DNA of 64,000 nt. It comes from Bacteroidota bacterium. Lineage in GTDB: Bacteria; Bacteroidota; Ignavibacteria; Kryptoniales; JAKASW01. Under the pieces are notes generated by a model. That model was not told the origin of the DNA, made no database searches, and worked only from the letters and a program-made list of their open reading frames with translations. This document shows positions 1 to 64,000 of the stretch, one piece after another (position 1 is the stretch's first letter; each line of letters opens with the position of its first letter). The DNA lies in the NCBI GenBank assembly GCA_021811615.1, contig JAJZNW010000046.1:1-64000 (forward strand), read 5' to 3'. A program made the translations under genes and the position numbers.

Positions 1-1199
1 TTCTTTATTCCGGTACCGGAATCGGTGAAACGTATGTTTATCTTACCGCTTACAAACTCCGTCGAAATGATCATCTTTCCTCCGTTAGGCATCGCGTCTT
101 TCGCGTTAATCAGTAGATTCAGGAAAGCCTGCTGCATGTAGTTCTTATTCGAGTCGAGTGGAGGGAGTTCTTCCGAAAAGCGCAGGTCAAATTCGATCCC
201 GCGGTTCTTGAACTGGTAGTCTACGAGAGCGATGATTTCATTTATGGCCCAGTTGATGTTTACCAGTTCGTGGTTCAGCTCATCGGGTACGCTTCTGGAG
301 AATGAGACGAGTTGTCGGGTGATCTGGGAGATTCTCTGCACCTGGTTCCTGATTATCTCGATCCTGTGTTCGACATCTTTTCCCTGCTGAAGGAGGGCGA
401 TATGGCCGAGAAGTATCTGCAGAGGGTTATTGATTTCGTGAGCTATGCCGCCTGCCAGTTCGCCGAGCGATGCAAGTTTGGCGGCCTGAAGCATCTGGGA
501 CTGCGATTTTTTCAGCTCTTCGGCGGCGTCCAGAAGTTTTCTTATGTTGTGGAGGTTCTCGATTGCGACGGCCGCCTGGTTCGAGAGAATTCCAAGCAGC
601 ATCAGCTCGTGGTCGGTGAAAGCCTTGCGAACGCTTCCGGTGCGTATGATGTATACTCCGATGGCTTCGTTGCGGAGAGTGAGCGGGACGACGACGAAAT
701 TTCTCTGCCCGGCCTCCGCCATCGAGGCATTCAGATCCGGGACCACCGTCGTCTTCTTCTGCTCTATGACCCAATCGAGAATGCCTTCTTCAAGCAGATG
801 CTGTGAAGCTTTGAGCATGTAATCCGAGCATGTGGAAAGAAATGGCTTAGTCTGGGACCTGGAAGCTCCCGTTTCAAATATCATGCTCTCTTCAACCGGG
901 ACCACTTGCCGTGTAAGTTCCAGGAGTGAATCGAAGACGGAAATCGGATCGGTGGCGGTGCTTATCGTATTTGCAAGTCTTTGCATCGCAAAGACCTCGT
1001 CCAGCGATTGTTTAATGTCTGTTTCGGTTTTCTCATGGAAGTCCAGCTTCATCTTGAGCAATTGGACGGTGCTTTCGAGCGCATGTATGTACGATTCGCG
1101 GGTTTCCATGAATCGTTCTATGGTTTCAGTCACGGCATGGGCCTGCGTTTTTGCGCTCTCCGTCTTTATATCGTTCTCTTCTATCTCTTCTTTTTTCAT
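1..1199 (-). CDS. GAF-domain sensor histidine kinase, C-terminus cut by window edge
   Basis: The minus-strand frame is open from the ATG at 1199 to base 1, giving about 399 visible residues without a stop. An N-terminal coiled-coil-rich stretch (about 1-70) precedes a GAF-like region (about 75-220). A HisKA domain follows with the phospho-acceptor His in HEINNP near residue 254. The N-box NLLINAKDAM begins the ATPase domain and the frame leaves the window within the G1 region. No membrane segment is seen, so the kinase is likely cytoplasmic. GGAG lies 7 bases before the ATG. It is the last visible gene of the flagellar cluster, 21 bases after an HDOD gene, so a role in flagellar gene control (FleS-like) is possible but inferred. 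The stimulus and the cognate regulator are unknown. Confidence 0.88.
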   Translation of the reverse strand, partial: MKKEEIEENDIKTESAKTQAHAVTETIERFMETRESYIHALESTVQLLKMKLDFHEKTETDIKQSLDEVFAMQRLANTISTATDPISVFDSLLELTRQVVPVEESMIFETGASRSQTKPFLSTCSDYMLKASQHLLEEGILDWVIEQKKTTVVPDLNASMAEAGQRNFVVVPLTLRNEAIGVYIIRTGSVRKAFTDHELMLLGILSNQAAVAIENLHNIRKLLDAAEELKKSQSQMLQAAKLASLGELAGGIAHEINNPLQILLGHIALLQQGKDVEHRIEIIRNQVQRISQITRQLVSFSRSVPDELNHELVNINWAINEIIALVDYQFKNRGIEFDLRFSEELPPLDSNKNYMQQAFLNLLINAKDAMPNGGKMIISTEFVSGKINIRFTDSGTGIK

Positions 1200-1220
1200 T
1201 TGTATCTCCGGGTAAACAAA

Positions 1221-2081
1221 TCAGATGATATTCACGAAAGTCCGTTCAAGATCTTCGCGCAGTTTCGAACCGAAGGACTCGTAGAATGCCTCGGTTATTT
1301 CAGCTTCGGAAATATTGAGGATCTTCAACGATTCGGGATCGTATGTCTGTACCTTCTCGTACGAGAGCGCTCCGATGCCAAGCTTATGGCAGAGATAGTC
1401 GACAAAATGAATCAATGCAGTCAGTTGAGGATTCCTTTCGGCGAGTCCCGGCTTGTGATGGTATTTGATGGCTTCGATCAGTTGCTCCGGCAGGTTCCAT
1501 CGTTCGGCGAGCCACGCCCCCATTTCACCATGTGTGGCGAAGAGTACAGTCTCTTCCATATCCTGGAAGGAGGCCTTCCCGCCGGTGACGGCATCCACGA
1601 TCTGCTTGTAGTCATCGTGGAAATACTGATGCGTCACGAGGATGCCGATATCGTGGATGAGCCCTGCCACGAACGACTCTCCGCTAATCCTGTAGCCGAG
1701 TTGCCTGGCAAGAGTACGAGCGGCAATGCCTGTCGCGAGTGAATGCTCCCAGAATTCTTTCGAATTGAAATACTTGTCCTGCTTCTTTTTGAAGGCGCTT
1801 ATCAGCGAAATGCTGATGAGGATTTCCTTCAGTGAATCGAAGCCGAGCACCATGATGGCAAAATCGAGCGTCGATATTTTTCTTTGAAATCCGTAAAACG
1901 GCGAGTTCGCTATCTTCAGGACCTTGGCGGTCAGGACCTGGTCGGCAGAGATGACGCTTGTGAGCTTGGAGACACTCGTGTTCGGATTGTCGATGAGCGA
2001 AGCAACCTCGACCGCAATCGTAGGAAGTGCGGGAAGCTGTATGATATTCTGTACTTTTTCTTTTAGAATCTCATTTTCCAT
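1221..2081 (-). CDS. HDOD domain protein
   Basis: This 286-residue protein is covered almost entirely by an HDOD domain (about 10-210), with the family signature region around NSPFYGF and a retained His-Asp pair in LIHDIG. HDOD proteins are signalling or scaffold proteins related to HD phosphohydrolases, often found with chemotaxis and flagellar genes; most have no proven enzyme activity. It overlaps the 3' end of the upstream HDOD-sigma4 gene by 19 bases, which suggests translational coupling. The two proteins are clearly alike over the HDOD part, so this looks like a tandem duplication, but this copy has no C-terminal HTH domain. Its target is unknown. Confidence 0.9.
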   Translation of the reverse strand: MENEILKEKVQNIIQLPALPTIAVEVASLIDNPNTSVSKLTSVISADQVLTAKVLKIANSPFYGFQRKISTLDFAIMVLGFDSLKEILISISLISAFKKKQDKYFNSKEFWEHSLATGIAARTLARQLGYRISGESFVAGLIHDIGILVTHQYFHDDYKQIVDAVTGGKASFQDMEETVLFATHGEMGAWLAERWNLPEQLIEAIKYHHKPGLAERNPQLTALIHFVDYLCHKLGIGALSYEKVQTYDPESLKILNISEAEITEAFYESFGSKLREDLERTFVNII

Positions 2082-3229
2082 TGGTCCAACCTATTCGTTA
2101 GTATCGCGCGCTCAGCCATCTGCTGAAGTGCGGAAATTGCGTTTTTGTAATACTCCGCGACCTTTGCTTCCTCGTAGCCCAGCACGGTCGCAACCTGTCT
2201 AAGTTCAAGCCCCTCGTAAAGCTTGAGAGTCAAAACGAGCCTTTCAGTGGAAGGAAGCAGCTTGATCGCATCTTTGAAAAATCTCTTCAATGTGCCGTCA
2301 TCCACTTCGTCCTCAGGTTGATCGTCTGGCTCAGACGCGGGGATATCCGGTTCGGCTCCCGGGGCGTAATCCGTCACCGGAACGCGAATCGTGATGAGAC
2401 TCGTGTTATCGTCGCTGATGTATTTTGAGGCGAGAACTCTCATCGGAGGGGCAAGACGTTCTATCCCCAGATACTTTATCGCCATGGTGTCGAACCTCAC
2501 CGGTTGGTCCGCGCAGGAATAGCCTACCGACGAGGCAATGAGACTGGCCGCGTGGACGATCGAAGTAAGCTCAGGATTAACTTCAGAAAATGCCGGGGAG
2601 TGATGGAATTTGATTGCCTCGACAAGGTATAGTGGGAAGCCCCATTTTGAGGCGAGCCATGCGCCGATTTCACCGTGCGTCGTCCCCGTAACCACAACTT
2701 CTGCCTGGGAAAGTTGCACGTTATCCTCGTTCACAAGCCTTAATATCTCAGCGAAATCTTCCTGGAAATATCTGTAAAGCACGAGCGTTCCTACGTCGTG
2801 GAGCAGACCCGATGCGTACGCCTCCCCCGGTATCCTGTATTTTGCCTCTCGTGCGAGAGTCCTGGCAGCGGAGGCGGTATCGACGGCGTGCTTCCAGAAT
2901 TTACGCGGGTCAAAGTCCTTCGTCGGGCCCCCCTTGAATAAGTCGATGACCGTGAGAGAAAGGATCGTCTCCCTGAGAGTCTCGAACCCGAGAGCCACGA
3001 TTGCCCATTCGATCGTCGAAATCTTCCTGACAAAACCGTAATAGGGTGAGTTTGCGACGCGGAGTATCTTGGTCGCGAGCGACGGGTCTCTTGAAATTAT
3101 CCTCGCCAGCTCGGCCGCGCTGCTGTCGGAATCGCTTGCAAGCCGCATAACCTCCAACGCGGTCGTCGGAAATGTCGGCAAGTCCTTTATCGATGATAAC
3201 CTATCAGTCAATTGTCCAACCCCTATCAT
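2063..3229 (-). CDS. HDOD domain fused to a sigma-70 region-4-like HTH
   Basis: This 388-residue protein has two parts. Residues about 10-215 form an HDOD domain with the pair H144-D145 in LLHDVG. An acidic linker (about 291-313) leads to residues about 314-372, which resemble sigma-factor region 4: LPSTERLVLTLKLYEGL followed by LRQVATVLGYEEAKV aligns by eye with LADRERMVVTLYYYEEL and FKEIGKVLGISESRV of the FliA encoded just upstream. No region 2 is present, so it is not a complete sigma factor. Its start overlaps the fliA stop by 4 bases (ATGA). It could bind RNA polymerase, a -35 element or an anti-sigma factor. That role is inference; the domain similarity is what is seen. Confidence 0.82.
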   Translation of the reverse strand: MIGVGQLTDRLSSIKDLPTFPTTALEVMRLASDSDSSAAELARIISRDPSLATKILRVANSPYYGFVRKISTIEWAIVALGFETLRETILSLTVIDLFKGGPTKDFDPRKFWKHAVDTASAARTLAREAKYRIPGEAYASGLLHDVGTLVLYRYFQEDFAEILRLVNEDNVQLSQAEVVVTGTTHGEIGAWLASKWGFPLYLVEAIKFHHSPAFSEVNPELTSIVHAASLIASSVGYSCADQPVRFDTMAIKYLGIERLAPPMRVLASKYISDDNTSLITIRVPVTDYAPGAEPDIPASEPDDQPEDEVDDGTLKRFFKDAIKLLPSTERLVLTLKLYEGLELRQVATVLGYEEAKVAEYYKNAISALQQMAERAILTNRLDQWKMRF

Positions 3230-3954
3230 AGTTCAACAACCCTTCTAAACTGCTCTTTCAATTTCGATATCACTTCCGAGTGTATCTGGGACACGCGCGA
3301 TTCGCTGATGCCAAGGACTTTCCCAATCTCTTTGAAAGTGAGCTCCTCGTAATAGTAAAGAGTGACCACCATGCGTTCTCTATCGGCCAGCTGTTTCAGG
3401 ATCTTCACGAGTTGACCCTTCAATTCCTCATCCTCGAACTGCTCGATAACTTCGCTGTCGCTGCCGATCACATCTTCCAGAGTCATATCTTCGCCGATCG
3501 CCCTGGTGAGTGAGACGGCCTCTGCATTGGCCAGATAACCCTTGATCTGCTCAAACTCGCTTATGCTCATGTTTATGGCCCGGGCGTATTTCTCGCCGTT
3601 GACGCTGTCCATATCGAGCTCACTGAGCGATTTGGATGCTTTCTTGTATTTGTCGCGGACCGATCTCGGAAGCCAATCGACTTTCCTGATCTCGTCCAGC
3701 ATGACACCGCGAATTCTCTGGGACGCAAATGTTTCGAACTTGACTCCACGCTTCGGATCGAACCTCTCTATAGCCTCGACGAGCCCGATTATACCTATAC
3801 TCATCAGGTCGTCCGTATCGAAAACACATTTCGACGGAAGGTTAATTGCGCGGGCCGCATATTTGACGAGATTCATGTAAGAAAGCACGAGGTCTTTCTT
3901 CACTGCCGCCGTCTTGCGCCTGGAGTACTTCTCCCAGAGTTCTTGAGTTGTCAT
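3226..3954 (-). CDS. fliA: RNA polymerase sigma-28 factor for flagellar genes
   Basis: This 242-residue protein is the FliA/WhiG/SigD-type sigma factor that directs late flagellar and chemotaxis promoters. Region 2 is marked by DTDDLMSIGIIGLVEAIERF and the typical RIRGVMLDEIR stretch. Region 3 covers about 100-160. Region 4 ends the protein with LADRERMVVTLYYYEELTF and an HTH containing LGISESRVSQIHS. The length is normal for the family. The ATG overlaps the preceding small gene's stop (ATGA), and the next gene starts within its own stop, so it sits in a tightly coupled operon after flhF-flhG. The FlgM anti-sigma factor is not in this window. Confidence 0.97.
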   Translation of the reverse strand: MTTQELWEKYSRRKTAAVKKDLVLSYMNLVKYAARAINLPSKCVFDTDDLMSIGIIGLVEAIERFDPKRGVKFETFASQRIRGVMLDEIRKVDWLPRSVRDKYKKASKSLSELDMDSVNGEKYARAINMSISEFEQIKGYLANAEAVSLTRAIGEDMTLEDVIGSDSEVIEQFEDEELKGQLVKILKQLADRERMVVTLYYYEELTFKEIGKVLGISESRVSQIHSEVISKLKEQFRRVVEL

Positions 3955-4220
3955 GATTGCATCTCAACTTTCTTGCTCTGCAGCTGTGCCGATTGCACGT
4001 GCTGATCTGCCGCAGGTATTTTCGCGTTTTCCGATCTGTTCTTCTGAAGCGTCAGGAAGAACATGAGTAGCATTGTGAACAGGAGAATAATCAGGGCGAC
4101 ACCGAACGCAACCATAAACGCCCTTACTATCGCATCAACCACGCCGTACCCGTCCGAGGCGAAATAAACCACCCCGAGGAAGAAGACCAGCATCGGTATT
4201 TTCGTTCCAAGCTTGTCCAT
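3951..4220 (-). CDS. Small two-helix membrane protein, unknown function
   Basis: I read an 89-residue protein from the ATG at 4220, which overlaps the flhG stop as ATGA. A longer frame starts at 4274 but would lie inside flhG. The sequence has two hydrophobic segments (about 9-28 and 35-57), then a polar tail rich in Gln, Lys and Ser. I do not recognise a family. It lies between flhG and fliA and shares start/stop overlaps with both, so it is co-translated with regulators of flagellar number and late gene expression. In the Bacillus order this place holds chemotaxis genes and swrB. A membrane partner of FlhG or of the switch complex is possible but unproven. Confidence 0.7.
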   Translation of the reverse strand: MDKLGTKIPMLVFFLGVVYFASDGYGVVDAIVRAFMVAFGVALIILLFTMLLMFFLTLQKNRSENAKIPAADQHVQSAQLQSKKVEMQS

Positions 4221-5068
4221 CACGCTTTCTTCCTGAATGACCCTTTTGCCAGGATGCGTTCCGCGATCGAACAAAGCGCCTTTGATGACGCCGAATCGGG
4301 AAACTCTTTCAAGAACGGAACCTGGACGCTTACAGCTTTCTCGACAGACTCATCCGAAGGGATGAAACCGGCATAGTCGATTTTGAGATTGAGAAAATGC
4401 TCGCTGACCATGTCAAATTTTGCTCTGACTTCGTCCGCCTCTCCCGCGCTCTTCGCCCTGTTTATCAGGAGACTGAGGTCTGCACTCGAATTGATCCTCT
4501 TGATCGCCTTGACAAGCACGTAGGCATCCATGACCGCCGTAGGCTCAGGTGTAGAAACCACGAGGACTTCGTCTGAGAGAAGAGCGAGGGATATGGATTC
4601 CTGCACTATGCCGCCGGCAGTGTCGATCACCGCGTAATGAAATGCTGGCTCTGCGAGCTTCACTTCCCTGAAGAAAGCCGCCGCGTCTCCGGAACCTAAC
4701 TTCTTAAGCCTTCCATCGGACATGCCTGCCAACAGGAACACGTTCGGAGATATTTCCGCAACTGCCTCCCGGAGGCCGACCTTCCCTTCAATCACATCGA
4801 AGAGCCTGAAATTCGGAGAGACACCCGACAGGATGTCGAGGTTCGAGAGGTTGACGTTGCCGTCGACCAGGAGAACGCGTGCGCCCTCACGGGCCAACGC
4901 TATCCCGAGATTCAGGGCTATATTGCTTTTCCCGACGCCGCCTTTTCCGCTCACTACGCTGATCTTGTGAGGCTGATTCCCGATTTGTGTGACAGCTGTC
5001 TGCGCGTTCACCACTTCCCTCAATCTCACCGCCTGGTCAAGCATTGGCTTCAACTCCGGCTTTATCAC
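4220..5068 (-). CDS. flhG: MinD-like ATPase controlling flagellar number and placement
   Basis: This 282-residue protein is a ParA/MinD-family ATPase of the FlhG (YlxH/FleN) type. The deviant Walker A motif GKGGVGKS is at residues 41-48. The Walker B-like stretch YAVIDTAGGI and the switch-like VVSTPEPTAVMDAY region follow. FlhG works against the GTPase FlhF to set where and how many flagella form, and stimulates FlhF GTP hydrolysis through its N-terminal tail. Its start lies 32 bases inside the 3' end of flhF, as in many flhF-flhG pairs. Confidence 0.95.
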   Translation of the reverse strand: MIKPELKPMLDQAVRLREVVNAQTAVTQIGNQPHKISVVSGKGGVGKSNIALNLGIALAREGARVLLVDGNVNLSNLDILSGVSPNFRLFDVIEGKVGLREAVAEISPNVFLLAGMSDGRLKKLGSGDAAAFFREVKLAEPAFHYAVIDTAGGIVQESISLALLSDEVLVVSTPEPTAVMDAYVLVKAIKRINSSADLSLLINRAKSAGEADEVRAKFDMVSEHFLNLKIDYAGFIPSDESVEKAVSVQVPFLKEFPDSASSKALCSIAERILAKGSFRKKA

Positions 5069-6293
5069 GAGATGAGCCGACCGGATAAATCATCTTCGCG
5101 AGCATTTCTCCCGATGCAGGCTCTATGTCGTCGGGAACGCTCTGGCCGTTCGTGATAAACGAAAACGGTATGTTCGAGCTCCGGGCAAGGCTAAGGAGCA
5201 TGCCGAGAGAGACCGCCTCATCGGTCTTCGTTATCAATAGCCTGTTCGGCTTCAGGCCTTTGAATTTCCTGTAGACATCCAGCACGGTGCTTGCCGAGAA
5301 GTTTGCGCTCAACACCAGATGGACTTCGTTCGGATCCGCAGCATCGATAAACCTGCCGAGCTCGATTATTTTGTCGGGCTTCCGCTGACTTCTGCCAACA
5401 GTATCTATGTAAATCGTGTCGCAGTTCGAATATTTCCTGATTGCGGCGATCATCTCGTCCGGGGTGTAGACGACAGACAACGGTATAGATGCTATATCTG
5501 CGAATGTCTTGAGCTGATCGATGGCGCCGATCCTGTATGTGTCGGCAGTGATGAGCGCAACGTTCTCCCCTTTGACGAGTTTGCTAATTGAAGCCAGCTT
5601 AGCCACCGTAGTGGTTTTACCGACACCGGTCGGTCCGACAAGCGCTACGACGTAGCCTTTCCTTCCGAGCCGCCTGGCAGGAGCCTCCGTGAAGCGCCTG
5701 GCGATCGAGCTGTATGCGATATTATCGACGGCAAACTGATTCTGGCTCGCGCTTCCGCCGAGCTTGTTGTTGCATGTCTGAACGATTTCGAGGGCTACAT
5801 CTTCTTCGACCTCGTTGTCCGTCAGAGTTGTGTACACATTTTTCAACGCTTCTGAGAGAACCGGCATCTTGGAGTGCTTTATATGCTGGGCTATTTCACC
5901 AAGCGCGTTTTTGACCTCAGAGAGCTCCTGCTTGAGCGCATCGCTCTCGACGCTTGACACGGCCTGCGCAATCGTCACAGGAGGACGCTTCGCCGAAGCA
6001 TCCGCTTTCCGTTTCTCTTCAAATTTCGAGGCCAGCTGTCTGAGGCTGCCGAGGACATCCTCGCCGGCGGAGGGCGACTGCTGCGGTCGGGACTGTTGAA
6101 CCCGGGGCTGTACCCTCATAGGAGATTCATCGTAAGCGGCAGTCACTTCGACGTATTCCTCGTTCCCAATTCCAAGGACGCCGCCTTTTGTGACGCGACG
6201 CGTGTTTAAGACGACGGCTTCTTCGCCGAATTCCTGACGCATTTTCTCGACGGCTTCCTTTGCCGTAGCTCCGGTGAATTTCTTTATTCTCAT
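5037..6293 (-). CDS. flhF: Signal-recognition-particle-type GTPase FlhF
   Basis: This 418-residue protein is the third SRP-type GTPase, needed for recruiting early flagellar parts to the assembly site. It starts with the conserved MRIKKF stretch, has a variable Gln/Pro-rich B domain (about 60-110), and carries the NG domain from about 145 with the P-loop GPTGVGKT at 220-227. The later stretch VHLVLSANFSASTVLDVYRKF and the TKTDEAVSLG motif (guanine recognition) are typical. The ATG overlaps the flhA stop. The next gene, flhG, begins inside its 3' end. Confidence 0.96.
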   Translation of the reverse strand: MRIKKFTGATAKEAVEKMRQEFGEEAVVLNTRRVTKGGVLGIGNEEYVEVTAAYDESPMRVQPRVQQSRPQQSPSAGEDVLGSLRQLASKFEEKRKADASAKRPPVTIAQAVSSVESDALKQELSEVKNALGEIAQHIKHSKMPVLSEALKNVYTTLTDNEVEEDVALEIVQTCNNKLGGSASQNQFAVDNIAYSSIARRFTEAPARRLGRKGYVVALVGPTGVGKTTTVAKLASISKLVKGENVALITADTYRIGAIDQLKTFADIASIPLSVVYTPDEMIAAIRKYSNCDTIYIDTVGRSQRKPDKIIELGRFIDAADPNEVHLVLSANFSASTVLDVYRKFKGLKPNRLLITKTDEAVSLGMLLSLARSSNIPFSFITNGQSVPDDIEPASGEMLAKMIYPVGSSRDKAGVEANA

Positions 6294-8371
6294 CCTGCTA
6301 CTATCCTTCCGATGATGTCAATCTCGGTGCGCGCCGGCAGCTCCGTGTACGAAGTGACGGCCACCTGCTGGAAGTTCGTATGTATAAGCCTGTAGAAATA
6401 GAGTCTGACAGTCGCCGAACAGATAACGACGGGGTCATAACCGAACGACTGGGCATGCTCGACATTTTTCGAGACGCTGTCGCTTATCTTCCTGGTAATC
6501 TCCGGGGAAAGGCCGAGCGTGTTCGTGATCTCTTTCTGGGTTTGCAGAGAACCCGACAGGATCTGCTCCACCGAGGGATCGAGCGTGATGGCGTGTATTA
6601 CGCCCGATGGATCCGCATAAAGCGCCGCGATCGTCTCAGAGAGTGCGTGTCTGACGTATTCGGTCAGCACTTCCGTATTTTTCGTGACCTTGGAATAATC
6701 GAGGAGCGACTCTATGATTGTAACGAGGTCCCGTATCGGAATTCGTTCCTTAAGGAGATTCTGCAGGACCTTCTGAAGCGTCCCCAGCGGAAGAAGATCC
6801 GGATTGATCTCATCGACAAGTGCTCCGTAATCCTTCTTCAGGTTGTCTATGAGCATCTTCACTTCCTGCCTGCTGAGAATCTTATCCGCATTCCTCTTCA
6901 ATGTCTCGCCGAGGTGTGTCGAAAGAACGGCAGGAGCCTCGACGACCGTGAAGCCGAGAACCTCGGCATTGTCGCGCTGCGTTCGCTCTACCCAGACCGC
7001 CGGCAAACCGAACGTCGGATCGGTCACATAAATACCGGGGATGTCACCCTCCTTCATAGAAGGACTCATCGCGAGGTAACGATCCATATAGAGCTCGCCC
7101 TGAGCAACCTGGACGCCTCTTATCTTGATCACGTACCGGCTCGGGGGGAGTTGAAGATTGTCGCGCACCCTGATCGGAGGGACGATCATCCCGAATTCGA
7201 GAGCGATCTGTTTCCTGAGATTAGTGATGCGCTGGAAAAGGTCGCCTCCCGCAGCTTCGTCTACCATCGAAATCAGTCCGTAGCCGATCTCAAGTTCGAT
7301 CGGATCAACCTGCAGGTAGGACTCGATCTTCTCATCCTTCTTCTCTTCTTCGGTAGCCGCCTTCGCCTGCTCCTCCGCAGGCTGCTTCGATAAAGTCTTC
7401 GACCTGACGTAGCCGAAACCTGCCACGATGGAAGCGAGGGCGAGGAAAGGCACGGTAGGAAGGCCTGGTATGATCGCAAAGAAACCGAGTGTCCCGCCTG
7501 CTATGTAAAGCGCTTTCGGTCGCGACAGTAGCTGCTTCTTCAACTCCTGGTCGAGCTGGCCGCCGGACGCGCTCCTGGTTACAATCATACCGGCGGCAGT
7601 AGAAATGACGAGGGCGGGTATCTGCGTGACCAGGCCGTCGCCGATCGTGAGAAGTGTGTAGTGCGACAGGGATCCTGTGAAACTCATTCCGAGCTGCGCC
7701 ATGCCGATTATGAATCCGCCTACGATATTGACTACGATTATGATAACGCCGGCGATCGCGTCACCTTTGACAAACTTGCTTGCACCGTCCATCGCGCCGA
7801 AGAAGTCGGCCTCCCTCTGAAGGTTGATTCGCCGCTGCCTTGCCTGCTCTTCCGTGATTAAACCGGAGTTCATGTCGGCGTCGATGCTCATCTGTTTTCC
7901 GGGCATCGCATCCAGTGTGAACCTGGCCGTGACTTCCGCGATTCTTCCGGAGCCCTTGATTATTACCACAAACTGGATGGTCGCCAAGATTATGAATATG
8001 ATAACGCCGACCACGTAATTGCCCTGGACAACGAACGAGCCGAACGCGTGAATAACTTCACCGGCATATCCCTTACTCAGTATCAACCTTGAAGAGGCGA
8101 CGTTCAGAGAGAGACGGAAGAGCGTGAGGATCAGGAGCAAACCGGGGAATGCGGAAAGCTCGAGCGGGCTCGTGATGTACATGGCGACCATCAGGAGAAC
8201 GATCGAGAAAGTGATGTTTGCCGAAATCAGGATATCGAGCATGAACGGCGGAAGCGGTACGATCATCAGGGAGAGAATCAGCAGGACCACCCCCGCGAGA
8301 AGCAGGTCGGTATTCTTTCCGAATAACCTGTATGCTTTGCTGGCCGATATTCTATCTATGGTCGCTGCCAT
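6290..8371 (-). CDS. flhA: Flagellar export gate protein FlhA
   Basis: This 693-residue inner-membrane protein forms the nonameric ring of the flagellar type III export gate. The N-terminal half has about eight membrane helices starting near residue 24. The conserved cytoplasmic FHIPEP segment contains FTLDAMPGKQMSIDAD (about 151-166). The C-terminal half, from about 335, is the soluble domain that docks chaperone-substrate complexes. Its length is normal. It follows flhB with no gap and overlaps flhF by 4 bases. Confidence 0.97.
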   Translation of the reverse strand: MAATIDRISASKAYRLFGKNTDLLLAGVVLLILSLMIVPLPPFMLDILISANITFSIVLLMVAMYITSPLELSAFPGLLLILTLFRLSLNVASSRLILSKGYAGEVIHAFGSFVVQGNYVVGVIIFIILATIQFVVIIKGSGRIAEVTARFTLDAMPGKQMSIDADMNSGLITEEQARQRRINLQREADFFGAMDGASKFVKGDAIAGVIIIVVNIVGGFIIGMAQLGMSFTGSLSHYTLLTIGDGLVTQIPALVISTAAGMIVTRSASGGQLDQELKKQLLSRPKALYIAGGTLGFFAIIPGLPTVPFLALASIVAGFGYVRSKTLSKQPAEEQAKAATEEEKKDEKIESYLQVDPIELEIGYGLISMVDEAAGGDLFQRITNLRKQIALEFGMIVPPIRVRDNLQLPPSRYVIKIRGVQVAQGELYMDRYLAMSPSMKEGDIPGIYVTDPTFGLPAVWVERTQRDNAEVLGFTVVEAPAVLSTHLGETLKRNADKILSRQEVKMLIDNLKKDYGALVDEINPDLLPLGTLQKVLQNLLKERIPIRDLVTIIESLLDYSKVTKNTEVLTEYVRHALSETIAALYADPSGVIHAITLDPSVEQILSGSLQTQKEITNTLGLSPEITRKISDSVSKNVEHAQSFGYDPVVICSATVRLYFYRLIHTNFQQVAVTSYTELPARTEIDIIGRIVAG

Positions 8372-9457
8372 TTAGTTCTTTCCGTAACCGCGTTTGAGTT
8401 TTTTCATCTTGTAGATGTAGGCGAGTATCTGGGCAACTGCCTTGAACAGGTCCGGCGGAATCTGCTCGTCGACTTCGACCGTCTTATACAGCAGCTGCGC
8501 AAGCGGCTTGTCTTCCACGATCGGGATGTTGTGCTCCGCTGCAATCTCCTTGATCCTCTGCGCTATCAGATCCTTACCTTTCGCGACAACCAATGGAGCC
8601 GACATCTTAGCCGCGTCGTACTTTATAGCGATAGCATAGTGAGTAGGGTTCGTCACTACGACATCCGCCTTCGGGACGTTGGCCATCATGCGCATTTTAT
8701 GGCGTTTCACCATTTCGCGTCTGATCCTCCCCTTTATCTGGGGATCGCCTTCGTCGCGCTTGTTCTCTTCCTTGATCTCCTGCTTGGACATTTTTATGTC
8801 GCGTTCGAATTTCCTTCGCTGCACAATGAAATCGGTTACGGCCATGACGAGGAATACCGCCGCTATCTTCATGGTTACCGCGAAAGCGCCGGTGCCCATG
8901 GATGAAAGGATTTGAACAGGCGAACTTTCGACCAGGCGGATTGACCCTTCTACGAGATCGACCAGCGCGAAGTATCCGATCACACTTACGATTAAGATCT
9001 TAAAAATGCTTTTCGCCAGTTCGATGAGAGAGCCCTGCGAGAAACCGAGCTTCTTTATCCCGTTCAACGGGTTCATTCCGGAGAATCCCTTTGCGAGCGG
9101 CTTGGTCGTGAAAAGGAATCCTACCTGGGCGACATTCGAAAGTATTCCGATCCCCATTATCACAAGGAGGACCGGAAAAACAATAAGGAGAAATCGTGAT
9201 GCCATGCTGCCGGCAATTGTGATGGCGTTTGTTTGGCTGATGTCCATTCCATAAGAGAGCGAAAGGTACTGCTTCATGACATCCGCAATTTCACCGATCA
9301 GGCCGCGTCCGAGCATATAGAGAATGATGCTTCCCCCGAGAAGTCCCAGGGCGGAGTTTACCTCCATGCTCTTGAAGACTTTCCCGTCCCTCCTAAGCTC
9401 GGCACGGCGCTTGGGGGTAGCAGGTTCGGTTTTTTCCGCGAAATTGTCGTCTGCCAT
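8372..9457 (-). CDS. flhB: Flagellar export switch protein FlhB
   Basis: This 361-residue membrane protein changes export from rod/hook to filament substrates. Four hydrophobic segments lie between about 30 and 215. A charged linker precedes the self-cleaving NPTH motif at residues 270-273, within VVTNPTHYAIAIKY. The C-terminal end extends through the conserved LAQLLYKTVE region. It sits between fliR and flhA, the usual arrangement. The intact NPTH supports normal substrate switching. Confidence 0.97.
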   Translation of the reverse strand: MADDNFAEKTEPATPKRRAELRRDGKVFKSMEVNSALGLLGGSIILYMLGRGLIGEIADVMKQYLSLSYGMDISQTNAITIAGSMASRFLLIVFPVLLVIMGIGILSNVAQVGFLFTTKPLAKGFSGMNPLNGIKKLGFSQGSLIELAKSIFKILIVSVIGYFALVDLVEGSIRLVESSPVQILSSMGTGAFAVTMKIAAVFLVMAVTDFIVQRRKFERDIKMSKQEIKEENKRDEGDPQIKGRIRREMVKRHKMRMMANVPKADVVVTNPTHYAIAIKYDAAKMSAPLVVAKGKDLIAQRIKEIAAEHNIPIVEDKPLAQLLYKTVEVDEQIPPDLFKAVAQILAYIYKMKKLKRGYGKN

Positions 9458-9458
9458 C

Positions 9459-10226
9459 TTACATTAGCCTCAACAATTGAACGGTCTGCCCTTCAAAAAC
9501 TTCCAGAAGCTTTCCGAACACAATGACGAAAAAGGGAAGAGAGGCGATCAGGAGAACCACGCCTATGCCGATGGTGATCGGCATCCCCACGAAAAAGACA
9601 TTCACTTGCGGAACCATCCTGGCCATTATGCCCAGGACGACGTCCGTGAGGAAAAGGGATACCATCACCGGAGCGCTGATCTTGATCGCGGTCACGAAAA
9701 CCATACCCGTCAGGCCGACGAAAAGGTTCACAGCCGATCCCGTCAGCTTCATGCCCGATATCGGTACCGCGCTGTAACTCATCTGAAGCGCCTGCAGCAA
9801 AAACAGATGACCATTCATAAGCAGGAATAGGAACGTCGCCATGATCGCTTCGAACTGACCGATTACCGGTATATTCACGCCGCTCTGCTGGTCGATCAGG
9901 CTCGATATTGAAAGTCCCATCTCTATCCCAACCAATTCGCCCGCATAATCGATACCCATGAAGATCAACCCCATCGTAAACCCGATGGCGGAACCGACAA
10001 TGACTTCCTGAATCGCGAGGACTATCAGAGAGCCGAGATCAAGTGAGAGAGTGCCTGTATTTGCTGCGACAAGCGGGAAAAGTGCAAATGCGACAGCCGC
10101 GCCGGCCCAGACCTTCACCTGTGCGGGGATCGCCTGGTTCCCGTAAAGCGGCGCCGTCGCAAACATCGAGAGCGTCCGTATGAAGACGAGAAGGAAGACG
10201 ACGAATTTTTCGGCGTAGAAAGTCAT
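9459..10226 (-). CDS. fliR: Flagellar export gate protein FliR
   Basis: This 255-residue, strongly hydrophobic protein has about six membrane segments. The stretch VGIEMGLSISSLIDQQSGVN is characteristic of FliR. FliR forms the narrow end of the FliPQR channel together with FliP and FliQ. It is followed after 1 base by flhB and preceded by fliQ, so the export apparatus genes are contiguous. Confidence 0.96.
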   Translation of the reverse strand: MTFYAEKFVVFLLVFIRTLSMFATAPLYGNQAIPAQVKVWAGAAVAFALFPLVAANTGTLSLDLGSLIVLAIQEVIVGSAIGFTMGLIFMGIDYAGELVGIEMGLSISSLIDQQSGVNIPVIGQFEAIMATFLFLLMNGHLFLLQALQMSYSAVPISGMKLTGSAVNLFVGLTGMVFVTAIKISAPVMVSLFLTDVVLGIMARMVPQVNVFFVGMPITIGIGVVLLIASLPFFVIVFGKLLEVFEGQTVQLLRLM

Positions 10227-10227
10227 T

Positions 10228-10494
10228 TCACTTCAGATTGGGTATCAGATTAAAAACGTGTTCCGTAAACTGGAGCATCTTATTCATGATAAACGGAAGA
10301 AGGAGTATGCAGACGACTCCTATCGCAAGAATCTTGGGGACGAAGGTAAGGGTCATTTCCGTTATCGATGTGGCAGCCTGGAAGACCGAGATCAGGAGAC
10401 CGACGACGATGGAAACGACCAATGCGGGTGCCGACACGAGGAAGATCGTGTAGAAAGCGTCCCTGGTAATTCCGATTACAAATGCTTCTGTCAT
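10228..10494 (-). CDS. fliQ: Flagellar export gate protein FliQ
   Basis: This 88-residue protein has two membrane helices (about 15-38 and 50-72) and the conserved stretch LISVFQAATSITEMTLTFVPK. FliQ packs four copies around FliP5-FliR1 to make the export channel in the basal body. The length is standard. It lies between fliP and fliR with one-base and 7-base gaps. Confidence 0.96.
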   Translation of the reverse strand: MTEAFVIGITRDAFYTIFLVSAPALVVSIVVGLLISVFQAATSITEMTLTFVPKILAIGVVCILLLPFIMNKMLQFTEHVFNLIPNLK

Positions 10495-10501
10495 ATTTCC
10501 C

Positions 10502-11260
10502 TCAATGAAATCCCCGCACGAGTGAACCGACGAGGAGGTACCAGCCGTCTACCAACACGAAAAGTAAAATCTTCATCGGCAGCGAAATCATCATAGGCGG
10601 CACCATCATCATACCCATCGACATCAATATGCTGGCGACTATCATATCTATCATCATGAAGGGGATGAAGACCAGAAAGCCGATTTCAAAACCTATCCGC
10701 ATCTCGCTGATGGCAAAGGCGGGTACGATCACGTATGTCGGAATATCCGCCGGAGTATTTGGGCGGTGAAGATGGGCAAGGTGCACCATCATAGCCAGGT
10801 CCTTTTCACGAGTCTGACGGAGCATGAAGTCCCTGATCGGTTTCTGACCGACGGTAATTGCAGAGTCCAGCGAGATCTGGTTCTTGAGATACGGCTGGAA
10901 CGCGGTCTCATTGACCTTGTTCCAGGTAGGGGCCATGATGAAGAATGTCAGAAAAAGCGCCAGGCCGATAAGAAGCTGGGTAGGAGGCATGGTAGCAGTC
11001 CCCAGCGCCTGCCTGATGAAGTAAAAGGCGATGATGATGCGCGGAAAGGCGGTCGTCATGATTAAGAGCGCAGGAGCGAGGCTGAGGATCGTCATGAAGA
11101 AGAGTATCTGCAGCGTCAGGGCTACGTTCTTCGGATTCGAAGACTTCGTGATACCGAAAGTAATCTGTGGTACCGGGATCGTCGTCTGGGCATGGGCGGC
11201 TACCGGTACGATAGAGATAAGACACGCGGCAACCAGGCCTATGAACACAATCTTCTTCAT
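10502..11260 (-). CDS. fliP: Flagellar export gate protein FliP
   Basis: This 252-residue protein carries a cleavable signal-like N-terminus (about 1-24), then the FliP family core. Membrane segments lie near 48-70, 90-110, 185-210 and 215-240. The stretches FPRIIIAFYFIRQALGT and PFMMIDMIVASILMSMGMMM are diagnostic. Five copies of FliP build the core of the export channel. It overlaps fliO by 4 bases at its start. Confidence 0.97.
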   Translation of the reverse strand: MKKIVFIGLVAACLISIVPVAAHAQTTIPVPQITFGITKSSNPKNVALTLQILFFMTILSLAPALLIMTTAFPRIIIAFYFIRQALGTATMPPTQLLIGLALFLTFFIMAPTWNKVNETAFQPYLKNQISLDSAITVGQKPIRDFMLRQTREKDLAMMVHLAHLHRPNTPADIPTYVIVPAFAISEMRIGFEIGFLVFIPFMMIDMIVASILMSMGMMMVPPMMISLPMKILLFVLVDGWYLLVGSLVRGFH

Positions 11261-11592
11261 TTCAGTGAAAGCCCCTTCAGAATCTCGGAGAAGCCTTTCA
11301 TCTGTTTCCGCTGTGCGGTCGACTCGATGATTTCGAGCGTCTCGTCGTCGGTGATTTCACCGAGAGCGGCTATCGAATTGTCGCTGATTCCGACCAGCAT
11401 GACTTTGTTGAATACCTTCACCAGGAAAATCGATTTCTTCGGCTGAAGGCTTAAACTGGAAAGCACTTTCATATTGTCGTTGGAAATATTCGACCTGTTG
11501 AATAAGTACTTCCGCACCACAACCAGAAGGGCGAACATAAGTCCGACGATCATCATCATGGTTAGAAATGCTTTTACGACCAGCCAGTCCAT
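11257..11592 (-). CDS. fliO: FliO-type flagellar export accessory protein
   Basis: This 111-residue protein has one N-terminal membrane helix (about 8-27) followed by a small cytoplasmic domain with VLSSLSLQPKKSIFLVKV and VMLVGISDNSIAAL, the usual FliO pattern. FliO helps assemble the FliP ring and is the least conserved export component. The ATG overlaps the fliN stop by a single base, and fliP overlaps its 3' end by 4 bases. Identification rests on the pattern plus its place before fliP. Confidence 0.88.
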   Translation of the reverse strand: MDWLVVKAFLTMMMIVGLMFALLVVVRKYLFNRSNISNDNMKVLSSLSLQPKKSIFLVKVFNKVMLVGISDNSIAALGEITDDETLEIIESTAQRKQMKGFSEILKGLSLK

Positions 11593-11969
11593 TACTTTCT
11601 CAATCCCTTTATGCGTTCCGAAGGGTCGATAAGGCTTGTTATCCGTATGCCGAAGTGCTTGTCGACCACGACGACTTCACCCTCGGCCATCTTCCTTCCG
11701 TTGACCAGGATATCGACCGGTTCGCTTACTAGTTTGTCGAATTCTATGATCGATCCACGACCGAGTTCGAGAATATCCTTTATCATCATCTCGGTCTTCC
11801 CCAGCTCCACGCTGACTGTGAGGTCGAGGTCGAGAAGCAGGTCGAGCTTTTTCTCGCCGCCTGCGGATTTTGTTTCCGTATCGGTAAGGTTTTCGAACGC
11901 CGCGCTCTGGACTTCTTTTCGTTCAGGCTTTTCGACTTCGGCATTCTTGATCGCATCATCTGCCATCAT
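11592..11969 (-). CDS. fliN: Flagellar motor switch protein FliN
   Basis: This protein of about 125 residues ends in the SpoA/FliN domain (about 48-125), with LDLTVSVELGKTEM and VGEVVVV-like strands that build the lower C-ring. A frame open much further upstream lies inside fliM and is not the gene. The likely start is the ATG at 11969 or the overlapping ATG at 11966; GGAG ends about 5 bases before the first. The second ATG overlaps the fliM stop as ATGA, so coupling to fliM is likely. It is the FliN type, without the CheC-like part of FliY. Confidence 0.93.
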   Translation of the reverse strand: MMADDAIKNAEVEKPERKEVQSAAFENLTDTETKSAGGEKKLDLLLDLDLTVSVELGKTEMMIKDILELGRGSIIEFDKLVSEPVDILVNGRKMAEGEVVVVDKHFGIRITSLIDPSERIKGLRK

Positions 11970-12982
11970 AAATCTCCGTTTTGTTCCTCTTCTGAAGCGT
12001 TTCTCACAATCTTGACGGCTTTGTGCCCCTCGTGCACCCCGGCCTTCGCGAAAAATTTTGTCCTTGAGGCTATCCTCACCGGGTGCAATCCATCCCTCTT
12101 GCTGTCGAGGACGATCACGTCTCCCAACTGAAGCTCGAGAAGGTCGCGGATGGAGATGGCCGATTTGCCGAGTTCTACACTTACCGGTAGTTCGGTCACA
12201 GAAATATTCTTCACGGCTGCGGTCGCCGACTTCGCCCTCTGGGCAACGTCGCTGCTTCCCATCGGGGCGACATGCTGTACGGTGAGACGTTGAATAATTT
12301 CTTCGAGCGAAAAGGTCGGGAAGCAAAGATTCATTAAATAACTCGTTCCCGCTATCTGGACATCGAAGGAGACGACGAGCACTATCTCGCTGGCGGGGGC
12401 AATCTGAAGAAAATCCGCTTCGCTTTCGAAACGGTTGGGAATGAACTTCAGACTGCTGATTGACTTCCATGCGCCCTGCAGATCCTGAAGCGCCTTCTCA
12501 ACCGTACCTTTGATGAGAGTCTTCTCTATCTCCGTGACCGCGCGAATCTTTCTCTGCGGTTCCGCAGCCCCGCCGCCGAGAAGTCTCTCAACTATCGCAA
12601 ACACAAGCATGGGTGAGAGTTCAAGGACTCCACGGCCTTCGGATGGCTGCATGTCGAACACATAAAGACATGTGGGACTCCCGATCGATAGCTGGTATTC
12701 CGAGTAGAAGAGCTGATCGACGGAGCTCACTGCGATGGAAACCTGGGTCTGCAGTTTTGACGCGAGGTAGAAGCCGAACAATTCTGCGAAAGTCTCGTGA
12801 ACCGCCTGGAAAATTCTAAGCTGGTTCTTAGAAACGCGGTTCGGGCGCCGAAAGTCAAATCCCTGTATATCCCGGACCTCTTCCTTGACCTCGGCCTGTC
12901 CTTCAGTGACTTCTGGTGCCGGCGATTTTCCTATCCCGGCAAGAAGATTATCTATTTCAGATTGCGAGAGTACTTCAGGCAT
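11966..12982 (-). CDS. fliM: Flagellar motor switch protein FliM
   Basis: This 338-residue C-ring protein starts with the CheY-binding peptide LSQSEIDNLL (residues 5-14). A CheC-like middle domain (about 45-230) and a C-terminal SpoA domain (about 255-335) follow. Binding of CheY-P to the N-terminal peptide changes motor rotation. It lies between fliL and fliN, and its stop overlaps the fliN start. The same EID-type peptide recurs at the C-terminus of the CheZ-like protein near 37772. Confidence 0.97.
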   Translation of the reverse strand: MPEVLSQSEIDNLLAGIGKSPAPEVTEGQAEVKEEVRDIQGFDFRRPNRVSKNQLRIFQAVHETFAELFGFYLASKLQTQVSIAVSSVDQLFYSEYQLSIGSPTCLYVFDMQPSEGRGVLELSPMLVFAIVERLLGGGAAEPQRKIRAVTEIEKTLIKGTVEKALQDLQGAWKSISSLKFIPNRFESEADFLQIAPASEIVLVVSFDVQIAGTSYLMNLCFPTFSLEEIIQRLTVQHVAPMGSSDVAQRAKSATAAVKNISVTELPVSVELGKSAISIRDLLELQLGDVIVLDSKRDGLHPVRIASRTKFFAKAGVHEGHKAVKIVRNASEEEQNGDL

Positions 12983-12991
12983 TCTTCTGGC

Positions 12992-13501
12992 TCACTGGAT
13001 TATGAACTTGCTGAAATAAACATGAAGCACACTTCCCGTCGTAAGGTCCCTGTTAAGCGCCTCTCTGATCTCTGCCTTCAGGCTGTCGCGCGAATCAACC
13101 TCATCGAGCTGCGGGAGGGTTTTGCTCGTTAGAATGTTGATGATAGCATCGTGTATCTCGACATTCCTCTTTTCACACTCTTTTTCGGTCTGGGCAGATG
13201 AAACTTCGAGTCCTATCGTGGTGAGGAGAAACCGCAGTCCGTTTGTGCCTGCGGGATTCACGATCAAATCCTTCACGATGAAGACATTGTCGAAATTTGC
13301 ACCGCTGGAAGAGGCCTTCTTTTCATTGACCTTTTCATTAGCGGCAGCACCCGACGATTCCGGACCGCCGTGCTTAAGGAACAGACCTACCAGAAAATAC
13401 GCGGCTACCAATTGTACCACGACGATTAGGACAATCAAGAGCAACTTGTTAGTCTTCCCGGCCGGTTTGGCGGTACGCGTTTCTTCGACTGTTTCTGCCA
13501 T
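12992..13501 (-). CDS. fliL: Flagellar basal body-associated protein FliL
   Basis: This 169-residue protein has a short cytoplasmic N-terminus, one membrane helix (about 20-43) and a periplasmic FliL domain (about 65-169) with VKDLIVNPAGTNGLRFLLTT and the C-terminal VLHVYFSKFIIQ. FliL supports stator function at the motor. GTAGAGG lies upstream of the ATG. About 240 bases without a gene separate it from flbD, the largest gap inside the cluster. Confidence 0.94.
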   Translation of the reverse strand: MAETVEETRTAKPAGKTNKLLLIVLIVVVQLVAAYFLVGLFLKHGGPESSGAAANEKVNEKKASSSGANFDNVFIVKDLIVNPAGTNGLRFLLTTIGLEVSSAQTEKECEKRNVEIHDAIINILTSKTLPQLDEVDSRDSLKAEIREALNRDLTTGSVLHVYFSKFIIQ

Positions 13502-13585
13502 CTCTATAAAGCCTCTACTTCATTCTTTTTGGTTTTCATACCCTTACTTAGTCAAGAGCTATGCCGGCACCGGCCCCTCATTTCA

Positions 13586-13731
13586 GGCCGAAATTTGAAG
13601 TTTTTGGGATGGGACTGACGAACGATGAACAATATTGAGCAAGTGGACAATATTATCAGATAGCTCGAAATAGCGGGAGAGTGCCTGCCGGTCCGAAGGG
13701 ATTTGTCAGGCTTCAGACTGGAATTTCGGCC
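13586..13731. repeat. Separated inverted repeat in the flbD-fliL gap
   Basis: GGCCGAAATT at 13586-13595 is answered by its exact reverse complement AATTTCGGCC at 13722-13731. Next to them TGAAG (13596-13600) pairs with CTTCA (13711-13715). About 110-125 bases lie between the arms. No T-run follows the arms on the minus strand, so this is not a simple terminator. It may be two operator sites for one regulator, or the base of a long RNA structure in the fliL leader. The rest of the gap (13502-13739) shows no convincing gene or promoter. Confidence 0.4.
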
Positions 13732-13739
13732 GGGCTAGA

Positions 13740-13988
13740 TCATTCGTCCTTCTGGCGGATCTGATTTTGGAGACCTCCCATTTCAGGACTTCCTGAGGAA
13801 ACTCCCGGCGAACTTATCCGCCTCCTATAGTCCACGACTCTTTTCACAATCTCGTCGATATCTTCCCGCACCCGTATCCTCCGGGATGTCGTCATGGTGA
13901 TGATTGTGTCGTGAGCTTTTTCGATAGTCTCTATCAGATCGGCATTGACCGTAATCTCGTCGCCGTTTATTTGCGTCAACTTGATCAT
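13740..13988 (-). CDS. flbD: FlbD-family flagellar protein (YlzI type)
   Basis: This 82-residue protein starts MIKLTQINGDEITVNADLIE, the hallmark of the small FlbD/YlzI family found between flgE and fliL/motA in many flagellar operons. It is unrelated to the Caulobacter sigma-54 activator of the same name. The function is not settled. AAGGAAG lies upstream of the ATG. It directly follows the terminator after flgE, so its expression probably depends on read-through or on a promoter within about 30 bases. Confidence 0.9.
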   Translation of the reverse strand: MIKLTQINGDEITVNADLIETIEKAHDTIITMTTSRRIRVREDIDEIVKRVVDYRRRISSPGVSSGSPEMGGLQNQIRQKDE

Positions 13989-14011
13989 GCAGGCCTCGCT
14001 TCCTTTTAGGC

Positions 14012-14048
14012 TGGGAAAAAGATAGGGTGCAACTGACGCTGCACCCTA
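14012..14048 (-). terminator. Intrinsic terminator after flgE
   Basis: Bases 14023-14048 form a 9-bp perfect stem (TAGGGTGCA with TGCACCCTA) around an 8-base loop. On the minus strand the stem is followed by ATCTTTTT (T-run at 14016-14020). It begins about 20 bases after the flgE stop. It should separate, or attenuate transcription between, the early hook-basal body genes and the flbD-fliL-export segment. Confidence 0.75.
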
Positions 14049-14067
14049 ACCGAAGATTATTCTACTA

Positions 14068-16188
14068 TTATTGGAGGTTTACCAGTGTATTGAGAAGAGT
14101 GTCGCTCGCGTTGATGACCTGGGCATTTGCCTGGAAACCGCGCTCTGCAACGATCATGTTGGAAAGTTGGCTCGCGAGGTTCACGTTCGACTGTTCGAGC
14201 GATCCGCTTACCACCTGAGTAGGTATCGCAGTACCTGCTTCTCCAACGATGGCATTGCCGGTGCTGGGAGATGCGGCAAAGAGGTTCCCGCCAACATTGA
14301 CAAGGCCGCTCGGGTTGTTGAATGTTGCAAGCATCACCTGTCCTAAAGTACGTGTGGTTCCGTTTGAGAACTGGCCGATGATGTTACCGCTCTGGTCGAT
14401 CGATTCGCTGTTGAGAACACCCAGGCCGTACCCGTCCTGCTGTCCGGACACCGTTGTGGATGCACCGCTCATCTGAGTCAGGCCGGAGAAATTGCCGGAA
14501 GTTCCGGGATTCAATTTCAGGCTTATCAGATTAGCACTTAGATTCGAAGCGTTGCCGACAGGCGCGGGATTGATCTGGAGGCTTGACGAGCCATCCGCGT
14601 ATGTGAAGGTATTCAAAGAACCGTCATTATTGAAAACGACCGTACCGGATCCGCCGCCGGTGATGACAGCCGGCTTGTTCACGGAAGCTTGCCACGTCCA
14701 GGTATTCGGCCTTGTTATGTCTCGCGTGAACGAAAGCGTGACGTTATACTGGTTTCCGAGCGAGTCGTAAATCGTCGTCGAAATGTTTTGCGTGACGTCG
14801 GTTGCGGCCTGGGTCTGCGTCCAGTCACCAGCCTTGGCGCTGAAAACATTGTTGAAACCAGCCGCGGAGTTCGTTCCATCGGTTATGTCGATATTGGAGA
14901 CCGAATGAGCCGTACCGCCGTCTGCATTGATGGTCAGCGCGCCTGTTTGAGGATCGATCGTCGTTCCGGTCTGATTCGTAATGCCGAACGCGGATGTCAC
15001 ACTCTTAGCCAGATCGCCGTAAGTTGTAGACGCTCCGTTTACCTGAAGTACTCCGGGGGTTATAGCAGAACCGTTCACCTGGCCATTGATGCTTAATTGG
15101 TCCCCGTTGGCGATGCCGAGGCTCCCGCCTGTGTTGTTGCGCAGATTGGAGAGCAAATCGGATGCAGTAGCGACGTGGGAAAACTGCTGGGTCGTTAGTG
15201 ATCCGCCGCCAGCCGCGAGTGTAACCGGGCTCGAGGCCTCCATAGCAGCCTGAAGAACCGGGTTCGTGCTGGTAATCTGCAATGAATGTGTTCCGGTCCC
15301 GTTATTTGTAAAACTGATGGATCCGTTAGCCGTGTTGACGGAAGCTGTCACCGGGGAAGAGCCGCCGAACTGCTGGTTCATGCTATAGTTGATTTCATTG
15401 ACCAGATCCTGCATCGTATGGAAATCACCCTTGCCGGTCCCGGAATCGGTTGTGACGTATGTGTAAGTGTAGGCCTTATTGTCTACGGTCATTGTCAGCG
15501 TAGTCGAGTCCGGTACCATGCCGGTAATGACGTGGTTGTTACCTCCGCCGGCGTCGGCTGCGAGAAGCCCTTCGACGTCGCTCTGTCCGTTGTCCACGGC
15601 ATAGACTGAGTTTGACTGCATGATCGTGCCGAGCGGAGTCTGAGACGAATCCAAGTTGCCGCTCATTTGAATATAACTCGAAGCTTTGGCCGGGGATTTT
15701 TGGCCGTATGGTATCGTGATATCCGACACTGCAGAGCCGACGGGAAGGTTCCCCTGCGCATCGGCAGTCTTTCCCTGTACTATTGCGCCGGTACCCGGAT
15801 CCACCAGCTGGCCGTTCGCGTTGAACTGGAAAGCTCCGGCGCGAGTGTAATACTGACTGCCGTTTAGATCGACAATGAAATACCCCTGTCCCTGTAAAGC
15901 GAGGTCGGTGTTTTGGCCGGTCGTCTCCAGATTACCCTGCGTCATATTCGTGTCCGTTGACTGAACGGAGACGCCGAGTCCGAGTTGAATCGGATTTGTT
16001 CCGCCGCTCAGACCGTTTGGACCCGTCGCGTTCCTGAGGACCTGGTCAAACGACTCACCAAGAATGACATCGCTCGACTTGTAGCCGATCGTGTCGACGT
16101 TTGCGATATTGTTTGCGATTGTATCCATCATGGTCTGATGACTGTCCAGACCCGAGATGGCAGAAGTTAGAGAAGCACTGAATGGCAT
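14068..16188 (-). CDS. flgE: Flagellar hook protein FlgE
   Basis: I choose the ATG at 16188, giving 706 residues beginning MPFSASLTSAISGLDSHQTM. The upstream ATG at 16203 has no ribosome site, whereas GGAGG at 16197-16201 sits 8 bases before the internal ATG. The N-terminal rod-like signature MDTIANNIANVDTIGYK and the C-terminal FlgBCE motif with SNMIVAERGFQANAQVINA are present. Typical hook proteins have about 400 residues, so the central surface domains (D1/D2) are enlarged with Thr/Ser/Gly-rich sequence. It polymerises into the hook. It is preceded by flgD and the TIGR02530 gene, and followed by a terminator. Confidence 0.96.
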   Translation of the reverse strand: MPFSASLTSAISGLDSHQTMMDTIANNIANVDTIGYKSSDVILGESFDQVLRNATGPNGLSGGTNPIQLGLGVSVQSTDTNMTQGNLETTGQNTDLALQGQGYFIVDLNGSQYYTRAGAFQFNANGQLVDPGTGAIVQGKTADAQGNLPVGSAVSDITIPYGQKSPAKASSYIQMSGNLDSSQTPLGTIMQSNSVYAVDNGQSDVEGLLAADAGGGNNHVITGMVPDSTTLTMTVDNKAYTYTYVTTDSGTGKGDFHTMQDLVNEINYSMNQQFGGSSPVTASVNTANGSISFTNNGTGTHSLQITSTNPVLQAAMEASSPVTLAAGGGSLTTQQFSHVATASDLLSNLRNNTGGSLGIANGDQLSINGQVNGSAITPGVLQVNGASTTYGDLAKSVTSAFGITNQTGTTIDPQTGALTINADGGTAHSVSNIDITDGTNSAAGFNNVFSAKAGDWTQTQAATDVTQNISTTIYDSLGNQYNVTLSFTRDITRPNTWTWQASVNKPAVITGGGSGTVVFNNDGSLNTFTYADGSSSLQINPAPVGNASNLSANLISLKLNPGTSGNFSGLTQMSGASTTVSGQQDGYGLGVLNSESIDQSGNIIGQFSNGTTRTLGQVMLATFNNPSGLVNVGGNLFAASPSTGNAIVGEAGTAIPTQVVSGSLEQSNVNLASQLSNMIVAERGFQANAQVINASDTLLNTLVNLQ

Positions 16189-16323
16189 CTTGTAACCCTC
16201 CATTTTAACGGCGAAGACGCGCGCCTTGTCTCCACCGGGTTTGTCGAAGCGCGTCAGTCAGTCGGCGCTTCGGAGGGGCTTCTCCGGATCCCGAAGTTTC
16301 GGAACCGGGAGGCCAGCCCATTT
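16189..16323 (-). other. Structured leader upstream of flgE
   Basis: This gap holds no gene. GACGCGC (16216-16222) and GCGCGTC (16249-16255) can pair as a 7-bp stem with a 26-base loop, upstream of the flgE ribosome site. A second small hairpin (CCGAA/TTCGG, near 16290-16301) lies further upstream. It could affect flgE translation or message stability. I could not match it to a known riboswitch. Confidence 0.3.
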
Positions 16324-16716
16324 TTATTTGTTAATTAAGACCGCACTGTCGATGTTCGTGAACAAATTGTTGTTCAAGTTTTCACCGTCAACTGCCGTTA
16401 CGACAGTGCGATTTTTGACATTGACGATGAATGCTACATTCTTCATTACGACGAGAGAGTCCTGTGCACCTTTCTGTCCTGCCTGGCTTACGGCATCGGA
16501 AAGTTGTCTTATGTCCTCACTTGAAAGCTGGATGTTTCTCGATTCCAGCCTCGACTGTGCATGATGGGAGAACTTAATTCCCTCCAGCTCGCCCCTGAGT
16601 ACCTCATCAAATGTCTTTCCTTCCGGCGTAGTGATCTGAGGCGCAGAACTCAAACCATCTACGCCTCCGATGGGTACAAAGGGAACCTTGACTCCGTTTA
16701 CTTCCTGCATCTTCAA
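16324..16716 (-). CDS. TIGR02530-type flagellar operon protein
   Basis: This protein of 130 residues (TTG at 16716, or 128 from the ATG at 16710) matches the small family seen between flgD and flgE in Firmicutes and other flagellar operons. Typical features are FDEVLRGELEGIKFSHHAQ, RLESRNIQLSSEDI and the C-terminal MKNVAFIVNVKNRTVVTAVDG. The molecular role is not established; its position implies hook assembly. It starts 2 bases after the flgD stop. Confidence 0.87.
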   Translation of the reverse strand: MKMQEVNGVKVPFVPIGGVDGLSSAPQITTPEGKTFDEVLRGELEGIKFSHHAQSRLESRNIQLSSEDIRQLSDAVSQAGQKGAQDSLVVMKNVAFIVNVKNRTVVTAVDGENLNNNLFTNIDSAVLINK

Positions 16717-16718
16717 CT

Positions 16719-17435
16719 TCAGTAAATTTCCTGAACGCTTGAGAGCGCGACTTGTGCGCCGTCAACGAGGAGAGAAGCGCCGTTGGGGCCGAACTTAACT
16801 CCCTGAACTGTGCCCAGCACATAAAGCGAAGGCGTAATCTGATTCCCCTGCGAGTCGGCCGCGCTCACTGAGAAAGAATAGCTGCCTGAGGGAACCTGAT
16901 TTCCTGAACTGTCTTTGCCGTCCCAGGTCATCATCTGATCACCGCTCGCCATAGGCCCCTCATCTATCGTCCTGATTATTGTACCATTGGAGTTTAGAAT
17001 GTTAACCTTGACGTCGGCCGCGCTGCTCGGAAGTGTAAATCCAAGTGTCGGGTTGGTAGTGCCGTCGTAGTTGATCTGCGATGAGTTTACCTGAACCTCT
17101 TTCCCAATCAATGTTGCAGCCATCGTGTTGCTGATCGACTGTGTCATGACGAGATTTGCGTTCGTCGAATTCTGGACGTTCGTGTTCAGCGTCTGGAGCT
17201 CACTCACTGAACTGAACTGGGCCAGCTGTGCTGCCAGGTCTGTGCTCTGGAGCGGATTTGTCGGATCCTGGTTCTGAAGCTCAGTCACCAACATCTGGAG
17301 AAAATCCTGCTCGTTAAGCGTCTGAGAAGTGCCCGTGCCTGAAGACGACTGGCTGGAAGACGACGAAGAAGTGGATGACGTCGCTGTTGTCGGGGTCGAG
17401 GTGGGCAATGCGGAAGTTATGTCATTTAGTTGCAT
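16719..17435 (-). CDS. flgD: Flagellar hook capping/scaffold protein FlgD
   Basis: This 238-residue protein has a Ser/Thr-rich start (about 10-40), the conserved FlgD N-terminal region with DFLQMLVTELQNQDPTNPL and STDLAAQLAQFSSVSEL (about 44-80), and a C-terminal beta-domain with WDGKDSSGNQVPSGSYSFSV, the FlgD Ig-like fold. FlgD caps the growing hook and lets FlgE subunits add. It sits between fliK and the TIGR02530 gene. Confidence 0.95.
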   Translation of the reverse strand: MQLNDITSALPTSTPTTATSSTSSSSSSQSSSGTGTSQTLNEQDFLQMLVTELQNQDPTNPLQSTDLAAQLAQFSSVSELQTLNTNVQNSTNANLVMTQSISNTMAATLIGKEVQVNSSQINYDGTTNPTLGFTLPSSAADVKVNILNSNGTIIRTIDEGPMASGDQMMTWDGKDSSGNQVPSGSYSFSVSAADSQGNQITPSLYVLGTVQGVKFGPNGASLLVDGAQVALSSVQEIY

Positions 17436-17442
17436 AATTCAC

Positions 17443-19263
17443 CTATAGTTGCATTTCCATTGTATTGTAGCCGAAGCTCCGCGAAGTCTCCGGCCCGGCT
17501 ACCGGCGTGGAGACGGCCTGCTGGCCGCTGAAGTACCTGGCCTGCTGCCTCTTCGGTTGATACCCGAACTTCTGCTTTCCCGCAGGCAGTTCACCCCCGG
17601 ACAGACTCACTCCCAAATGCGACACGGAAACTCCATTGGTTTCGAGAGCCTGCCTTATCTCAGGAACGGAAGACTCGAGGTAAGCCCTCGCATCCGTCGA
17701 CTTCACATCGAACTGCGCGCTGATCTTTCCGCCTTCGCTAGACACCTGCAAAGTAACCGATCCTAACGATTCCGGTTCGAGCTTCATATTGACGATCGTC
17801 TTCCCCTGCTGCGACATCATGTTGACTTCCTTCACAATGCTTTGCGCAAGCTGAAGCGCATCGGGCCTGGCAAACGTGGACGGCTGATTTTCAGAAACCG
17901 CCGACAGCGTTTGCTGGAAAGTCGTACTTGCTTTCTGCTGACCTGCAACCGCTAAGTATGCCTGGGACGCATCCGCCTTCATAAGATCTGCAGATCCTTT
18001 GTCAGAGGCTGCGGAGTTCTGATTCCCCTGACCCGTAGCAGCTGCCTGTATTTGCCCTGGCTGAGCCGACGCTGGAGGAGCGGGCCGATTCGTTGCCTGA
18101 CTGGCACTGCCGGATTGGACGGCTGTTGAACCAGCTCCGGAAGTCGCCGTTGTGACCGGATTGGACTGAGATGCCGCATACTCAACCGTACCCGAAGTTG
18201 TGAGGGATAGGGAATGAGCAGGCGAGGCCGTTGTGCCATTACCTTGCGGACCCGAGGGCGTCGTCGAATTGCTTTGTGGAGTCAGGATTGTTGTGCTGTC
18301 GCCCTGGGAAACGGATACCGTGGTTCCAGTGCCTTGCGGGATTATCTTCCCCGCAGCAAGGGACGTCTGCTGTGAAAGAGTCCGCCCCTGTAAGGATGAA
18401 AGACCGGCCGATGAATTCGCGGGATTCACCTGCGAACCCTGCTGTGAAAGTTGTGCCGGCGCCGCTGCCGGGTCCAAAGCTTCCAATCGCGCGAGAATAT
18501 TCTGCTGAGAAACGGAGCCATCGCCGATCATGCCGGCCAATATGGTACTCAGTTCTTTGACAGCCTTAGGATCAGGAGCACTTCCGGAAGCTATCGACAA
18601 TAGGTTCGTTAATTCTTCTATGACCGGGGGTGAAATTGCCGCCTGCTGAGCCGCGCCGGTAGGATCAGCTATGGTCTTTCCGGAGGGCGAACTCGGTTGC
18701 GGTGTATTGGCAACACTCGCCGACGGCTCCCCCTGGGTCGAGGAAAGTTGATATTGCTCAGCGAGTGAGGCGAGTTCGTTCTCGGCCTGCGACAAAACTG
18801 CAGGCGTAAGGCCGGGGAGTGAAGGGAGTGCACTACTCGTAGGTTCCGATTGAGTGTGATTGTCCGGGGTACCCAGATACGGCAGAGTCACCGGCAAACC
18901 CGCCGGCGAATACTCGGTTGCAGTCTGTAAGTCGGTCGCAGAGCCTTTCGACCCTCTCGAAGGAAGACTTCCGGACAACATCGCCGCCAATTGCTGATAT
19001 AGGGCTGTCATGGCCGGATCCGGAGGGGTCCCCGAAGATGCCGGTTCTTTAGAAGGCTGGCACGAGGACTGAGCGGTGACGCTACTGTTTTGTGCAGCGG
19101 TCGGTTGAACGACACCGTTGCCCGTCATCAGCGATGCTAAGACCTCAAGCAACGCATTGAATCCCTGCGTGTTTGCAGTAGAATCCGAAGTCACCGGTTG
19201 GCTCCCGGCTGTCGGCGGTGTACCGGCGGCGTTGATACCCAATATTTGAGTTGTCGGCGTCAT
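17443..19263 (-). CDS. fliK: Flagellar hook-length control protein FliK
   Basis: This 606-residue protein is long and rich in Ser, Gln, Thr, Pro and Ala through most of its length, as expected for the FliK molecular ruler. The C-terminal Flg_hook domain (about 480-570) contains MKLEPESLGSVTLQVSSEGG and the following DARAYLESSVPEIRQAL. FliK measures the hook and triggers the FlhB switch. Its ATG overlaps the stop of the preceding motE-like gene by 4 bases. Confidence 0.93.
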   Translation of the reverse strand: MTPTTQILGINAAGTPPTAGSQPVTSDSTANTQGFNALLEVLASLMTGNGVVQPTAAQNSSVTAQSSCQPSKEPASSGTPPDPAMTALYQQLAAMLSGSLPSRGSKGSATDLQTATEYSPAGLPVTLPYLGTPDNHTQSEPTSSALPSLPGLTPAVLSQAENELASLAEQYQLSSTQGEPSASVANTPQPSSPSGKTIADPTGAAQQAAISPPVIEELTNLLSIASGSAPDPKAVKELSTILAGMIGDGSVSQQNILARLEALDPAAAPAQLSQQGSQVNPANSSAGLSSLQGRTLSQQTSLAAGKIIPQGTGTTVSVSQGDSTTILTPQSNSTTPSGPQGNGTTASPAHSLSLTTSGTVEYAASQSNPVTTATSGAGSTAVQSGSASQATNRPAPPASAQPGQIQAAATGQGNQNSAASDKGSADLMKADASQAYLAVAGQQKASTTFQQTLSAVSENQPSTFARPDALQLAQSIVKEVNMMSQQGKTIVNMKLEPESLGSVTLQVSSEGGKISAQFDVKSTDARAYLESSVPEIRQALETNGVSVSHLGVSLSGGELPAGKQKFGYQPKRQQARYFSGQQAVSTPVAGPETSRSFGYNTMEMQL

Positions 19264-19847
19264 TTAGTAGAATTTAGACTCATCATGAGTTTAGCGGCCC
19301 GCGTAGGGTCGAGATCTCCGAGAATTTTTCCAGCCTGCTTCTTTTGTATTGTCGATAGGATGAAGATGATATCGCTGTCGTCAAGATTCGCCATAATTTT
19401 CGCGGCAGCCGCAGGGTCCATATCGTTGTAGGCCGATGCAAGGTCTGCCTTCTTCTTGCTTTTCCAGGAATTGACTTCACTTTGAAGCTGAGCGATCATA
19501 CCAGTAGCATCGGAAGTTTTCATCTGAAGTTGAGAGAGAGACTGGTTCAATGCCCTGATAGAATCGTCCCTGACCGCAATCGTATCGTTTTTTGCGGCAA
19601 GGATTTTTCTGAGCGTGATCACCGTCTCGTTTACACTTCCGGAAGAATCGGTTCCCGCTCCCCCTCCGCTAAGCCCCGTAAGTCCGCCAGAACCTGCGAC
19701 CGCCAGCGAATCCGCGGGACTCTTGACTGTCTGCGCAACCGATTGCCCGAACATCCACGGATATTTCTCGGACAGGAAGTACATTCCTCCGGCGATGACG
19801 GTGAAAGTAATCGAAAATCCAAGGACATATGCAACTATGGTCTTCAT
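19260..19847 (-). CDS. MotE/YlxF-like membrane protein with MgtE N-terminal-type domain
   Basis: This 195-residue protein has one N-terminal membrane helix (about 5-26), a coiled-coil region (about 75-140) and a C-terminal MgtE_N-like segment with YNDMDPAAAAKIMANLDD and LGDLDPTRAAKLMMSL. The same layout and the place between fliJ and fliK match YlxF of Bacillus and MotE of other bacteria, a motor-associated periplasmic chaperone. The assignment is by architecture and context. Confidence 0.82.
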   Translation of the reverse strand: MKTIVAYVLGFSITFTVIAGGMYFLSEKYPWMFGQSVAQTVKSPADSLAVAGSGGLTGLSGGGAGTDSSGSVNETVITLRKILAAKNDTIAVRDDSIRALNQSLSQLQMKTSDATGMIAQLQSEVNSWKSKKKADLASAYNDMDPAAAAKIMANLDDSDIIFILSTIQKKQAGKILGDLDPTRAAKLMMSLNSTK

Positions 19848-19849
19848 CG

Positions 19850-20278
19850 TCAGCCGCTAATCCTCTGAGCAATCGCATCGATCAAAACCTGCTCCTTTTT
19901 TTCGATGTCCTTTTTGTATTCTTCAAACTGTTTTTCTTTCAGATGCTCGATGGCTTCTTTATCCTTTTTGACTCCCATCACTTCGTCTATCTTTTTGTTC
20001 TCCGACTGGGTCAAGAGAACGATTCTCGCGTTCTCAAAATGAATCTGGCTGGAAATCTTCTGGATATAGTCCTGGTGAAGGGCCATATCCGCAACCCTCA
20101 CCTTTCCCTCAGAAGGGGACGTGGTGATGAGTTTTTCGTGCTCATGCTTCAGATCCTCAAGCCGGGCCTGCTCCTGCAATATTTTGTTCTTTATTGTCGC
20201 AAGCTCCCGCTCCACCTTCTTTTCCTGTATTTCCTTCACTTTTATTAATGACTGCAGCCTGAATTTGAATTTCGCCAT
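19850..20278 (-). CDS. fliJ: Flagellar export chaperone FliJ
   Basis: I take the ATG at 20278 (142 residues, MAKFKFRLQSL), because AGGA lies 9 bases before it; a GTG at 20284 is too close to that site. The protein is almost wholly charged and helical, an antiparallel coiled coil as in FliJ. FliJ works with the FliI ATPase and FlhA to energise export. It begins right after fliI and precedes the motE-like gene by 2 bases. Confidence 0.9.
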   Translation of the reverse strand: MAKFKFRLQSLIKVKEIQEKKVERELATIKNKILQEQARLEDLKHEHEKLITTSPSEGKVRVADMALHQDYIQKISSQIHFENARIVLLTQSENKKIDEVMGVKKDKEAIEHLKEKQFEEYKKDIEKKEQVLIDAIAQRISG

Positions 20279-20289
20279 CTTCACATTTC

Positions 20290-21633
20290 CTAGTCTTTAG
20301 TCAACTCCATTAACCGGCTCACGGCATCATCGAGAGTCGATACTTCATCCATTCCCTGCCTCAGGAATTTCCTTATGAGTTCGATCATCGAGACTGCTTT
20401 GTCTATCTTCTGACTGCTTCCCTTCACATACGCGCCTATGTTGATAAGGTCCTCGGCTTCGCGGTATGTTGCGAGTAAATCGAGAAGAAAACCCGAGGCT
20501 TTCCTGTGCTCGGCGGTAGTCACGTCAGGCATCACGCGGGAGACACTCTCCAGGACATCGACTGCCGGATAATGGCCGGAAGAAGCGAGTTTTCTCGATA
20601 ACACAACGTGTCCGTCAAGTATCGACCTCGCGGCATCGGCAATCGGCTCGTTCATGTCGTCCCCTTCGACGAGGACCGTGTATAAGCCTGTGATACTCCC
20701 CTTTCGCGCATTCCCGGCACGTTCAAGAAGCCTCGGCAGAAGCGCAAACACACTGGGGGTGTATCCCTTCGTGGTCGGAGGTTCACCGATTGTCAGCCCG
20801 ACTTCTCTCTGTGCCATCGCGACACGAGTGACCGAGTCCATCATGAGAAGAACGTCGAGGCCCTTGTCTCTGAAGTACTCGGCGATCGTTGTGGCTATCA
20901 ATGAAGATTTGACTCGAATAAGAGAGGCCTGGTCGCTCGTTGCCACCACGAGAACGCTTTTCTTCAATCCTTCTTCGCCAAGTTCTTTTTCTATGAAGTC
21001 TCTGACTTCCCTGCCTCGTTCGCCGACAAGAGCGATCACATTGACATCGGCACTGGAGTTTCTGGCGATCATTCCCAGGGTAACGCTTTTGCCCACGCCG
21101 CTCCCCGCGAAGATTCCCATTCTCTGACCTTTTCCCATCGTTAAGAGTGAATCGATGGATCTAATTCCACTGGAGATAGGCGTCGTGATTCTTTTTCTTT
21201 CGAGCGGGTTCGGAGGTGCCGCATAGATAGAGCGCATCTCCTCGAAATCGACCGGCCCGCGCCCGTCCATCGGCCTGCCGAGACCGTCCAGGACTCTCCC
21301 GAGCAAATCCATGCCGACACCGACTGAAAAGGTCTTACCGCTCGCGACTATCTCACTTCCCGGGCTGATGCTCGACGCGCTCCCCAGAACCATCGACAAG
21401 ACCCTGTTGCTCCTGAACCCGACGACTTCAGATAGGCAGAGCTCTTCACCGTCGCGTGATTTTATGCTGCACACATCGCCGAGCGAGCTTGTGGGTCCGA
21501 CAGACTCTATCACGAGACCGATCACTTCCGAAACCCGGCCGTTTACTTTTATGAGATCGAGTCTCTCCAACTGGTCAATATATTTGTCGATGTGTTCCAC
21601 GTAAGTGTCCATTTTGGACAAGGCTGCGTTCAT
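20290..21633 (-). CDS. fliI: Flagellum-specific export ATPase FliI
   Basis: This 447-residue protein belongs to the F1-like rotary ATPase family. Walker A is AGSGVGKS (176-183). The stretches VNVIALVGERGREVRDF and LLMMDSVTRVAMAQREVGL are typical of FliI, as is the ending GSQKIDKAVSMIELIRKFL with DEVSTLDDAVSRLM. It hydrolyses ATP at the cytoplasmic base of the export gate, regulated by FliH. Its start overlaps the fliH stop by one base. Confidence 0.97.
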   Translation of the reverse strand: MNAALSKMDTYVEHIDKYIDQLERLDLIKVNGRVSEVIGLVIESVGPTSSLGDVCSIKSRDGEELCLSEVVGFRSNRVLSMVLGSASSISPGSEIVASGKTFSVGVGMDLLGRVLDGLGRPMDGRGPVDFEEMRSIYAAPPNPLERKRITTPISSGIRSIDSLLTMGKGQRMGIFAGSGVGKSVTLGMIARNSSADVNVIALVGERGREVRDFIEKELGEEGLKKSVLVVATSDQASLIRVKSSLIATTIAEYFRDKGLDVLLMMDSVTRVAMAQREVGLTIGEPPTTKGYTPSVFALLPRLLERAGNARKGSITGLYTVLVEGDDMNEPIADAARSILDGHVVLSRKLASSGHYPAVDVLESVSRVMPDVTTAEHRKASGFLLDLLATYREAEDLINIGAYVKGSSQKIDKAVSMIELIRKFLRQGMDEVSTLDDAVSRLMELTKD

Positions 21634-22376
21634 TATTCGGCTAGACCCAACAGGGCTTCTTCTATTAACTCAAATTGGGTGGAGACCCGTGCGTCTATGT
21701 TGCCGAGTTCACTTTCGATGATACATCCTCCACGCTCGACTTTACCGTCGGCTTCTATCACAATTTCCTTCACCGAGTCGGCATAGGCGCTCAACTCGTT
21801 CCTATGCTCCCTCATATATTCTTCATCGGAAGGATTGATATGGATCTTTATCCTCTCGACGCCGATTATCTTCCTTATAGCTTCGCGAGATCTTGCAAGG
21901 ACCGCGCTTTCGTCTTCCGCAATTTCCCTTGCAACTATTCTTCTGGCAATTGCCAGGGCCAGAGTTACTACGGCCTTGTCGAAATCCTGATTGAATCTTG
22001 CCACTTCGGCAGCAAACTCTCTGAGCACGGAAGGAAAATTCACGGTCACTTCCTCCACTTTCCGGTCGTATTCCGACTGCAGCGCCCTGGAAGCATCGAG
22101 CTTTCCCGCTTCAAACCCCTTCTCGTACGCCTCGGAGATCGCTTTCTTCGCCGCCTCCTGTAGGTCTGCGTTCGCACCTGTCGTCACAATCTCACCCGCC
22201 AACGGCTGGGTACCGCCGACGATATCGTCCACATCCACTTTCACGACGTTCTTCTTGTCGGCAACTATTTCCTCTATCACGCTTCTGTAATCCACGATGT
22301 CCAAGTTGTGCGATCGTGAATGAAGCTTGATAACTTTCGGCCTGCCGTCCCGAACCGACTCTCTAGACAAAGACAT
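21633..22376 (-). CDS. fliH: Flagellar assembly protein FliH
   Basis: This 247-residue protein shows the FliH pattern: a variable N-terminus, a helical stretch with AYEKGFEAG (about 90-98) and the C-terminal E-type domain with LALAIARRIVAREIAEDE and VERGGCIIESELGNIDARV. FliH binds FliI and links it to FliN. It overlaps the fliG stop by 14 bases and the fliI start by one base. Confidence 0.94.
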   Translation of the reverse strand: MSLSRESVRDGRPKVIKLHSRSHNLDIVDYRSVIEEIVADKKNVVKVDVDDIVGGTQPLAGEIVTTGANADLQEAAKKAISEAYEKGFEAGKLDASRALQSEYDRKVEEVTVNFPSVLREFAAEVARFNQDFDKAVVTLALAIARRIVAREIAEDESAVLARSREAIRKIIGVERIKIHINPSDEEYMREHRNELSAYADSVKEIVIEADGKVERGGCIIESELGNIDARVSTQFELIEEALLGLAE

Positions 22377-23397
22377 CTTCCGGACTTCCCCTTCCTCCTA
22401 TTACAATCTCTTCGTTTTCTTCCAGCTGACGGATAACATCGACTATCCTTGTCTGAGCAGCCTCCACGTCCCGAAGTCTCACGGGACCCATGAACTGGAG
22501 CTCTTCCTTGATCATCTCCGTCGCACGTTCGGACATATTCGAGTAAATCTTCTGTTTCAGTTTGTCGTCCGCTATCTTCAGTGCGAGCGTAAGATCTTTC
22601 TTGTCGACCTCGCGCAGTATTCGCTGTACGCTGCGGTCGTCGATGTAAAGAATGTCTTCAAACATGAACATGAGGCGCTTTACTTCCGCCGCAACCTGCG
22701 GATCCCGCTGCTCGATGGATGTCATTAAAAACTTAGCCTGGACGACGCCGACCTTATTCAGTATCGCTGCCATCGCCTTTGCGCCGCCTGTCAAGGTACT
22801 GTTCTCGTTTATCACTTCATCCGCCACTTCATCGACGACGCTCTCGATTTCTCCCACAAGCGTCGGCGCAACCCTCCCGAGCGTGGTGACCCTGAAAGCG
22901 ACATCCGCCCGCAGTTCCTCGGGGAAAGCTTCAAGCACATCGGCTGCCAGATCGGAAGCCAGGTGGCTGAGAATAAGAGCGATGGTCTGTGGATGTTCCT
23001 TCTGAAGGAAATTCGCCAACTGCCTCGGCTCTGCCTTCTTCAGGACGGAAAATCCTTTTACTGTCGTAAGCTCTTTGACTTTTTCTATGATCTCGCCCGC
23101 CCTCATCGAGCCGAGAGCCTTCTCGAGGACCGACTGGGCATAATCGAGTCCGCCTTTCACTATATACTCCTGGGCCAGACTGAGTTGCTGGAATTCCTCC
23201 ATCACTTTGTTTATTACGTTGGAATGGACTCCCTGCATATTCGTTATCTCAACCGTAAGTCTCTCGATCTCTCCCTGGTCCAGGTGTTTAAAAATATGGG
23301 CGGCGCTTTCCACATCCAGAGCTATCATGAGAACGGCAGCCTTCTGCCTTCCGGTCAGCTGTTCAAATGTAATCTGACGAGCAATCTCTTTAGCCAT
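22363..23397 (-). CDS. fliG: Flagellar motor switch protein FliG
   Basis: This 344-residue protein has the three FliG domains. The N-terminal domain (about 15-110) starts LTGRQKAAVLMIALD; the middle domain contains the EHPQTIALILSHL hydrophobic/EHPQR-type patch near 134-146; the C-terminal domain has the charged torque helix KKDLTLALKIADDKLKQKIY. It couples the stator to the rotor and sits on the MS ring. It overlaps fliF by one base and fliH by 14. Confidence 0.97.
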   Translation of the reverse strand: MAKEIARQITFEQLTGRQKAAVLMIALDVESAAHIFKHLDQGEIERLTVEITNMQGVHSNVINKVMEEFQQLSLAQEYIVKGGLDYAQSVLEKALGSMRAGEIIEKVKELTTVKGFSVLKKAEPRQLANFLQKEHPQTIALILSHLASDLAADVLEAFPEELRADVAFRVTTLGRVAPTLVGEIESVVDEVADEVINENSTLTGGAKAMAAILNKVGVVQAKFLMTSIEQRDPQVAAEVKRLMFMFEDILYIDDRSVQRILREVDKKDLTLALKIADDKLKQKIYSNMSERATEMIKEELQFMGPVRLRDVEAAQTRIVDVIRQLEENEEIVIGGRGSPEDVFV

Positions 23398-24968
23398 TAT
23401 TCAGTGTCTTCCGTTAGCCAGACCTTCAAAAGTTTTGCCGCGTCGACCGGCTTTGTCTGAATATATTCGCCGACGGTCTCCCTGATCTTCTGAGCCCTCA
23501 GAATTTCTTCCGAGTATTCGGCCGCCTGCAGGTTTTCGAGCAAATCGGCTTCCTCATGCTGGGTAATGGAGCCCTTCGCGCCCTCCGAAATGGCCTGCCT
23601 CTGCTGAGTGGATACGGTGACCGGTCTGGTGAGCTCTCCTTCCCCCTTTCGCATTCTCCGGAATATCGAAAGGAACACGATTATAGCACCGATCATGGCG
23701 GCGAGTATCACCAGCTTGTCTGCATAATCCTGAACTCGGAATCCCGGCTTCGGCTTCATCATGTACTGCCTGTTGCCGTTTTCAAAGGGAATATTTACAA
23801 GAGATACCTGGTCCCCCCGGCTCGCGTCATACCCCACCGCAGACTCAACTATGCTCGTAAGCTGTGCCAACTCCTGCTGACTGCGGGGTTTGTATTCGAC
23901 CGTCTGTACTCCGCCTTTGTCGATGGCGGTATATTTTCCGTTGACCATTACCGCCACTGAAAGTTTCTTTATGCTTCCCACACTGCCAACAATTTTTTCG
24001 ATCGTCTTACCGACATCGTAGTTTGTTACCTTGTTGGTTTGTCCCGAACTGTTCGACAACGAGTCGCCGGGTACCATCGATTGCTGCTGCATCGTTTGCT
24101 CGCTCGAGACGACACTGTTCGGGTCGTACTGCTCAGTCGTCTTTTCAACTTGATTGAAGTCCAGATCGGCGCTGACGCGGACTATAGCGTTGCCTGGACC
24201 GAGGACGGCGTCGAGCATCGACTGCGCTTTGTTGGACAGGTAGTTCTCGACTTTTGTCTGCAGATCATATTCCGACGACGTCAGGGCATCGATGCCGGAC
24301 GTCTTTCTGGAAATCATATCTCCTTTTGAATCTACTATAGTCACATTGTCCGGGCTGAGCCCCTCGATGCTCGCCGCGACGAGATTCTGTATTCCGTTTA
24401 TCTCTTCCGGGTTCAGGTGTGCCCCGTCCTTCAATTTAAGGAAGACGGAGGCGGTGGTTTTCTGTTGTTGGCTTCGGAAAAGAGTTTTCTCGGGAATGAC
24501 TATATGCACGCTCGCCCCCTGTACTTCGTCGAGCTGGAGAATGGTTTTCTCCAATTCTCCTTCGAGGGCTCTTTTATAGTCCACGCGTTCCGTGAAATCT
24601 GTCATACCGAATGTTGGCTTGTCGAATATTCCATAGCCGACGATGCTCGATTTCGGCAGACCTTCTCCGGCCAACTGAAGCCTGAGCTCGTACACTTTGT
24701 TCTTTGGAACCAGGATCGACTTACCCTGATCTCCCAACTCGTAAGGCACAGCGGCTGATTTCAGTTTGTTGACAATCTGCGATGCGTCCTGAGGCTCCAG
24801 ATTGGAAAAAAGCACGCCGTACGTCGGCTTGTTAGCCCAGTTCATAAGCATGACCACGGCAACGATCGATACAATAGCCGCCACGCCTATACCGATCTTC
24901 TGCTGAAAATTCAGCTTCTTGAAGACCGAAGTAAACTGATCCGAAAAAGACGAGGGTGAATTTGCCAT
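23397..24968 (-). CDS. fliF: Flagellar MS-ring protein FliF
   Basis: This 523-residue membrane protein has an N-terminal helix (about 24-44), periplasmic ring-building domains with LEPQDASQIVNKLKSAAVPY and VQGASVHIVIPEKTLF, a second helix near 428-448, and a cytoplasmic C-terminus that binds FliG. FliF polymerises into the MS ring, the platform for flagellar assembly. It follows fliE by 11 bases and overlaps fliG by one base. Confidence 0.97.
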   Translation of the reverse strand: MANSPSSFSDQFTSVFKKLNFQQKIGIGVAAIVSIVAVVMLMNWANKPTYGVLFSNLEPQDASQIVNKLKSAAVPYELGDQGKSILVPKNKVYELRLQLAGEGLPKSSIVGYGIFDKPTFGMTDFTERVDYKRALEGELEKTILQLDEVQGASVHIVIPEKTLFRSQQQKTTASVFLKLKDGAHLNPEEINGIQNLVAASIEGLSPDNVTIVDSKGDMISRKTSGIDALTSSEYDLQTKVENYLSNKAQSMLDAVLGPGNAIVRVSADLDFNQVEKTTEQYDPNSVVSSEQTMQQQSMVPGDSLSNSSGQTNKVTNYDVGKTIEKIVGSVGSIKKLSVAVMVNGKYTAIDKGGVQTVEYKPRSQQELAQLTSIVESAVGYDASRGDQVSLVNIPFENGNRQYMMKPKPGFRVQDYADKLVILAAMIGAIIVFLSIFRRMRKGEGELTRPVTVSTQQRQAISEGAKGSITQHEEADLLENLQAAEYSEEILRAQKIRETVGEYIQTKPVDAAKLLKVWLTEDTE

Positions 24969-24979
24969 TTTTCAGCGGT

Positions 24980-25279
24980 TCACATCTGCATCTGCATTAT
25001 TTGCTTGTATGCATCCAGCATCTTGTTCCTGATCTGCAGAAGCATATCGAAGCTGATCTTCGCCTTTTCCATCGCGACCATGACCTCATTGACATTCGCC
25101 GGCTGACCAGAGGCCATATCATCTATGGCAGTGTTGGCTTTATTCTGAAGCTCGTTGACATGACTGACGAATCCGTCGAGCAAGTCGGAAAAATTTGACG
25201 TGGCATCTTCAGCGCTTTTGTTGGCGGAAATATCCGGCGTCAACCTCCCTAGCGCTGCTTGTAGTTCACTTACCTGCAT
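24980..25279 (-). CDS. fliE: Flagellar hook-basal body protein FliE
   Basis: This 99-residue protein matches FliE in length and C-terminal signature: VNEVMVAMEKAKISFDMLLQ followed by RNKMLDAYKQIMQMQM. FliE joins the MS ring to the rod. It lies between the 89-residue unknown gene and fliF. Confidence 0.96.
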   Translation of the reverse strand: MQVSELQAALGRLTPDISANKSAEDATSNFSDLLDGFVSHVNELQNKANTAIDDMASGQPANVNEVMVAMEKAKISFDMLLQIRNKMLDAYKQIMQMQM

Positions 25280-25280
25280 C

Positions 25281-25550
25281 TTAAACCTTCCTATTTATGA
25301 TTTGTCCCGGCTCCACGGAAGCATGAATGCCGGTGGGCGAATAAGTTGAATGAGCATGTATTTGCGAAGACGATTCCGGAAAGAGCTTCGCAAAGAAGGC
25401 GCGCTCGGCGTTAGTCAAGCCGCCATGACTGACAGAGGTTCCTGCCGTTGCCTGAGATTTCGGTTCCGGAGCCGCCAGCTTGGGACTTTTTGCCGGCTCT
25501 TTCTGTGATACCGGCGAATAACCCATACTTGAGATTGAACCAACTTTCAT
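25281..25550 (-). CDS. Small unknown protein between flgC and fliE
   Basis: This 89-residue protein is not recognised. It has a Lys/Pro/Ser-rich N-terminal half, then a compact stretch LTNAERAFFAKLFPES (about 45-60) that looks like a short helix-forming motif, and a His/Ser-rich tail. There is no signal peptide or membrane helix. It begins 8 bases after the flgC stop and ends one base before fliE, so it is co-transcribed with the rod genes. GGAG lies at the expected distance from its ATG. A rod-assembly or export-linked role is only inference. Confidence 0.7.
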   Translation of the reverse strand: MKVGSISSMGYSPVSQKEPAKSPKLAAPEPKSQATAGTSVSHGGLTNAERAFFAKLFPESSSQIHAHSTYSPTGIHASVEPGQIINRKV

Positions 25551-25558
25551 AAGTCTCC

Positions 25559-26059
25559 TCAGATATCGATTGAGTCTTTTATGATACTCTTTGAAGCCTG
25601 TATGGCCGTAACGTTTGCCTGATATTCCCGGGTCGTCGTGATCATATCCACCATCTCCGTAACCACGTTAATCTTTGGTTCCGTCACATATCCCTGGGAA
25701 TTGGCATTCGGGTTGGTCGGATCGTAAACCGTCTTGACCGCGGTCGGGACCTGGACCTCTTTGCTTGCGACCTCCCTCACGGTGAAATCCGGCGTTGTGG
25801 CACCAAAAGTAGGCATCTGCATTTGTTCCGGCCCTGGAATCTCCATCGCGGGAAGCTGGCTCGATAGCGCCTGGCTGAACGTGATAGGCTGGCCGGGTGT
25901 CGACAGGACTTCTTCCATCTTGTACGGCTGTCCGTTTGGCCCGATGGAGTCGGCATTTGCCAGGTTGCTCGCTATCGCGTTCATCTTCTTGCGCTGCAAC
26001 GCGAGACCCGAAGCACTTATGTCTATCGCAGAAAACATGTCTCCTATCTTCACATTCAC
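25559..26059 (-). CDS. flgC: Flagellar basal-body rod protein FlgC
   Basis: This protein of about 166 residues carries the rod signature ALQRKKMNAIASNLANADS near its start and the C-terminal MVDMITTTREYQANVTAIQA. FlgC is a proximal rod subunit. The annotated GTG (26059) overlaps the flgB stop as GTGA. A second GTG at 26053, 7 bases after GGAG, gives a protein two residues shorter and is an equally good start. Confidence 0.95.
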   Translation of the reverse strand: MNVKIGDMFSAIDISASGLALQRKKMNAIASNLANADSIGPNGQPYKMEEVLSTPGQPITFSQALSSQLPAMEIPGPEQMQMPTFGATTPDFTVREVASKEVQVPTAVKTVYDPTNPNANSQGYVTEPKINVVTEMVDMITTTREYQANVTAIQASKSIIKDSIDI

Positions 26060-26439
26060 ACTCCGTTAATACTCTTGTCTATCATTTGCAGCGTGATTGA
26101 AGTTAACCTCGCCGCCATCTTGAACTGGAGCTGGTTCTTAGCCAGATCCGCCATCTGCTGATCGATATTAACATTGTTTGCACCGCTGTCCAGCGTACCA
26201 CTGTTGTCAACCTGAACTGCCGGCTGAATGTTCTTAATATCCTGGCTGAGCTGAACGTCGTTCGTGGTGTTGGCGATCGCATTGGACAGCTCATGCTGAA
26301 AACTTACATCGACCGTCTTGTATCCGGGTGTCGCGATGTTCGCGATGTTGTTGGCTATGGCCTTGTTTCTGGCTACAAACAGGTCCATCTCTTTTTCAAG
26401 AAGAGGAATCCTGCTTCTGTCAAACAGTCCTATTTTCAT
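26056..26439 (-). CDS. flgB: Flagellar basal-body rod protein FlgB
   Basis: This 127-residue protein has the rod-protein motif FVARNKAIANNIANIATPGYK (about 22-42) and the C-terminal helix LQFKMAARLTSITLQMID. FlgB is the most proximal rod subunit. Its ribosome site GGAG (26448-26451) lies inside the last codons of the upstream 44-aa ORF, whose stop is 2 bases from the flgB ATG, so the two are probably translationally coupled. Confidence 0.96.
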   Translation of the reverse strand: MKIGLFDRSRIPLLEKEMDLFVARNKAIANNIANIATPGYKTVDVSFQHELSNAIANTTNDVQLSQDIKNIQPAVQVDNSGTLDSGANNVNIDQQMADLAKNQLQFKMAARLTSITLQMIDKSINGV

Positions 26440-26441
26440 CT

Positions 26442-26576
26442 TCAGACTCCTAAATAGTTTTCCATCTCGTCGTCCGGCTCCGCTGATATATCTTCGGCAT
26501 CCTGTGTACCGGCGATGAATAACGCCAGTGTGGAAGCGAACGCAATCAACGAAATCATCACCAGATATTTATTCAT
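26442..26576 (-). CDS. 44-residue membrane peptide at the head of the flagellar operon
   Basis: An ATG at 26576 opens 44 codons ending at TGA 26442-26444. AGGAG at 26584-26588 is 7 bases upstream, an excellent ribosome site. The peptide starts MNKYLVMISLIAFAS, a hydrophobic segment (about 4-22), followed by an acidic tail with DAEDISAEPDDEMENY. It could be a single-pass membrane peptide or a short secreted peptide. It is the first gene after the sigma-54-like promoter and ends 2 bases before flgB. I do not recognise a family. It may act as a leader peptide coupling flgB translation, or have its own role. Confidence 0.62.
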   Translation of the reverse strand: MNKYLVMISLIAFASTLALFIAGTQDAEDISAEPDDEMENYLGV

Positions 26577-27304
26577 ACCAACGCTCCTATGCTCTCCGCA
26601 ACTAAATCAACGACTGTGCCAACCCCAATGGTCAAATCCGCGCGGGAAATTGATCCATCACTCCGTCGCTTGCTCAATATTCTCCATTGTTGTTCACTAT
26701 TCGCCAACCCCGGGCTCCATCCGACGATCGCTGCCGTCACGATCATTAGGTAGAGGTGACCTCGTCAACCATATCCGTCCGGCGTTTGGGTTTCAAACCT
26801 TCCCCTGCTCCTTCCTATATATGGCGATTATTATTCAAGCCACTGGCTAATATTCCTCCATTTCCGGGAAATTCAAGCCCACACTATCGAAAGCGCTCCA
26901 AAATCCGAAGAATAATAGCGGCACGCCGATTGTGATTGAAAGCACGAAGGAGTATGGACACGATGTTTATAATTCATCGCAGCGCTAGACCGATGGCTTT
27001 GTGTCACCGGGGGAGATCGCAAGACTCTTCGTCTGCAAATGCTGCCGAAGTTGAAGGCGCGCTAATTCCGGGAGAGATGAAATCGATAGTACCGATGGAA
27101 GAACCATCTCCGGTTGAAACTCTCTCAAAGAGGATCGCTGACGTGAGACATCGATACGTGAAAACCGCGGCAATCGCGCACATACTCCCGACTGCAATGT
27201 CATCCTGTAGTAAGAGACTGAGGGGGCTTGAAGAGTTCGTTCTCTTCAGCACGAAATGAAGACAATGGAAATGGCCTTAACAAGAAAACAAAGGAAGCGT
27301 CCAG
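26577..27304. other. Divergent intergenic region between flagellar and chemotaxis operons
   Basis: About 730 bases hold no gene I can support. The flagellar side contains a sigma-54-type promoter at 26606-26621. Short inverted repeats occur at 26736-26760 (GTCAC/GTGAC), 26753-26763 (GAGGT-G-ACCTC) and 26784-26798 (GTTTG/CAAAC), 140-205 bases upstream of the expected start point. A hairpin TGAAGAG/CTCTTCA lies near 27231-27250 before the plus-strand operon. No clear sigma-28 or sigma-70 promoter was found for the chemotaxis side. Confidence 0.5.
26606..26621 (-). promoter_or_regulatory. Sigma-54 (-24/-12) type promoter of the flagellar operon
   Basis: On the minus strand the bases read TGGCAC, five bases, then TTGAT. 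This matches the -24/-12 consensus TGGCAC-N5-TTGC(A/T) in all but one position (A for C in the -12 GC), with exact spacing. Transcription would start near 26595, about 7 bases before the AGGAG of the 44-residue ORF. Such promoters need RpoN and an enhancer-binding activator; two activator genes of this class lie in the window at 45272-46636 and 52557-53720. Confidence 0.65.
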
Positions 27305-27874
27305 ATGCACTTGCTTAAAAAAATTGCCGTTCAGCTCTCTTTAGTGTTGCTGATATCAGCCGCCTTTTTCGGCACACCCGAGGCACTGGAGTCGAACGCA
27401 ACACCGCTACAATCATTATTCATGATAAAACAAATGCTGCCACAGGTTCAGACAGTTGGGCTTATGTACAAGCAGTCAGCGGACAACAACGGTAATCTGC
27501 TGAGCCAGGTAAAGAGAGCTTCCGCCTCATTTGGAGTGAAGATAGTTCTGGCAGACGTCGAGGGGCTCCCTGATGTAGCAGCCCAGTTCCGCGACCTCAC
27601 AGGGAGTTACCATGTTCAGGCGCTTTGGGTCATCCAGAACAGCAACGTGCTCGGGAGTTCTATCGCGCGGGACTACCTCATAAAGAACTCTGCCCTGAAG
27701 GGTATACCTCTCTTTGCCCCGAATACCGACTGGGTCTCGGCGGGAGCATGCGCGGCTGTGGTCACCGACGGCGGAAATACGAAGCTCTACGTGAATCAAA
27801 AGACTCTTAATGCACTTGGGCTCAAGGTACCGGAGAAGTATGCTTCGGTCACACAAGTTTTGGCATCAAACTGA
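27305..27874 (+). CDS. Periplasmic half-size ABC_sub_bind-like protein
   Basis: This 189-residue protein has a signal peptide (hydrophobic 6-22, cleavage likely near the Ala-rich end). The rest resembles one lobe of the ABC_sub_bind (PF04392) substrate-binding family: MLPQVQTVGLMYKQSADNN, then VLADVEGLPDVAAQFRDL, and the ending VNQKTLNALGLKVPEKYA. Full members have about 320 residues, so roughly half is absent. AAGGAAG precedes the ATG. It starts the chemotaxis operon 9 bases before a transmembrane chemoreceptor gene, so it may be that receptor's periplasmic ligand-binding partner. No transporter genes are nearby. Confidence 0.72.
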   Translation: MHLLKKIAVQLSLVLLISAAFFGTPEALESNATPLQSLFMIKQMLPQVQTVGLMYKQSADNNGNLLSQVKRASASFGVKIVLADVEGLPDVAAQFRDLTGSYHVQALWVIQNSNVLGSSIARDYLIKNSALKGIPLFAPNTDWVSAGACAAVVTDGGNTKLYVNQKTLNALGLKVPEKYASVTQVLASN

Positions 27875-27883
27875 GGATTTAAG

Positions 27884-29815
27884 ATGAACACTAACCAACG
27901 AATCGCGAACATTCGGCTGCGACGGAAATTTTCCATGCTTCTTGTGTCGTTTATTCTATTTGCATGGGCGCTCGTTTTCGTTTACTCGAGATACTCGGTC
28001 GGCGTTTCCGAGCGGCAGTTGAACGACAAAGCCAGCCTGCTCGCGCAGGCAGTCGGCGCACAATCACAATTTGGTCTCATGATGAGCGATTCGTCCGGCC
28101 TCTCGGACGCGTTGCGGAACCTCGTCGGTACCGGCGATGCCGTGGCCGGCGCGTTCTATGCGCCTTCCGGACAAACCCTCGCTCAACTCGATTACGGTTC
28201 CATAAATCTCCCGAACCTGAATCCACTCGCAATGGCAGGAACCGTCAGAAGCGCCAGTATGAATGACGGGACCCCCGTTGTCATTTCAACTGTCAAGGTT
28301 GAAAACAAGAATACCCATCAGCTCCTCGGGTATGTTTCTATCGCGATCTCTTCTCAGTCCCTGTCGTCTGAAAGCACGACCAGCGTTCTGATATCCATTT
28401 TCACATTTCTTTTGTTCGGCTTCTTCGGCCTGGTAGCGATGTACCTTGTGCGGAAAACGGTCATTCTACCCGTGGATTCGCTCAAACAGTCGGTTCAAAA
28501 GGTCGCTGCGGGCGATTTCGATGTACGGGTCGATCTCAATCAGGGAGATGAAATTGGTCAGCTCGCAGCATCGTTCAACATCATGATAGAGAACAGTAAG
28601 AAAGCACTCGACGAAGTAAACTCGAAGACCCAGCAGGCTGAGGAAGCGAGAAAACTGGCCGAGTCAATGCAGCAGGAGTCTGAAGAGAGACAGGCCTATC
28701 TCAAGAAGCAATTCGAAAAAATATCCGACGTCGTCGAGGCAGTAACGAAAGGCGATCTCACAAAAGAGCTCTCCATCGAGAACAACGATGAAGTGGCCGC
28801 CCTTATGGAAAAAGTCAATCAGATGATACGCGACCTGAACGGTTTGATAGGAGAGGTACACCACGCCGGGAATTCCCTGGCTGAAGCGTCCGGTCAGATC
28901 TCTTCTGCCGCTGAGGAAATGTCGACAGGCGCAGCCGAACAGGCGAACCAGACTCGTGAAGTCGCCACTGCTGTCGAGCAAATGTCCAAGACCGTCATCG
29001 AGTCTTCAAAAAATGCGAACGAAGCCGCCGGTATGGCGAAAAAAGCATCCGACCTTGCCAATGCGGGCGAAAAAGTTTTCCAGGAAACCATCGATGGGAT
29101 GACGAAGATCGCCAAGCTCGTGAAGAAGTCTGCCGAGATAGTCGATACTCTCGGCAAGTCGAGCGCGCAGATAGGCGAAATTATACAGGTGATCGACGAT
29201 ATCGCGGACCAGACCAACCTGCTGGCCTTGAACGCCGCGATTGAAGCGGCAAGAGCCGGCGAGCAAGGACGTGGATTTGCAGTCGTCGCCGATGAAGTCA
29301 GAAAACTTGCAGAGCGCACCACGTCGGCAACGAAAGAAATTGCAGGCATGATCAAGAGGATCCAGCAGGAGACCACTCAGGTTGTATTAGCCATGACTGA
29401 GGGAAATACCGAAGCGGAGAACGGTATGAAGCTCGCCGACAAGGCTGCCGAATCCCTCTCCGAAATAATCTCCTCTGTGAACGGCGTCGTCGGCATGATC
29501 AATCAAATTGCCGCCGCCGGCGAAGAACAATCTTCCGCAAGCGAACAGATTTCACACAACGTCGAGAGTATCTCCTCCGTGTCGGGACATGTGTCGGCAG
29601 CTACGGTGGACTTAGCCAGAACTGCGGAGAACCTCAATCGCCTCACGGAACACCTGCGTGAGCTTATCGAACGGTTCCATCTCGATTCAAACCTGGAAGA
29701 GAGAAGCTCGTACGGGGTCAGGGAAAACGGCAAGATCGTTCCTCTCACGAAAAGCGCTTACAGGACCGACTCCCATTCAAACGGTTCCAACTCAAACGGT
29801 TCCAGGAGGAAATGA
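27884..29815 (+). CDS. Methyl-accepting chemotaxis protein, transmembrane
   Basis: This 643-residue receptor has a membrane helix near 17-37, a periplasmic domain of about 125 residues, a second helix near 164-188, a HAMP domain (about 190-242), a second HAMP-like stretch (about 275-325) and the cytoplasmic signalling domain. The highly conserved tip contains [20 protein letters not shown] and [18 protein letters not shown]. The C-terminal tail holds a Ser/Asn repeat. GAGG lies before the ATG. It stands between the small periplasmic protein and cheW. Confidence 0.95.
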
Positions 29816-29818
29816 AAA

Positions 29819-30316
29819 ATGACTGCCGTTAGCAGCAATCAATCCAAAGAAACCATTTACCAGCTGGTAAGCTTCGTAATCGAAAACGAGGAATTCGGTG
29901 TCGATATACTGAAGGTCCAGGAAATTATTCGCACCGTTGATATCACACGTGTTCCAAAGTCACCCGATTTTGTCGAAGGGGTAATCAACCTTCGCGGCAA
30001 GATCGTTCCGGTTATCGATCTCCGCAAGAGGTTCGGAATGGCACGGAAAGACCGTGACAACGATACCAGGATAATTGTCGTCGAGCTCGTCGACAAAGTC
30101 GTCGGCTTTCTTGTGGACAAGGTGAAAGAAGTGATAAGAGTTGAGAAGACCGTCATCGAGCCGCCTCCCGAATTGACTACATCCATCAATTCGAGCTACA
30201 TCACCGGTGTAGCGAAACTACAGGACCGGCTTCTTATCCTTCTCGACCTCGACAAGGTACTCTCTTCCGATGAGCAGGACAAACTCGCGGAAGTCGAGAC
30301 TGAAGTGAATGCATGA
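29819..30316 (+). CDS. cheW: Chemotaxis coupling protein CheW
   Basis: This 165-residue protein is a single CheW domain: FVIENEEFGVDILKVQEIIR, the receptor/kinase contact region VINLRGKIVPVIDLRKRF and the closing LLILLDLDKVLSSDE. CheW links chemoreceptors to CheA. It begins 3 bases after the receptor stop. Confidence 0.96.
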   Translation: MTAVSSNQSKETIYQLVSFVIENEEFGVDILKVQEIIRTVDITRVPKSPDFVEGVINLRGKIVPVIDLRKRFGMARKDRDNDTRIIVVELVDKVVGFLVDKVKEVIRVEKTVIEPPPELTTSINSSYITGVAKLQDRLLILLDLDKVLSSDEQDKLAEVETEVNA

Positions 30317-30378
30317 ACATCATGGTTAACCAAACAAAGAAAGAATCAGTTTGATCTTCTCAGCGAGGCGGGCAGAAA

Positions 30379-30729
30379 GTGAAGTGGCTGTATAACACAC
30401 ATTTATCGACGCGCATAATCCTCACTTCCGTGATGGCTGCCCCGGTGTTGATCGCTTCACCGGTTATCAACGGGAACGATCCTAACGGATGCACCGCCTC
30501 GGCGTCGGTCGGTCGCGGATATTCAGCCGAGAACGGCTGCGGCCTCAGCGACCCGAAGTCCATATCGCGAGGCACAGCTCTGATGTTCACCCCCTCCGTA
30601 ATATCGGCCGGGAGATTGGCAGCGCGATCGGGAGCCGCCGCCGGTTTTGTCGAATCAACCGCTCGTTTCCAGATTCAGACATCTATGTTCGGGACGACCG
30701 AACCCGATCAATCGCCACTACGGGTGTGA
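30379..30729 (+). pseudogene. Possible remnant of a chemoreceptor N-terminus
   Basis: A GTG-started frame of 116 codons begins MKWLYNTHLSTRIILTSVMA, which resembles the first membrane helix of chemoreceptors. The rest (Gly/Ser/Ala-rich with scattered Cys) matches nothing I know and has no signalling domain. No good ribosome site is seen. It lies in the 459-base gap between cheW and the PAS chemoreceptor. It may be the eroded 5' part of a receptor gene, or a chance frame. Confidence 0.3.
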
Positions 30730-30775
30730 TAATGGAAACGAACTACAGCATGAATGCAGAAGGACCATTTCTCGA

Positions 30776-32536
30776 ATGATTGCAGGACTGAGAGTCACCA
30801 CAAAAATAGCCGCAGCTGCGCTGCTCGCCGCAGGAGTTTCGCTCGCGGCCGGATATACTCACAGTACATTGATGATGGCTGTTTCGGTAATAGGTTTCCC
30901 GGTATTGGGGTTCATGCTTGCGGCGGGGATATCCAATCCGATCAGAAAGCTTGGCGAAGATGCCGTGAAAATCGCAGCGGGCAATTACGACGTTGAGGAG
31001 CGCTCGGTACAAAGCGCCGAACTTAGAAGTCTAGCCGCGTCATTGCACAGAATCGCCACTCATGTTAAAGACGAAGCCGCAATTTCAAAGAGCATCCAGC
31101 TCAGCATCGAAAGTCCTTTTTTCATGACTGACAAAGACACGACATTGACATTCATCAACAGAGCAGCATGCGAACTTATGCAAGTGAATGCCGGAGATGC
31201 TATCGGGAAAATGAAAACTCTGGAGTTGTTCGGGACAGACCAGGCGACCAGGACCGCGCTTGCGGGTACGCCCGTCCCCGCTTTCGAGGTGAACATCCGC
31301 AATAAAGCAGGTGAGTCAATACCGGTAATTGCAAGCGCGGGCCCGATCAGAAAGGCGAACCGCGAAATCGTCGGAGCTTTCCTGACGTTCATCGATCTTA
31401 GAAACAGCATCCAGAGGCAGAAGGAGTACCTCAAACAACAGACCGGGCCGATCGAGGAAGCGATCAAAGCTCTCGCCTCGGGGGACCTGACCAAGGGCGT
31501 CGCCATCGAAGAAGACAGCCAGTTATTTGAGCTCGGTACTGAGGTCAATAAGGCGATTGCCAGCCTAAGGAACACTCTCAAACAGGTTTCCGAGACTTCA
31601 ACCGCAGCAGCCACCGCTTCGTCGCAAATAAGCAGTTCGACGGAGGAACTCTCCGCGGGAGCTCAGGAACAATCCACCCAGACCGGCGAGGTTGCTGCAG
31701 CCGTGGAAGAGATGACCAGAACGGTCGTCGAAAATTCCAGGAATGCTACTTTGACCGCCGACATCGCAAAGAAAAACGGAATCGTCGCCAACGAGGGGAG
31801 CAAAATCGTCGACCAGACGGTGCTCAAAATAAGGGAAATTGCCGAAGTAGTTCAGAACTCTGCCGCCACCGTGGAACGACTCGGGTCGGCATCACAAGAA
31901 ATCGGCGAGATAGTACTGGTCATAGATGATATTGCAGACCAGACCAACCTCCTTGCCTTGAACGCTGCCATCGAAGCTGCCAGAGCAGGAGAAGAAGGAC
32001 GTGGTTTTGCGGTAGTTGCCGATGAGGTGAAGAAGCTCGCCGAGAGAACAACTGCTGCGACAAAACAAATCGCTGCTATGATTAAGAATGTTCAGGCCGA
32101 GGCGAGCGTAGCGGTCGCATCGATGAAACGCGGCAACATCGAAGTCGCAAAAGGGATTGAACTCGCAGACATGGCCGGTAAGTCACTTAAGAATATCGTG
32201 AACAACACCGACAATGTCGTGGATATGATGATGCAGATCGCCGCTGCGAGCGAGGAGCAATCATCGACCAGCGAGCAAATATCACAGAACGTGGAATCGA
32301 TCTCGACGGTCTCGATTGAATCCGCAAAAGGGATAGCACAGATAGCACGGGCAACCGAAGACCTGTCCCGGCTTACCGGGGAGCTCCAAAAGCTCACAAC
32401 AAATTTCAAATTTAGCGGCAGCGGACAATACCGCCGCGGCCCGTCGATCGGCACTGATTCGATACGCCAGGAAGAACGCAAAGAAGCTCAATCCGCCGGA
32501 AAATCCACACCGGCGCTTACGACGAGAGGGTCATGA
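30776..32536 (+). CDS. PAS-containing chemoreceptor without a periplasmic domain
   Basis: I use the ATG at 30776 (586 residues, [11 protein letters not shown]) because AGAAGGA lies upstream and the longer frame adds non-conserved sequence. Two membrane helices (about 8-25 and 30-50) are separated by only a few residues, so nothing extends into the periplasm. A HAMP domain follows, then a PAS domain (about 105-215), a second HAMP-like part and the signalling domain with the tip [20 protein letters not shown]. This layout suggests sensing of an internal or membrane signal such as redox or energy state, as in Aer; the PAS ligand is unknown. It overlaps fapA by 4 bases. Confidence 0.92.
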
Positions 32537-33918
32537 TAAATATGAGTCAGCCAGAAGACGAACGTCGGGAGCGGATAAAAGTGGACGTCGCGAACAGGCA
32601 AGTCAGTCTCGATATCTCTAACGACGGCTACGAAGCGTACGCAGTCGTCGAAAAGGAAGGTCTAGATCTGTCAGACATCCAGGCCATACTCGAAGCTGAC
32701 GGCATTGTGTACGGTGTCGACTTGAACGCGGCACGCGCGGCTATCAAAAACCCGGGTGTGAGAACGTTGGTCGCACGCGGCTCGAGACATTCCGACGGTA
32801 GCGACGGTTTTTACAAACGGTTGGAATCCCGCCCGCAATCCGATGGTGAAAAGAAATTCACCATCACCAACGTGTTCGCCGGAGATGTCCTGGGTGAGAT
32901 ATACAAGCCCACTGCAGGGAGCGTCGGCATAGACATATTTGGCAGGAAAGTGCAGCCGAAGGAAGGTAAACCGGTTAACGTATTCACAGGTCCAGAGATC
33001 AAACGAACCGACACAGAAGATAAGATTATCCTTGAAGCCGCCGCAGACGGTTACCTCCGAGTTGGAGCCGCCAGTGTAGAGATCGCCCCGCAGCATACGA
33101 TCCACGGCGACGTCGACTATTCGGCCGGCGAGCTCGAGTTCGCGGGGTCATTGCAGGTCATCGGCGACATCAAAGGGAGCGGAAGCCTCAAGATCCGGCA
33201 CGACCTTCACATCGAAGGATCTGTGGAGGACGCCAAGATAATCGTCGGCGGGAACGTCGTAGTGGAAAAGAGCTTTGTCGGTCGGGGTGACGGCCTGATC
33301 AGGGCAGGCGGAAATGTAGACGTCAACGTTGTGTTGAACCAGATGATAGAGGCAGAAGGATCTATTAAAGTCGGGAGAGAATGCGTAAACGCTCACCTGA
33401 TCGCCTCGGAAAAGGTAATCGGAACGAACGCCACGATCATGGGAGGTACAGTAGCCGCTGGAGAAGCAATCGAAGCTCGTACGATCGGCGGCGAGCTCTA
33501 TTCTACGACGAGAATAAAAGTCGGTATGGCCGAGCTCCTGAGGGAGAACGCGATCGCCATAGATCGAGAAATTCAGCTGCAGGCCAAAACGATCGAACAG
33601 CTCAAGAACGATATCTATCTATTGGTAAGGGAGCGGATCGACAGCAACAACTTCACCGGAGAGAAGGCCGAGCAGCTCAAGCTCCTCCAGGACAAACTCC
33701 GGCGTCAAAACGATCTTGTGAAGGAGCTTTCCGCAAAGAAGCAGGAAAAAGTGCTGGAGATGAGCCGCAAGAAATGTCCGAAACTAATCGTGCTTGGTAC
33801 AATCCATCAGAGTGTAGTCGCCGAAATAAACGGCGTCAGGGTTCCCCTCAAAAGGAGCTACAGTAATACTACTTTCGAAGAGTTGAGAAATGAAATCATT
33901 CGAACTAAGAACTTGTGA
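32533..33918 (+). CDS. FapA/DUF342 family protein
   Basis: This 461-residue protein matches the FapA (DUF342) family: an N-terminal domain with [20 protein letters not shown], a central beta-helix-like part with [20 protein letters not shown] and [20 protein letters not shown], and a C-terminal coiled coil (about 330-410). Family members are tied to polar flagellar or pilus regulation and cell polarity in some bacteria; the mechanism is not settled. The ATG at 32533 overlaps the receptor stop as ATGA; an ATG at 32542 is an alternative. It is co-transcribed with chemotaxis genes. Confidence 0.88.
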
Positions 33919-33924
33919 GCGATT

Positions 33925-35295
33925 ATGATTGACGAATTGATCGAACAGTTGCATACGCAGGATCCTTCGGGCAAAAGGAACGCGTTGGAAGCATTGTACG
34001 ACTACTCGGAGGACGATCGCGTGATCGAAGCGGCCGCATACCTGCTAACCGACCCGGACCGTGGAGTCAGGGAGGCTGCCTCGCATGTCCTCGTGCTTTG
34101 CCTGAACGAGAAAGCGGCCTCGCTGACCGCGACTCATATTCAGAGCATGAATATAGCAGTAAGGAACCTTGCCGGCGACGCTCTAGTCAGAATGCAGGGC
34201 GTCGCGGTCAACGCACTCCTTCCCTACGTGGAATCGCCTGATAAAGACGTGAGAAAATTTGCGATCGACATCCTCGCTCAACTTCCCGCTACTGCGGAAA
34301 GCGTGGAGAAGATCGCTGCCCATTTGCGAGACACCGACCAAAATGTGGTTTGCGCTTCCGTCGACGCATTGGGCGCCCTCCACGCCAACGAGCATGTGGG
34401 TGAGCTTCTCGAGTTGTACGACGAAGCGGGGTACGCCAGGCCGAACGTCGTAAATGCAGCGGCAAAGATCCAGGGAAACGCCGACCTTCAGTTTTTCGTC
34501 AAGGCGCTCTCCGATCAGGACCCGATCGTCCAGCTTGCGGCCGCCGATGCTTTGTCAACACGGAAGGACCGCAAGACAATGGACATCCTCCTTGAAAAGT
34601 TGAACCAGGTGTCAGGACTTGCAAAACCCGTAATCCTTCATTCGCTCGTAGTCCTGTTCGAATCGGCCGAAAGAAAAGAAGCGATGCCTGAAGCGTTGAA
34701 GCCGGATCTGCTCGAGATGCTCGACGATCCCGATCCCACTTACGTAAGGACCGCCGTCCGTGGTCTCGCTAATCTTGTGGACGATGATGTTCTTGACGCC
34801 CTGATTAATCATATCGGGAAGGCGGATTCCATTGACGCAGCGATATTGCCGGTCCTTACCGGGCAGGCTCAGAAATCGATACCCATCGCATTGGCGCGCG
34901 CACAGGCAATCGACAATCCCGTCTCGACAATAAAAATGATCGTACTCCTGATTCAGAACTTGAGCGATTCGAGCTTCAAGTTCCCCGACAATGAAGAGAC
35001 CAGGGCGATGGCCGAATTCATAGGTACGCACCTCAGCAGCCTGGACGTCGAAACACGAATTATAGCCCTCAGCAAGTGCATCTCGCTCGGCAACGTCTGG
35101 GCGCAGCAGCTTGTCAAAGCAAGTCTCAACGATCCTGAGACCGCCGTCAAGATACTCGCACTCGATCTGGCTGCGAAACTCGGTCCCCGTCTTTTCGAGA
35201 AGGAGCTCGATACGCTCACGAGCGACGACGACGTAGAAATAAGATCGACAGCCATAATTCTGGTAACCCAATTGACATCGAACCGAAGGAATTAG
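33925..35295 (+). CDS. HEAT-repeat protein in the chemotaxis operon
   Basis: This 456-residue protein consists of about ten helical HEAT-type repeats, for example DPDRGVREAASHVLVLCL, DKDVRKFAIDILAQL, DQNVVCASVDALGAL and DPTYVRTAVRGLANLV. No catalytic motif, signal peptide or membrane helix is present. HEAT arrays serve as protein-binding scaffolds. It lies between fapA and cheR with 6- and 9-base gaps, so it is expressed with the signalling array and may scaffold or tune it. That role is inference. Confidence 0.85.
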   Translation: MIDELIEQLHTQDPSGKRNALEALYDYSEDDRVIEAAAYLLTDPDRGVREAASHVLVLCLNEKAASLTATHIQSMNIAVRNLAGDALVRMQGVAVNALLPYVESPDKDVRKFAIDILAQLPATAESVEKIAAHLRDTDQNVVCASVDALGALHANEHVGELLELYDEAGYARPNVVNAAAKIQGNADLQFFVKALSDQDPIVQLAAADALSTRKDRKTMDILLEKLNQVSGLAKPVILHSLVVLFESAERKEAMPEALKPDLLEMLDDPDPTYVRTAVRGLANLVDDDVLDALINHIGKADSIDAAILPVLTGQAQKSIPIALARAQAIDNPVSTIKMIVLLIQNLSDSSFKFPDNEETRAMAEFIGTHLSSLDVETRIIALSKCISLGNVWAQQLVKASLNDPETAVKILALDLAAKLGPRLFEKELDTLTSDDDVEIRSTAIILVTQLTSNRRN

Positions 35296-35304
35296 GGCAG
35301 GCTG

Positions 35305-36177
35305 ATGAGTTACTTCTCCTTCTCCAATACTATTCCTTCTCAAACCACATCCCTGACTGAAGAGTTATTCAGACTGATGCGGACATATATCTACGAGCGC
35401 ACGGGTATTTTCTTCGCGGATAACAAGAAGTACTTACTCGAGAGCCGGGTGAATCGAAGACTATCTGCATTGGGGATCGGTTCTTTCGAGGAATATTACC
35501 GGGCATTGATGAACGGTTCCGGTTCGACGGAGCTCGCCCTTCTCATCAACAGCATCACGATAAACGAGACTTTCTTCTTCCGTAACGAGCCGCAGTTTGC
35601 GGCCATTGAGAGCCACATCCTCCCGCAGCTTATCATGCGGCGAAGGGAGGAAGGCGTCAACAGGATCAGGCTTTGGAGCGCCGCCGCCTCATCGGGAGAA
35701 GAGCCTTATACACTGGCCCTTATCATAAAGGAAAAATTCCAGGCGCGTTTTCCGGCCATTAAATTTGAAATAGTCGGCACCGATATAAACACACAGGTCC
35801 TCGATGTGGCAAAAAGGGGGATCTACAAGGAATACTCGGTACGTAACATCCCTGCCGAGTATATGCAAAAGTATTTTAAGCACGAGGGCGACAAGTACTC
35901 CCTGAGTGAAGAAGTCAAGAAGCTGGTAGAGTACAGACAACTAAACCTGTTCGACAAAGCCTCGATGAGGCTGATGAGAGACTTCGACGTAGTCATAGCT
36001 GCGAACGTACTGATCTACTTCGACTACAATTCAAAAGAAAGTGTCGTCTCATCAGTATACAACAGCTTGAACAAGGGAGGATACTTCTTCGTCGGATACT
36101 CGGAGACATTGTACGGCGTATCCCAGGCGTTGAAGCCTGTGCATTTCGAGAAAGCAATTGCGTACCGAAAGGAGTGA
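35305..36177 (+). CDS. cheR: Chemotaxis protein methyltransferase CheR
   Basis: This 290-residue enzyme methylates glutamates on chemoreceptors using S-adenosylmethionine. The N-terminal helical domain (about 20-80) ends before INSITINETFFFRNEPQF. The SAM-binding core has IRLWSAAASSGEEPYTLA, the GTDINTQVLDVAKRGIY acid loop and VVIAANVLIYFDYNSKESVV. It pairs with the CheB methylesterase at the operon's end. Confidence 0.96.
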   Translation: MSYFSFSNTIPSQTTSLTEELFRLMRTYIYERTGIFFADNKKYLLESRVNRRLSALGIGSFEEYYRALMNGSGSTELALLINSITINETFFFRNEPQFAAIESHILPQLIMRRREEGVNRIRLWSAAASSGEEPYTLALIIKEKFQARFPAIKFEIVGTDINTQVLDVAKRGIYKEYSVRNIPAEYMQKYFKHEGDKYSLSEEVKKLVEYRQLNLFDKASMRLMRDFDVVIAANVLIYFDYNSKESVVSSVYNSLNKGGYFFVGYSETLYGVSQALKPVHFEKAIAYRKE

Positions 36178-36183
36178 GGTAAA

Positions 36184-36549
36184 TTGATGAAAGCTGTAAT
36201 GGTAGTCGATGATTCCGAATCAGTCAGGAAATTCCTGGTCTTTGCGCTCCGGTCTCTCGGCCTCCTCGTTGTGGCAGCAAGAGACGGCATGGATGCGCTC
36301 GAGAAACTATCGCAGAACAAGGTAGACCTGGTAATCACCGACCTTAATATGCCGAATATGGACGGGTTCGAATTCCTGAAAGCCTTGCGGGAAGACAGCG
36401 AGTATTCCGACGTCCCCGTCATAATCCTGTCGTCGTTAAGCAACGAGAACGATATCGAAACCGGCATGCAACTGGGAGCGAACTCTTACCTTGTAAAACC
36501 GTTCGATCAAAAGAGAATTCAATACGAAGTTGCAAAATACATTAACTAA
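36184..36549 (+). CDS. CheY-like single-domain response regulator
   Basis: This 121-residue receiver domain starts at TTG 36184 or ATG 36187. The acidic pair in VVDDSESVRKF, the phospho-acceptor Asp in LVITDLNMPNMDGFEF, the SS in IILSSLSNEND and the Lys in SYLVKPFDQ are all present. It differs from the canonical CheY encoded just downstream and may act as a phosphate sink or serve another target. It lies 6 bases after cheR. Confidence 0.9.
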   Translation: MMKAVMVVDDSESVRKFLVFALRSLGLLVVAARDGMDALEKLSQNKVDLVITDLNMPNMDGFEFLKALREDSEYSDVPVIILSSLSNENDIETGMQLGANSYLVKPFDQKRIQYEVAKYIN

Positions 36550-36560
36550 GGAGAACGCCC

Positions 36561-36929
36561 ATGAAGTTCCTTGTAGTTGACGATTCACAGACCATGCGTC
36601 GAATCGTCAACAATGCCCTCAAGGGGATTGGCTATGACGACATAGTCGAAGCTGAAGATGGCAAGGATGCACTAACGAAACTCTATGTGGAGAAAATAGA
36701 TTTTGTGATCACCGACTGGAACATGCCGAACATGAGCGGGTTGGAATTCACGAAAGCGGTACGCGCGGACGATCAGTTCCTCAACCTGCCGATCCTTATG
36801 GTTACCACACGGGGAATGAAAGAAGACGTTATGGAAGCCTTGCAGGCCAGAGTAAACAACTATGTTGTGAAACCGTTTACCCCCCAGGTGCTGAAAGAGA
36901 AAATCGACCAAATTCTGAAAACGACTTAA
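36561..36929 (+). CDS. cheY: Chemotaxis response regulator CheY
   Basis: This 122-residue protein is a canonical CheY: FLVVDDSQTMRRIVNNALK, the acceptor Asp in FVITDWNMPNMSGLEF, the TT in ILMVTTRGMKEDVMEAL and Lys in YVVKPFTPQ. CheY-P binds the FliM N-terminal peptide to switch motor rotation. AAGGAG lies upstream of the ATG. It directly precedes the CheZ-like gene. Confidence 0.95.
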   Translation: MKFLVVDDSQTMRRIVNNALKGIGYDDIVEAEDGKDALTKLYVEKIDFVITDWNMPNMSGLEFTKAVRADDQFLNLPILMVTTRGMKEDVMEALQARVNNYVVKPFTPQVLKEKIDQILKTT

Positions 36930-36941
36930 CAGAGGGTAATC

Positions 36942-37772
36942 ATGAATACCAAAAATCTCGGCGGGATCCTCGACAAGATAAATGAACTCCGCGCACTCTT
37001 CATATTCGGTCAAAGAGTGATACCGTTTCTTGAAGAGTTGTTTTACTTCGTAAACGATATTGTCCCCGTCCTCGAGGACATTAACGAGTCCATCTATGAA
37101 AGCGCCAACAAAATGCCGCGGGCGTCTTCACAGCTCAACAAAGTCACACAGGCAACAGAATTGGCCACGACAGAGATATTGGATAACCTCGACGGAGTCC
37201 TGTCCAAGCTCAATGCCATCGGTTCCCATTTCCAGACGGCGACAAACGACATGGCGGCAATCGCGAGCCTGGACGAGCAGGAACTTAAGATGCTAAAAGC
37301 GTCACTTAACGGCAGCCACAAGGAGCTCCTCGATAAGCTTGCAGACATTCACGAACAGAAAGACGCTCACCTGAGAGCCCTCAGGTCCAACGCAGGCGGA
37401 CTCCAGGATAGCCTCCAGGATATCCGGAATAAATCGAACGACATAATGATATCCCTGCAGGTGCAGGACATAACCACGCAACAGATTGCGTCAGTCAACC
37501 ACCTGATTCAGTCCGTCCAGGACAGGCTGGCCAACCTCATCGACCGGTTCAAGATTTCCGGAGCCGATCTCGTGTCTGAAATCCAGAAGGTCGACGGACA
37601 CACATTCGATCCGCAGGCAACATACGACAGATCCGGGGACGCCCAGCGAGGCGCTGACAGGGTCATAAGTTCAATCGAGAATACTCCGCCAGCTCAACCC
37701 GCCTCCGGCATGACCGCTTCAAGTCATACATCGCAGGATGAGATCGACAAACTGTTCGGAAAGGGAGCCTGA
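36942..37772 (+). CDS. cheZ: CheZ-like CheY-P phosphatase
   Basis: This 276-residue helical protein has the CheZ active-site pattern: Q175-D176 and Q180 in LQVQDITTQQI, equivalent to the catalytic Asp143 and Gln147 of the enterobacterial enzyme. A long coiled-coil hairpin is expected around it (about 100-215). After a Pro/Ser-rich linker the protein ends in SQDEIDKLFGKGA, like the CheY-binding tail of CheZ and like the FliM N-terminus of this organism. It follows cheY by 12 bases. Overall similarity to enterobacterial CheZ is low; the call rests on these motifs and context. Confidence 0.82.
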   Translation: MNTKNLGGILDKINELRALFIFGQRVIPFLEELFYFVNDIVPVLEDINESIYESANKMPRASSQLNKVTQATELATTEILDNLDGVLSKLNAIGSHFQTATNDMAAIASLDEQELKMLKASLNGSHKELLDKLADIHEQKDAHLRALRSNAGGLQDSLQDIRNKSNDIMISLQVQDITTQQIASVNHLIQSVQDRLANLIDRFKISGADLVSEIQKVDGHTFDPQATYDRSGDAQRGADRVISSIENTPPAQPASGMTASSHTSQDEIDKLFGKGA

Positions 37773-37778
37773 AGAAAG

Positions 37779-39605
37779 ATGACGCAGCACGCGATGTTCT
37801 CGGACGATATGAAGGAAATCGTAGAGAGCTTCATTGTCGAGACGAACGAGATCTTCGAAAAGCTCGACAACGAACTCCTCGAGATTGAGAAAAGACCCGA
37901 TGACAAAGAGCTGATAAACTCAATCTTTCGCGCCGTACACACCGTCAAGGGAACAGCGGGCTTCCTGAGCTTCGAACAGATGAGTGTCCTCGCACACAGA
38001 TTCGAGGATGTCCTCAACAAGATGAGACGAGGCGAAATATCCTTCCAGCCCGCTATGCTCGACGTTATGCTGGAAGCTTTCGACCTGATGAAAGTCCTCC
38101 TCAAGCAAGTCGTCGATCAAAACATCAGTGACATCGATCTCGGCCCGACAATTGAAAAGCTGGAAACCCTTTCGAAGGGAAATATCTCTTCCGGCCGAAC
38201 GGATGCCGGAACCGCCCAAACCGCGCTCAAGCCCGAGCCATCCGCGTCGCAGACTGCATTGAAGGAACAGCCGACAGAGAGACCGGAAGAGAAGGTCCAT
38301 GATAATCAGACGGAATCCCATCAGGTAGAGCAGGCCGGAGCCCAGCCGCAGCACCAGCAGCTTCAGAAAGGTGAAAAGAACGTCACCGATACCACGATAC
38401 GCGTCGATGTTCAAAGGCTCGATCATCTCATGAATCTTGTGGGAGAGCTCGTGCTCGGCAGAAACCGCCTTTCACAGATCGTTTCCATCGACAAGGACGA
38501 AGACGGTCGCGAAGACTTCTCTCATCATCTTAACGATACGGCGGCGCAGATTGATTTCATTACCACTGAACTTCAGACGGCCGTGATGAAGACAAGGATG
38601 GTTCAGATAGGCAGGGTTTTCAACAGGTTCCCGAGGCTCGTCCGCGATATCGCCCGCGAATTTTCGAAGGACATCCGGCTAGTCATCAGCGGCGAGGAGA
38701 CCGAGCTCGATAAATCTATAATCGAGGAAATCAGCGATCCGCTCGTACACTTGATTCGGAATGCTGCCGATCATGGAGTCGAATCTGCCGATGTCAGGGA
38801 GAATGCGGGCAAACCGCGGCAGGGTACCATACACCTCACAGCAGGGCACGAAGGTAACCATGTAATAATAGAAGTGCAGGACGACGGAGCCGGGATCGAT
38901 CCGGAGAGACTGAAGCAGAAGGCGATGGAAAAAGGGATCATCACTCCGGAAGAGGCGCACGAGATGAAAACGGAAGATACCTACAGCCTCATTTTCCTAC
39001 CGGGGTTCAGCACAGCCCAGAAGGTAAGCAGCGTCTCCGGCCGGGGGGTTGGGATGGACGTGGTGAAGACGAACATTACAAAATTGAACGGCATAATCGC
39101 AGTAGAATCCGAAGTGGGCAAAGGGACAAGGTTCACGCTGAAACTCCCGCTGACCCTCGCCATCATCCAGGGCCTCCTCGTCGGAGTCGGGAACGAGACC
39201 TTCGCCATACCTTTAAGCTCGGTCCTCGAGGTCGTCCATACCCAACGATCCGAAGTCTCGACCGTTAACGGACGTGAAGTGATAAGACTTCGCGAGACGG
39301 TCCTGCCGCTTGTCGACATCTCAGAGATTCTGGATGTGCCGGGAAGAGACGCCGAAGTTAAAGCGTTCTATACCGTCGTCGTCGGTGTCGCTAACAGAAA
39401 ATTCGGAATCGTGGTCGACCGCCTGATCGGCCAAAAAGAAATTGTCATAAAGCCTCTGGGCGCCTATCTGAAGAATATACCCGGGATAGCGGGTTCCACT
39501 ATCCTCGGTGACGGCAGAGTGATAATGATTATCGACGCGGGCGAATTGCTGCGCCTCGTCGAAAAATCAGCGAGAGCCTCAGCAGCAAGCGAGGCGAAAG
39601 CCTGA
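37779..39605 (+). CDS. cheA: Chemotaxis histidine kinase CheA
   Basis: This 608-residue kinase has an N-terminal HPt domain with the phospho-acceptor H54 in FRAVHTVKGTAGF. A Gln/Glu/Pro-rich linker (about 130-205) stands where the CheY-binding P2 domain usually lies, so P2 seems absent. The dimerisation domain starts near RVDVQRLDHLMNLVGELVLG, then the ATPase domain with HLIRNAADHGVE and VQDDGAGIDPERL, and a C-terminal CheW-like domain (about 475-600). It passes phosphate to CheY and CheB. It follows cheZ by 6 bases. Confidence 0.97.
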   Translation: MTQHAMFSDDMKEIVESFIVETNEIFEKLDNELLEIEKRPDDKELINSIFRAVHTVKGTAGFLSFEQMSVLAHRFEDVLNKMRRGEISFQPAMLDVMLEAFDLMKVLLKQVVDQNISDIDLGPTIEKLETLSKGNISSGRTDAGTAQTALKPEPSASQTALKEQPTERPEEKVHDNQTESHQVEQAGAQPQHQQLQKGEKNVTDTTIRVDVQRLDHLMNLVGELVLGRNRLSQIVSIDKDEDGREDFSHHLNDTAAQIDFITTELQTAVMKTRMVQIGRVFNRFPRLVRDIAREFSKDIRLVISGEETELDKSIIEEISDPLVHLIRNAADHGVESADVRENAGKPRQGTIHLTAGHEGNHVIIEVQDDGAGIDPERLKQKAMEKGIITPEEAHEMKTEDTYSLIFLPGFSTAQKVSSVSGRGVGMDVVKTNITKLNGIIAVESEVGKGTRFTLKLPLTLAIIQGLLVGVGNETFAIPLSSVLEVVHTQRSEVSTVNGREVIRLRETVLPLVDISEILDVPGRDAEVKAFYTVVVGVANRKFGIVVDRLIGQKEIVIKPLGAYLKNIPGIAGSTILGDGRVIMIIDAGELLRLVEKSARASAASEAKA

Positions 39606-39606
39606 T

Positions 39607-40665
39607 ATGTCCGTCAGAGTACTGGTTGTAGACGACTCCGCATTCATGCGCAAAGCGATATCCATGATGCTTGGAGACGATCCCGAAATAGAAGTTGTCG
39701 GCACTGCGAGGGATGGGATCGACGCGATCGAGAAAGTCAAATTACTCCACCCGGATCTAATGACCCTAGATGTCGAGATGCCAAGGATGGACGGAATAAC
39801 TGCGCTGAAGAAGATCATGAAGGAGAATCCTCTTCCGGTGCTCATGGTCAGCTCTCTCACGGTCGAAGGCGCACGTGCGACCATCGACGCCCTTTCCGCA
39901 GGTGCGGTGGATTTTATCCCCAAACAACTTTCGTACGTCTCTCTCGATATTACCAAGATCAAGGATGAGCTTGTAGCGAAAGTCAAGGCGATCGCAAAAA
40001 ACAAACTGCGAGCATATTCAAGGCCGTACACCAACAGAGTTTCCGCTCTGAAGCGGCCCTCACTGCTGAAAATGAACGCCGCGCAGATAGTCACTATAGG
40101 CATTTCGACGGGAGGTCCATTCTCCCTTCAGAAAGTCGTTCCAGCGCTGCCCGTGGATTTCCCCGTCCCCGTCGCTATCGTCCAGCACATGCCCCCTCAG
40201 TTCACCAAGTCTCTTGCGGATCGGCTCGACTCGATCAGCAGATTGGAAGTGTGCGAGGCGGAAGACGGAATGGACTTGACGAGAGGAAAGGTCTACATCG
40301 CGCCGGGTGGACTTCACATGAAGTTTAGAAGAACCGGCGGAATTCCGAAAGTAGTCATCTCCAAGGATCCGGGCGACACGCTCCACCGCCCTTCAGTCGA
40401 TGTGATGTTCTCCTCGGCTAACGAGGTATTTGAGGGACGCGTCCTCGCTGCAGTGATGACCGGCATGGGCCATGATGGACTTGATGGGGCAAGATTGATA
40501 AAAGAGTCGGGCGGTAAAATCATCGCACAAGACGAGGAAACATCCGTCGTTTACGGCATGCCCAAATCCATCGTGGATGCCGAGCTTGCGGATGCTATCC
40601 TACCGCTCGATGCAATCGCATCGGCACTGACTACGGCACTTGCACCCGCTATACCGGTTCACTAA
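39607..40665 (+). CDS. cheB: Chemotaxis methylesterase/deamidase CheB
   Basis: This 352-residue protein has a receiver domain (acceptor Asp in LMTLDVEMPRMDGI) and a C-terminal methylesterase. The catalytic Ser is in GISTGGPFSLQ, the His in VQHMPPQF, and the Asp in TGMGHDGLDGARL. CheB removes methyl groups from chemoreceptors after phosphorylation by CheA. It begins one base after the cheA stop and closes the operon. Confidence 0.97.
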   Translation: MSVRVLVVDDSAFMRKAISMMLGDDPEIEVVGTARDGIDAIEKVKLLHPDLMTLDVEMPRMDGITALKKIMKENPLPVLMVSSLTVEGARATIDALSAGAVDFIPKQLSYVSLDITKIKDELVAKVKAIAKNKLRAYSRPYTNRVSALKRPSLLKMNAAQIVTIGISTGGPFSLQKVVPALPVDFPVPVAIVQHMPPQFTKSLADRLDSISRLEVCEAEDGMDLTRGKVYIAPGGLHMKFRRTGGIPKVVISKDPGDTLHRPSVDVMFSSANEVFEGRVLAAVMTGMGHDGLDGARLIKESGGKIIAQDEETSVVYGMPKSIVDAELADAILPLDAIASALTTALAPAIPVH

Positions 40666-40675
40666 CGAAGACCAT

Positions 40676-40708
40676 TTCACGCAGCAAGCGGAACACCCGC
40701 TCCGTGAA
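40676..40708. terminator. Hairpin between convergent cheB and the zinc-finger gene
   Basis: TTCACG (40676-40681) pairs with CGTGAA (40703-40708) and AGCGG (40687-40691) with CCGCT (40697-40701), giving an interrupted stem with a 5-base loop. It lies 10 bases after the cheB stop and about 25 bases after the stop of the converging gene. No T-run follows on either strand, so it may stop transcription weakly or protect message ends. Confidence 0.35.
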
Positions 40709-40731
40709 TGCACACCCGTGCCCGAATTGCA

Positions 40732-41094
40732 CTAACGTTTTTCCTCCGGTTGTACATCTCCCGAAACGTAATTCGGGTTAAGTATGCGTTCGCAGCCGTC
40801 GCAGAATTTCGCTAGCGGGTTTTTCATCAGTTTCGAAAATTCTATCTCTTTCCTGCAAAAAAGACAATATCCGTATCGTCCTGAAAACACCTTCTCAATT
40901 GCCTCGAACAAATCGAGCAAATCCTCATCAGCCTTGAATGACTCGACACGCTTGATGGTCTTCACTACGGTTTCCCCCTCTGTTTCATTCTCAACCAACG
41001 GGTCTGGCACATACTCCCCGTATCGTTCGTATAGAATTGACCTGACCCGCGTGAAGATTTCGTTCCTAAGTACAGCCAGGTTCTTGGCTTCCAT
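40732..41094 (-). CDS. Short DksA/TraR-type zinc-finger protein
   Basis: The ATG at 41094 is chosen because AGGGAGG lies 8 bases before it; a longer frame to 41238 has no such site. The 120-residue product has a helical N-terminus and a C4 zinc finger with C77, C80, C98 and C101, spaced CxxC-x17-CxxC exactly as in DksA/TraR. The coiled-coil part looks short and the usual DksA tip acids are not obvious. TraR/DksA proteins bind RNA polymerase through the secondary channel; whether this one does is unknown. It converges on cheB. Confidence 0.72.
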   Translation of the reverse strand: MEAKNLAVLRNEIFTRVRSILYERYGEYVPDPLVENETEGETVVKTIKRVESFKADEDLLDLFEAIEKVFSGRYGYCLFCRKEIEFSKLMKNPLAKFCDGCERILNPNYVSGDVQPEEKR

Positions 41095-41546
41095 TTCGTA
41101 CCCTCCCTTCTTTGATACCACGATAGTCAAGTCGTTATACATCGACATCGATATCAGTACCACTCCTGCCGCTGCCCGAAGCAACGCTGGTATCAGACGG
41201 GTATGTTGAGTAGAGCATCGCAAGGAACACCGCAACACTCTTTGGTCCGGAGTATCCCGGATTGTGTCGGTACAACTTTTACTACATAAAAAATCTCGGC
41301 AATTACATAATGAATGTCAACAGCGAACCGATCTGCCAGGCCGATTTATTAATGGATAGCAATATCGATGCCGTCGAAGTCCCGACTCGGTTGAAGAACC
41401 GGGTCCAGCCTGTCAGGAATCGCACCGGCATTTCATTGCTTACAGATTGAGGAAGTCTCCCCTCTCCTTCTATGAGCTGCCACCATCCGCCGTTTCAGGA
41501 TATTCGGCCGCATGCTTCCCTTTCTCCGCTCATATTTTTCGCCAGT
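41095..41546. other. Intergenic region without a supported gene
   Basis: This stretch lies between the start of the zinc-finger gene and the end of the DUF5916 gene. A plus-strand frame of up to 62 codons (41262-41450) is present but has no ribosome site before either of its ATG codons and no recognisable sequence. I see no convincing terminator or promoter. Confidence 0.4.
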
Positions 41547-43817
41547 TCAACTTTGCCAAAGATATTGGATCTTCACGAAGAACTGCTGTGCGGTCCTCTC
41601 AATCCCAAAAGGAAGCGCGTATTTTGTGAAACCGTGATTGGACCCGGCATAGAACACCGTGAAAGGATTCAGTTTGTAGCTAATCAGCGGGTCGATCTGG
41701 ATTCTCTTCGCAAACTGGTCGTATTGGCCGATCACTCTGATGAAAAGTTCCTGAACGAACTGATATGCTACCACACCGCGGCTTATGTATCCGTCGTAAA
41801 AAAGACGGGCATTGTCCATCGACCACAACCGTGATCTCGAATAGGAGAGGTCCACTGTCAGTTTATCGGTAGGCTTCAGGACCACTTCCAGCGAGAAATT
41901 GTTTCCTCTCCCGATATCCGGCACATCCGCACGATAAATGAACCTCCCCACAGAACCGTTGAAATATACCGAAAGCGCATTGATAGGATTGGAATTCAAC
42001 GTGAATTCAGTCCGGTACACCCTTTTGAACCCAATGCTGTGAAAGACCTCGTCATCCAGAGGAAAGTAGTCGATCCAAACGTATGTTTGCCCCTTCAGCT
42101 GCAGTTGAAGTCCGACCATTGTCCATTTCTCTTTCAAGAAGCCCGCGTCGTTGAAATGTAATCCGGAGGAGGTCTGTACGGACGCATTCTCCACAAACAG
42201 GTTCTTCGGATAAACCCAGTAGCCCTGCCAGTAAGATAAGTAGCGGTTGTTCGTCGACGTTATGAACCCGTCTTGCGCCTGAAAGGTCGGAGAGACGGCA
42301 GAGTATTGAAGATCGAAGCTATAGTCGCGCGCATTTCGCTTTAAGTCGACCTGCATCCCACGGCCGGTGTAGCTTTCTCCATCAAACGCCGCGGTATACC
42401 TCGTGTCTCCGTAACGCCGCTGATCGTCGAATAGCGAAGGCGCATTCAATTCCTTCGTATCAGACAACAGCGCCTGTCCAACGAAATAGAAGTTTCCCCA
42501 GAATAGCATATTCCAGTCGACTCCGCCGACATAATTGTATGCGGCTGTAAAATTCCTTGAAGTGAACAGCCCTCCAATGAACGACTCACTGCCGAAATCG
42601 TATTTGGCCCGGACGACGTTGCTGAGCGATCTTTCGGAACTGCCTTCAAAGTCGCTACCCTCCTCGCCGGGAACGATGAAGGGCGACTCTCTGTCATACG
42701 CGACAAGATACGCGAGCGAAAACGAACCGGATTTCTGAGTTACCTTCGAAGCAGCTAACGGATTGTTTATCATTCGGGAATAAAATGCGCTCGCCAACGT
42801 CCCGAAAAGTTCTGCGCCTTCGAGGAAGAAAGGCCTCTTCTCGGGGTAAAATATGGAAAAAGTGTTGTTGACACTTATCTGGGTCGCATCGGATTCAATC
42901 TGGCTGAAATCAGGATTCACTACCGCCCCCAGCACAAGGTTTGACGACGGAGCGTACTTCACTCCGATACCTGCCCTTCCCTTGAACGGACCGCCGACGA
43001 ATGGAGAAACGGGATCCTCTTCATCTCCCACCGCCCCTGTTTGAGCCGCCATGGCATAAGGAAGCAATTCGAGGTTACCGGAGGCCGTAATCCCTCTTAT
43101 CCCTTCGATAGTTCCCCCCTGGCAGAGAACGCACGGGTTGTTGCGGTCGATGGGGGCCCATGTTATTTGATAACGGCTGTCCCGCGGCATATTCCGAAAG
43201 AACTCGGCCACCCAATGCTGGCCTTCATCGGGAGGAAACCTCAGACTCTTGAAGGGAATTGCGATCTCGACGGTGTAGCCTGAATCGTCGACGTTTCCCG
43301 CCGAATACCAGACACAATCGAAACTCGCATCCTCGTTATTTCCGGTCCTCATCGCATCGAACTGGCTGCCGTATGTGTTTGCCATGAATTCGTACCCGCT
43401 CTGCATGGTCCCGTATGTATCGAGAATGACGCCTACGAAATCGTCGTCCGTCATCTTATCTCGATCGGTTATGTGAGACCTTATGAGGGATGGCACACTG
43501 TCGAAGGCTCGAAATCCAAGATATAAGCGAGACGAGCTATACAGTACATATACATAAGTCCTTACTCTGGCAGGAGTGTTTTCACCGGGCTGGATTTCAT
43601 AATTCAGTTCTGCTGGAGTGGATGACCTCCAGAGAGGGTCGGAGAGTTTTCCCGTCAATGCTATTTCGCGGTCGATGTGGATCGCGGTCAACCGGAAGTT
43701 TTCCGGGTTTTTCGAATTGTAAGATTTCGCGGTCCCGGCATAAGTAGTCACTAATATTGCGACAAACCAAAGGGGAGCCGCCCGCCCTGATCGATTACCA
43801 CTCGCCTGTCTCAACAT
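41547..43817 (-). CDS. DUF5916 outer-membrane protein with CBM9-like domain
   Basis: This 756-residue protein has a signal-like N-terminus (hydrophobic about 15-31). An N-terminal CBM9-like domain (about 45-230) contains LTGKLSDPLWRSSTPAEL and DDFVGVILDTYG. The rest alternates polar and hydrophobic residues and ends in an aromatic-rich strand (KIQYLWQS), as a beta-barrel would. The segment NNTFSIFYPEKRPFFLEGAE is typical of the DUF5916 family, common in Bacteroidota and relatives; its substrate is unknown. It is a single-gene unit, divergent from the NiCoT gene. Confidence 0.86.
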   Translation of the reverse strand: MLRQASGNRSGRAAPLWFVAILVTTYAGTAKSYNSKNPENFRLTAIHIDREIALTGKLSDPLWRSSTPAELNYEIQPGENTPARVRTYVYVLYSSSRLYLGFRAFDSVPSLIRSHITDRDKMTDDDFVGVILDTYGTMQSGYEFMANTYGSQFDAMRTGNNEDASFDCVWYSAGNVDDSGYTVEIAIPFKSLRFPPDEGQHWVAEFFRNMPRDSRYQITWAPIDRNNPCVLCQGGTIEGIRGITASGNLELLPYAMAAQTGAVGDEEDPVSPFVGGPFKGRAGIGVKYAPSSNLVLGAVVNPDFSQIESDATQISVNNTFSIFYPEKRPFFLEGAELFGTLASAFYSRMINNPLAASKVTQKSGSFSLAYLVAYDRESPFIVPGEEGSDFEGSSERSLSNVVRAKYDFGSESFIGGLFTSRNFTAAYNYVGGVDWNMLFWGNFYFVGQALLSDTKELNAPSLFDDQRRYGDTRYTAAFDGESYTGRGMQVDLKRNARDYSFDLQYSAVSPTFQAQDGFITSTNNRYLSYWQGYWVYPKNLFVENASVQTSSGLHFNDAGFLKEKWTMVGLQLQLKGQTYVWIDYFPLDDEVFHSIGFKRVYRTEFTLNSNPINALSVYFNGSVGRFIYRADVPDIGRGNNFSLEVVLKPTDKLTVDLSYSRSRLWSMDNARLFYDGYISRGVVAYQFVQELFIRVIGQYDQFAKRIQIDPLISYKLNPFTVFYAGSNHGFTKYALPFGIERTAQQFFVKIQYLWQS

Positions 43818-43964
43818 TGCCCTGGCCTCATCCTGATTGATATTTTAGCCATACGGCGCCCCTCTGAAAAAAGTTACCGGTGTATGAGGAACATCAAAGA
43901 CTACCCGCACAGATTTTTTGATCGACCCCCGTCAGGGATGCTGACATTAAGCAGTTCCCTTATC

Positions 43965-43993
43965 TTGAATTTTCCTCACGCAGTATCGATAAT
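43965..43993 (+). promoter_or_regulatory. Sigma-70-type promoter for the NiCoT gene
   Basis: TTGAAT at 43965-43970 and GATAAT at 43988-43993 are 17 bases apart, each with one mismatch to consensus. The site is about 55 bases upstream of the ATG at 44048, which has AAGGAG in front of it. I did not find a NikR-type repeat or a cobalamin riboswitch in the 230-base divergent gap. Confidence 0.5.
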
Positions 43994-44047
43994 AGATGAC
44001 AAAAAGACTTTCAGGGCAGTGATGATTATCAAAGGATTCAAGGAGAA

Positions 44048-45124
44048 ATGATTTCGCGACTCTCAGAAGCGTTGGGGAACAGGTTCACCGGAACGCGTCG
44101 CAAAGTTCTCGGGCTCTACCTTGTCCTCATTTGCGTTAATCTCGCCGTTTGGGTAATTGCCGTATCGATGTTCTTTGGTTTTCCACTCCTCATCGGCACC
44201 TCGGTAATCGCTTACAGTTTCGGACTGAGGCATGCGGTGGATGCAGATCACATCGCCGCGATCGATAACGTAACACGTAAGCTCATGCAGGATGGAAAGC
44301 GGCCTGTAGGAGTAGGGTTCTTCTTCTCGCTGGGGCATTCAACCGTTGTCGTGCTCGCATCCGTGGCGATTGCTCTGGCAACAACCATGGTACAGAAAAG
44401 CTTTCCCCAGTTTCAGTACGTAGGTGGAGTGATAGGGACTCTCGTTTCGGCGGGATTCCTCTTCCTGATCGCGCTCCTTAACATGTTCATTCTGCGCGAT
44501 GTCTTCAAAGCATTCAGAAGAGTGAAGAAGGGAGGGCTCTACGACGAACAGACTCTCGATGAACTTCTCGGAAGGCGCGGACTGATGTCGAGAATTTTCA
44601 GACCGTTCTATAGAATGATCAACGAGAGCTGGCACATGTACCCGCTCGGATTCCTTTTCGGTCTCGGTTTCGACACAGCGACCGAGATCGGGCTTCTCGG
44701 GATCACTGCAACCGAAGCGACGAAGGGGTTGCCTGTATGGACGATACTCATCTTCCCCGCACTCTTTACTGCCGGGATGTCGATTGTCGATACCACCGAT
44801 GGCGTCCTGATGCTTGCCGCCTACGGATGGGCATACGTAAAACCGTTGAGGAAGCTGTATTACAACCTCACGATCACTTTCGTATCTGTTCTCGTCGCCC
44901 TTCTCGTCGGAGGAATTGAGGCTTTCAGCATCATAGGGGGGAGGCTTCAATTGAAAGGAGGGTTCTGGGTCGCCATCAACCGGCTGAGCGGCGACTTCGG
45001 GATGATGGGATTTTTCATCATCGGAATTTTCGTGATAAGCTGGATAGCATCCACCATTATTTACAGGGTACAGCGGTACGATCAGATAGAAGCCGGCGTG
45101 AATAAGCCGGGTACAGACCGGTAA
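44048..45124 (+). CDS. NiCoT-family nickel/cobalt permease
   Basis: This 358-residue inner-membrane protein has about eight membrane helices and the NiCoT signature RHAVDADHIAAIDN (helix II), plus the family motifs FFSLGHSTVV, LGFDTATEIGLL and PALFTAGMSIVDTTDG. It imports Ni2+ or Co2+ with high affinity; the metal cannot be read from the sequence. No metalloenzyme or cobalamin genes adjoin. AAGGAG precedes the ATG. Confidence 0.94.
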   Translation: MISRLSEALGNRFTGTRRKVLGLYLVLICVNLAVWVIAVSMFFGFPLLIGTSVIAYSFGLRHAVDADHIAAIDNVTRKLMQDGKRPVGVGFFFSLGHSTVVVLASVAIALATTMVQKSFPQFQYVGGVIGTLVSAGFLFLIALLNMFILRDVFKAFRRVKKGGLYDEQTLDELLGRRGLMSRIFRPFYRMINESWHMYPLGFLFGLGFDTATEIGLLGITATEATKGLPVWTILIFPALFTAGMSIVDTTDGVLMLAAYGWAYVKPLRKLYYNLTITFVSVLVALLVGGIEAFSIIGGRLQLKGGFWVAINRLSGDFGMMGFFIIGIFVISWIASTIIYRVQRYDQIEAGVNKPGTDR

Positions 45125-45271
45125 TTTGTCTCACTTCCCCAAACCGCCGGTCCGATTGATTCAGGATCTCAATTGAAAGCCAGGAAAGCTCCTCTGCAGG
45201 TCAATGCGTGAGTTATCACGTTCTCGGATTCCAACCACCGGCTGGAGCGCGGCGGCAAACGGCTCCTCACC

Positions 45272-46636
45272 CTATCCTTGCATCAGGTTGTACTCTTTGA
45301 TTTTCCTGTAAAGAGTTTTCCTGTCTATCCCGAGTATTTGAGCGGCCTTCGATTGGTGCCAGTTGGTCCTCTGAAGCACTTTGACGATGTACCGCTTCTC
45401 GACTTCGGACAGCGGCATGTTGTCCGAGGCAAGATCGTCTATGAGATCCGTCGATTTCATCTGGAAAAGATGCTCGGGAAGGTCCTTGCAGTCGATAATG
45501 TCGCCTCCCGCCAAAGCTATGCTTCTCTCGATTACGTTCTCCAGCTCGCGCACGTTTCCGGGCCACGAATATCTCATGAGGCATGCCATAGCTTCGTGTG
45601 TCACCTGGACATTCTGTTTCCCGAATTGCTCTCCGTATTTCTTCAGGAAATGGTCGGTGACAATTTGGATGTCTTCAGTTCTGTCTTTGAGGTCCGGCAC
45701 GTGTATCGAAATCACGTTCAGCCTGTAGAACAGGTCTTCCCTGAACTGATCGTGTTTCACCATTTCTTTCAGATCCCGGTGCGTCGCGGCAATCACGCGC
45801 ACATCGATCTTCTTGATGTCGTCGCTGCCGACGGGCCGGACTTCACCCGTCTCAACGACCCTCAGGAGTTTGGCCTGGGAACCGAGAGGCATGTCTCCGA
45901 TTTCATCGAGGAAGAGCGTACCGCCGTTCGCCGTCTCAAATAGGCCGCGTCTGGATGTGATCGCTCCCGTATAGGCACCCTTCTCGTGTCCGAACAGCTC
46001 GCTCTCCAGCAGCGATTCGGGGATCGCGCTGCAGTTCACGGTGACGAGGGGCATAGTCTTGCGGTCGCTGTTGTAATGTATTGCCTTCGCGATAAGCTCT
46101 TTTCCCGTCCCGCTCCGCCCGGTTATGAGAACGTTGCTTCGCGCGTGAGAGATCCGCTGGATAAGCGAGAAGATATCCTGCATCGGTTTGCTTTTCCCGA
46201 TGATGTTGGAGAAGGAGTACTTGTGTTCGACTTCCTGGCGGAGTAGTTCGACCTCCCTTTGGAGCCTGCGCTGCTGTGTGGCGCGCTCGAGGAGCGCGAG
46301 TATCTCGTCTATGTTGAAGGGCTTGCTTACATAATCATACGCGCCGGCTTTCATCGCATTGACGGCGGAATCCACCGACCCGAATGCGGTTATCATGATA
46401 ACCATCGAATCTTTCTGAAGGTCCTTCACCCTCTTCAGAAGATCCATGCCCGATGCCCGCGGCATCTGGATATCTGTGATCACGATATCGTAGTTCTTGT
46501 CCTCAACAAGCGTCATGGCCTTCGTGCTGTCGGAGACGGTCTCCACTGTATAGCCCGCACGCTTCAGGAACTTCTCAAGCATCGCGAGCATGTTTACGTC
46601 GTCGTCAACTGCAAGTATCGAAATGTCTGCTCTCAT
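45272..46636 (-). CDS. NtrC-family sigma-54-dependent response regulator
   Basis: This 454-residue protein has a receiver domain (acceptor D55 in VITDIQMPRASGM), a AAA+ domain with Walker A GRSGTGKE (173-180) and the sigma-54 contact loop GAYTGA (220-225, Tyr in place of the common Phe), and a C-terminal Fis-type HTH with SKAAQILGIDRKTLYRKIKE. It activates sigma-54 promoters when phosphorylated. The sensor kinase is encoded just upstream in the same operon. Its targets are unknown; the flagellar sigma-54 promoter is a candidate. Confidence 0.96.
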   Translation of the reverse strand: MRADISILAVDDDVNMLAMLEKFLKRAGYTVETVSDSTKAMTLVEDKNYDIVITDIQMPRASGMDLLKRVKDLQKDSMVIMITAFGSVDSAVNAMKAGAYDYVSKPFNIDEILALLERATQQRRLQREVELLRQEVEHKYSFSNIIGKSKPMQDIFSLIQRISHARSNVLITGRSGTGKELIAKAIHYNSDRKTMPLVTVNCSAIPESLLESELFGHEKGAYTGAITSRRGLFETANGGTLFLDEIGDMPLGSQAKLLRVVETGEVRPVGSDDIKKIDVRVIAATHRDLKEMVKHDQFREDLFYRLNVISIHVPDLKDRTEDIQIVTDHFLKKYGEQFGKQNVQVTHEAMACLMRYSWPGNVRELENVIERSIALAGGDIIDCKDLPEHLFQMKSTDLIDDLASDNMPLSEVEKRYIVKVLQRTNWHQSKAAQILGIDRKTLYRKIKEYNLMQG

Positions 46637-46686
46637 ATGTGTTTCCGGTTTTATCTCTACGGTTAATGATACATCCCGCCGAGTCT

Positions 46687-46706
46687 AATTTAGTGAAACC
46701 TAAATT
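46687..46706. other. Perfect hairpin across the kinase stop codon
   Basis: AATTTAG (46687-46693) and CTAAATT (46700-46706) form a 7-bp inverted repeat with a 6-base loop, overlapping the stop of the histidine kinase gene, about 60 bases before the regulator's start. On the minus strand it is not followed by a T-run. It might tune the ratio of kinase to regulator. Confidence 0.3.
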
Positions 46707-48718
46707 TTTCCTGATGGTGGAGTTTCGGCGGCATAAATCGGGAACGACAGCCTGAAAACCGTTCCGGTGCCGACTTTGCTGTCGACAGCAATCGTACCCT
46801 TGTGGTCCTGTACGATCCTCTGAGTAATTGCCAGACCGAGCCCTGTTCCTTTACCCACTTCCTTGGTCGTGAAAAACGGGTTGAAGATCTTCTGCAGATT
46901 CTCTTCGGGTATCCCACAGCCGGTATCCGCGATCGCCACCTCCAGTGAACCGCCATCGGCGGCACCGTTCACAGAGGTCGTGATGGTAAGTTCTCCGCCC
47001 TTTTCCATCGAATGAATGGCATTGACTATCAAATTCACGAAAACTTCCTGGAGCTGCGCCGCATCTCCAAAAACGTACGGGATCCCGTAGGAGAGTCTCA
47101 GCGTGAGTTTGATGGATGATTTATCAAGCTGGTTCTTCAGAAGCTGCAGGACACCCTCGATCTCAGTGTTCAACAGAACCGGTTTCGATCTCATTCGCTT
47201 CGGCCGCGCGAAATCGAGGAGCTGCTGAATAAGCTTCGCGATCCTGTTCGTTTCTCCGATAATCATTCTAAGCTCATCGTAGTCCCTGTCGCCGGCCTTC
47301 ACATCCATCATCAGGTATTCAGCATTGCCTAGTATTATGTTTAGCGGAGTCCCGATCTCGTGCGCAATACCGGTCGAGATCTGGCCGATAAACGAAAGTT
47401 TCTCTGTCTGCCGCAGTTCCATCTCGTACTGCTTCAGCTGCGTTACGTCGCGCATGATGAGCGCAGTCCCTATAAATGTCCCTTGTTCGTCTCTGAGAAC
47501 TGTGCCGGTTAGACTGACGATGACCCTCTGGCCGGAGATCGTCTCGCAGTCGAGCTCGAAGTTCTTTACGGATCCTTCATCGTGAATCCGTCTGAGAATT
47601 ACTTCGTCGTCGCCGATCAGCCTTTTTTCCTGCGGAAGAAGAATTGAAAACGGGCGGCCCGTAGCCTGGTCCGGCTCCATGCCGAAAAGGAGAGCGGCTC
47701 CCTTGTTCCAGGAGACAATCTTCCCGCTTACATCGAGGCCGATTATCGCATCAGCGGAATTATCTGTCAACATCGAAATGTAGTGCTCCCGGGAGGTGAC
47801 TTCCCCTTCGAGAAGGAATTTCATCAGCCCGTATCCGAGTTGGTCCACCATGGCGAGGAGGATGCTCATGCTCTCTTCCTGGAGATCGACGACGCTGCTC
47901 TCCCTGAGCGGTACGGAAGGATAAGCGAGGAGGAGGAGTCCGAGAAGAAAATCACCGGCCGACACGGGAAGCATGACTACCAGCCGCCTGTTGCCGAATA
48001 TTTCCTGCATGACGGCATAGCTCCGGCGCGCGCTGGCCTCGCCGGCGAACTGGGCAGCCAGTGCGTTCAGGAATTCGCCGCTTGCGGTCGGCCCTTTCTC
48101 GGGCATTGAGAACCTGAATGCCAGCTGCTGAGAATTCTGATCGAAGGCGAAGAACTCGACAGCATTCGCTTTCGACTCTTCCTTTATGATTATAGCCGCG
48201 GCGCTTAGAGCCTCGTCGTATGCATTTGCCGACCCCATTGCCCTGGTGAAACGCAGCAGCGTCTCGCGCTGGCGCTCGATGACCTTCCGCCGCGTCGCAC
48301 CCACTTCGCTCTGGTAAGTCTGGTAAGCGGCAGCATATTGATATATGATCTCGTGAAAACACCCGTCGATCCTTCGGGAATACTCGAACAGCTTGTTCTT
48401 GTCCACCATCTTCTCACGAACGACGGAGAGGATCGCATCTTCTCCCAACAAAAATGTCTCGTGCACCGTCGTCAGGGTAAGCAGTCCGTTGTACGGCGGT
48501 TTGACGATCCGGTCGGTGAATTTCACAAGCCGCGAAGGCCCGCGGTCTTCCAACAGATCGAGGATACACTGAAGCAACTCTGTAATCTGGCTCTTGAAAA
48601 ACGGAATTTGCGAACTCCCGAAGTACTTCGGGAACGACCCGATCGTTCCAGCCCATCGATTCGTGATCTCTTCAAAATTGCCGGTTACTATTTCTACGAT
48701 CTCATCCATGACAATCAT
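46700..48718 (-). CDS. PAS-domain sensor histidine kinase partnered with the NtrC-type regulator
   Basis: This 672-residue protein lacks membrane helices. An N-terminal helical domain (about 1-150) looks like the RsbR/globin-like sensor N-terminus. A GAF-like region (about 155-300) and a PAS domain (about 312-430) follow, then HisKA with H453 in HEIGTP, the N-box [15 protein letters not shown] and the G-boxes [11 protein letters not shown] and [10 protein letters not shown]. It probably senses a cytoplasmic signal and phosphorylates the regulator encoded next. The start could be ATG 48718 or the ATG three codons later; the former overlaps the menG stop. Confidence 0.93.
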
Positions 48719-49455
48719 TTAATCCCACAATATGCCGTTGCTATGCCGAACGTCATCGGCACGGAGCGGATCTCTCTGAAATTCACATTTCTCATGACTT
48801 CCACGAAATCCTCGCCATCCGGGAAAGCCGACACAGATTCCGGCAGGTATGTATACGCACTCCCGTCTCCCGAGACTATCTTTCCTACGGCCGGGAGGAC
48901 ATGCCTGAAATACAGGAAGTAGAGTTGCTTGACCGGGAAAACTCTCGGCTTTGAAAATTCGAGGACCACTATTCTGCCGCCGCTCTTCAGTACGCGGTGC
49001 ATCTCCGCCAAACCTTTATTAAGGTCACCGAAATTCCTCGCACCGAAGGCGACTGCGGCTACGTCGAACGCTTCCCCGGGAAACGGCAGATCCTCTGCGC
49101 TCGCCTGTATCATCTCAATCTTCCCGTCGAGACCGGAGCTCACTTTTTTAACGCGAAAAGCGCGGAGCATGTTTTCGGCGAAGTCGACTCCCACCACTTT
49201 CCCGGCGTTCGACTTTGCCGCTTCGATGGATAAATCGCCCGTCCCGCAAGCTACGTCCAGGAACGCATCTCCCTCAGCGAGCCCGGAAAGTTCGACAGCT
49301 TTCCTTCGCCAGAGGCGATCTACACCGGCGCTCAGAAAATGGTTCAGAAAATCGTAGCGGCCAGAGATGTCGTTAAACATTCGTCTGACATACCGGTTCT
49401 TCGACGCTGCATCCCGTCGGTCCTCGACGGGATCGAAGTTGTCAGCGCTGATCAT
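48715..49455 (-). CDS. menG: Demethylmenaquinone methyltransferase (MenG/UbiE)
   Basis: This 246-residue SAM-dependent methyltransferase performs the last step of menaquinone synthesis. Motifs include MFNDISGRYDFLNHFLSAGV near the start, the SAM loop FLDVACGTGDLS, VGVDFAENML and the downstream AFGARNFGDLNKGL. Its length fits the family. It overlaps both the TPR gene and the kinase gene, so it is in an operon with regulatory genes. Ubiquinone use is less likely in this lineage. Confidence 0.94.
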   Translation of the reverse strand: MISADNFDPVEDRRDAASKNRYVRRMFNDISGRYDFLNHFLSAGVDRLWRRKAVELSGLAEGDAFLDVACGTGDLSIEAAKSNAGKVVGVDFAENMLRAFRVKKVSSGLDGKIEMIQASAEDLPFPGEAFDVAAVAFGARNFGDLNKGLAEMHRVLKSGGRIVVLEFSKPRVFPVKQLYFLYFRHVLPAVGKIVSGDGSAYTYLPESVSAFPDGEDFVEVMRNVNFREIRSVPMTFGIATAYCGIK

Positions 49456-50431
49456 TTGCCCTGGCTTCCAGCTCCGTGATCTTCCTGCGATAAAAATCCG
49501 CCCGTTCCGGTTTCTTCTTCAGAAGGATGTTGTATGCTTCAATAGCAGCTTTAAGCTGGCCCTGCTGTTCAAATATCGCGGCGAGCGTATCGGTGACAAT
49601 TTCCGGTGTAAGTTCAATCCCGGCATCTTCGTCGCGGCCGACGCTCTCCTGCGGTTGTATGGGACCTGCGGCATCCAGCTCGCGGGCGAGCGCTTCGAGA
49701 TCGAAATCGTCCGATTCTCCGGTAGGTTCTTCTTCAAGCGCCTCGGAATGAGTATCCGGTTCTGGCAAATCCGTGATTATCTTGTCCCCAAATTCGCGAG
49801 TTACCCTGTCGATGATATCCCTGGCGTTTACGGATTCCGTCCCGGATTCCGAATCCCGCGTGTCTTCTTCTGCCACATCGCCTTCGTTTGGCGGTGGCTG
49901 GACAGGTTCGGGCGATCTGGACAGTTTCGACGGTAAACCGGATAAGTCTTCGCCAATAATCGATTCAAGACCGGGTATCAGGAGATCTTCGTCGGAAGTG
50001 ATTATAGGATTCGCCTTGAGCGTCTGTTCCACCGTCTTCATGATGTCGCTTCCCGCTCCCTTACGATACTGCTCGGCGATCTTTCTTCCTATGGAATCAG
50101 CCTGTTCCTGTTTGTCGACATCTTCCTTCAGCGATTCGACCATCTGCGAGCCGGGATGGAGATCTGCCGCCTTCAGGACCTCCTTTCTCGCTTCCCGGTA
50201 GAATCCCGCTTTGATCATTGCCATCGCGAGAACGGCATGGCCCGTCGAGTAATTCGGATGTACGATAACACCGCGCTGGGCAACGGAAAGTGCTTCTGCA
50301 ACCCTGTCGATTTGCAGATAGAAATAGGATAGCATGGCGAAAAAAGTCGAACCCGGATCTTTCTTCACTTTGTCCTCGATGTATTGAAGAAGGACGAGGT
50401 CCTTGCCGCCATATTGGTAATTCATCGCCAC
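49442..50431 (-). CDS. TPR-repeat protein
   Basis: This 329-residue protein has N-terminal TPR helices (about 10-110; for example STGHAVLAMAMIKAGFYREA), an acidic, low-complexity middle (about 165-275) and a C-terminal TPR-like pair with AAIFEQQGQLKAAIEAYNIL. There is no signal peptide, so it is likely cytoplasmic. It overlaps menG by 14 bases. The function is not recognisable. Confidence 0.8.
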   Translation of the reverse strand: MAMNYQYGGKDLVLLQYIEDKVKKDPGSTFFAMLSYFYLQIDRVAEALSVAQRGVIVHPNYSTGHAVLAMAMIKAGFYREARKEVLKAADLHPGSQMVESLKEDVDKQEQADSIGRKIAEQYRKGAGSDIMKTVEQTLKANPIITSDEDLLIPGLESIIGEDLSGLPSKLSRSPEPVQPPPNEGDVAEEDTRDSESGTESVNARDIIDRVTREFGDKIITDLPEPDTHSEALEEEPTGESDDFDLEALARELDAAGPIQPQESVGRDEDAGIELTPEIVTDTLAAIFEQQGQLKAAIEAYNILLKKKPERADFYRRKITELEARANDQR

Positions 50432-50478
50432 TACCGGACGAGTAGAATTACGATGAAGGTGTTCGAGAAACTAGACAT

Positions 50479-50511
50479 AAAAAAACGAAGCTGAAACCTC
50501 TGATTTCACTT
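50479..50511 (-). terminator. Intrinsic terminator after the glycosyltransferase gene
   Basis: On the minus strand a stem with AAG-TGAAA against TTTCA-G-CTT (50488-50511, one bulge, 7-base loop) is followed by a run of seven T (complement of 50479-50485). It overlaps the glycosyltransferase stop codon at 50506-50508 and separates that operon from the TPR-menG-kinase operon. Confidence 0.6.
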
Positions 50512-52026
50512 TGTGATTTGTTCTGCTACCGGCTGCGCTTTGGGCACTGTCCGGATTGCCGACTTCTTTGCTAGAAAAGCCTGCTTGATCGAGAGGTATG
50601 AAATCGAACCGAAACCAGCGAAGAACAACAGTTCGAACGGCACTGCGGCAAACTCAAGGTCAGCCACCGACAGCGCTATCCCCGCCAGGCAGTAAAGTGC
50701 AAGGACAAACTCGGCAATAGAAACCCAGTTGATTTTCCTCTGCGTGTACTTCTTGTCGGCCCACGAACCGCCTTTAGCCGTCATGCCGTACTTCGGCGTC
50801 CTGACGAACTCCGACTTCTTGTTGAACAAGCCCTCGAGGACAGCCTTGGTGTTGTTTACCGAAAGGCCCATGCTTCCTGCCATGAAAACAGGGAAGAGAT
50901 AAATTCGCCGCCGCCAGTCGGCATAAATGTCTTTCTGGCTGTAGAGGTAGAACACGAATGTTCCGAAGAAGGCGAAGATAAATCCGCCCATCAGCATGAA
51001 TGTAGCATCATACTGGCCGGTATGCTTAATCAGGACGGCAGGAAGCTGCAGTATGGCAATGAGAAGGACGAAGGGGTATACAAGGCTCGCGGTGAGATGT
51101 ATCGTCGAGTGTATCTTGACCCTGAGCGGCAGCTTCGACTTCCATACCTGCGGAAGAAGCTTCTTCGATGCTTCTATCGCTCCTTTTGTCCAGCGGAATT
51201 GCTGCGACCTGAGTCCGTTCACATCGGCCGGGAGTTCGGCTGGCGAGGTGTATTCCTTCATAAAAACGAACTGCCACCCTTTGAGCTGCGCGCGGTAACT
51301 CAAATCGAGATCTTCCGCGAGCGTGTCGGCTTCCCAATTGCCCGACTCCTCTATGCAGCTCCGGCGCCAGATTCCCGCGGTGCCGTTGAAGTTCATGAAG
51401 AAGCCGGCCTTATTGCGAACCTGCTGCTCGATTACGAAGTGACCGTCGAGCGCTATTGCCTGCGCGCGCGTCAGAAGCGAATAGTCGCTGTTGATATGCT
51501 CCCAACGCGTCTGTACGAGTCCGACTTTCGAGTCCGCAAAATACGGAAGCGTCCTCTTCAGAAAATCGTGACGGGGGATGAAGTCGGCATCGAATATTGC
51601 GACATATTCACCACGGGCCTGCGCCAGTCCAACCTTCAACGCGCCCGCTTTGAATCCCTGCCTGTTTCCCCTGCGTATATGCTTGATATCGAATCCCTGT
51701 CCCGATTTCTCGACGACCTTCTGGCCGATTATGGCAGTTGTCTCGTCTGTCGAGTCGTCCAGTACCTGTATCTCGAGCTTATCTTTCGGATAATCCAGGG
51801 CACAGATCGAATCTATCGCCCTGTTGACAACATAAAGCTCGTTGTAAACGGGAAGCTGGACGGTAACAGTAGGAAGCTCTTTCAATTCCCCCTTCTGGGC
51901 AACCTGCCTGTTCCTGTAGCGAAAGTAATAGTAGATCATCAAGAAACCGTTTGAGCCGAATATGAAAGGAAAGCTCAAAGCGATTATGTAAGAGATCAAA
52001 AGTGCGTCTTCAAGGCGCGGTGACAT
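50506..52026 (-). CDS. Membrane glycosyltransferase, GT2 (cellulose synthase-like)
   Basis: This 506-residue inner-membrane enzyme has an N-terminal helix (about 10-33), a GT2 catalytic domain and four or so C-terminal helices from about 300. The catalytic motifs are all present: DDS (90-92), DAD (146-148), ED (238-239) and QxxRW (275-279). This set is typical of processive enzymes such as cellulose synthases and related glucan or glucosylceramide-type synthases; the sugar and acceptor cannot be told. GGAAGGAG precedes the ATG. It lies downstream of lptE, suggesting an envelope role. Confidence 0.9.
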   Translation of the reverse strand: MSPRLEDALLISYIIALSFPFIFGSNGFLMIYYYFRYRNRQVAQKGELKELPTVTVQLPVYNELYVVNRAIDSICALDYPKDKLEIQVLDDSTDETTAIIGQKVVEKSGQGFDIKHIRRGNRQGFKAGALKVGLAQARGEYVAIFDADFIPRHDFLKRTLPYFADSKVGLVQTRWEHINSDYSLLTRAQAIALDGHFVIEQQVRNKAGFFMNFNGTAGIWRRSCIEESGNWEADTLAEDLDLSYRAQLKGWQFVFMKEYTSPAELPADVNGLRSQQFRWTKGAIEASKKLLPQVWKSKLPLRVKIHSTIHLTASLVYPFVLLIAILQLPAVLIKHTGQYDATFMLMGGFIFAFFGTFVFYLYSQKDIYADWRRRIYLFPVFMAGSMGLSVNNTKAVLEGLFNKKSEFVRTPKYGMTAKGGSWADKKYTQRKINWVSIAEFVLALYCLAGIALSVADLEFAAVPFELLFFAGFGSISYLSIKQAFLAKKSAIRTVPKAQPVAEQITK

Positions 52027-52042
52027 TCTAAATTACTCCTTC

Positions 52043-52058
52043 CCGGGTTTCTACCCGG
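52043..52058 (-). promoter_or_regulatory. Hairpin between lptE and the glycosyltransferase ribosome site
   Basis: CCGGGT (52043-52048) and ACCCGG (52053-52058) form a perfect 6-bp stem with a 4-base loop, directly between the lptE stop and the AGGAG of the glycosyltransferase. No T-run follows, so it is more likely a message-stability or translation element than a terminator. Confidence 0.45.
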
Positions 52059-52065
52059 ATGATGT

Positions 52066-52560
52066 TTACCAATTTGTAACCAAAGCCAACAAAATGTCCT
52101 GACTTAATTTATCTTCGGCCGAGCTCAGTCCCTGACTTCTGTTGGAAGGACCCGCACTGGGATTGTATTCACCCCAATCTGAGAACTGTTTTGTCCAGAT
52201 GTCCTTCTGAGTCTTCAGGTTCTCGAACCTGACCGTCACGTTCACGGTAATCTGCCACTTCCCGACCTGCTCGTTCCCGTTGATTGAAACCGGTTGAGTG
52301 GTCACGCTGTTGATCGTCCCAATAATCGCCGCATCTGCCGTCGACATGCTTGTTACCTGATATGTGTTATCCGATATAAGCTGTTGCGTGAGCAAGTTCG
52401 TCAGATTGGTCCTTAGACTTGGGTCGCCATAGCCGCTTTTGTCGTCGAACACTTCAACCGCAACCGAATGCACGCCGGGTGGCAGAGAGGCTCCACGAAA
52501 AGAGTAAGTACAGCCGCTGATAGCCAGCAAAAGCGCCAAAAATGCGCAGTATTTCATCAA
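52066..52560 (-). CDS. lptE: LptE-type LPS-assembly lipoprotein
   Basis: This 164-residue lipoprotein has a signal peptide ending in the lipobox LAISGC (C17). The body matches the LptE pattern of Bacteroidota and relatives: CTYSFRGASLPPGVHSVAVE, TNLLTQQLISDNTYQVTS, then KWQITVNVTVRFENLKTQK. LptE plugs the LptD barrel in the outer membrane; the lptD gene is at 60581-63211. Its ATG overlaps the stop of the sigma-54 activator gene. Confidence 0.87.
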   Translation of the reverse strand: MMKYCAFLALLLAISGCTYSFRGASLPPGVHSVAVEVFDDKSGYGDPSLRTNLTNLLTQQLISDNTYQVTSMSTADAAIIGTINSVTTQPVSINGNEQVGKWQITVNVTVRFENLKTQKDIWTKQFSDWGEYNPSAGPSNRSQGLSSAEDKLSQDILLALVTNW

Positions 52561-53720
52561 ACGTCCTTTAATTTATACTCCTGGAGTTTGCGATACAAAG
52601 ACCGCATACTTATCCCCAGGGCGTCGGCAGCCATCCTCTTGTTCCCGTGGAACTTTTCTATGGCCGTCTTGATAAGGTGCTTTTCAACCTCTCTAAGATT
52701 CAACTCGGCGCCGTCTTGAATTCTTCCGGGGTCAGGTTCGGCTGTCTGATATGGCTGTGGAATCGGAAGGGAGAGTTTCCTGCCAACCGCCCCGGAACCT
52801 ATTACACTCTTGATGTCTACAAGATCGTTCTTGATCTCCCACAGCGCGCGAAGAATTAACTCTCGTTCCGATTCTTCCGGCGTCTTGTCGACATGCACGG
52901 GCAAAAGCCTGCTCGTCGATTCCCCGACGTACATCATCTCGTTTTTCGGGAGATATTTGACAATAGAATCCGAATCCACCTTCTTACCGCGCTCCAATAC
53001 GATTATGCTTTCAACCAGGTTCTTGAGTTCACGAACGTTGCCGGGCCATTCGAGACCCGACAATGTTTCAACGGCATCACTTGTGAAACCGCCGAACTGT
53101 ATCTTATTGCGATCGGAAAACTCCCTGGCAAACTTCCCGACAAAGATCGGGATATCTTCCCGCCTTTCTCTGAGCGGAGGTATGTAGACGCTAACCGACC
53201 GGATCCGGAAATACAAATCCTGCCTGAAATATCCCTTTGCCACTTCTTCTTCGAGCAGCTTGTTCGAAGCTGCAATAACCCTCACATCCGAAGTCTGCGT
53301 GCTCGAAGAACCTACACGCATAAACTCGCCCGTCTCGATTACCCGGAGAAGCTTCACCTGAGTCGGCAAAGGCATGTCGCCGATCTCATCTAGAAAGAGA
53401 GTTCCGCCGTCGGCTATTTCGAAATAGCCTTTTCTCGACTCAACCGCTCCGGTGAATGCCCCGCGCTGGTGGCCGAAGAGTTCCGACTCGAGTATCCCTT
53501 CAGGTATCGCTCCGCAGTTGACCGCAACGATAGGCTTGTCCGAGCGGTTGCTCGCGCCGTGTATCGCGCGTGCTATAACTTCCTTCCCGGACCCGCTCTC
53601 CCCGCCTATCAGCACCGTAACGTCGGTGGCAGCTACCTGCATCACTTTTGTGACGACATCCCTCATCGCGGATGACTCGCCAATTATTCCGAATTTTTCC
53701 TGAAATTCTTCCGGTGTCAT
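52557..53720 (-). CDS. Sigma-54 activator lacking a receiver domain (PspF-like architecture)
   Basis: This 387-residue protein begins within about 15 residues of the AAA+ domain: Walker A GESGSGKE (40-47) and the sigma-54 loop GAFTGA (87-92) are intact. A linker (about 270-340) leads to a C-terminal Fis-type HTH with KRMAADALGISMRSLYRKLQ. No receiver, GAF or PAS domain is present, so it is not controlled by phosphorylation and may be constitutive or held by a partner protein, as PspF is by PspA. It is co-transcribed with an MBL hydrolase gene and lptE. Confidence 0.94.
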   Translation of the reverse strand: MTPEEFQEKFGIIGESSAMRDVVTKVMQVAATDVTVLIGGESGSGKEVIARAIHGASNRSDKPIVAVNCGAIPEGILESELFGHQRGAFTGAVESRKGYFEIADGGTLFLDEIGDMPLPTQVKLLRVIETGEFMRVGSSSTQTSDVRVIAASNKLLEEEVAKGYFRQDLYFRIRSVSVYIPPLRERREDIPIFVGKFAREFSDRNKIQFGGFTSDAVETLSGLEWPGNVRELKNLVESIIVLERGKKVDSDSIVKYLPKNEMMYVGESTSRLLPVHVDKTPEESERELILRALWEIKNDLVDIKSVIGSGAVGRKLSLPIPQPYQTAEPDPGRIQDGAELNLREVEKHLIKTAIEKFHGNKRMAADALGISMRSLYRKLQEYKLKDV

Positions 53721-53728
53721 TTTTCTTC

Positions 53729-54484
53729 TTATAAGACTATCACTTGCCCGTCGCTTACCGAATTCATTTTTGCAATGCCAAATTTAGTCTTCAGTTCGCC
53801 TCTCCATCCACCGCCGTCCTCAAGTTCCATCGGAATGTGCGTGAAGTAAACGTCCATGTCACTGCTTCTTGATAGCGCGGCAACTTCTTCAAGAGACGGA
53901 TGGGTTGACTCGACGAAGGATACGCCACCATCCAGCATGTTCTTCACTTCGTCAAGCGATGCGAGATCACTGCTGAAGAAGAACTTCTTAGCACCCTCTC
54001 TGACTATAACCGAAAAGCTCAGAGGGACTATTCCAAAAGCTTCGGCGTGCTTCGAGTATTTTTCAAGATGCCGGGTCTTGCTGAACTCCAGCTCAACATC
54101 TTCGAACTTCAAGGCCCCGGGATGAAGAGGAACGAGCGTGACATCGAACGACATTCTCCCGTTATATATGAACATATTTGCCAACCACAATCTGGCAAAC
54201 TCAATTTGAGAGAACGGGATGTAGACCGTAAGTGACTTCTTTCTCTCCAGCACGTGCATAGCTGTGAGTACCGCAGGGAGTCCGGCGGAATGATCGGCGT
54301 GCATATGTGTTATGAATATCCGATCGACGGCGAAAAAGTCGATCCCGGCATCCTGCATTGCACGCATGGCGTCGGAGCCGCAGTCGAGAAGGAAATTCTC
54401 CCCTCCGGCCTCCACGAAATAACAGCTATTGTGCCTGCTCCTGCTCGAGTAAGCCGATCCCGAACCGAGTACGACTATCTTCAT
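53729..54484 (-). CDS. MBL-fold metal-dependent hydrolase
   Basis: This 251-residue protein is a metallo-beta-lactamase-fold enzyme of the RNase Z-like group. The metal motif HMHADH is at residues 60-65, with a later Asp in FFFSSDLASLDE and His in YFTHIPME. The N-terminus VVLGSGSAYSSRSRHNSCYF is typical. The substrate is unknown: tRNA 3' processing and small phosphodiesters are both known for relatives. It overlaps the SPOR gene by 4 bases. Confidence 0.86.
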   Translation of the reverse strand: MKIVVLGSGSAYSSRSRHNSCYFVEAGGENFLLDCGSDAMRAMQDAGIDFFAVDRIFITHMHADHSAGLPAVLTAMHVLERKKSLTVYIPFSQIEFARLWLANMFIYNGRMSFDVTLVPLHPGALKFEDVELEFSKTRHLEKYSKHAEAFGIVPLSFSVIVREGAKKFFFSSDLASLDEVKNMLDGGVSFVESTHPSLEEVAALSRSSDMDVYFTHIPMELEDGGGWRGELKTKFGIAKMNSVSDGQVIVL

Positions 54485-55269
54485 TTCTCCACCACGATTG
54501 CATTAATCGACCGGCTCTTCAGATTGTCGACCATCGCCTGCGCGGCATCCTGGTCGGTGAAACTCCCCACGCTCACACCGTATAATGTCCTTCCCCCGAT
54601 ATCCTTCGGAAAGACTTTTCCGTTCACACCGTAGACTTTCAAATCATGGACATACCTACGCGCGTTGTCGCGAGTGGTGAAGACTCCGACCTGAACCAGA
54701 TAGATGCTCGGCGTGGCTTGGGCAGCCGCCGAAACTTGCGCCGACTTCTCCGGAGGAGCCGCGACAGGCTGGGCCGGCTCATTACTCTGAGAGTGCGGGA
54801 TGTCCTCGAGCGAGTCGACAAGACCAAGCGGATCGCTGACGGGGGGAGGAAGCGCGAACTTCTTAAGTTCTACGTAATCGCGGTGAGCCGCCGCGTACTG
54901 GCCCGTCGCGTAGTGATACCTGTAAAGTTGAATGAGGGCTTCACGCGCAATGGGTGTCCCTTCGTTTTCCGCAACAACCATCTTGTACATGTTCGCCGCG
55001 GTTACTCCATCCTGTGTCAAGGCGGCCCGAACGAACATCGCGTAAGGGCTCCCCGGGTTTGCTGCTTTGAGATAATTGCGTGCGTCCTCAAGCTTGCCCG
55101 ACCTCAGCGCCTCAAACGCAAGTTCACCGTCCACGTCCGAAGTCGTACCCGCCGGTTGAGCTACCCCTGAAGGGCCCTGGCCGGTAAACCTCTGGGCAAA
55201 CACAATACGCGGCATCCAAAGGACCGAGAAATTGATTGCGATCAGAAATAACCAGCTATATGCTTTCAT
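54481..55269 (-). CDS. SPOR-domain protein
   Basis: I take the ATG at 55269, one base after the miaB stop, because the product then starts with a signal peptide (MKAYSWLFLIAINFSVLWM). The 262-residue protein has a TPR-like middle (about 55-130), a Pro/Ala-rich linker and a C-terminal SPOR domain (about 185-260) with YLVQVGVFTTRDNARRYV and LYGVSVGSFTDQDAAQAMV. SPOR domains bind denuded peptidoglycan at division sites, so a cell-wall or division role in the periplasm is likely. Confidence 0.85.
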   Translation of the reverse strand: MKAYSWLFLIAINFSVLWMPRIVFAQRFTGQGPSGVAQPAGTTSDVDGELAFEALRSGKLEDARNYLKAANPGSPYAMFVRAALTQDGVTAANMYKMVVAENEGTPIAREALIQLYRYHYATGQYAAAHRDYVELKKFALPPPVSDPLGLVDSLEDIPHSQSNEPAQPVAAPPEKSAQVSAAAQATPSIYLVQVGVFTTRDNARRYVHDLKVYGVNGKVFPKDIGGRTLYGVSVGSFTDQDAAQAMVDNLKSRSINAIVVEK

Positions 55270-55270
55270 T

Positions 55271-56623
55271 TTAATTGAGACTGCAGCCGACTTTGCCGAA
55301 TAGAGTCGCCGACGTCGCCCTTTCAATTTTCACTGAGACCATGTCGCCCGGCTTGTACGGACCCGCCTGAAAAACAACCGTCTTGTTCGTGTCCGTACGG
55401 CCGCTTAACTGAAGTTCAGACTTCTTGCTTGGACCGTCAACCATCACCTCCAGCGAATCGCCGACGAGCGACTGATTGACTTCGCCAGAGACCTTCTGTT
55501 GGAGTGAAATGATTTCACCCAGGCGGCGGGCCTTAACTTCTTCGGGCACATCGTCGCCGAGCCTGTACGCCGGTGTACCCTCACGAGGCGAATACTTGAA
55601 CATGTACGCGCCGTCATAACGGACTTCTTCCATCAGGCTCAGTGTCTCCTTGTGCTCATTCTCTGTCTCAGTCGGAAAGCCGGAGATTATGTCTGTTGAT
55701 AACGCGACACCGGGAATCCGCGCTCTGATCTTCCTTACGAGTTGCAGATAATGCTCTCTCGTGTAGGTCCGGTTCATCGCTTCAAGGACCCTGGTAGAGC
55801 CAGACTGGACCGGTAAATGTATGTACTTGCACAAGTTGTCGTGGCTTGCGATACTGTCGATCAGCTTATCCGATAGATCCTGCGGATGGGACGTCGTGAA
55901 GCGGACACGAAGTTTTGAATCGACACCGGCCACTGCAGACAGCAGGTCGGCAAAATCGCGCCCGTTATCCATGTATGAGTTCACGTTCTGTCCGAGAAGC
56001 GTAAACTCCCGGAATCCCTGCTCCAAGAGCTGTTCCACCTCGGCCACGACACTTATGAGCGTCCGGCTTCTCTCCCGCCCGCGGGTAAATGGGACTATGC
56101 AGAAGGTGCAAAACTTGTCGCAACCTCGCATTACCGAGAGCCATGCGGATATCCCTTCGCTTCTAAACGGTATAATGTCATCATATGTCTCGGTCCTGGA
56201 AAGCCGAACTCCTATTCCCTGTGAGCCTGCGAGCGCCCCGTCTACAAGGTCTGGAAGCTTGCGGTACTCGTCCGGCCCCACTACGATGTCCACATTGTGC
56301 CTGTCCATCAAGTTTGAGCGAAGCCTCTCGGCCATGCAACCGAGCACCCCGACCACGAGTTCGGGTTTGTCGGACGTCCGCTTTCTGATAACGCTAAGCC
56401 TCTGGTGGATCTTCTCCTCTGCATGCTCACGAACACTGCATGTGTTGAGCAGGACAACATCAGCCTCATCGATGGCTTGCGTAGGAGAGTACCCGCTCTT
56501 GTTTAATATCCCGAGGACAATCTCCGTATCAGCCAGGTTCATCTGGCATCCGTATGTCTCTACATAAACCTTCCGGCTCGAAAGCTTATCAGCCGTTCTA
56601 TCTTGAATATCCATTCGCGCCAA
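55271..56623 (-). CDS. miaB: tRNA-2-methylthio-N6-isopentenyladenosine synthase MiaB
   Basis: This 450-residue radical-SAM enzyme adds the methylthio group at tRNA A37. The N-terminal domain starts VYVETYGCQMNLADTE and holds further iron-sulfur Cys in NTCSVREHAEEK and GVLGCMAERL. The radical-SAM cluster motif is CDKFCTFC. A C-terminal TRAM domain (about 385-450) ends the protein. It heads the minus-strand operon. Confidence 0.96.
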   Translation of the reverse strand: MARMDIQDRTADKLSSRKVYVETYGCQMNLADTEIVLGILNKSGYSPTQAIDEADVVLLNTCSVREHAEEKIHQRLSVIRKRTSDKPELVVGVLGCMAERLRSNLMDRHNVDIVVGPDEYRKLPDLVDGALAGSQGIGVRLSRTETYDDIIPFRSEGISAWLSVMRGCDKFCTFCIVPFTRGRERSRTLISVVAEVEQLLEQGFREFTLLGQNVNSYMDNGRDFADLLSAVAGVDSKLRVRFTTSHPQDLSDKLIDSIASHDNLCKYIHLPVQSGSTRVLEAMNRTYTREHYLQLVRKIRARIPGVALSTDIISGFPTETENEHKETLSLMEEVRYDGAYMFKYSPREGTPAYRLGDDVPEEVKARRLGEIISLQQKVSGEVNQSLVGDSLEVMVDGPSKKSELQLSGRTDTNKTVVFQAGPYKPGDMVSVKIERATSATLFGKVGCSLN

Positions 56624-56829
56624 TTTGTCACTATTAGGTGTAATTTCGTCATAAATTTAGTTTCCTGTATAGGAATAAGCAATCCATGGAAAAATGAAAC
56701 ACAAAAATGGGCCAATTCGCCTCAGAAATCAGATGTGCTGTTGAAAGGTCTTGTCAGCTAAAACTATGTCTAATGAATCATAATTGGCGGTGTGCGACAT
56801 GGGCGTCGAAAATTTGATTGCGATAGCGT

Positions 56830-56857
56830 TTGAATTTTGGCGCCGGTTCGATATTTT
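56830..56857 (+). promoter_or_regulatory. Sigma-70-type promoter for ddl
   Basis: TTGAAT at 56830-56835 and TATTTT at 56852-56857 are 16 bases apart, about 20 bases before the GTG start of ddl at 56878, which has AGGAG at 56868-56872. The 254-base gap between divergent miaB and ddl contains no gene. Confidence 0.45.
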
Positions 56858-56877
56858 ACTAAAAATTAGGAGTATTA

Positions 56878-57897
56878 GTGAAAATTGCTGTCCTGCTGGG
56901 CGGCAGCTCCCCGGAGCGGCTCGTGTCGATAGCTTCAGGAAGAGGAGTCATTAACGCCCTCCGTGAGCTGGGACACGATGTCGTGGCAATTGACCCGTCG
57001 CTCGGCCCCGATCAGATTTCAGAAACCGAACTACTTTCGCAGGCCGTCGGCGCAACTCCCCCGAGTAAGGACTTTTTGAGCAGACTCTCTCCATCGAATT
57101 ACCTGGCAGCCGTAGAATCGAAACTCTTCAACGATGTCGATCTCGCGTTCATCATTCTACATGGGAAATGGGGAGAAGATGGGATCGTACAATCGCTTCT
57201 TGAATTGCGGGCTATCCCTTACACCGGTTCCGGGGTCATGGCGAGTGCCATCGCGATGGACAAAGTCATGTCCAAAAAGCTTTTCGTGCACCATGGTACA
57301 CCGACGGCCGAGTGGTTCGATTACAGGGTTAACTCGAGGACCCGGCCCGATTCGATCAGGCAGGAAATCGCCAAGCTCGGCTACCCAAGCGTTGTCAAGC
57401 CGAACGACCAGGGATCCTCCGTGGCCATATCGATCGTCAACAACGAAAGAGAACTCGATACCGCGCTTGACGAGGCAGAGAAGTTTTCAGATGTTGTTCT
57501 CGTCGAGAAATTCATAAAGGGAGCAGAGCTCACGGTCGGGATACTCGGGGACCAGCCGCTGCCGGTAATCGAGATAAGACCTCACGGTGGATTTTACGAT
57601 TATCACCACAAATACACAAAGGGCATGACCGACTACATTGTCCCGGCGCCAATCGACAAATCCGTTGCGTTGAAGCTGCAGGAGGTATCTCTTAAGACTT
57701 TCTCGTCGTTGGGTTGCAGGACATTCGGCAGGGTCGATTTCAGAATCGGATCGGACGGGACACCGTATTGCCTTGAGGTAAACACAATACCGGGAATGAC
57801 CGAAACCAGTCTTGTCCCAAAGGCCGCAGCGGCAGCGGGAATCACCTTCAAAGACCTAATCGGGAAAATTGTGGAACTGAGCGTGGAGGGCAATTGA
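56878..57897 (+). CDS. ddl: D-alanine-D-alanine ligase
   Basis: This 339-residue ATP-grasp enzyme makes the D-Ala-D-Ala dipeptide for peptidoglycan. Features are VLLGGSSPERLVSIASGRGV at the start, FIILHGKWGEDGIVQSLLE, the ATP-grasp segment YPSVVKPNDQGSSVAIS and the metal-binding CLEVNTIPGMTETSLVPKAA near the end. The start is GTG with AGGAG 5 bases before it. It overlaps the next gene by 4 bases. Confidence 0.96.
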   Translation: MKIAVLLGGSSPERLVSIASGRGVINALRELGHDVVAIDPSLGPDQISETELLSQAVGATPPSKDFLSRLSPSNYLAAVESKLFNDVDLAFIILHGKWGEDGIVQSLLELRAIPYTGSGVMASAIAMDKVMSKKLFVHHGTPTAEWFDYRVNSRTRPDSIRQEIAKLGYPSVVKPNDQGSSVAISIVNNERELDTALDEAEKFSDVVLVEKFIKGAELTVGILGDQPLPVIEIRPHGGFYDYHHKYTKGMTDYIVPAPIDKSVALKLQEVSLKTFSSLGCRTFGRVDFRIGSDGTPYCLEVNTIPGMTETSLVPKAAAAAGITFKDLIGKIVELSVEGN

Positions 57898-58202
57898 AGC
57901 TTTTCAATTTCAGGAGATTCCTGAAGGAAATCTCGCGCAAGAATGCGGTCATCCTGCTTATAATTTCGCTGGGCCTCGTCTATATGCTGTTCGACCAAAA
58001 GGGACTCATTCAAAGGCTTCATCTCGCCGGCGAAAAGGCATCGCTGGAAAATCGGATCGAGCTGCTCCAGAAGGAGAACAAGTCGATGCAGGCAGAAATC
58101 GTCAAACTCCAGACCAGCGACAAGGAAATTGAACGTATAGCCCGGGAGAAGTATTTTATGCACAGGAATGGTGAAGAAGTCATCAAAGTCGAGCCGAAGT
58201 GA
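57894..58202 (+). CDS. FtsB/DivIC-family septum protein
   Basis: This 102-residue protein has a cytoplasmic N-terminus, one membrane helix (about 19-36) and a coiled coil (about 45-78), then [21 protein letters not shown], the usual ending of the DivIC/FtsB family. It acts in the divisome. The start is a TTG inside the ddl stop (TTGA), with GGAGG 4 bases before it. Confidence 0.88.
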   Translation: MKLFNFRRFLKEISRKNAVILLIISLGLVYMLFDQKGLIQRLHLAGEKASLENRIELLQKENKSMQAEIVKLQTSDKEIERIAREKYFMHRNGEEVIKVEPK

Positions 58203-59547
58203 ACCACGCGAATTGAACCGCGCTTCATCGGGCTTATTCTCCCCTCCCAGGTCAGCAATCCCTCTTGCCGAAAGAATTCGTCCCCAAAGATTCGAGGATT
58301 TCGTCGGGCAGAAACATCTTGTCGGAGAAGGCGGCACCCTCAGAAAGATGATCGATGCCGGGAATATGCGTTCCATGATACTCTGGGGCCCACCCGGCAC
58401 AGGCAAGACGACACTTGCACGGCTCGTCGCATCACAACTCCAGGCGGACTTCTACCAGATCAATGCGGTTTCGTCCGGAGTTCAGGAATTACGCGAAATC
58501 ATCTCGACAGCACGCAGGTCGCTCGAACTCGGACGCCGAACAATCCTATTCATAGACGAAATTCACCGCTTCAACAAAGCGCAGCAGGACGCTCTCCTCG
58601 AAAGTGTGGAGAACGGGTCCGTGATACTCATCGGTGCAACAACTGAGAACCCGTCTTTCGAAGTCATTTCCCCGCTTCTGTCGCGCAGTCAGGTGTACGT
58701 ACTCGAGACACTCGGAGAGGAAGACCTGAAGGAAATACTGAGACAGGCTATCGCGAATGACGAAGTTATCGTGAAGATGCGCGGGGAGGAAAGTAAAGAG
58801 GAGCTCATCTCTTCCGATGCGGAAGAGGAGATGATAAGGCTCAGCGGTGGCGACGCGAGAGTGATGCTTAACGCACTCGAAGTCGCCATCGATCTCGGCG
58901 GGAAGCAGCATCCTCTGCGGATCACGAAAGAGACTGTCAGGGAAGCTTACCAGATCAGGCACTACCGGTATGACAGGACGGGCGAAGAGCATTACAACAC
59001 CATATCCGCTTTCATAAAGAGCGTTCGCGGGAGCGATCCTGATGCGGCAGTGTATTATCTCGCGAGAATGCTCGAAGCAGGCGAAGATCCGAAGTTCATC
59101 GCGAGACGCCTCATCATTCTCGCGTCTGAAGATATCGGGAACGCCGAGCCGTATGCGCTGACACTGGCGACCGCCTGCTTCACCGCGGTGGATTACATAG
59201 GGATGCCGGAAGCACGCATAGTTCTCGCACAAGCGACGACATACCTTTCGAGCTGCCCGAAGAGCAACGCGTCCTACCTCTCCATCGAGAAGGCCGCTGC
59301 GGACGTCCGCGAAAAGCCGTACCTGCCCGTCCCTCTTCATTTACGAAACGCGCCGACGAAACTGATGAAGGGGCTCGGATATCACAAGGACTATAAATAT
59401 GCTCACGATTTCGGCGATCACTTTGTGGAACAACAATACCTGCCGGACGTATTGAAGGACAGAATTTACTACGATCCGTCCGAAATCGGCAGAGAAGCGA
59501 CTTTGAAGAAACATCTCGATTCAATCTGGAAAAAAAGAAAAAAGTAG
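58168..59547 (+). CDS. rarA: Replication-associated recombination protein RarA (MgsA)
   Basis: This 459-residue AAA+ ATPase has Walker [10 protein letters not shown] and Walker [20 protein letters not shown], then the RarA-type C-terminal tetramerisation region with [21 protein letters not shown] and the ending [14 protein letters not shown]. It acts at stalled forks. The annotated ATG overlaps the divisome gene by 35 bases and adds about 15 extra residues; a TTG at 58213 is an alternative. Neither has a strong ribosome site. Confidence 0.93.
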
Positions 59548-59587
59548 TGTCTCGCATATTAGCCGGACCTCGGAAAGAAAGAGCCAA

Positions 59588-60535
59588 ATGAACTACATAA
59601 TCGGAATAGATCTCGGAGGCACATACATCAAGGCCGGATCAGTCTCGAAGGAAGGTAAACTTCTGAAAGAAGTCTCGTTGCCGTCTCAGGGAGAGATAGG
59701 CCCTCAGGCAGTAGTGAGCCAGATAGCAAAAGCCGTCGACAACCTGAGGAGTGAACACGCCGGTGACGAGCTCCTCGGCGTCGGGATCGGTTCGCCCGGC
59801 ATCGTCGACCTGGACGGCGGAACAGTCAAGTATCCGCCCAACCTTGCGAACTGGAAAATCTTCAGACTCGGCGAGGAGGTGTCGAAAAAAATCGGAGTCC
59901 GCGCCGAAGTCGAAAACGACGCGAACGCCGCCGCAGTCGGAGAGCAGAAATTCGGAGCAGGCAAAGATCTCACCAGCTTCATCATGATAACTCTCGGTAC
60001 CGGTGTCGGCGGAGGTTTCATCGTCGACGGGAAAGTCTTCCGCGGCGAGACCGGCGGCGCGGGAGAACTCGGACATACGACAATCAACATGGATGGACCC
60101 CAGTGCGGATGCGGCAACCGCGGGTGCGTCGAGGCATACGTGGGGCAGAGACATCTGTCACGCCGGGTGGCAGAACAACTGAAGGGCCATCCAGAGTCCC
60201 TCATTAATAAACTCATCGCAGGAGATCCTGAGAAGCTCGAGCCAAAGGTTATCAGCGAGGCCGCGGACAGCGGGGACCAATTCGCACTCGCAGTCTGGAA
60301 GGAAACCGGGACATACGTCGGTACTGCGGTGGCTTCGGCATTCAACCTTTTCGACATCGGGACACTCATAATCGGAGGCGGAGTCGCAAAGGCCGGTCGG
60401 CCGTTGTTCGACTCGATCGAAGCGACAATTAAAGAGCGGGTGCTCTCATCCTTGAAACCGCGCGTGAAGGTAATGAAAGCTCAACTCGAGAATTCCGCGG
60501 GCGTACTTGGCGCAGCAGCCCTGATCGCCGAGTGA
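59588..60535 (+). CDS. ROK-family sugar kinase
   Basis: This 315-residue protein starts with the phosphate loop IGIDLGGTYIKAG, has the catalytic Asp region EVENDANAAAVGEQKFG, TLGTGVGGGFIVDGKVF and the zinc-type ROK motif CGCGNRGCVEAY. Glucokinase activity is likely, but ROK kinases also use N-acetylmannosamine, fructose or other sugars. It stands alone between rarA and lptD. Confidence 0.92.
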   Translation: MNYIIGIDLGGTYIKAGSVSKEGKLLKEVSLPSQGEIGPQAVVSQIAKAVDNLRSEHAGDELLGVGIGSPGIVDLDGGTVKYPPNLANWKIFRLGEEVSKKIGVRAEVENDANAAAVGEQKFGAGKDLTSFIMITLGTGVGGGFIVDGKVFRGETGGAGELGHTTINMDGPQCGCGNRGCVEAYVGQRHLSRRVAEQLKGHPESLINKLIAGDPEKLEPKVISEAADSGDQFALAVWKETGTYVGTAVASAFNLFDIGTLIIGGGVAKAGRPLFDSIEATIKERVLSSLKPRVKVMKAQLENSAGVLGAAALIAE

Positions 60536-60580
60536 TATTGCTATCGCCCGGGGAACCGGTTCGCTGATTGCTGGTATGCC

Positions 60581-63211
60581 GTGAAATACACATTAGCCAT
60601 ATTCATTGCCCTATCTTTCGTCCCGGTCCTCCACGCCGCCGAGGCTTCTCAGAAGCACCCACTCAGGCTGGCAAGGGGAAGCTTCTCACCTGACTCGACG
60701 CTGAACGACACCTCCAGGACCGCGCCGCGGCTTCTGCCAGATTCGACGTCGACTTCCGACACCTCCGCCGTCTCGGATACTTCGTCGACCGCCACCGGCA
60801 TCGACACTGTCGTGACTTACAGCGCAACAGACTCGATAGTCTACTCGATCTCCAACCGCGAGATGAAGCTGTACAAGAAGGGTAACATGAAGTACAGGGA
60901 CTTCAAGCTCGACGCCGGGCACATCGCGATCAATTGGGACAATGCCATACTGACAGCAGAAGGAATCAAGGACACCGCCGACAAAATTATAGAGCAGCCT
61001 GTCTTCACCGATGCCGGCGAAACCTACGACGGCTCTCATGTTTCATATGATTTCAAAAGCAAAAAGGGAACCGTATCCGTCGCGAATACCACTATAGATA
61101 AGGGGCATTACCATGGCCAGCTTATCAAGAAATATTCGAAGGACATTCTGTATATAAAGAACGGAAGGTTCACGACTTGCGACAAGAATCCACCTGATTA
61201 CTATTTTCAGAGTTCAAAAATGAAACTGATCGTCGGCAACGAGATCATTGCGGAACCGATCGTCATGTATATCGACGGCGTTCCTGTGTTCGCCCTGCCG
61301 TTCGGAGTCTTCCCCGCAAAGTCCGGAAGACGCAGCGGGTTGATCACGCCATCCTTCGGTCAGAGCGCGAACTATGGTAGATACCTTTCACATTTCGGTT
61401 ACTTCTGGGCGATCAACAATTACATGGATCTGACAACGACCGCCGATTGGTGGACGAGAGGAAAGTACGACATAAAAACCGGTCTCCGCTACGATGTCCG
61501 CTACCAGTTCAACGGAAGCATCTACGCTTCCTATGCGTATCAGGCCTCAGGACAGCCCGGAGATCCCGGCAGGACGGTGCAGACAAACTGGGATCTGTCC
61601 ATCAATCATCAGCAGACGATCGATCCGAATACGCAGCTGACGGCGAGCGTAAGGATGAGCTCGCAGAATTACTTCCAGACTACCGCGCTCAGTTACCCTG
61701 AACTTCTTCAGCAAAACCTTGTGTCGGACGTGACTTTGTACAGGAGCTGGCAGGGGTCAGGTAATTCGTTGTCGCTCAACCTCCATAGGGATCAAAATCT
61801 GCAAAACGGCTCAATTATCACAAATCTCCCAAACATCACTTTCTCACACAGTCAAAGCTACCCTTTCAGACCCGCGGCGGATGCCAACAAGCCGCTCGAC
61901 CAGCTTGCCTGGTATGAACTGATCGGTTTTTCTTACAACGGTCAGTTCGAGAATAATACATCCAAGCTCTACGATACGACTTCTTCCACGGGGTTCGACA
62001 GGTTCAGCACATACGGTCTGGATCATTCCGTTACGATCAACGCCTCGCCGAAGATCGGCTACTTTACTTTTTCGCCGTTCGTCAATATATCCGACATGAT
62101 GTATCCCTCGCGCACTCTGCTACATGTCGTCCCGAGCTCGACCGGTCAGGACAGCCTTGTCGGCGAAAAACAACACGGGTTCTACGACGTCGGCTCCTTC
62201 AACACGGGTGTATCCGTAAGCACTAGACTTTTCGGCCTGATGAACCCAAACATTTTCGGCATCACTGCGTTCAGGCATACGCTTCAACCGAGCGTCACGG
62301 TCAGCTACCAGCCGGACTTCTCGAAACCTTTCTGGAATTTCTACGGTCACTATTACACACTCAACGATAGCCAGGTCACGTACAGCTACTTCGGCGGCAA
62401 CGATTATCTCTTCGGTGGCGCGCCTCAGGGAGCTTTCGGGGGGATGACATTCTCCGTAAACAACAACTTTGAGGCGAAGGTCAAATCAAGCGATACTTCC
62501 CAGACCGAGCAGAAGCTGCAACTCTTGAACTTAGGCCTCAGCATGTCCTACAATTTCCTCGCGCGCGGTTACAATCTTCCCCTGTCCGATCTGAGCGTAA
62601 CTTACCGCACAAATGTAGCCGGTAAGATCGACATCGGCGGGAGCAGCAGTTTCAGCTTTTACCAATATGACTACGCCGCGCAAAGGCGAATCAACAAGCT
62701 TCTTCTCGCCGAAGGAAAACTTCCCGACATGACCAACTTCAGTCTGAGTCTGTCTACCGCTTTCCACGGTCAGCGGACGCAAAGCAGCTCGGCCGCTCAG
62801 CAACAACATTCCCAGGATTCACTTCAGGCCGAGCAGAGATACAACTCCTTTTACCAGCAGATTCAGCCACCGGACCTGAGCATCCCGTGGAATCTGAACC
62901 TCAGCCTGAACTTCGGCATCAGCAAACCTACTCCGGTTTTCGTCAGCAAATATGCCAGCCTTCAGTTCAATCTTGGGTTCAATCTGACGCAGAACTGGAA
63001 GATCGGGTTCACCGGCGGATATGATTTCATTCAGCACGATCTCGTCGTCCCGACTGTAACTGTTTACAGAGATCTCGACTGCTGGGAGATGACGCTCGCG
63101 TGGAACCCGATAGGATACCTGCGCGGTTTCAATCTTGAAATTAGGATAAAAGCTCCGCAACTTAGAGACATAAAAATAACGAAGAGAGAGTACCAAAATA
63201 TTGGATTCTGA
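60581..63211 (+). CDS. lptD: LPS-assembly outer-membrane protein LptD (LptD_2 type)
   Basis: This 876-residue protein has a signal peptide (MKYTLAIFIALSFVPVLHA). A Ser/Thr/Asp-rich linker precedes an OstA-like beta-jellyroll (about 90-200) with MKYRDFKLDAGHIAINWDN and GRFTTCDKNPPDYYFQSSKM. The long C-terminal half is a beta-barrel with the LptD signature region FGVFPAKSGRRSGLITPSFG. It inserts LPS into the outer leaflet together with LptE. The start is GTG. The last codons overlap the GNAT gene. Confidence 0.92.
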   Translation: MKYTLAIFIALSFVPVLHAAEASQKHPLRLARGSFSPDSTLNDTSRTAPRLLPDSTSTSDTSAVSDTSSTATGIDTVVTYSATDSIVYSISNREMKLYKKGNMKYRDFKLDAGHIAINWDNAILTAEGIKDTADKIIEQPVFTDAGETYDGSHVSYDFKSKKGTVSVANTTIDKGHYHGQLIKKYSKDILYIKNGRFTTCDKNPPDYYFQSSKMKLIVGNEIIAEPIVMYIDGVPVFALPFGVFPAKSGRRSGLITPSFGQSANYGRYLSHFGYFWAINNYMDLTTTADWWTRGKYDIKTGLRYDVRYQFNGSIYASYAYQASGQPGDPGRTVQTNWDLSINHQQTIDPNTQLTASVRMSSQNYFQTTALSYPELLQQNLVSDVTLYRSWQGSGNSLSLNLHRDQNLQNGSIITNLPNITFSHSQSYPFRPAADANKPLDQLAWYELIGFSYNGQFENNTSKLYDTTSSTGFDRFSTYGLDHSVTINASPKIGYFTFSPFVNISDMMYPSRTLLHVVPSSTGQDSLVGEKQHGFYDVGSFNTGVSVSTRLFGLMNPNIFGITAFRHTLQPSVTVSYQPDFSKPFWNFYGHYYTLNDSQVTYSYFGGNDYLFGGAPQGAFGGMTFSVNNNFEAKVKSSDTSQTEQKLQLLNLGLSMSYNFLARGYNLPLSDLSVTYRTNVAGKIDIGGSSSFSFYQYDYAAQRRINKLLLAEGKLPDMTNFSLSLSTAFHGQRTQSSSAAQQQHSQDSLQAEQRYNSFYQQIQPPDLSIPWNLNLSLNFGISKPTPVFVSKYASLQFNLGFNLTQNWKIGFTGGYDFIQHDLVVPTVTVYRDLDCWEMTLAWNPIGYLRGFNLEIRIKAPQLRDIKITKREYQNIGF

Positions 63212-63737
63212 TATAAAAGTCCGGCGCGCGAAAGTCGGAGATGTACACCAAATCGTCGCACTAATCAACTCGTACGCTGAAAAAGGGGAAATGCTTTACA
63301 GATCGCAGAGCCAGGTCCTGCAGCAGGTCAGGAATTATTTCGTTGCGGTGACAACAGCGGTAGACTCTTCAGAGGTCAATCCGCCCGATGAGGCAGTTCT
63401 TGCCTGCGGTTCTCTGGACATCACATGGAACGACCTTGCCGAGCTTCGTTCGCTCGCAGTCAGCGACAGGGTACAGGGGAAGGGACTCGGCACGAAGGTC
63501 GTCGAGGCGCTTATGAACGATGCCGTCGAGCTCGGGCTGAAGCACGTCTTCGCGCTCACCTACAAGCCGCATTTCTTCGAAAGGCTCGGATTCAGGATAA
63601 TTGACAAACAGCAGCTTCCACACAAGGTGTGGAACATCTGCATCGACTGTCTGAAGTTTCCCGTCTGCGACGAAGTCGCGATGCAGATCGAAGTCGAAGA
63701 GTGGGCAAACAAGCGAGCGGGAACGGAAGTCAAGTAG
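63201..63737 (+). CDS. GNAT N-acetyltransferase (ArgA-like)
   Basis: This 178-residue protein starts at a TTG that overlaps the lptD stop. It has the GNAT fold, with the acetyl-CoA loop VQGKGLGTKVVEALMNDA and the preceding LAELRSLAVSDRV. The ending HVFALTYKPHFFERLGFRII and the DIKVRRAKVGDVHQIVALIN start resemble N-acetylglutamate synthases of the short type, which begin arginine synthesis. No other arginine genes are in the window, so the substrate is tentative. Confidence 0.82.
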   Translation: MDSDIKVRRAKVGDVHQIVALINSYAEKGEMLYRSQSQVLQQVRNYFVAVTTAVDSSEVNPPDEAVLACGSLDITWNDLAELRSLAVSDRVQGKGLGTKVVEALMNDAVELGLKHVFALTYKPHFFERLGFRIIDKQQLPHKVWNICIDCLKFPVCDEVAMQIEVEEWANKRAGTEVK

Positions 63738-63869
63738 AGGGCAGCACAGTCGCACATTGCCCCGCTCCCATCAAGGATTGTAGGTTCTGAAAAGAGGACG
63801 AATGTGTCAATATATATCGGTATTCCCCTAATCAAGAGTGGCGGTAGTGACTCATTTTGCATAAACATC

Positions 63870-63949
63870 AACCGCGAAGCGGTGATATTATTATAGAATC
63901 CATTTCCCAGCCATTATCAAATCCCGAAGGGATGACATTATCATATGAA
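63870..63949. repeat. Two copies of a short hairpin-bearing intergenic repeat
   Basis: Two related units of about 30 bases lie at 63870-63899 and 63920-63949. Each has a 4-bp stem around GAA (CCGC-GAA-GCGG in the first, TCCC-GAA-GGGA in the second) followed by TGA(T/C)ATTAT(T/C)ATA. The stems differ but stay paired, which suggests that the hairpin is kept. The family looks like the dispersed CCCGAAGGG-type intergenic repeats I recall from FCB-group genomes. The remaining bases from 63738 to 64000 show no gene. Confidence 0.6.
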
Positions 63950-64000
63950 ATAACGGTGTCTCATGGGAAATGTCACCCGTACCGGGTTCACAGATTTTAC

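Follow-up and report, generated by a model that had tools for sequence, protein, structure and literature searches.

Flagellar genes are expressed on a schedule set by the sigma factor FliA and the anti-sigma factor FlgM, the known switch being the export of FlgM, and it is through region 4 that a sigma factor binds both the polymerase flap and the -35 element (both points as given in extracts of PMC3861889). The closest described systems to the one reported here place a sigma factor under the influence of a signaling protein. PhyR carries a signaling domain fused to a sigma-like domain and acts against an anti-sigma factor (extracts of PMC5830050 and PMC4814048). It serves as the anti-anti-sigma factor of the EcfG/NepR system of Alphaproteobacteria, with a receiver as its signaling domain and an ECF sigma factor as the beneficiary. 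In Streptomyces and its relatives, a sigma factor of the FliA family is itself subject to signal-controlled modulation through RsiG-(c-di-GMP)-WhiG and RmdB, the latter a signaling enzyme that antagonizes the anti-sigma factor (extracts of PMC13232838 and PMC8325347).

HDOD proteins have also been tied to flagella. SadB, GsmR, Cj0248, and PSPTO_4229 all belong to this group and have effects on flagella or motility (extracts of PMC6543031, PMC11813219, and PMC11004494). One section of PMC6543031 is titled ‘SadB binds c-di-GMP’, and the same source, in the portions available, presents HDOD as lacking the phosphodiesterase activity of HD-GYP and the mechanistic role of the domain as not established. 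Here we describe a gene adjoining fliA in which an HDOD domain is followed by a copy of sigma region 4, and consider what its product might do.

The fliA locus and its fusion gene

The window, by which we mean the whole stretch of 64,000 nucleotides analyzed, comes from an organism whose named relatives are entered as Bacteroidetes bacterium or Candidatus Kryptoniota. On its minus strand lie, in order, fliA, the HDOD-region-4 fusion gene, and a plain HDOD gene. The first of these (3226–3954, minus strand) encodes a flagellar sigma factor of 242 amino acids with regions 2 and 4, recognized by Pfam and NCBIfam profiles (Sigma70_r2, 2.1e-16; Sigma70_r4, 7.9e-20; FliA_WhiG, 1e-66, 224.9 bits against a cut-off of 189.6). 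The fusion gene (2063–3229, minus strand; 388 amino acids) was defined from its open reading frame, profiles, and BLASTP; across the same interval of the plus strand, stops interrupt the frame translated. The fliA stop and the fusion's ATG overlap in a 4-base ATGA (3226–3229), which makes co-translation of the fusion with fliA plausible. At its other end, the last codons of the fusion cover the start of the second HDOD gene (1221–2081, minus strand; 286 amino acids), an overlap of 19 bases (2063–2081). The product of this second gene, identified by Pfam (HDOD, 220 bits) and by the overlap, has no region 4 and is 41% identical to the HDOD domain of the fusion. The fusion is not an assembly artefact, since 10 genomes of the genus, including the window's own, contain it at full length. 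Past the second HDOD gene, a minus-strand frame running off the start of the window (1–1199) looks by eye like a GAF-type sensor histidine kinase.

Within the fusion, the HDOD domain spans residues 17–212 (2594–3181, minus strand; PF08668, E 1.7e-63, 214.1 bits against a gathering score of 22.9) and also passes the HD profiles PF01966 (27.9 bits against 22) and TIGR00277, HDIG (31 against 27.6). We read it against what we take to be the metal-ligand set of HD-type phosphohydrolases. The window's protein retains the HD-type ligand positions H114, H144-D145, H185, H209, and H210, while position 229 is Ser here and Asp in most relatives. The plain HDOD genes aligned have Asp or Glu at this position and the downstream HDOD genes Asp, so that it is at position 229 that the genus fusions fall short of the full set. 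With Ser or Asn there in nine of the 10 genus fusions, a non-catalytic HDOD domain is to be expected, perhaps one that binds a ligand.

A sigma region 4 at the C-terminus

Downstream of the HDOD domain, a hypervariable linker (residues 292–312; 2294–2356, minus strand), delimited by pN/pS and pairwise identity, leads into a sigma region-4-like domain (residues 313–371; 2117–2293, minus strand). The assignment of the latter draws on profiles, BLASTP, a structural model, and PDB matches. NCBIfam FliA_WhiG aligns to residues 300–371 with the end of the profile only (positions 151–222 of 224; E 6.5e-9), at 35.8 bits and thus below a cut-off of 189.6 that applies to the whole protein, and a general sigma70-ECF model scores nearly as high (35.5 bits, 7e-9). 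By BLASTP, the C-terminus of the fusion matches the neighboring FliA at 35% over 78 columns (E 5e-10). Pfam alone would leave the window's region 4 uncalled, as both region-4 models stay under their gathering scores (PF04545, 18.2 of 24.1 bits; PF08281, 19.7 of 25.7; E values of 6.7e-4 and 1.8e-3 between them); two further genus fusions scanned with Pfam likewise fell under the gathering scores for region 4. Each of the 12 proteins of families f4, f13, and f17 that were scanned passed the PF04545 cut-off (27.5–52.3 bits against 24.1). Region 2 was not among the families listed for the fusion (six of six by Pfam; 25 of 38 matches by NCBIfam), and the fusion is not expected to work alone as a sigma factor.

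Structural evidence agrees with the profiles. Searching the PDB with phmmer returned WhiG (1e-6), FliA (1.1e-5 and 9e-5), and the sigma-28 of 1rp3 (0.001). A model of residues 308–388, built from the window's sequence and four relatives, reached a pLDDT of 85.7, with helices at 4–16, 20–31, 36–43, and 47–80; a full-length model from five sequences (pLDDT 44) was set aside. The best Foldseek match of the region-4 model in the PDB was SigL (9.7e-4), the sole one of 884 matches at or below 0.001, and the best 50 of the 884 were nearly all sigma factors, among them complexes of sigma-28/FlgM and of WhiG, with KorA and SP_1288 as the exceptions.

The domain is under purifying selection, and within the genus the constraint on it matches that on region 4 of FliA itself. 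The 10 full-length genus members, compared in 45 pairs, gave pN/pS values of 0.125 for region 4, 0.178 for the HDOD domain, 0.361 for the segment that follows HDOD, and 0.725 for the linker, ratios that are rough because synonymous change is near saturation (pS ~0.75). The comparators, each taken over 36 equal-length pairs, gave 0.139 for region 4 of FliA and 0.090 for the second HDOD protein. The C-terminal tail (residues 372–388; 2066–2116, minus strand), delimited by pN/pS, is conserved to residue 382 (0.106 over residues 372–382); the low pS of 0.287 at residues 383–388 is expected from the overlap of reading frames there. The linker has a mean identity of 22% over the 45 pairs.

These results uphold the original prediction, made by eye, that an HDOD domain is joined to a region-4-like domain beside fliA, that its C-terminus resembles region 4 of that FliA, and that region 2 is absent; structure prediction and a Foldseek search, which had been proposed as a check, point the same way. 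The prediction had also described the linker as acidic. The linker stands, but its acidity does not carry across relatives: it is acidic in the window and basic in genome G006.

Distribution within the class

A search of a genome collection with one narrow pattern found four close relatives. The sample of the window's genus comprises 13 genomes, the window's own included, of which 11 have both FliA (76–100% identity) and the fusion gene; in one of them, G009, the contig ends before the fusion reaches region 4. The other two (G007 and G008), with neither a close FliA nor the fusion, are possibly non-flagellated or incomplete. In the sister family f2, fliA is followed by a plain HDOD gene in seven of seven genomes.

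Searching 391 genomes of the class and reading the loci brought further fusions to light in G031, G166, G143, G483, G509, G646, G517, and G661, with a tandem pair in G031 and another in G646. In G285 and G563, region 4 is joined to the N-terminal half of an HDOD domain. We count only these two as half-HDOD proteins; a length threshold alone also flagged G517, whose HDOD domain is nearly full by Pfam (12–189), and one of the G646 fusions. In G618 and G557, region 4 stands free as an open reading frame with a GTG start between fliA and HDOD (L127:2442–2744, minus strand, 100 amino acids, and L128:2371–2652, minus strand, 93 amino acids), scoring 31 and 42 bits, respectively, against PF04545 (cut-off 24.1). 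Both look to be coding: they differ from each other at codon positions 1, 2, and 3 in 18, 20, and 55 of 93 codons, with a pN/pS of 0.32.

FliA was found at E ≤ 1e-25 in 109 of the 391 genomes. Our census of 127 fliA loci takes in most of those 109 along with genomes of weaker FliA, mainly from families f10, f19, and f21; it was scanned with profiles built from the sequences of this analysis, and G627, G683, and G567 were left uncounted. By this locus scan, a region 4 outside FliA occurs in 22 of the 127 genomes, across families f1, f4, f13, and f17, a count that gives no unbiased frequency since loci were picked by FliA or HDOD matches. In all 22, the extra region 4 has fliA on one side and a plain HDOD gene on the other. 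A further 86, G009 among them, have fliA followed by one or two plain HDOD genes, and the stretch read has no HDOD in 19, some of these stretches being cut by contig ends (e.g., L166). An HDOD gene directly after fliA, present in 108 of 127, is the rule, and the added region 4, in 22 of 127, a recurrent variant. The pairing of HDOD with fliA is thus conserved beyond the fusions. At loci of f10 and f21 (e.g., L039, L077, and L078), fliA is followed by two tandem plain HDOD genes, and FliA in these three is short, at 206 amino acids.

In a sample of 395 genomes of the phylum, scored on at most four candidates per genome, coverage of the whole fusion was confined, among the matches listed, to this class; absence outside the class is a weak one, as the same scan matched the G143 and G166 fusions over HDOD alone.

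Residues kept and lost relative to FliA

Compared with FliA, the fusions have preferentially lost the recognition-helix signature. We set 43 FliA proteins against 11 fusion lineages over 15 scaffold columns and nine columns of the recognition helix, whose residues we take to be the DNA readers of the -35 element. FliA-conserved residues are kept at 68% in the scaffold and 27% in the recognition helix (column-permutation p 0.00048, a value resting on column groups that were drawn after the retention table had been seen). Divergence alone does not produce such a loss, since nine divergent FliA proteins, compared with the consensus of the other 34, keep 77% and 74%. Residues R220, Q223, and H225, invariant in FliA (43 of 43 for R220 and Q223), survive in one, three, and five of the 11 lineages, and S222 in none; the window fusion keeps none of R220, S222, and Q223, while the G285 fusion retains R220 and Q223.

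In the scaffold, L189, L199, E203, and I210 are kept in 10, 11, 10, and nine of the 11 lineages, L199 and E203 being invariant in FliA. Positions L199, E203, and L207 are FlgM-sensitive sites of enteric FliA. The partner-binding face of the fusion is altered too, as Y200 (invariant in FliA) and F207 are each kept in only four of 11. Taken together, 68% retention in the scaffold against 27% in the recognition helix makes a DNA-reading regulator improbable, and a sigma mimic that binds protein likely. The broader expectation of the original prediction, a new type of sigma modulator, stands insofar as region 4 is real, under selection, beside fliA wherever it was found, and recurrent, a search across genomes having found a region 4 outside FliA at 22 of 127 fliA loci in four families. 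One of its options, a -35-specific regulator, is disfavored by the same retention figures and by a recognition helix that in 18 of 22 fusions carries no net positive charge; the other two, a decoy for an anti-sigma factor and a competitor for the polymerase flap, both stay in contention.

FlgM and the proposed mechanism

We think it likely that the fusion is a region-4 mimic that does not read DNA and that modulates FliA through contact with a protein to which FliA itself binds. What points to a protein-binding mimic is the kept scaffold and lost DNA-reading signature, the free linker, the persistence of region 4 with half an HDOD domain or none, and the adjacency to fliA at each locus found; from these we infer that the fusion would act by protein contact and not by DNA reading. 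The partner may be FlgM. Fusion and FliA would be made from one operon, and a flexible linker would connect HDOD to a sigma-28 region 4 copy whose fold was kept while its -35-reading residues were lost. That copy would compete with region 4 of FliA for FlgM, releasing FliA, and the HDOD domain, or the neighboring HDOD protein, would expose or hide the region-4 surface depending on a signal, which could be a nucleotide. This more specific proposal, of an HDOD-gated decoy whose region 4 competes for FlgM, we regard as possible and just short of probable.

A target for such a decoy is probably available, since reading by eye found a FlgM-like open reading frame downstream of fliD in 11 of 11 fusion genomes (six of six in the genus and five of five others), which makes the decoy reading possible. 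FliD_C was sought in 13 fusion genomes, and G031 and G483, without a match, lie outside the 11 read. In the window's genome, the FlgM-like frame lies at L136:3477–3788 (minus strand), identified by its position after fliD, with counterparts in L137–L146; the FlgM-like frames of the fusion genomes align with FlgM of f2. Of nine FlgM-like proteins scanned with Pfam, FlgM was listed for seven, with E 1.2e-6 for that of f2, the only one to exceed the cut-off, and 7.1e-4 to 0.067 for the rest; it was not listed for the copies of the window's genome (L136) and G509. Frames that score below the cut-off may lead automatic annotation to report FlgM as absent from these genomes. Our initial Pfam scan found FlgM in six of seven f2 genomes and in none of 13 of the window's genus, and the idea that FlgM had been lost in the genus, or that it and the fusion exclude each other, was dropped once the frames after fliD were found. 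Co-occurrence provides no argument for linking the fusion to FlgM, as f2 has FlgM without the fusion.

The surfaces of region 4 that contact FlgM and the polymerase flap overlap, so that what the kept residues preserve may be no more than the fold or a flap contact. FlgM also grips regions of FliA outside region 4, and region 4 alone may for this reason bind it weakly. The mimic might instead dock on the beta-flap of RNA polymerase and block region 4 of FliA, or of another sigma factor, with signal-controlled negative feedback as the outcome. The kept scaffold residues would serve flap contact equally well, an inhibitor bound there needs no -35 reading, and the free-standing region-4 frames could act in just this way. 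We nevertheless consider flap competition, the chief rival of the decoy, unlikely, both because fliA adjoins in all 22 genomes found, which argues for a target specific to FliA and not the shared flap, and because, in known sigma factors, region 4 on its own has low affinity for the flap. We prefer the FlgM decoy for two reasons: confinement of the output to fliA operons suggests that its partner is specific to FliA, and PhyR offers the precedent of a sigma-like domain on a signaling protein that can work in this manner.

That HDOD gates the binding of the region-4 helix-turn-helix to operators, with a new DNA specificity, seems to us distinctly improbable. The fold is intact in the model and by Foldseek, the recognition helix is largely conserved within the window's genus, and the genus fusions are basic in the portion of region 4 that precedes it (+2 to +3, against a FliA mean of -0.23), a feature that fits loss of DNA contact less simply and that DNA contact would also explain. 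Yet FliA's DNA-facing signature is lost with no common replacement visible across lineages, and the net charge of the recognition helix, on average +1.47 in FliA, is at most 0 in all 10 genus fusions and positive in only four of 22 fusions. Less probable again is a split sigma factor, comparable to two-subunit factors such as SigO-RsoA, in which the fusion would lend an alternative region 4 to regions 2–3 of FliA: the gene adjoins fliA and co-translation is plausible, but FliA retains its own region 4 at all 10 full genus loci and the recognition helix of the fusion is without FliA's reading residues.

Origin of the fusion

The gene order, fliA then HDOD-region-4 then HDOD, suggests an origin by tandem duplication of the fliA 3′ end together with HDOD, followed by in-frame fusion. 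A tree of HDOD domains, for which five of the 10 genus fusions were used, the two half-HDOD proteins omitted, and long branches flagged, places 15 fusion rows on one side of a branch (support 92/86, not starred). This tree favors a single origin; a separate origin in the window's family, in which the window fusions cluster with the HDOD genes downstream of them, is not rejected (p-AU 0.268). In the tree of region 4, built from 62 columns and four of the 10 genus genomes, the best arrangement does not unite the region-4 copies in a single clade, and one that does so is not rejected either (p-AU 0.079). Outside the genus, the best NCBIfam sigma match is FliA- or WhiG-type in six of eight fusions and ECF-type or general in G143 and G661, so that descent of region 4 from FliA is likely, if unproven for all. 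It is hardly credible that the fusion is a functionless, decaying by-product of partial tandem duplication, even though the gene order is what such a duplication would leave and the region 4 of G285 is nearest to its own FliA (support 94/91, not starred), given strong purifying selection on region 4 in the genus and the persistence of a coding-like free-standing version in two genomes.

Comparison with known systems

The pairing of HDOD with sigma region 4 was not found in the literature searched, a body that leaves most subscription journals outside it. The C-terminal domain of the fusion is homologous to region 4 of FliA and WhiG sigma factors, from which the protein differs in having no detected region 2 and in the loss of the recognition-helix signature. 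For SadB, GsmR, Cj0248, and PSPTO_4229, the available extracts describe no sigma region, SadB having a YbaK-like domain (PMC6543031, PMC11813219, and PMC11004494). HDOD thus affects motility without an established mechanism in these sources, and the fusion displays a likely output domain that is open to experiment.

Among modulators of FliA-family sigma factors, RsiG is a coiled coil, and RmdB is built from GGDEF and EAL parts and binds the sigma factor itself; a copy of region 4 is described for neither in the extracts of PMC13232838 and PMC8325347. A region-4 mimic on a signaling domain would add to FlgM export a second way, this one cytoplasmic, of freeing or blocking FliA. More tentatively, the variants may form a class of signal-gated FliA mimics encoded beside fliA, in which HDOD plus region 4, doubled in some genomes or whittled down to a microprotein in others, would titrate FlgM. 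The series of full fusion, half fusion, and free region 4 provides natural constructs with which such ideas can be tested.

Where PhyR has a receiver, the fusion has HDOD; it carries region 4 only and at its C-terminus, and concerns FliA and not an ECF factor; neither a receiver domain nor PF22233 (PhyR_sigma-like) was listed by Pfam for the window fusion, and where PF22233 is listed in relatives it is below cut-off (G285, 22.1 bits against 27). Should the proposal hold, the fusion would be to FliA what PhyR is to an ECF factor, and one HDOD domain would gain a defined output.
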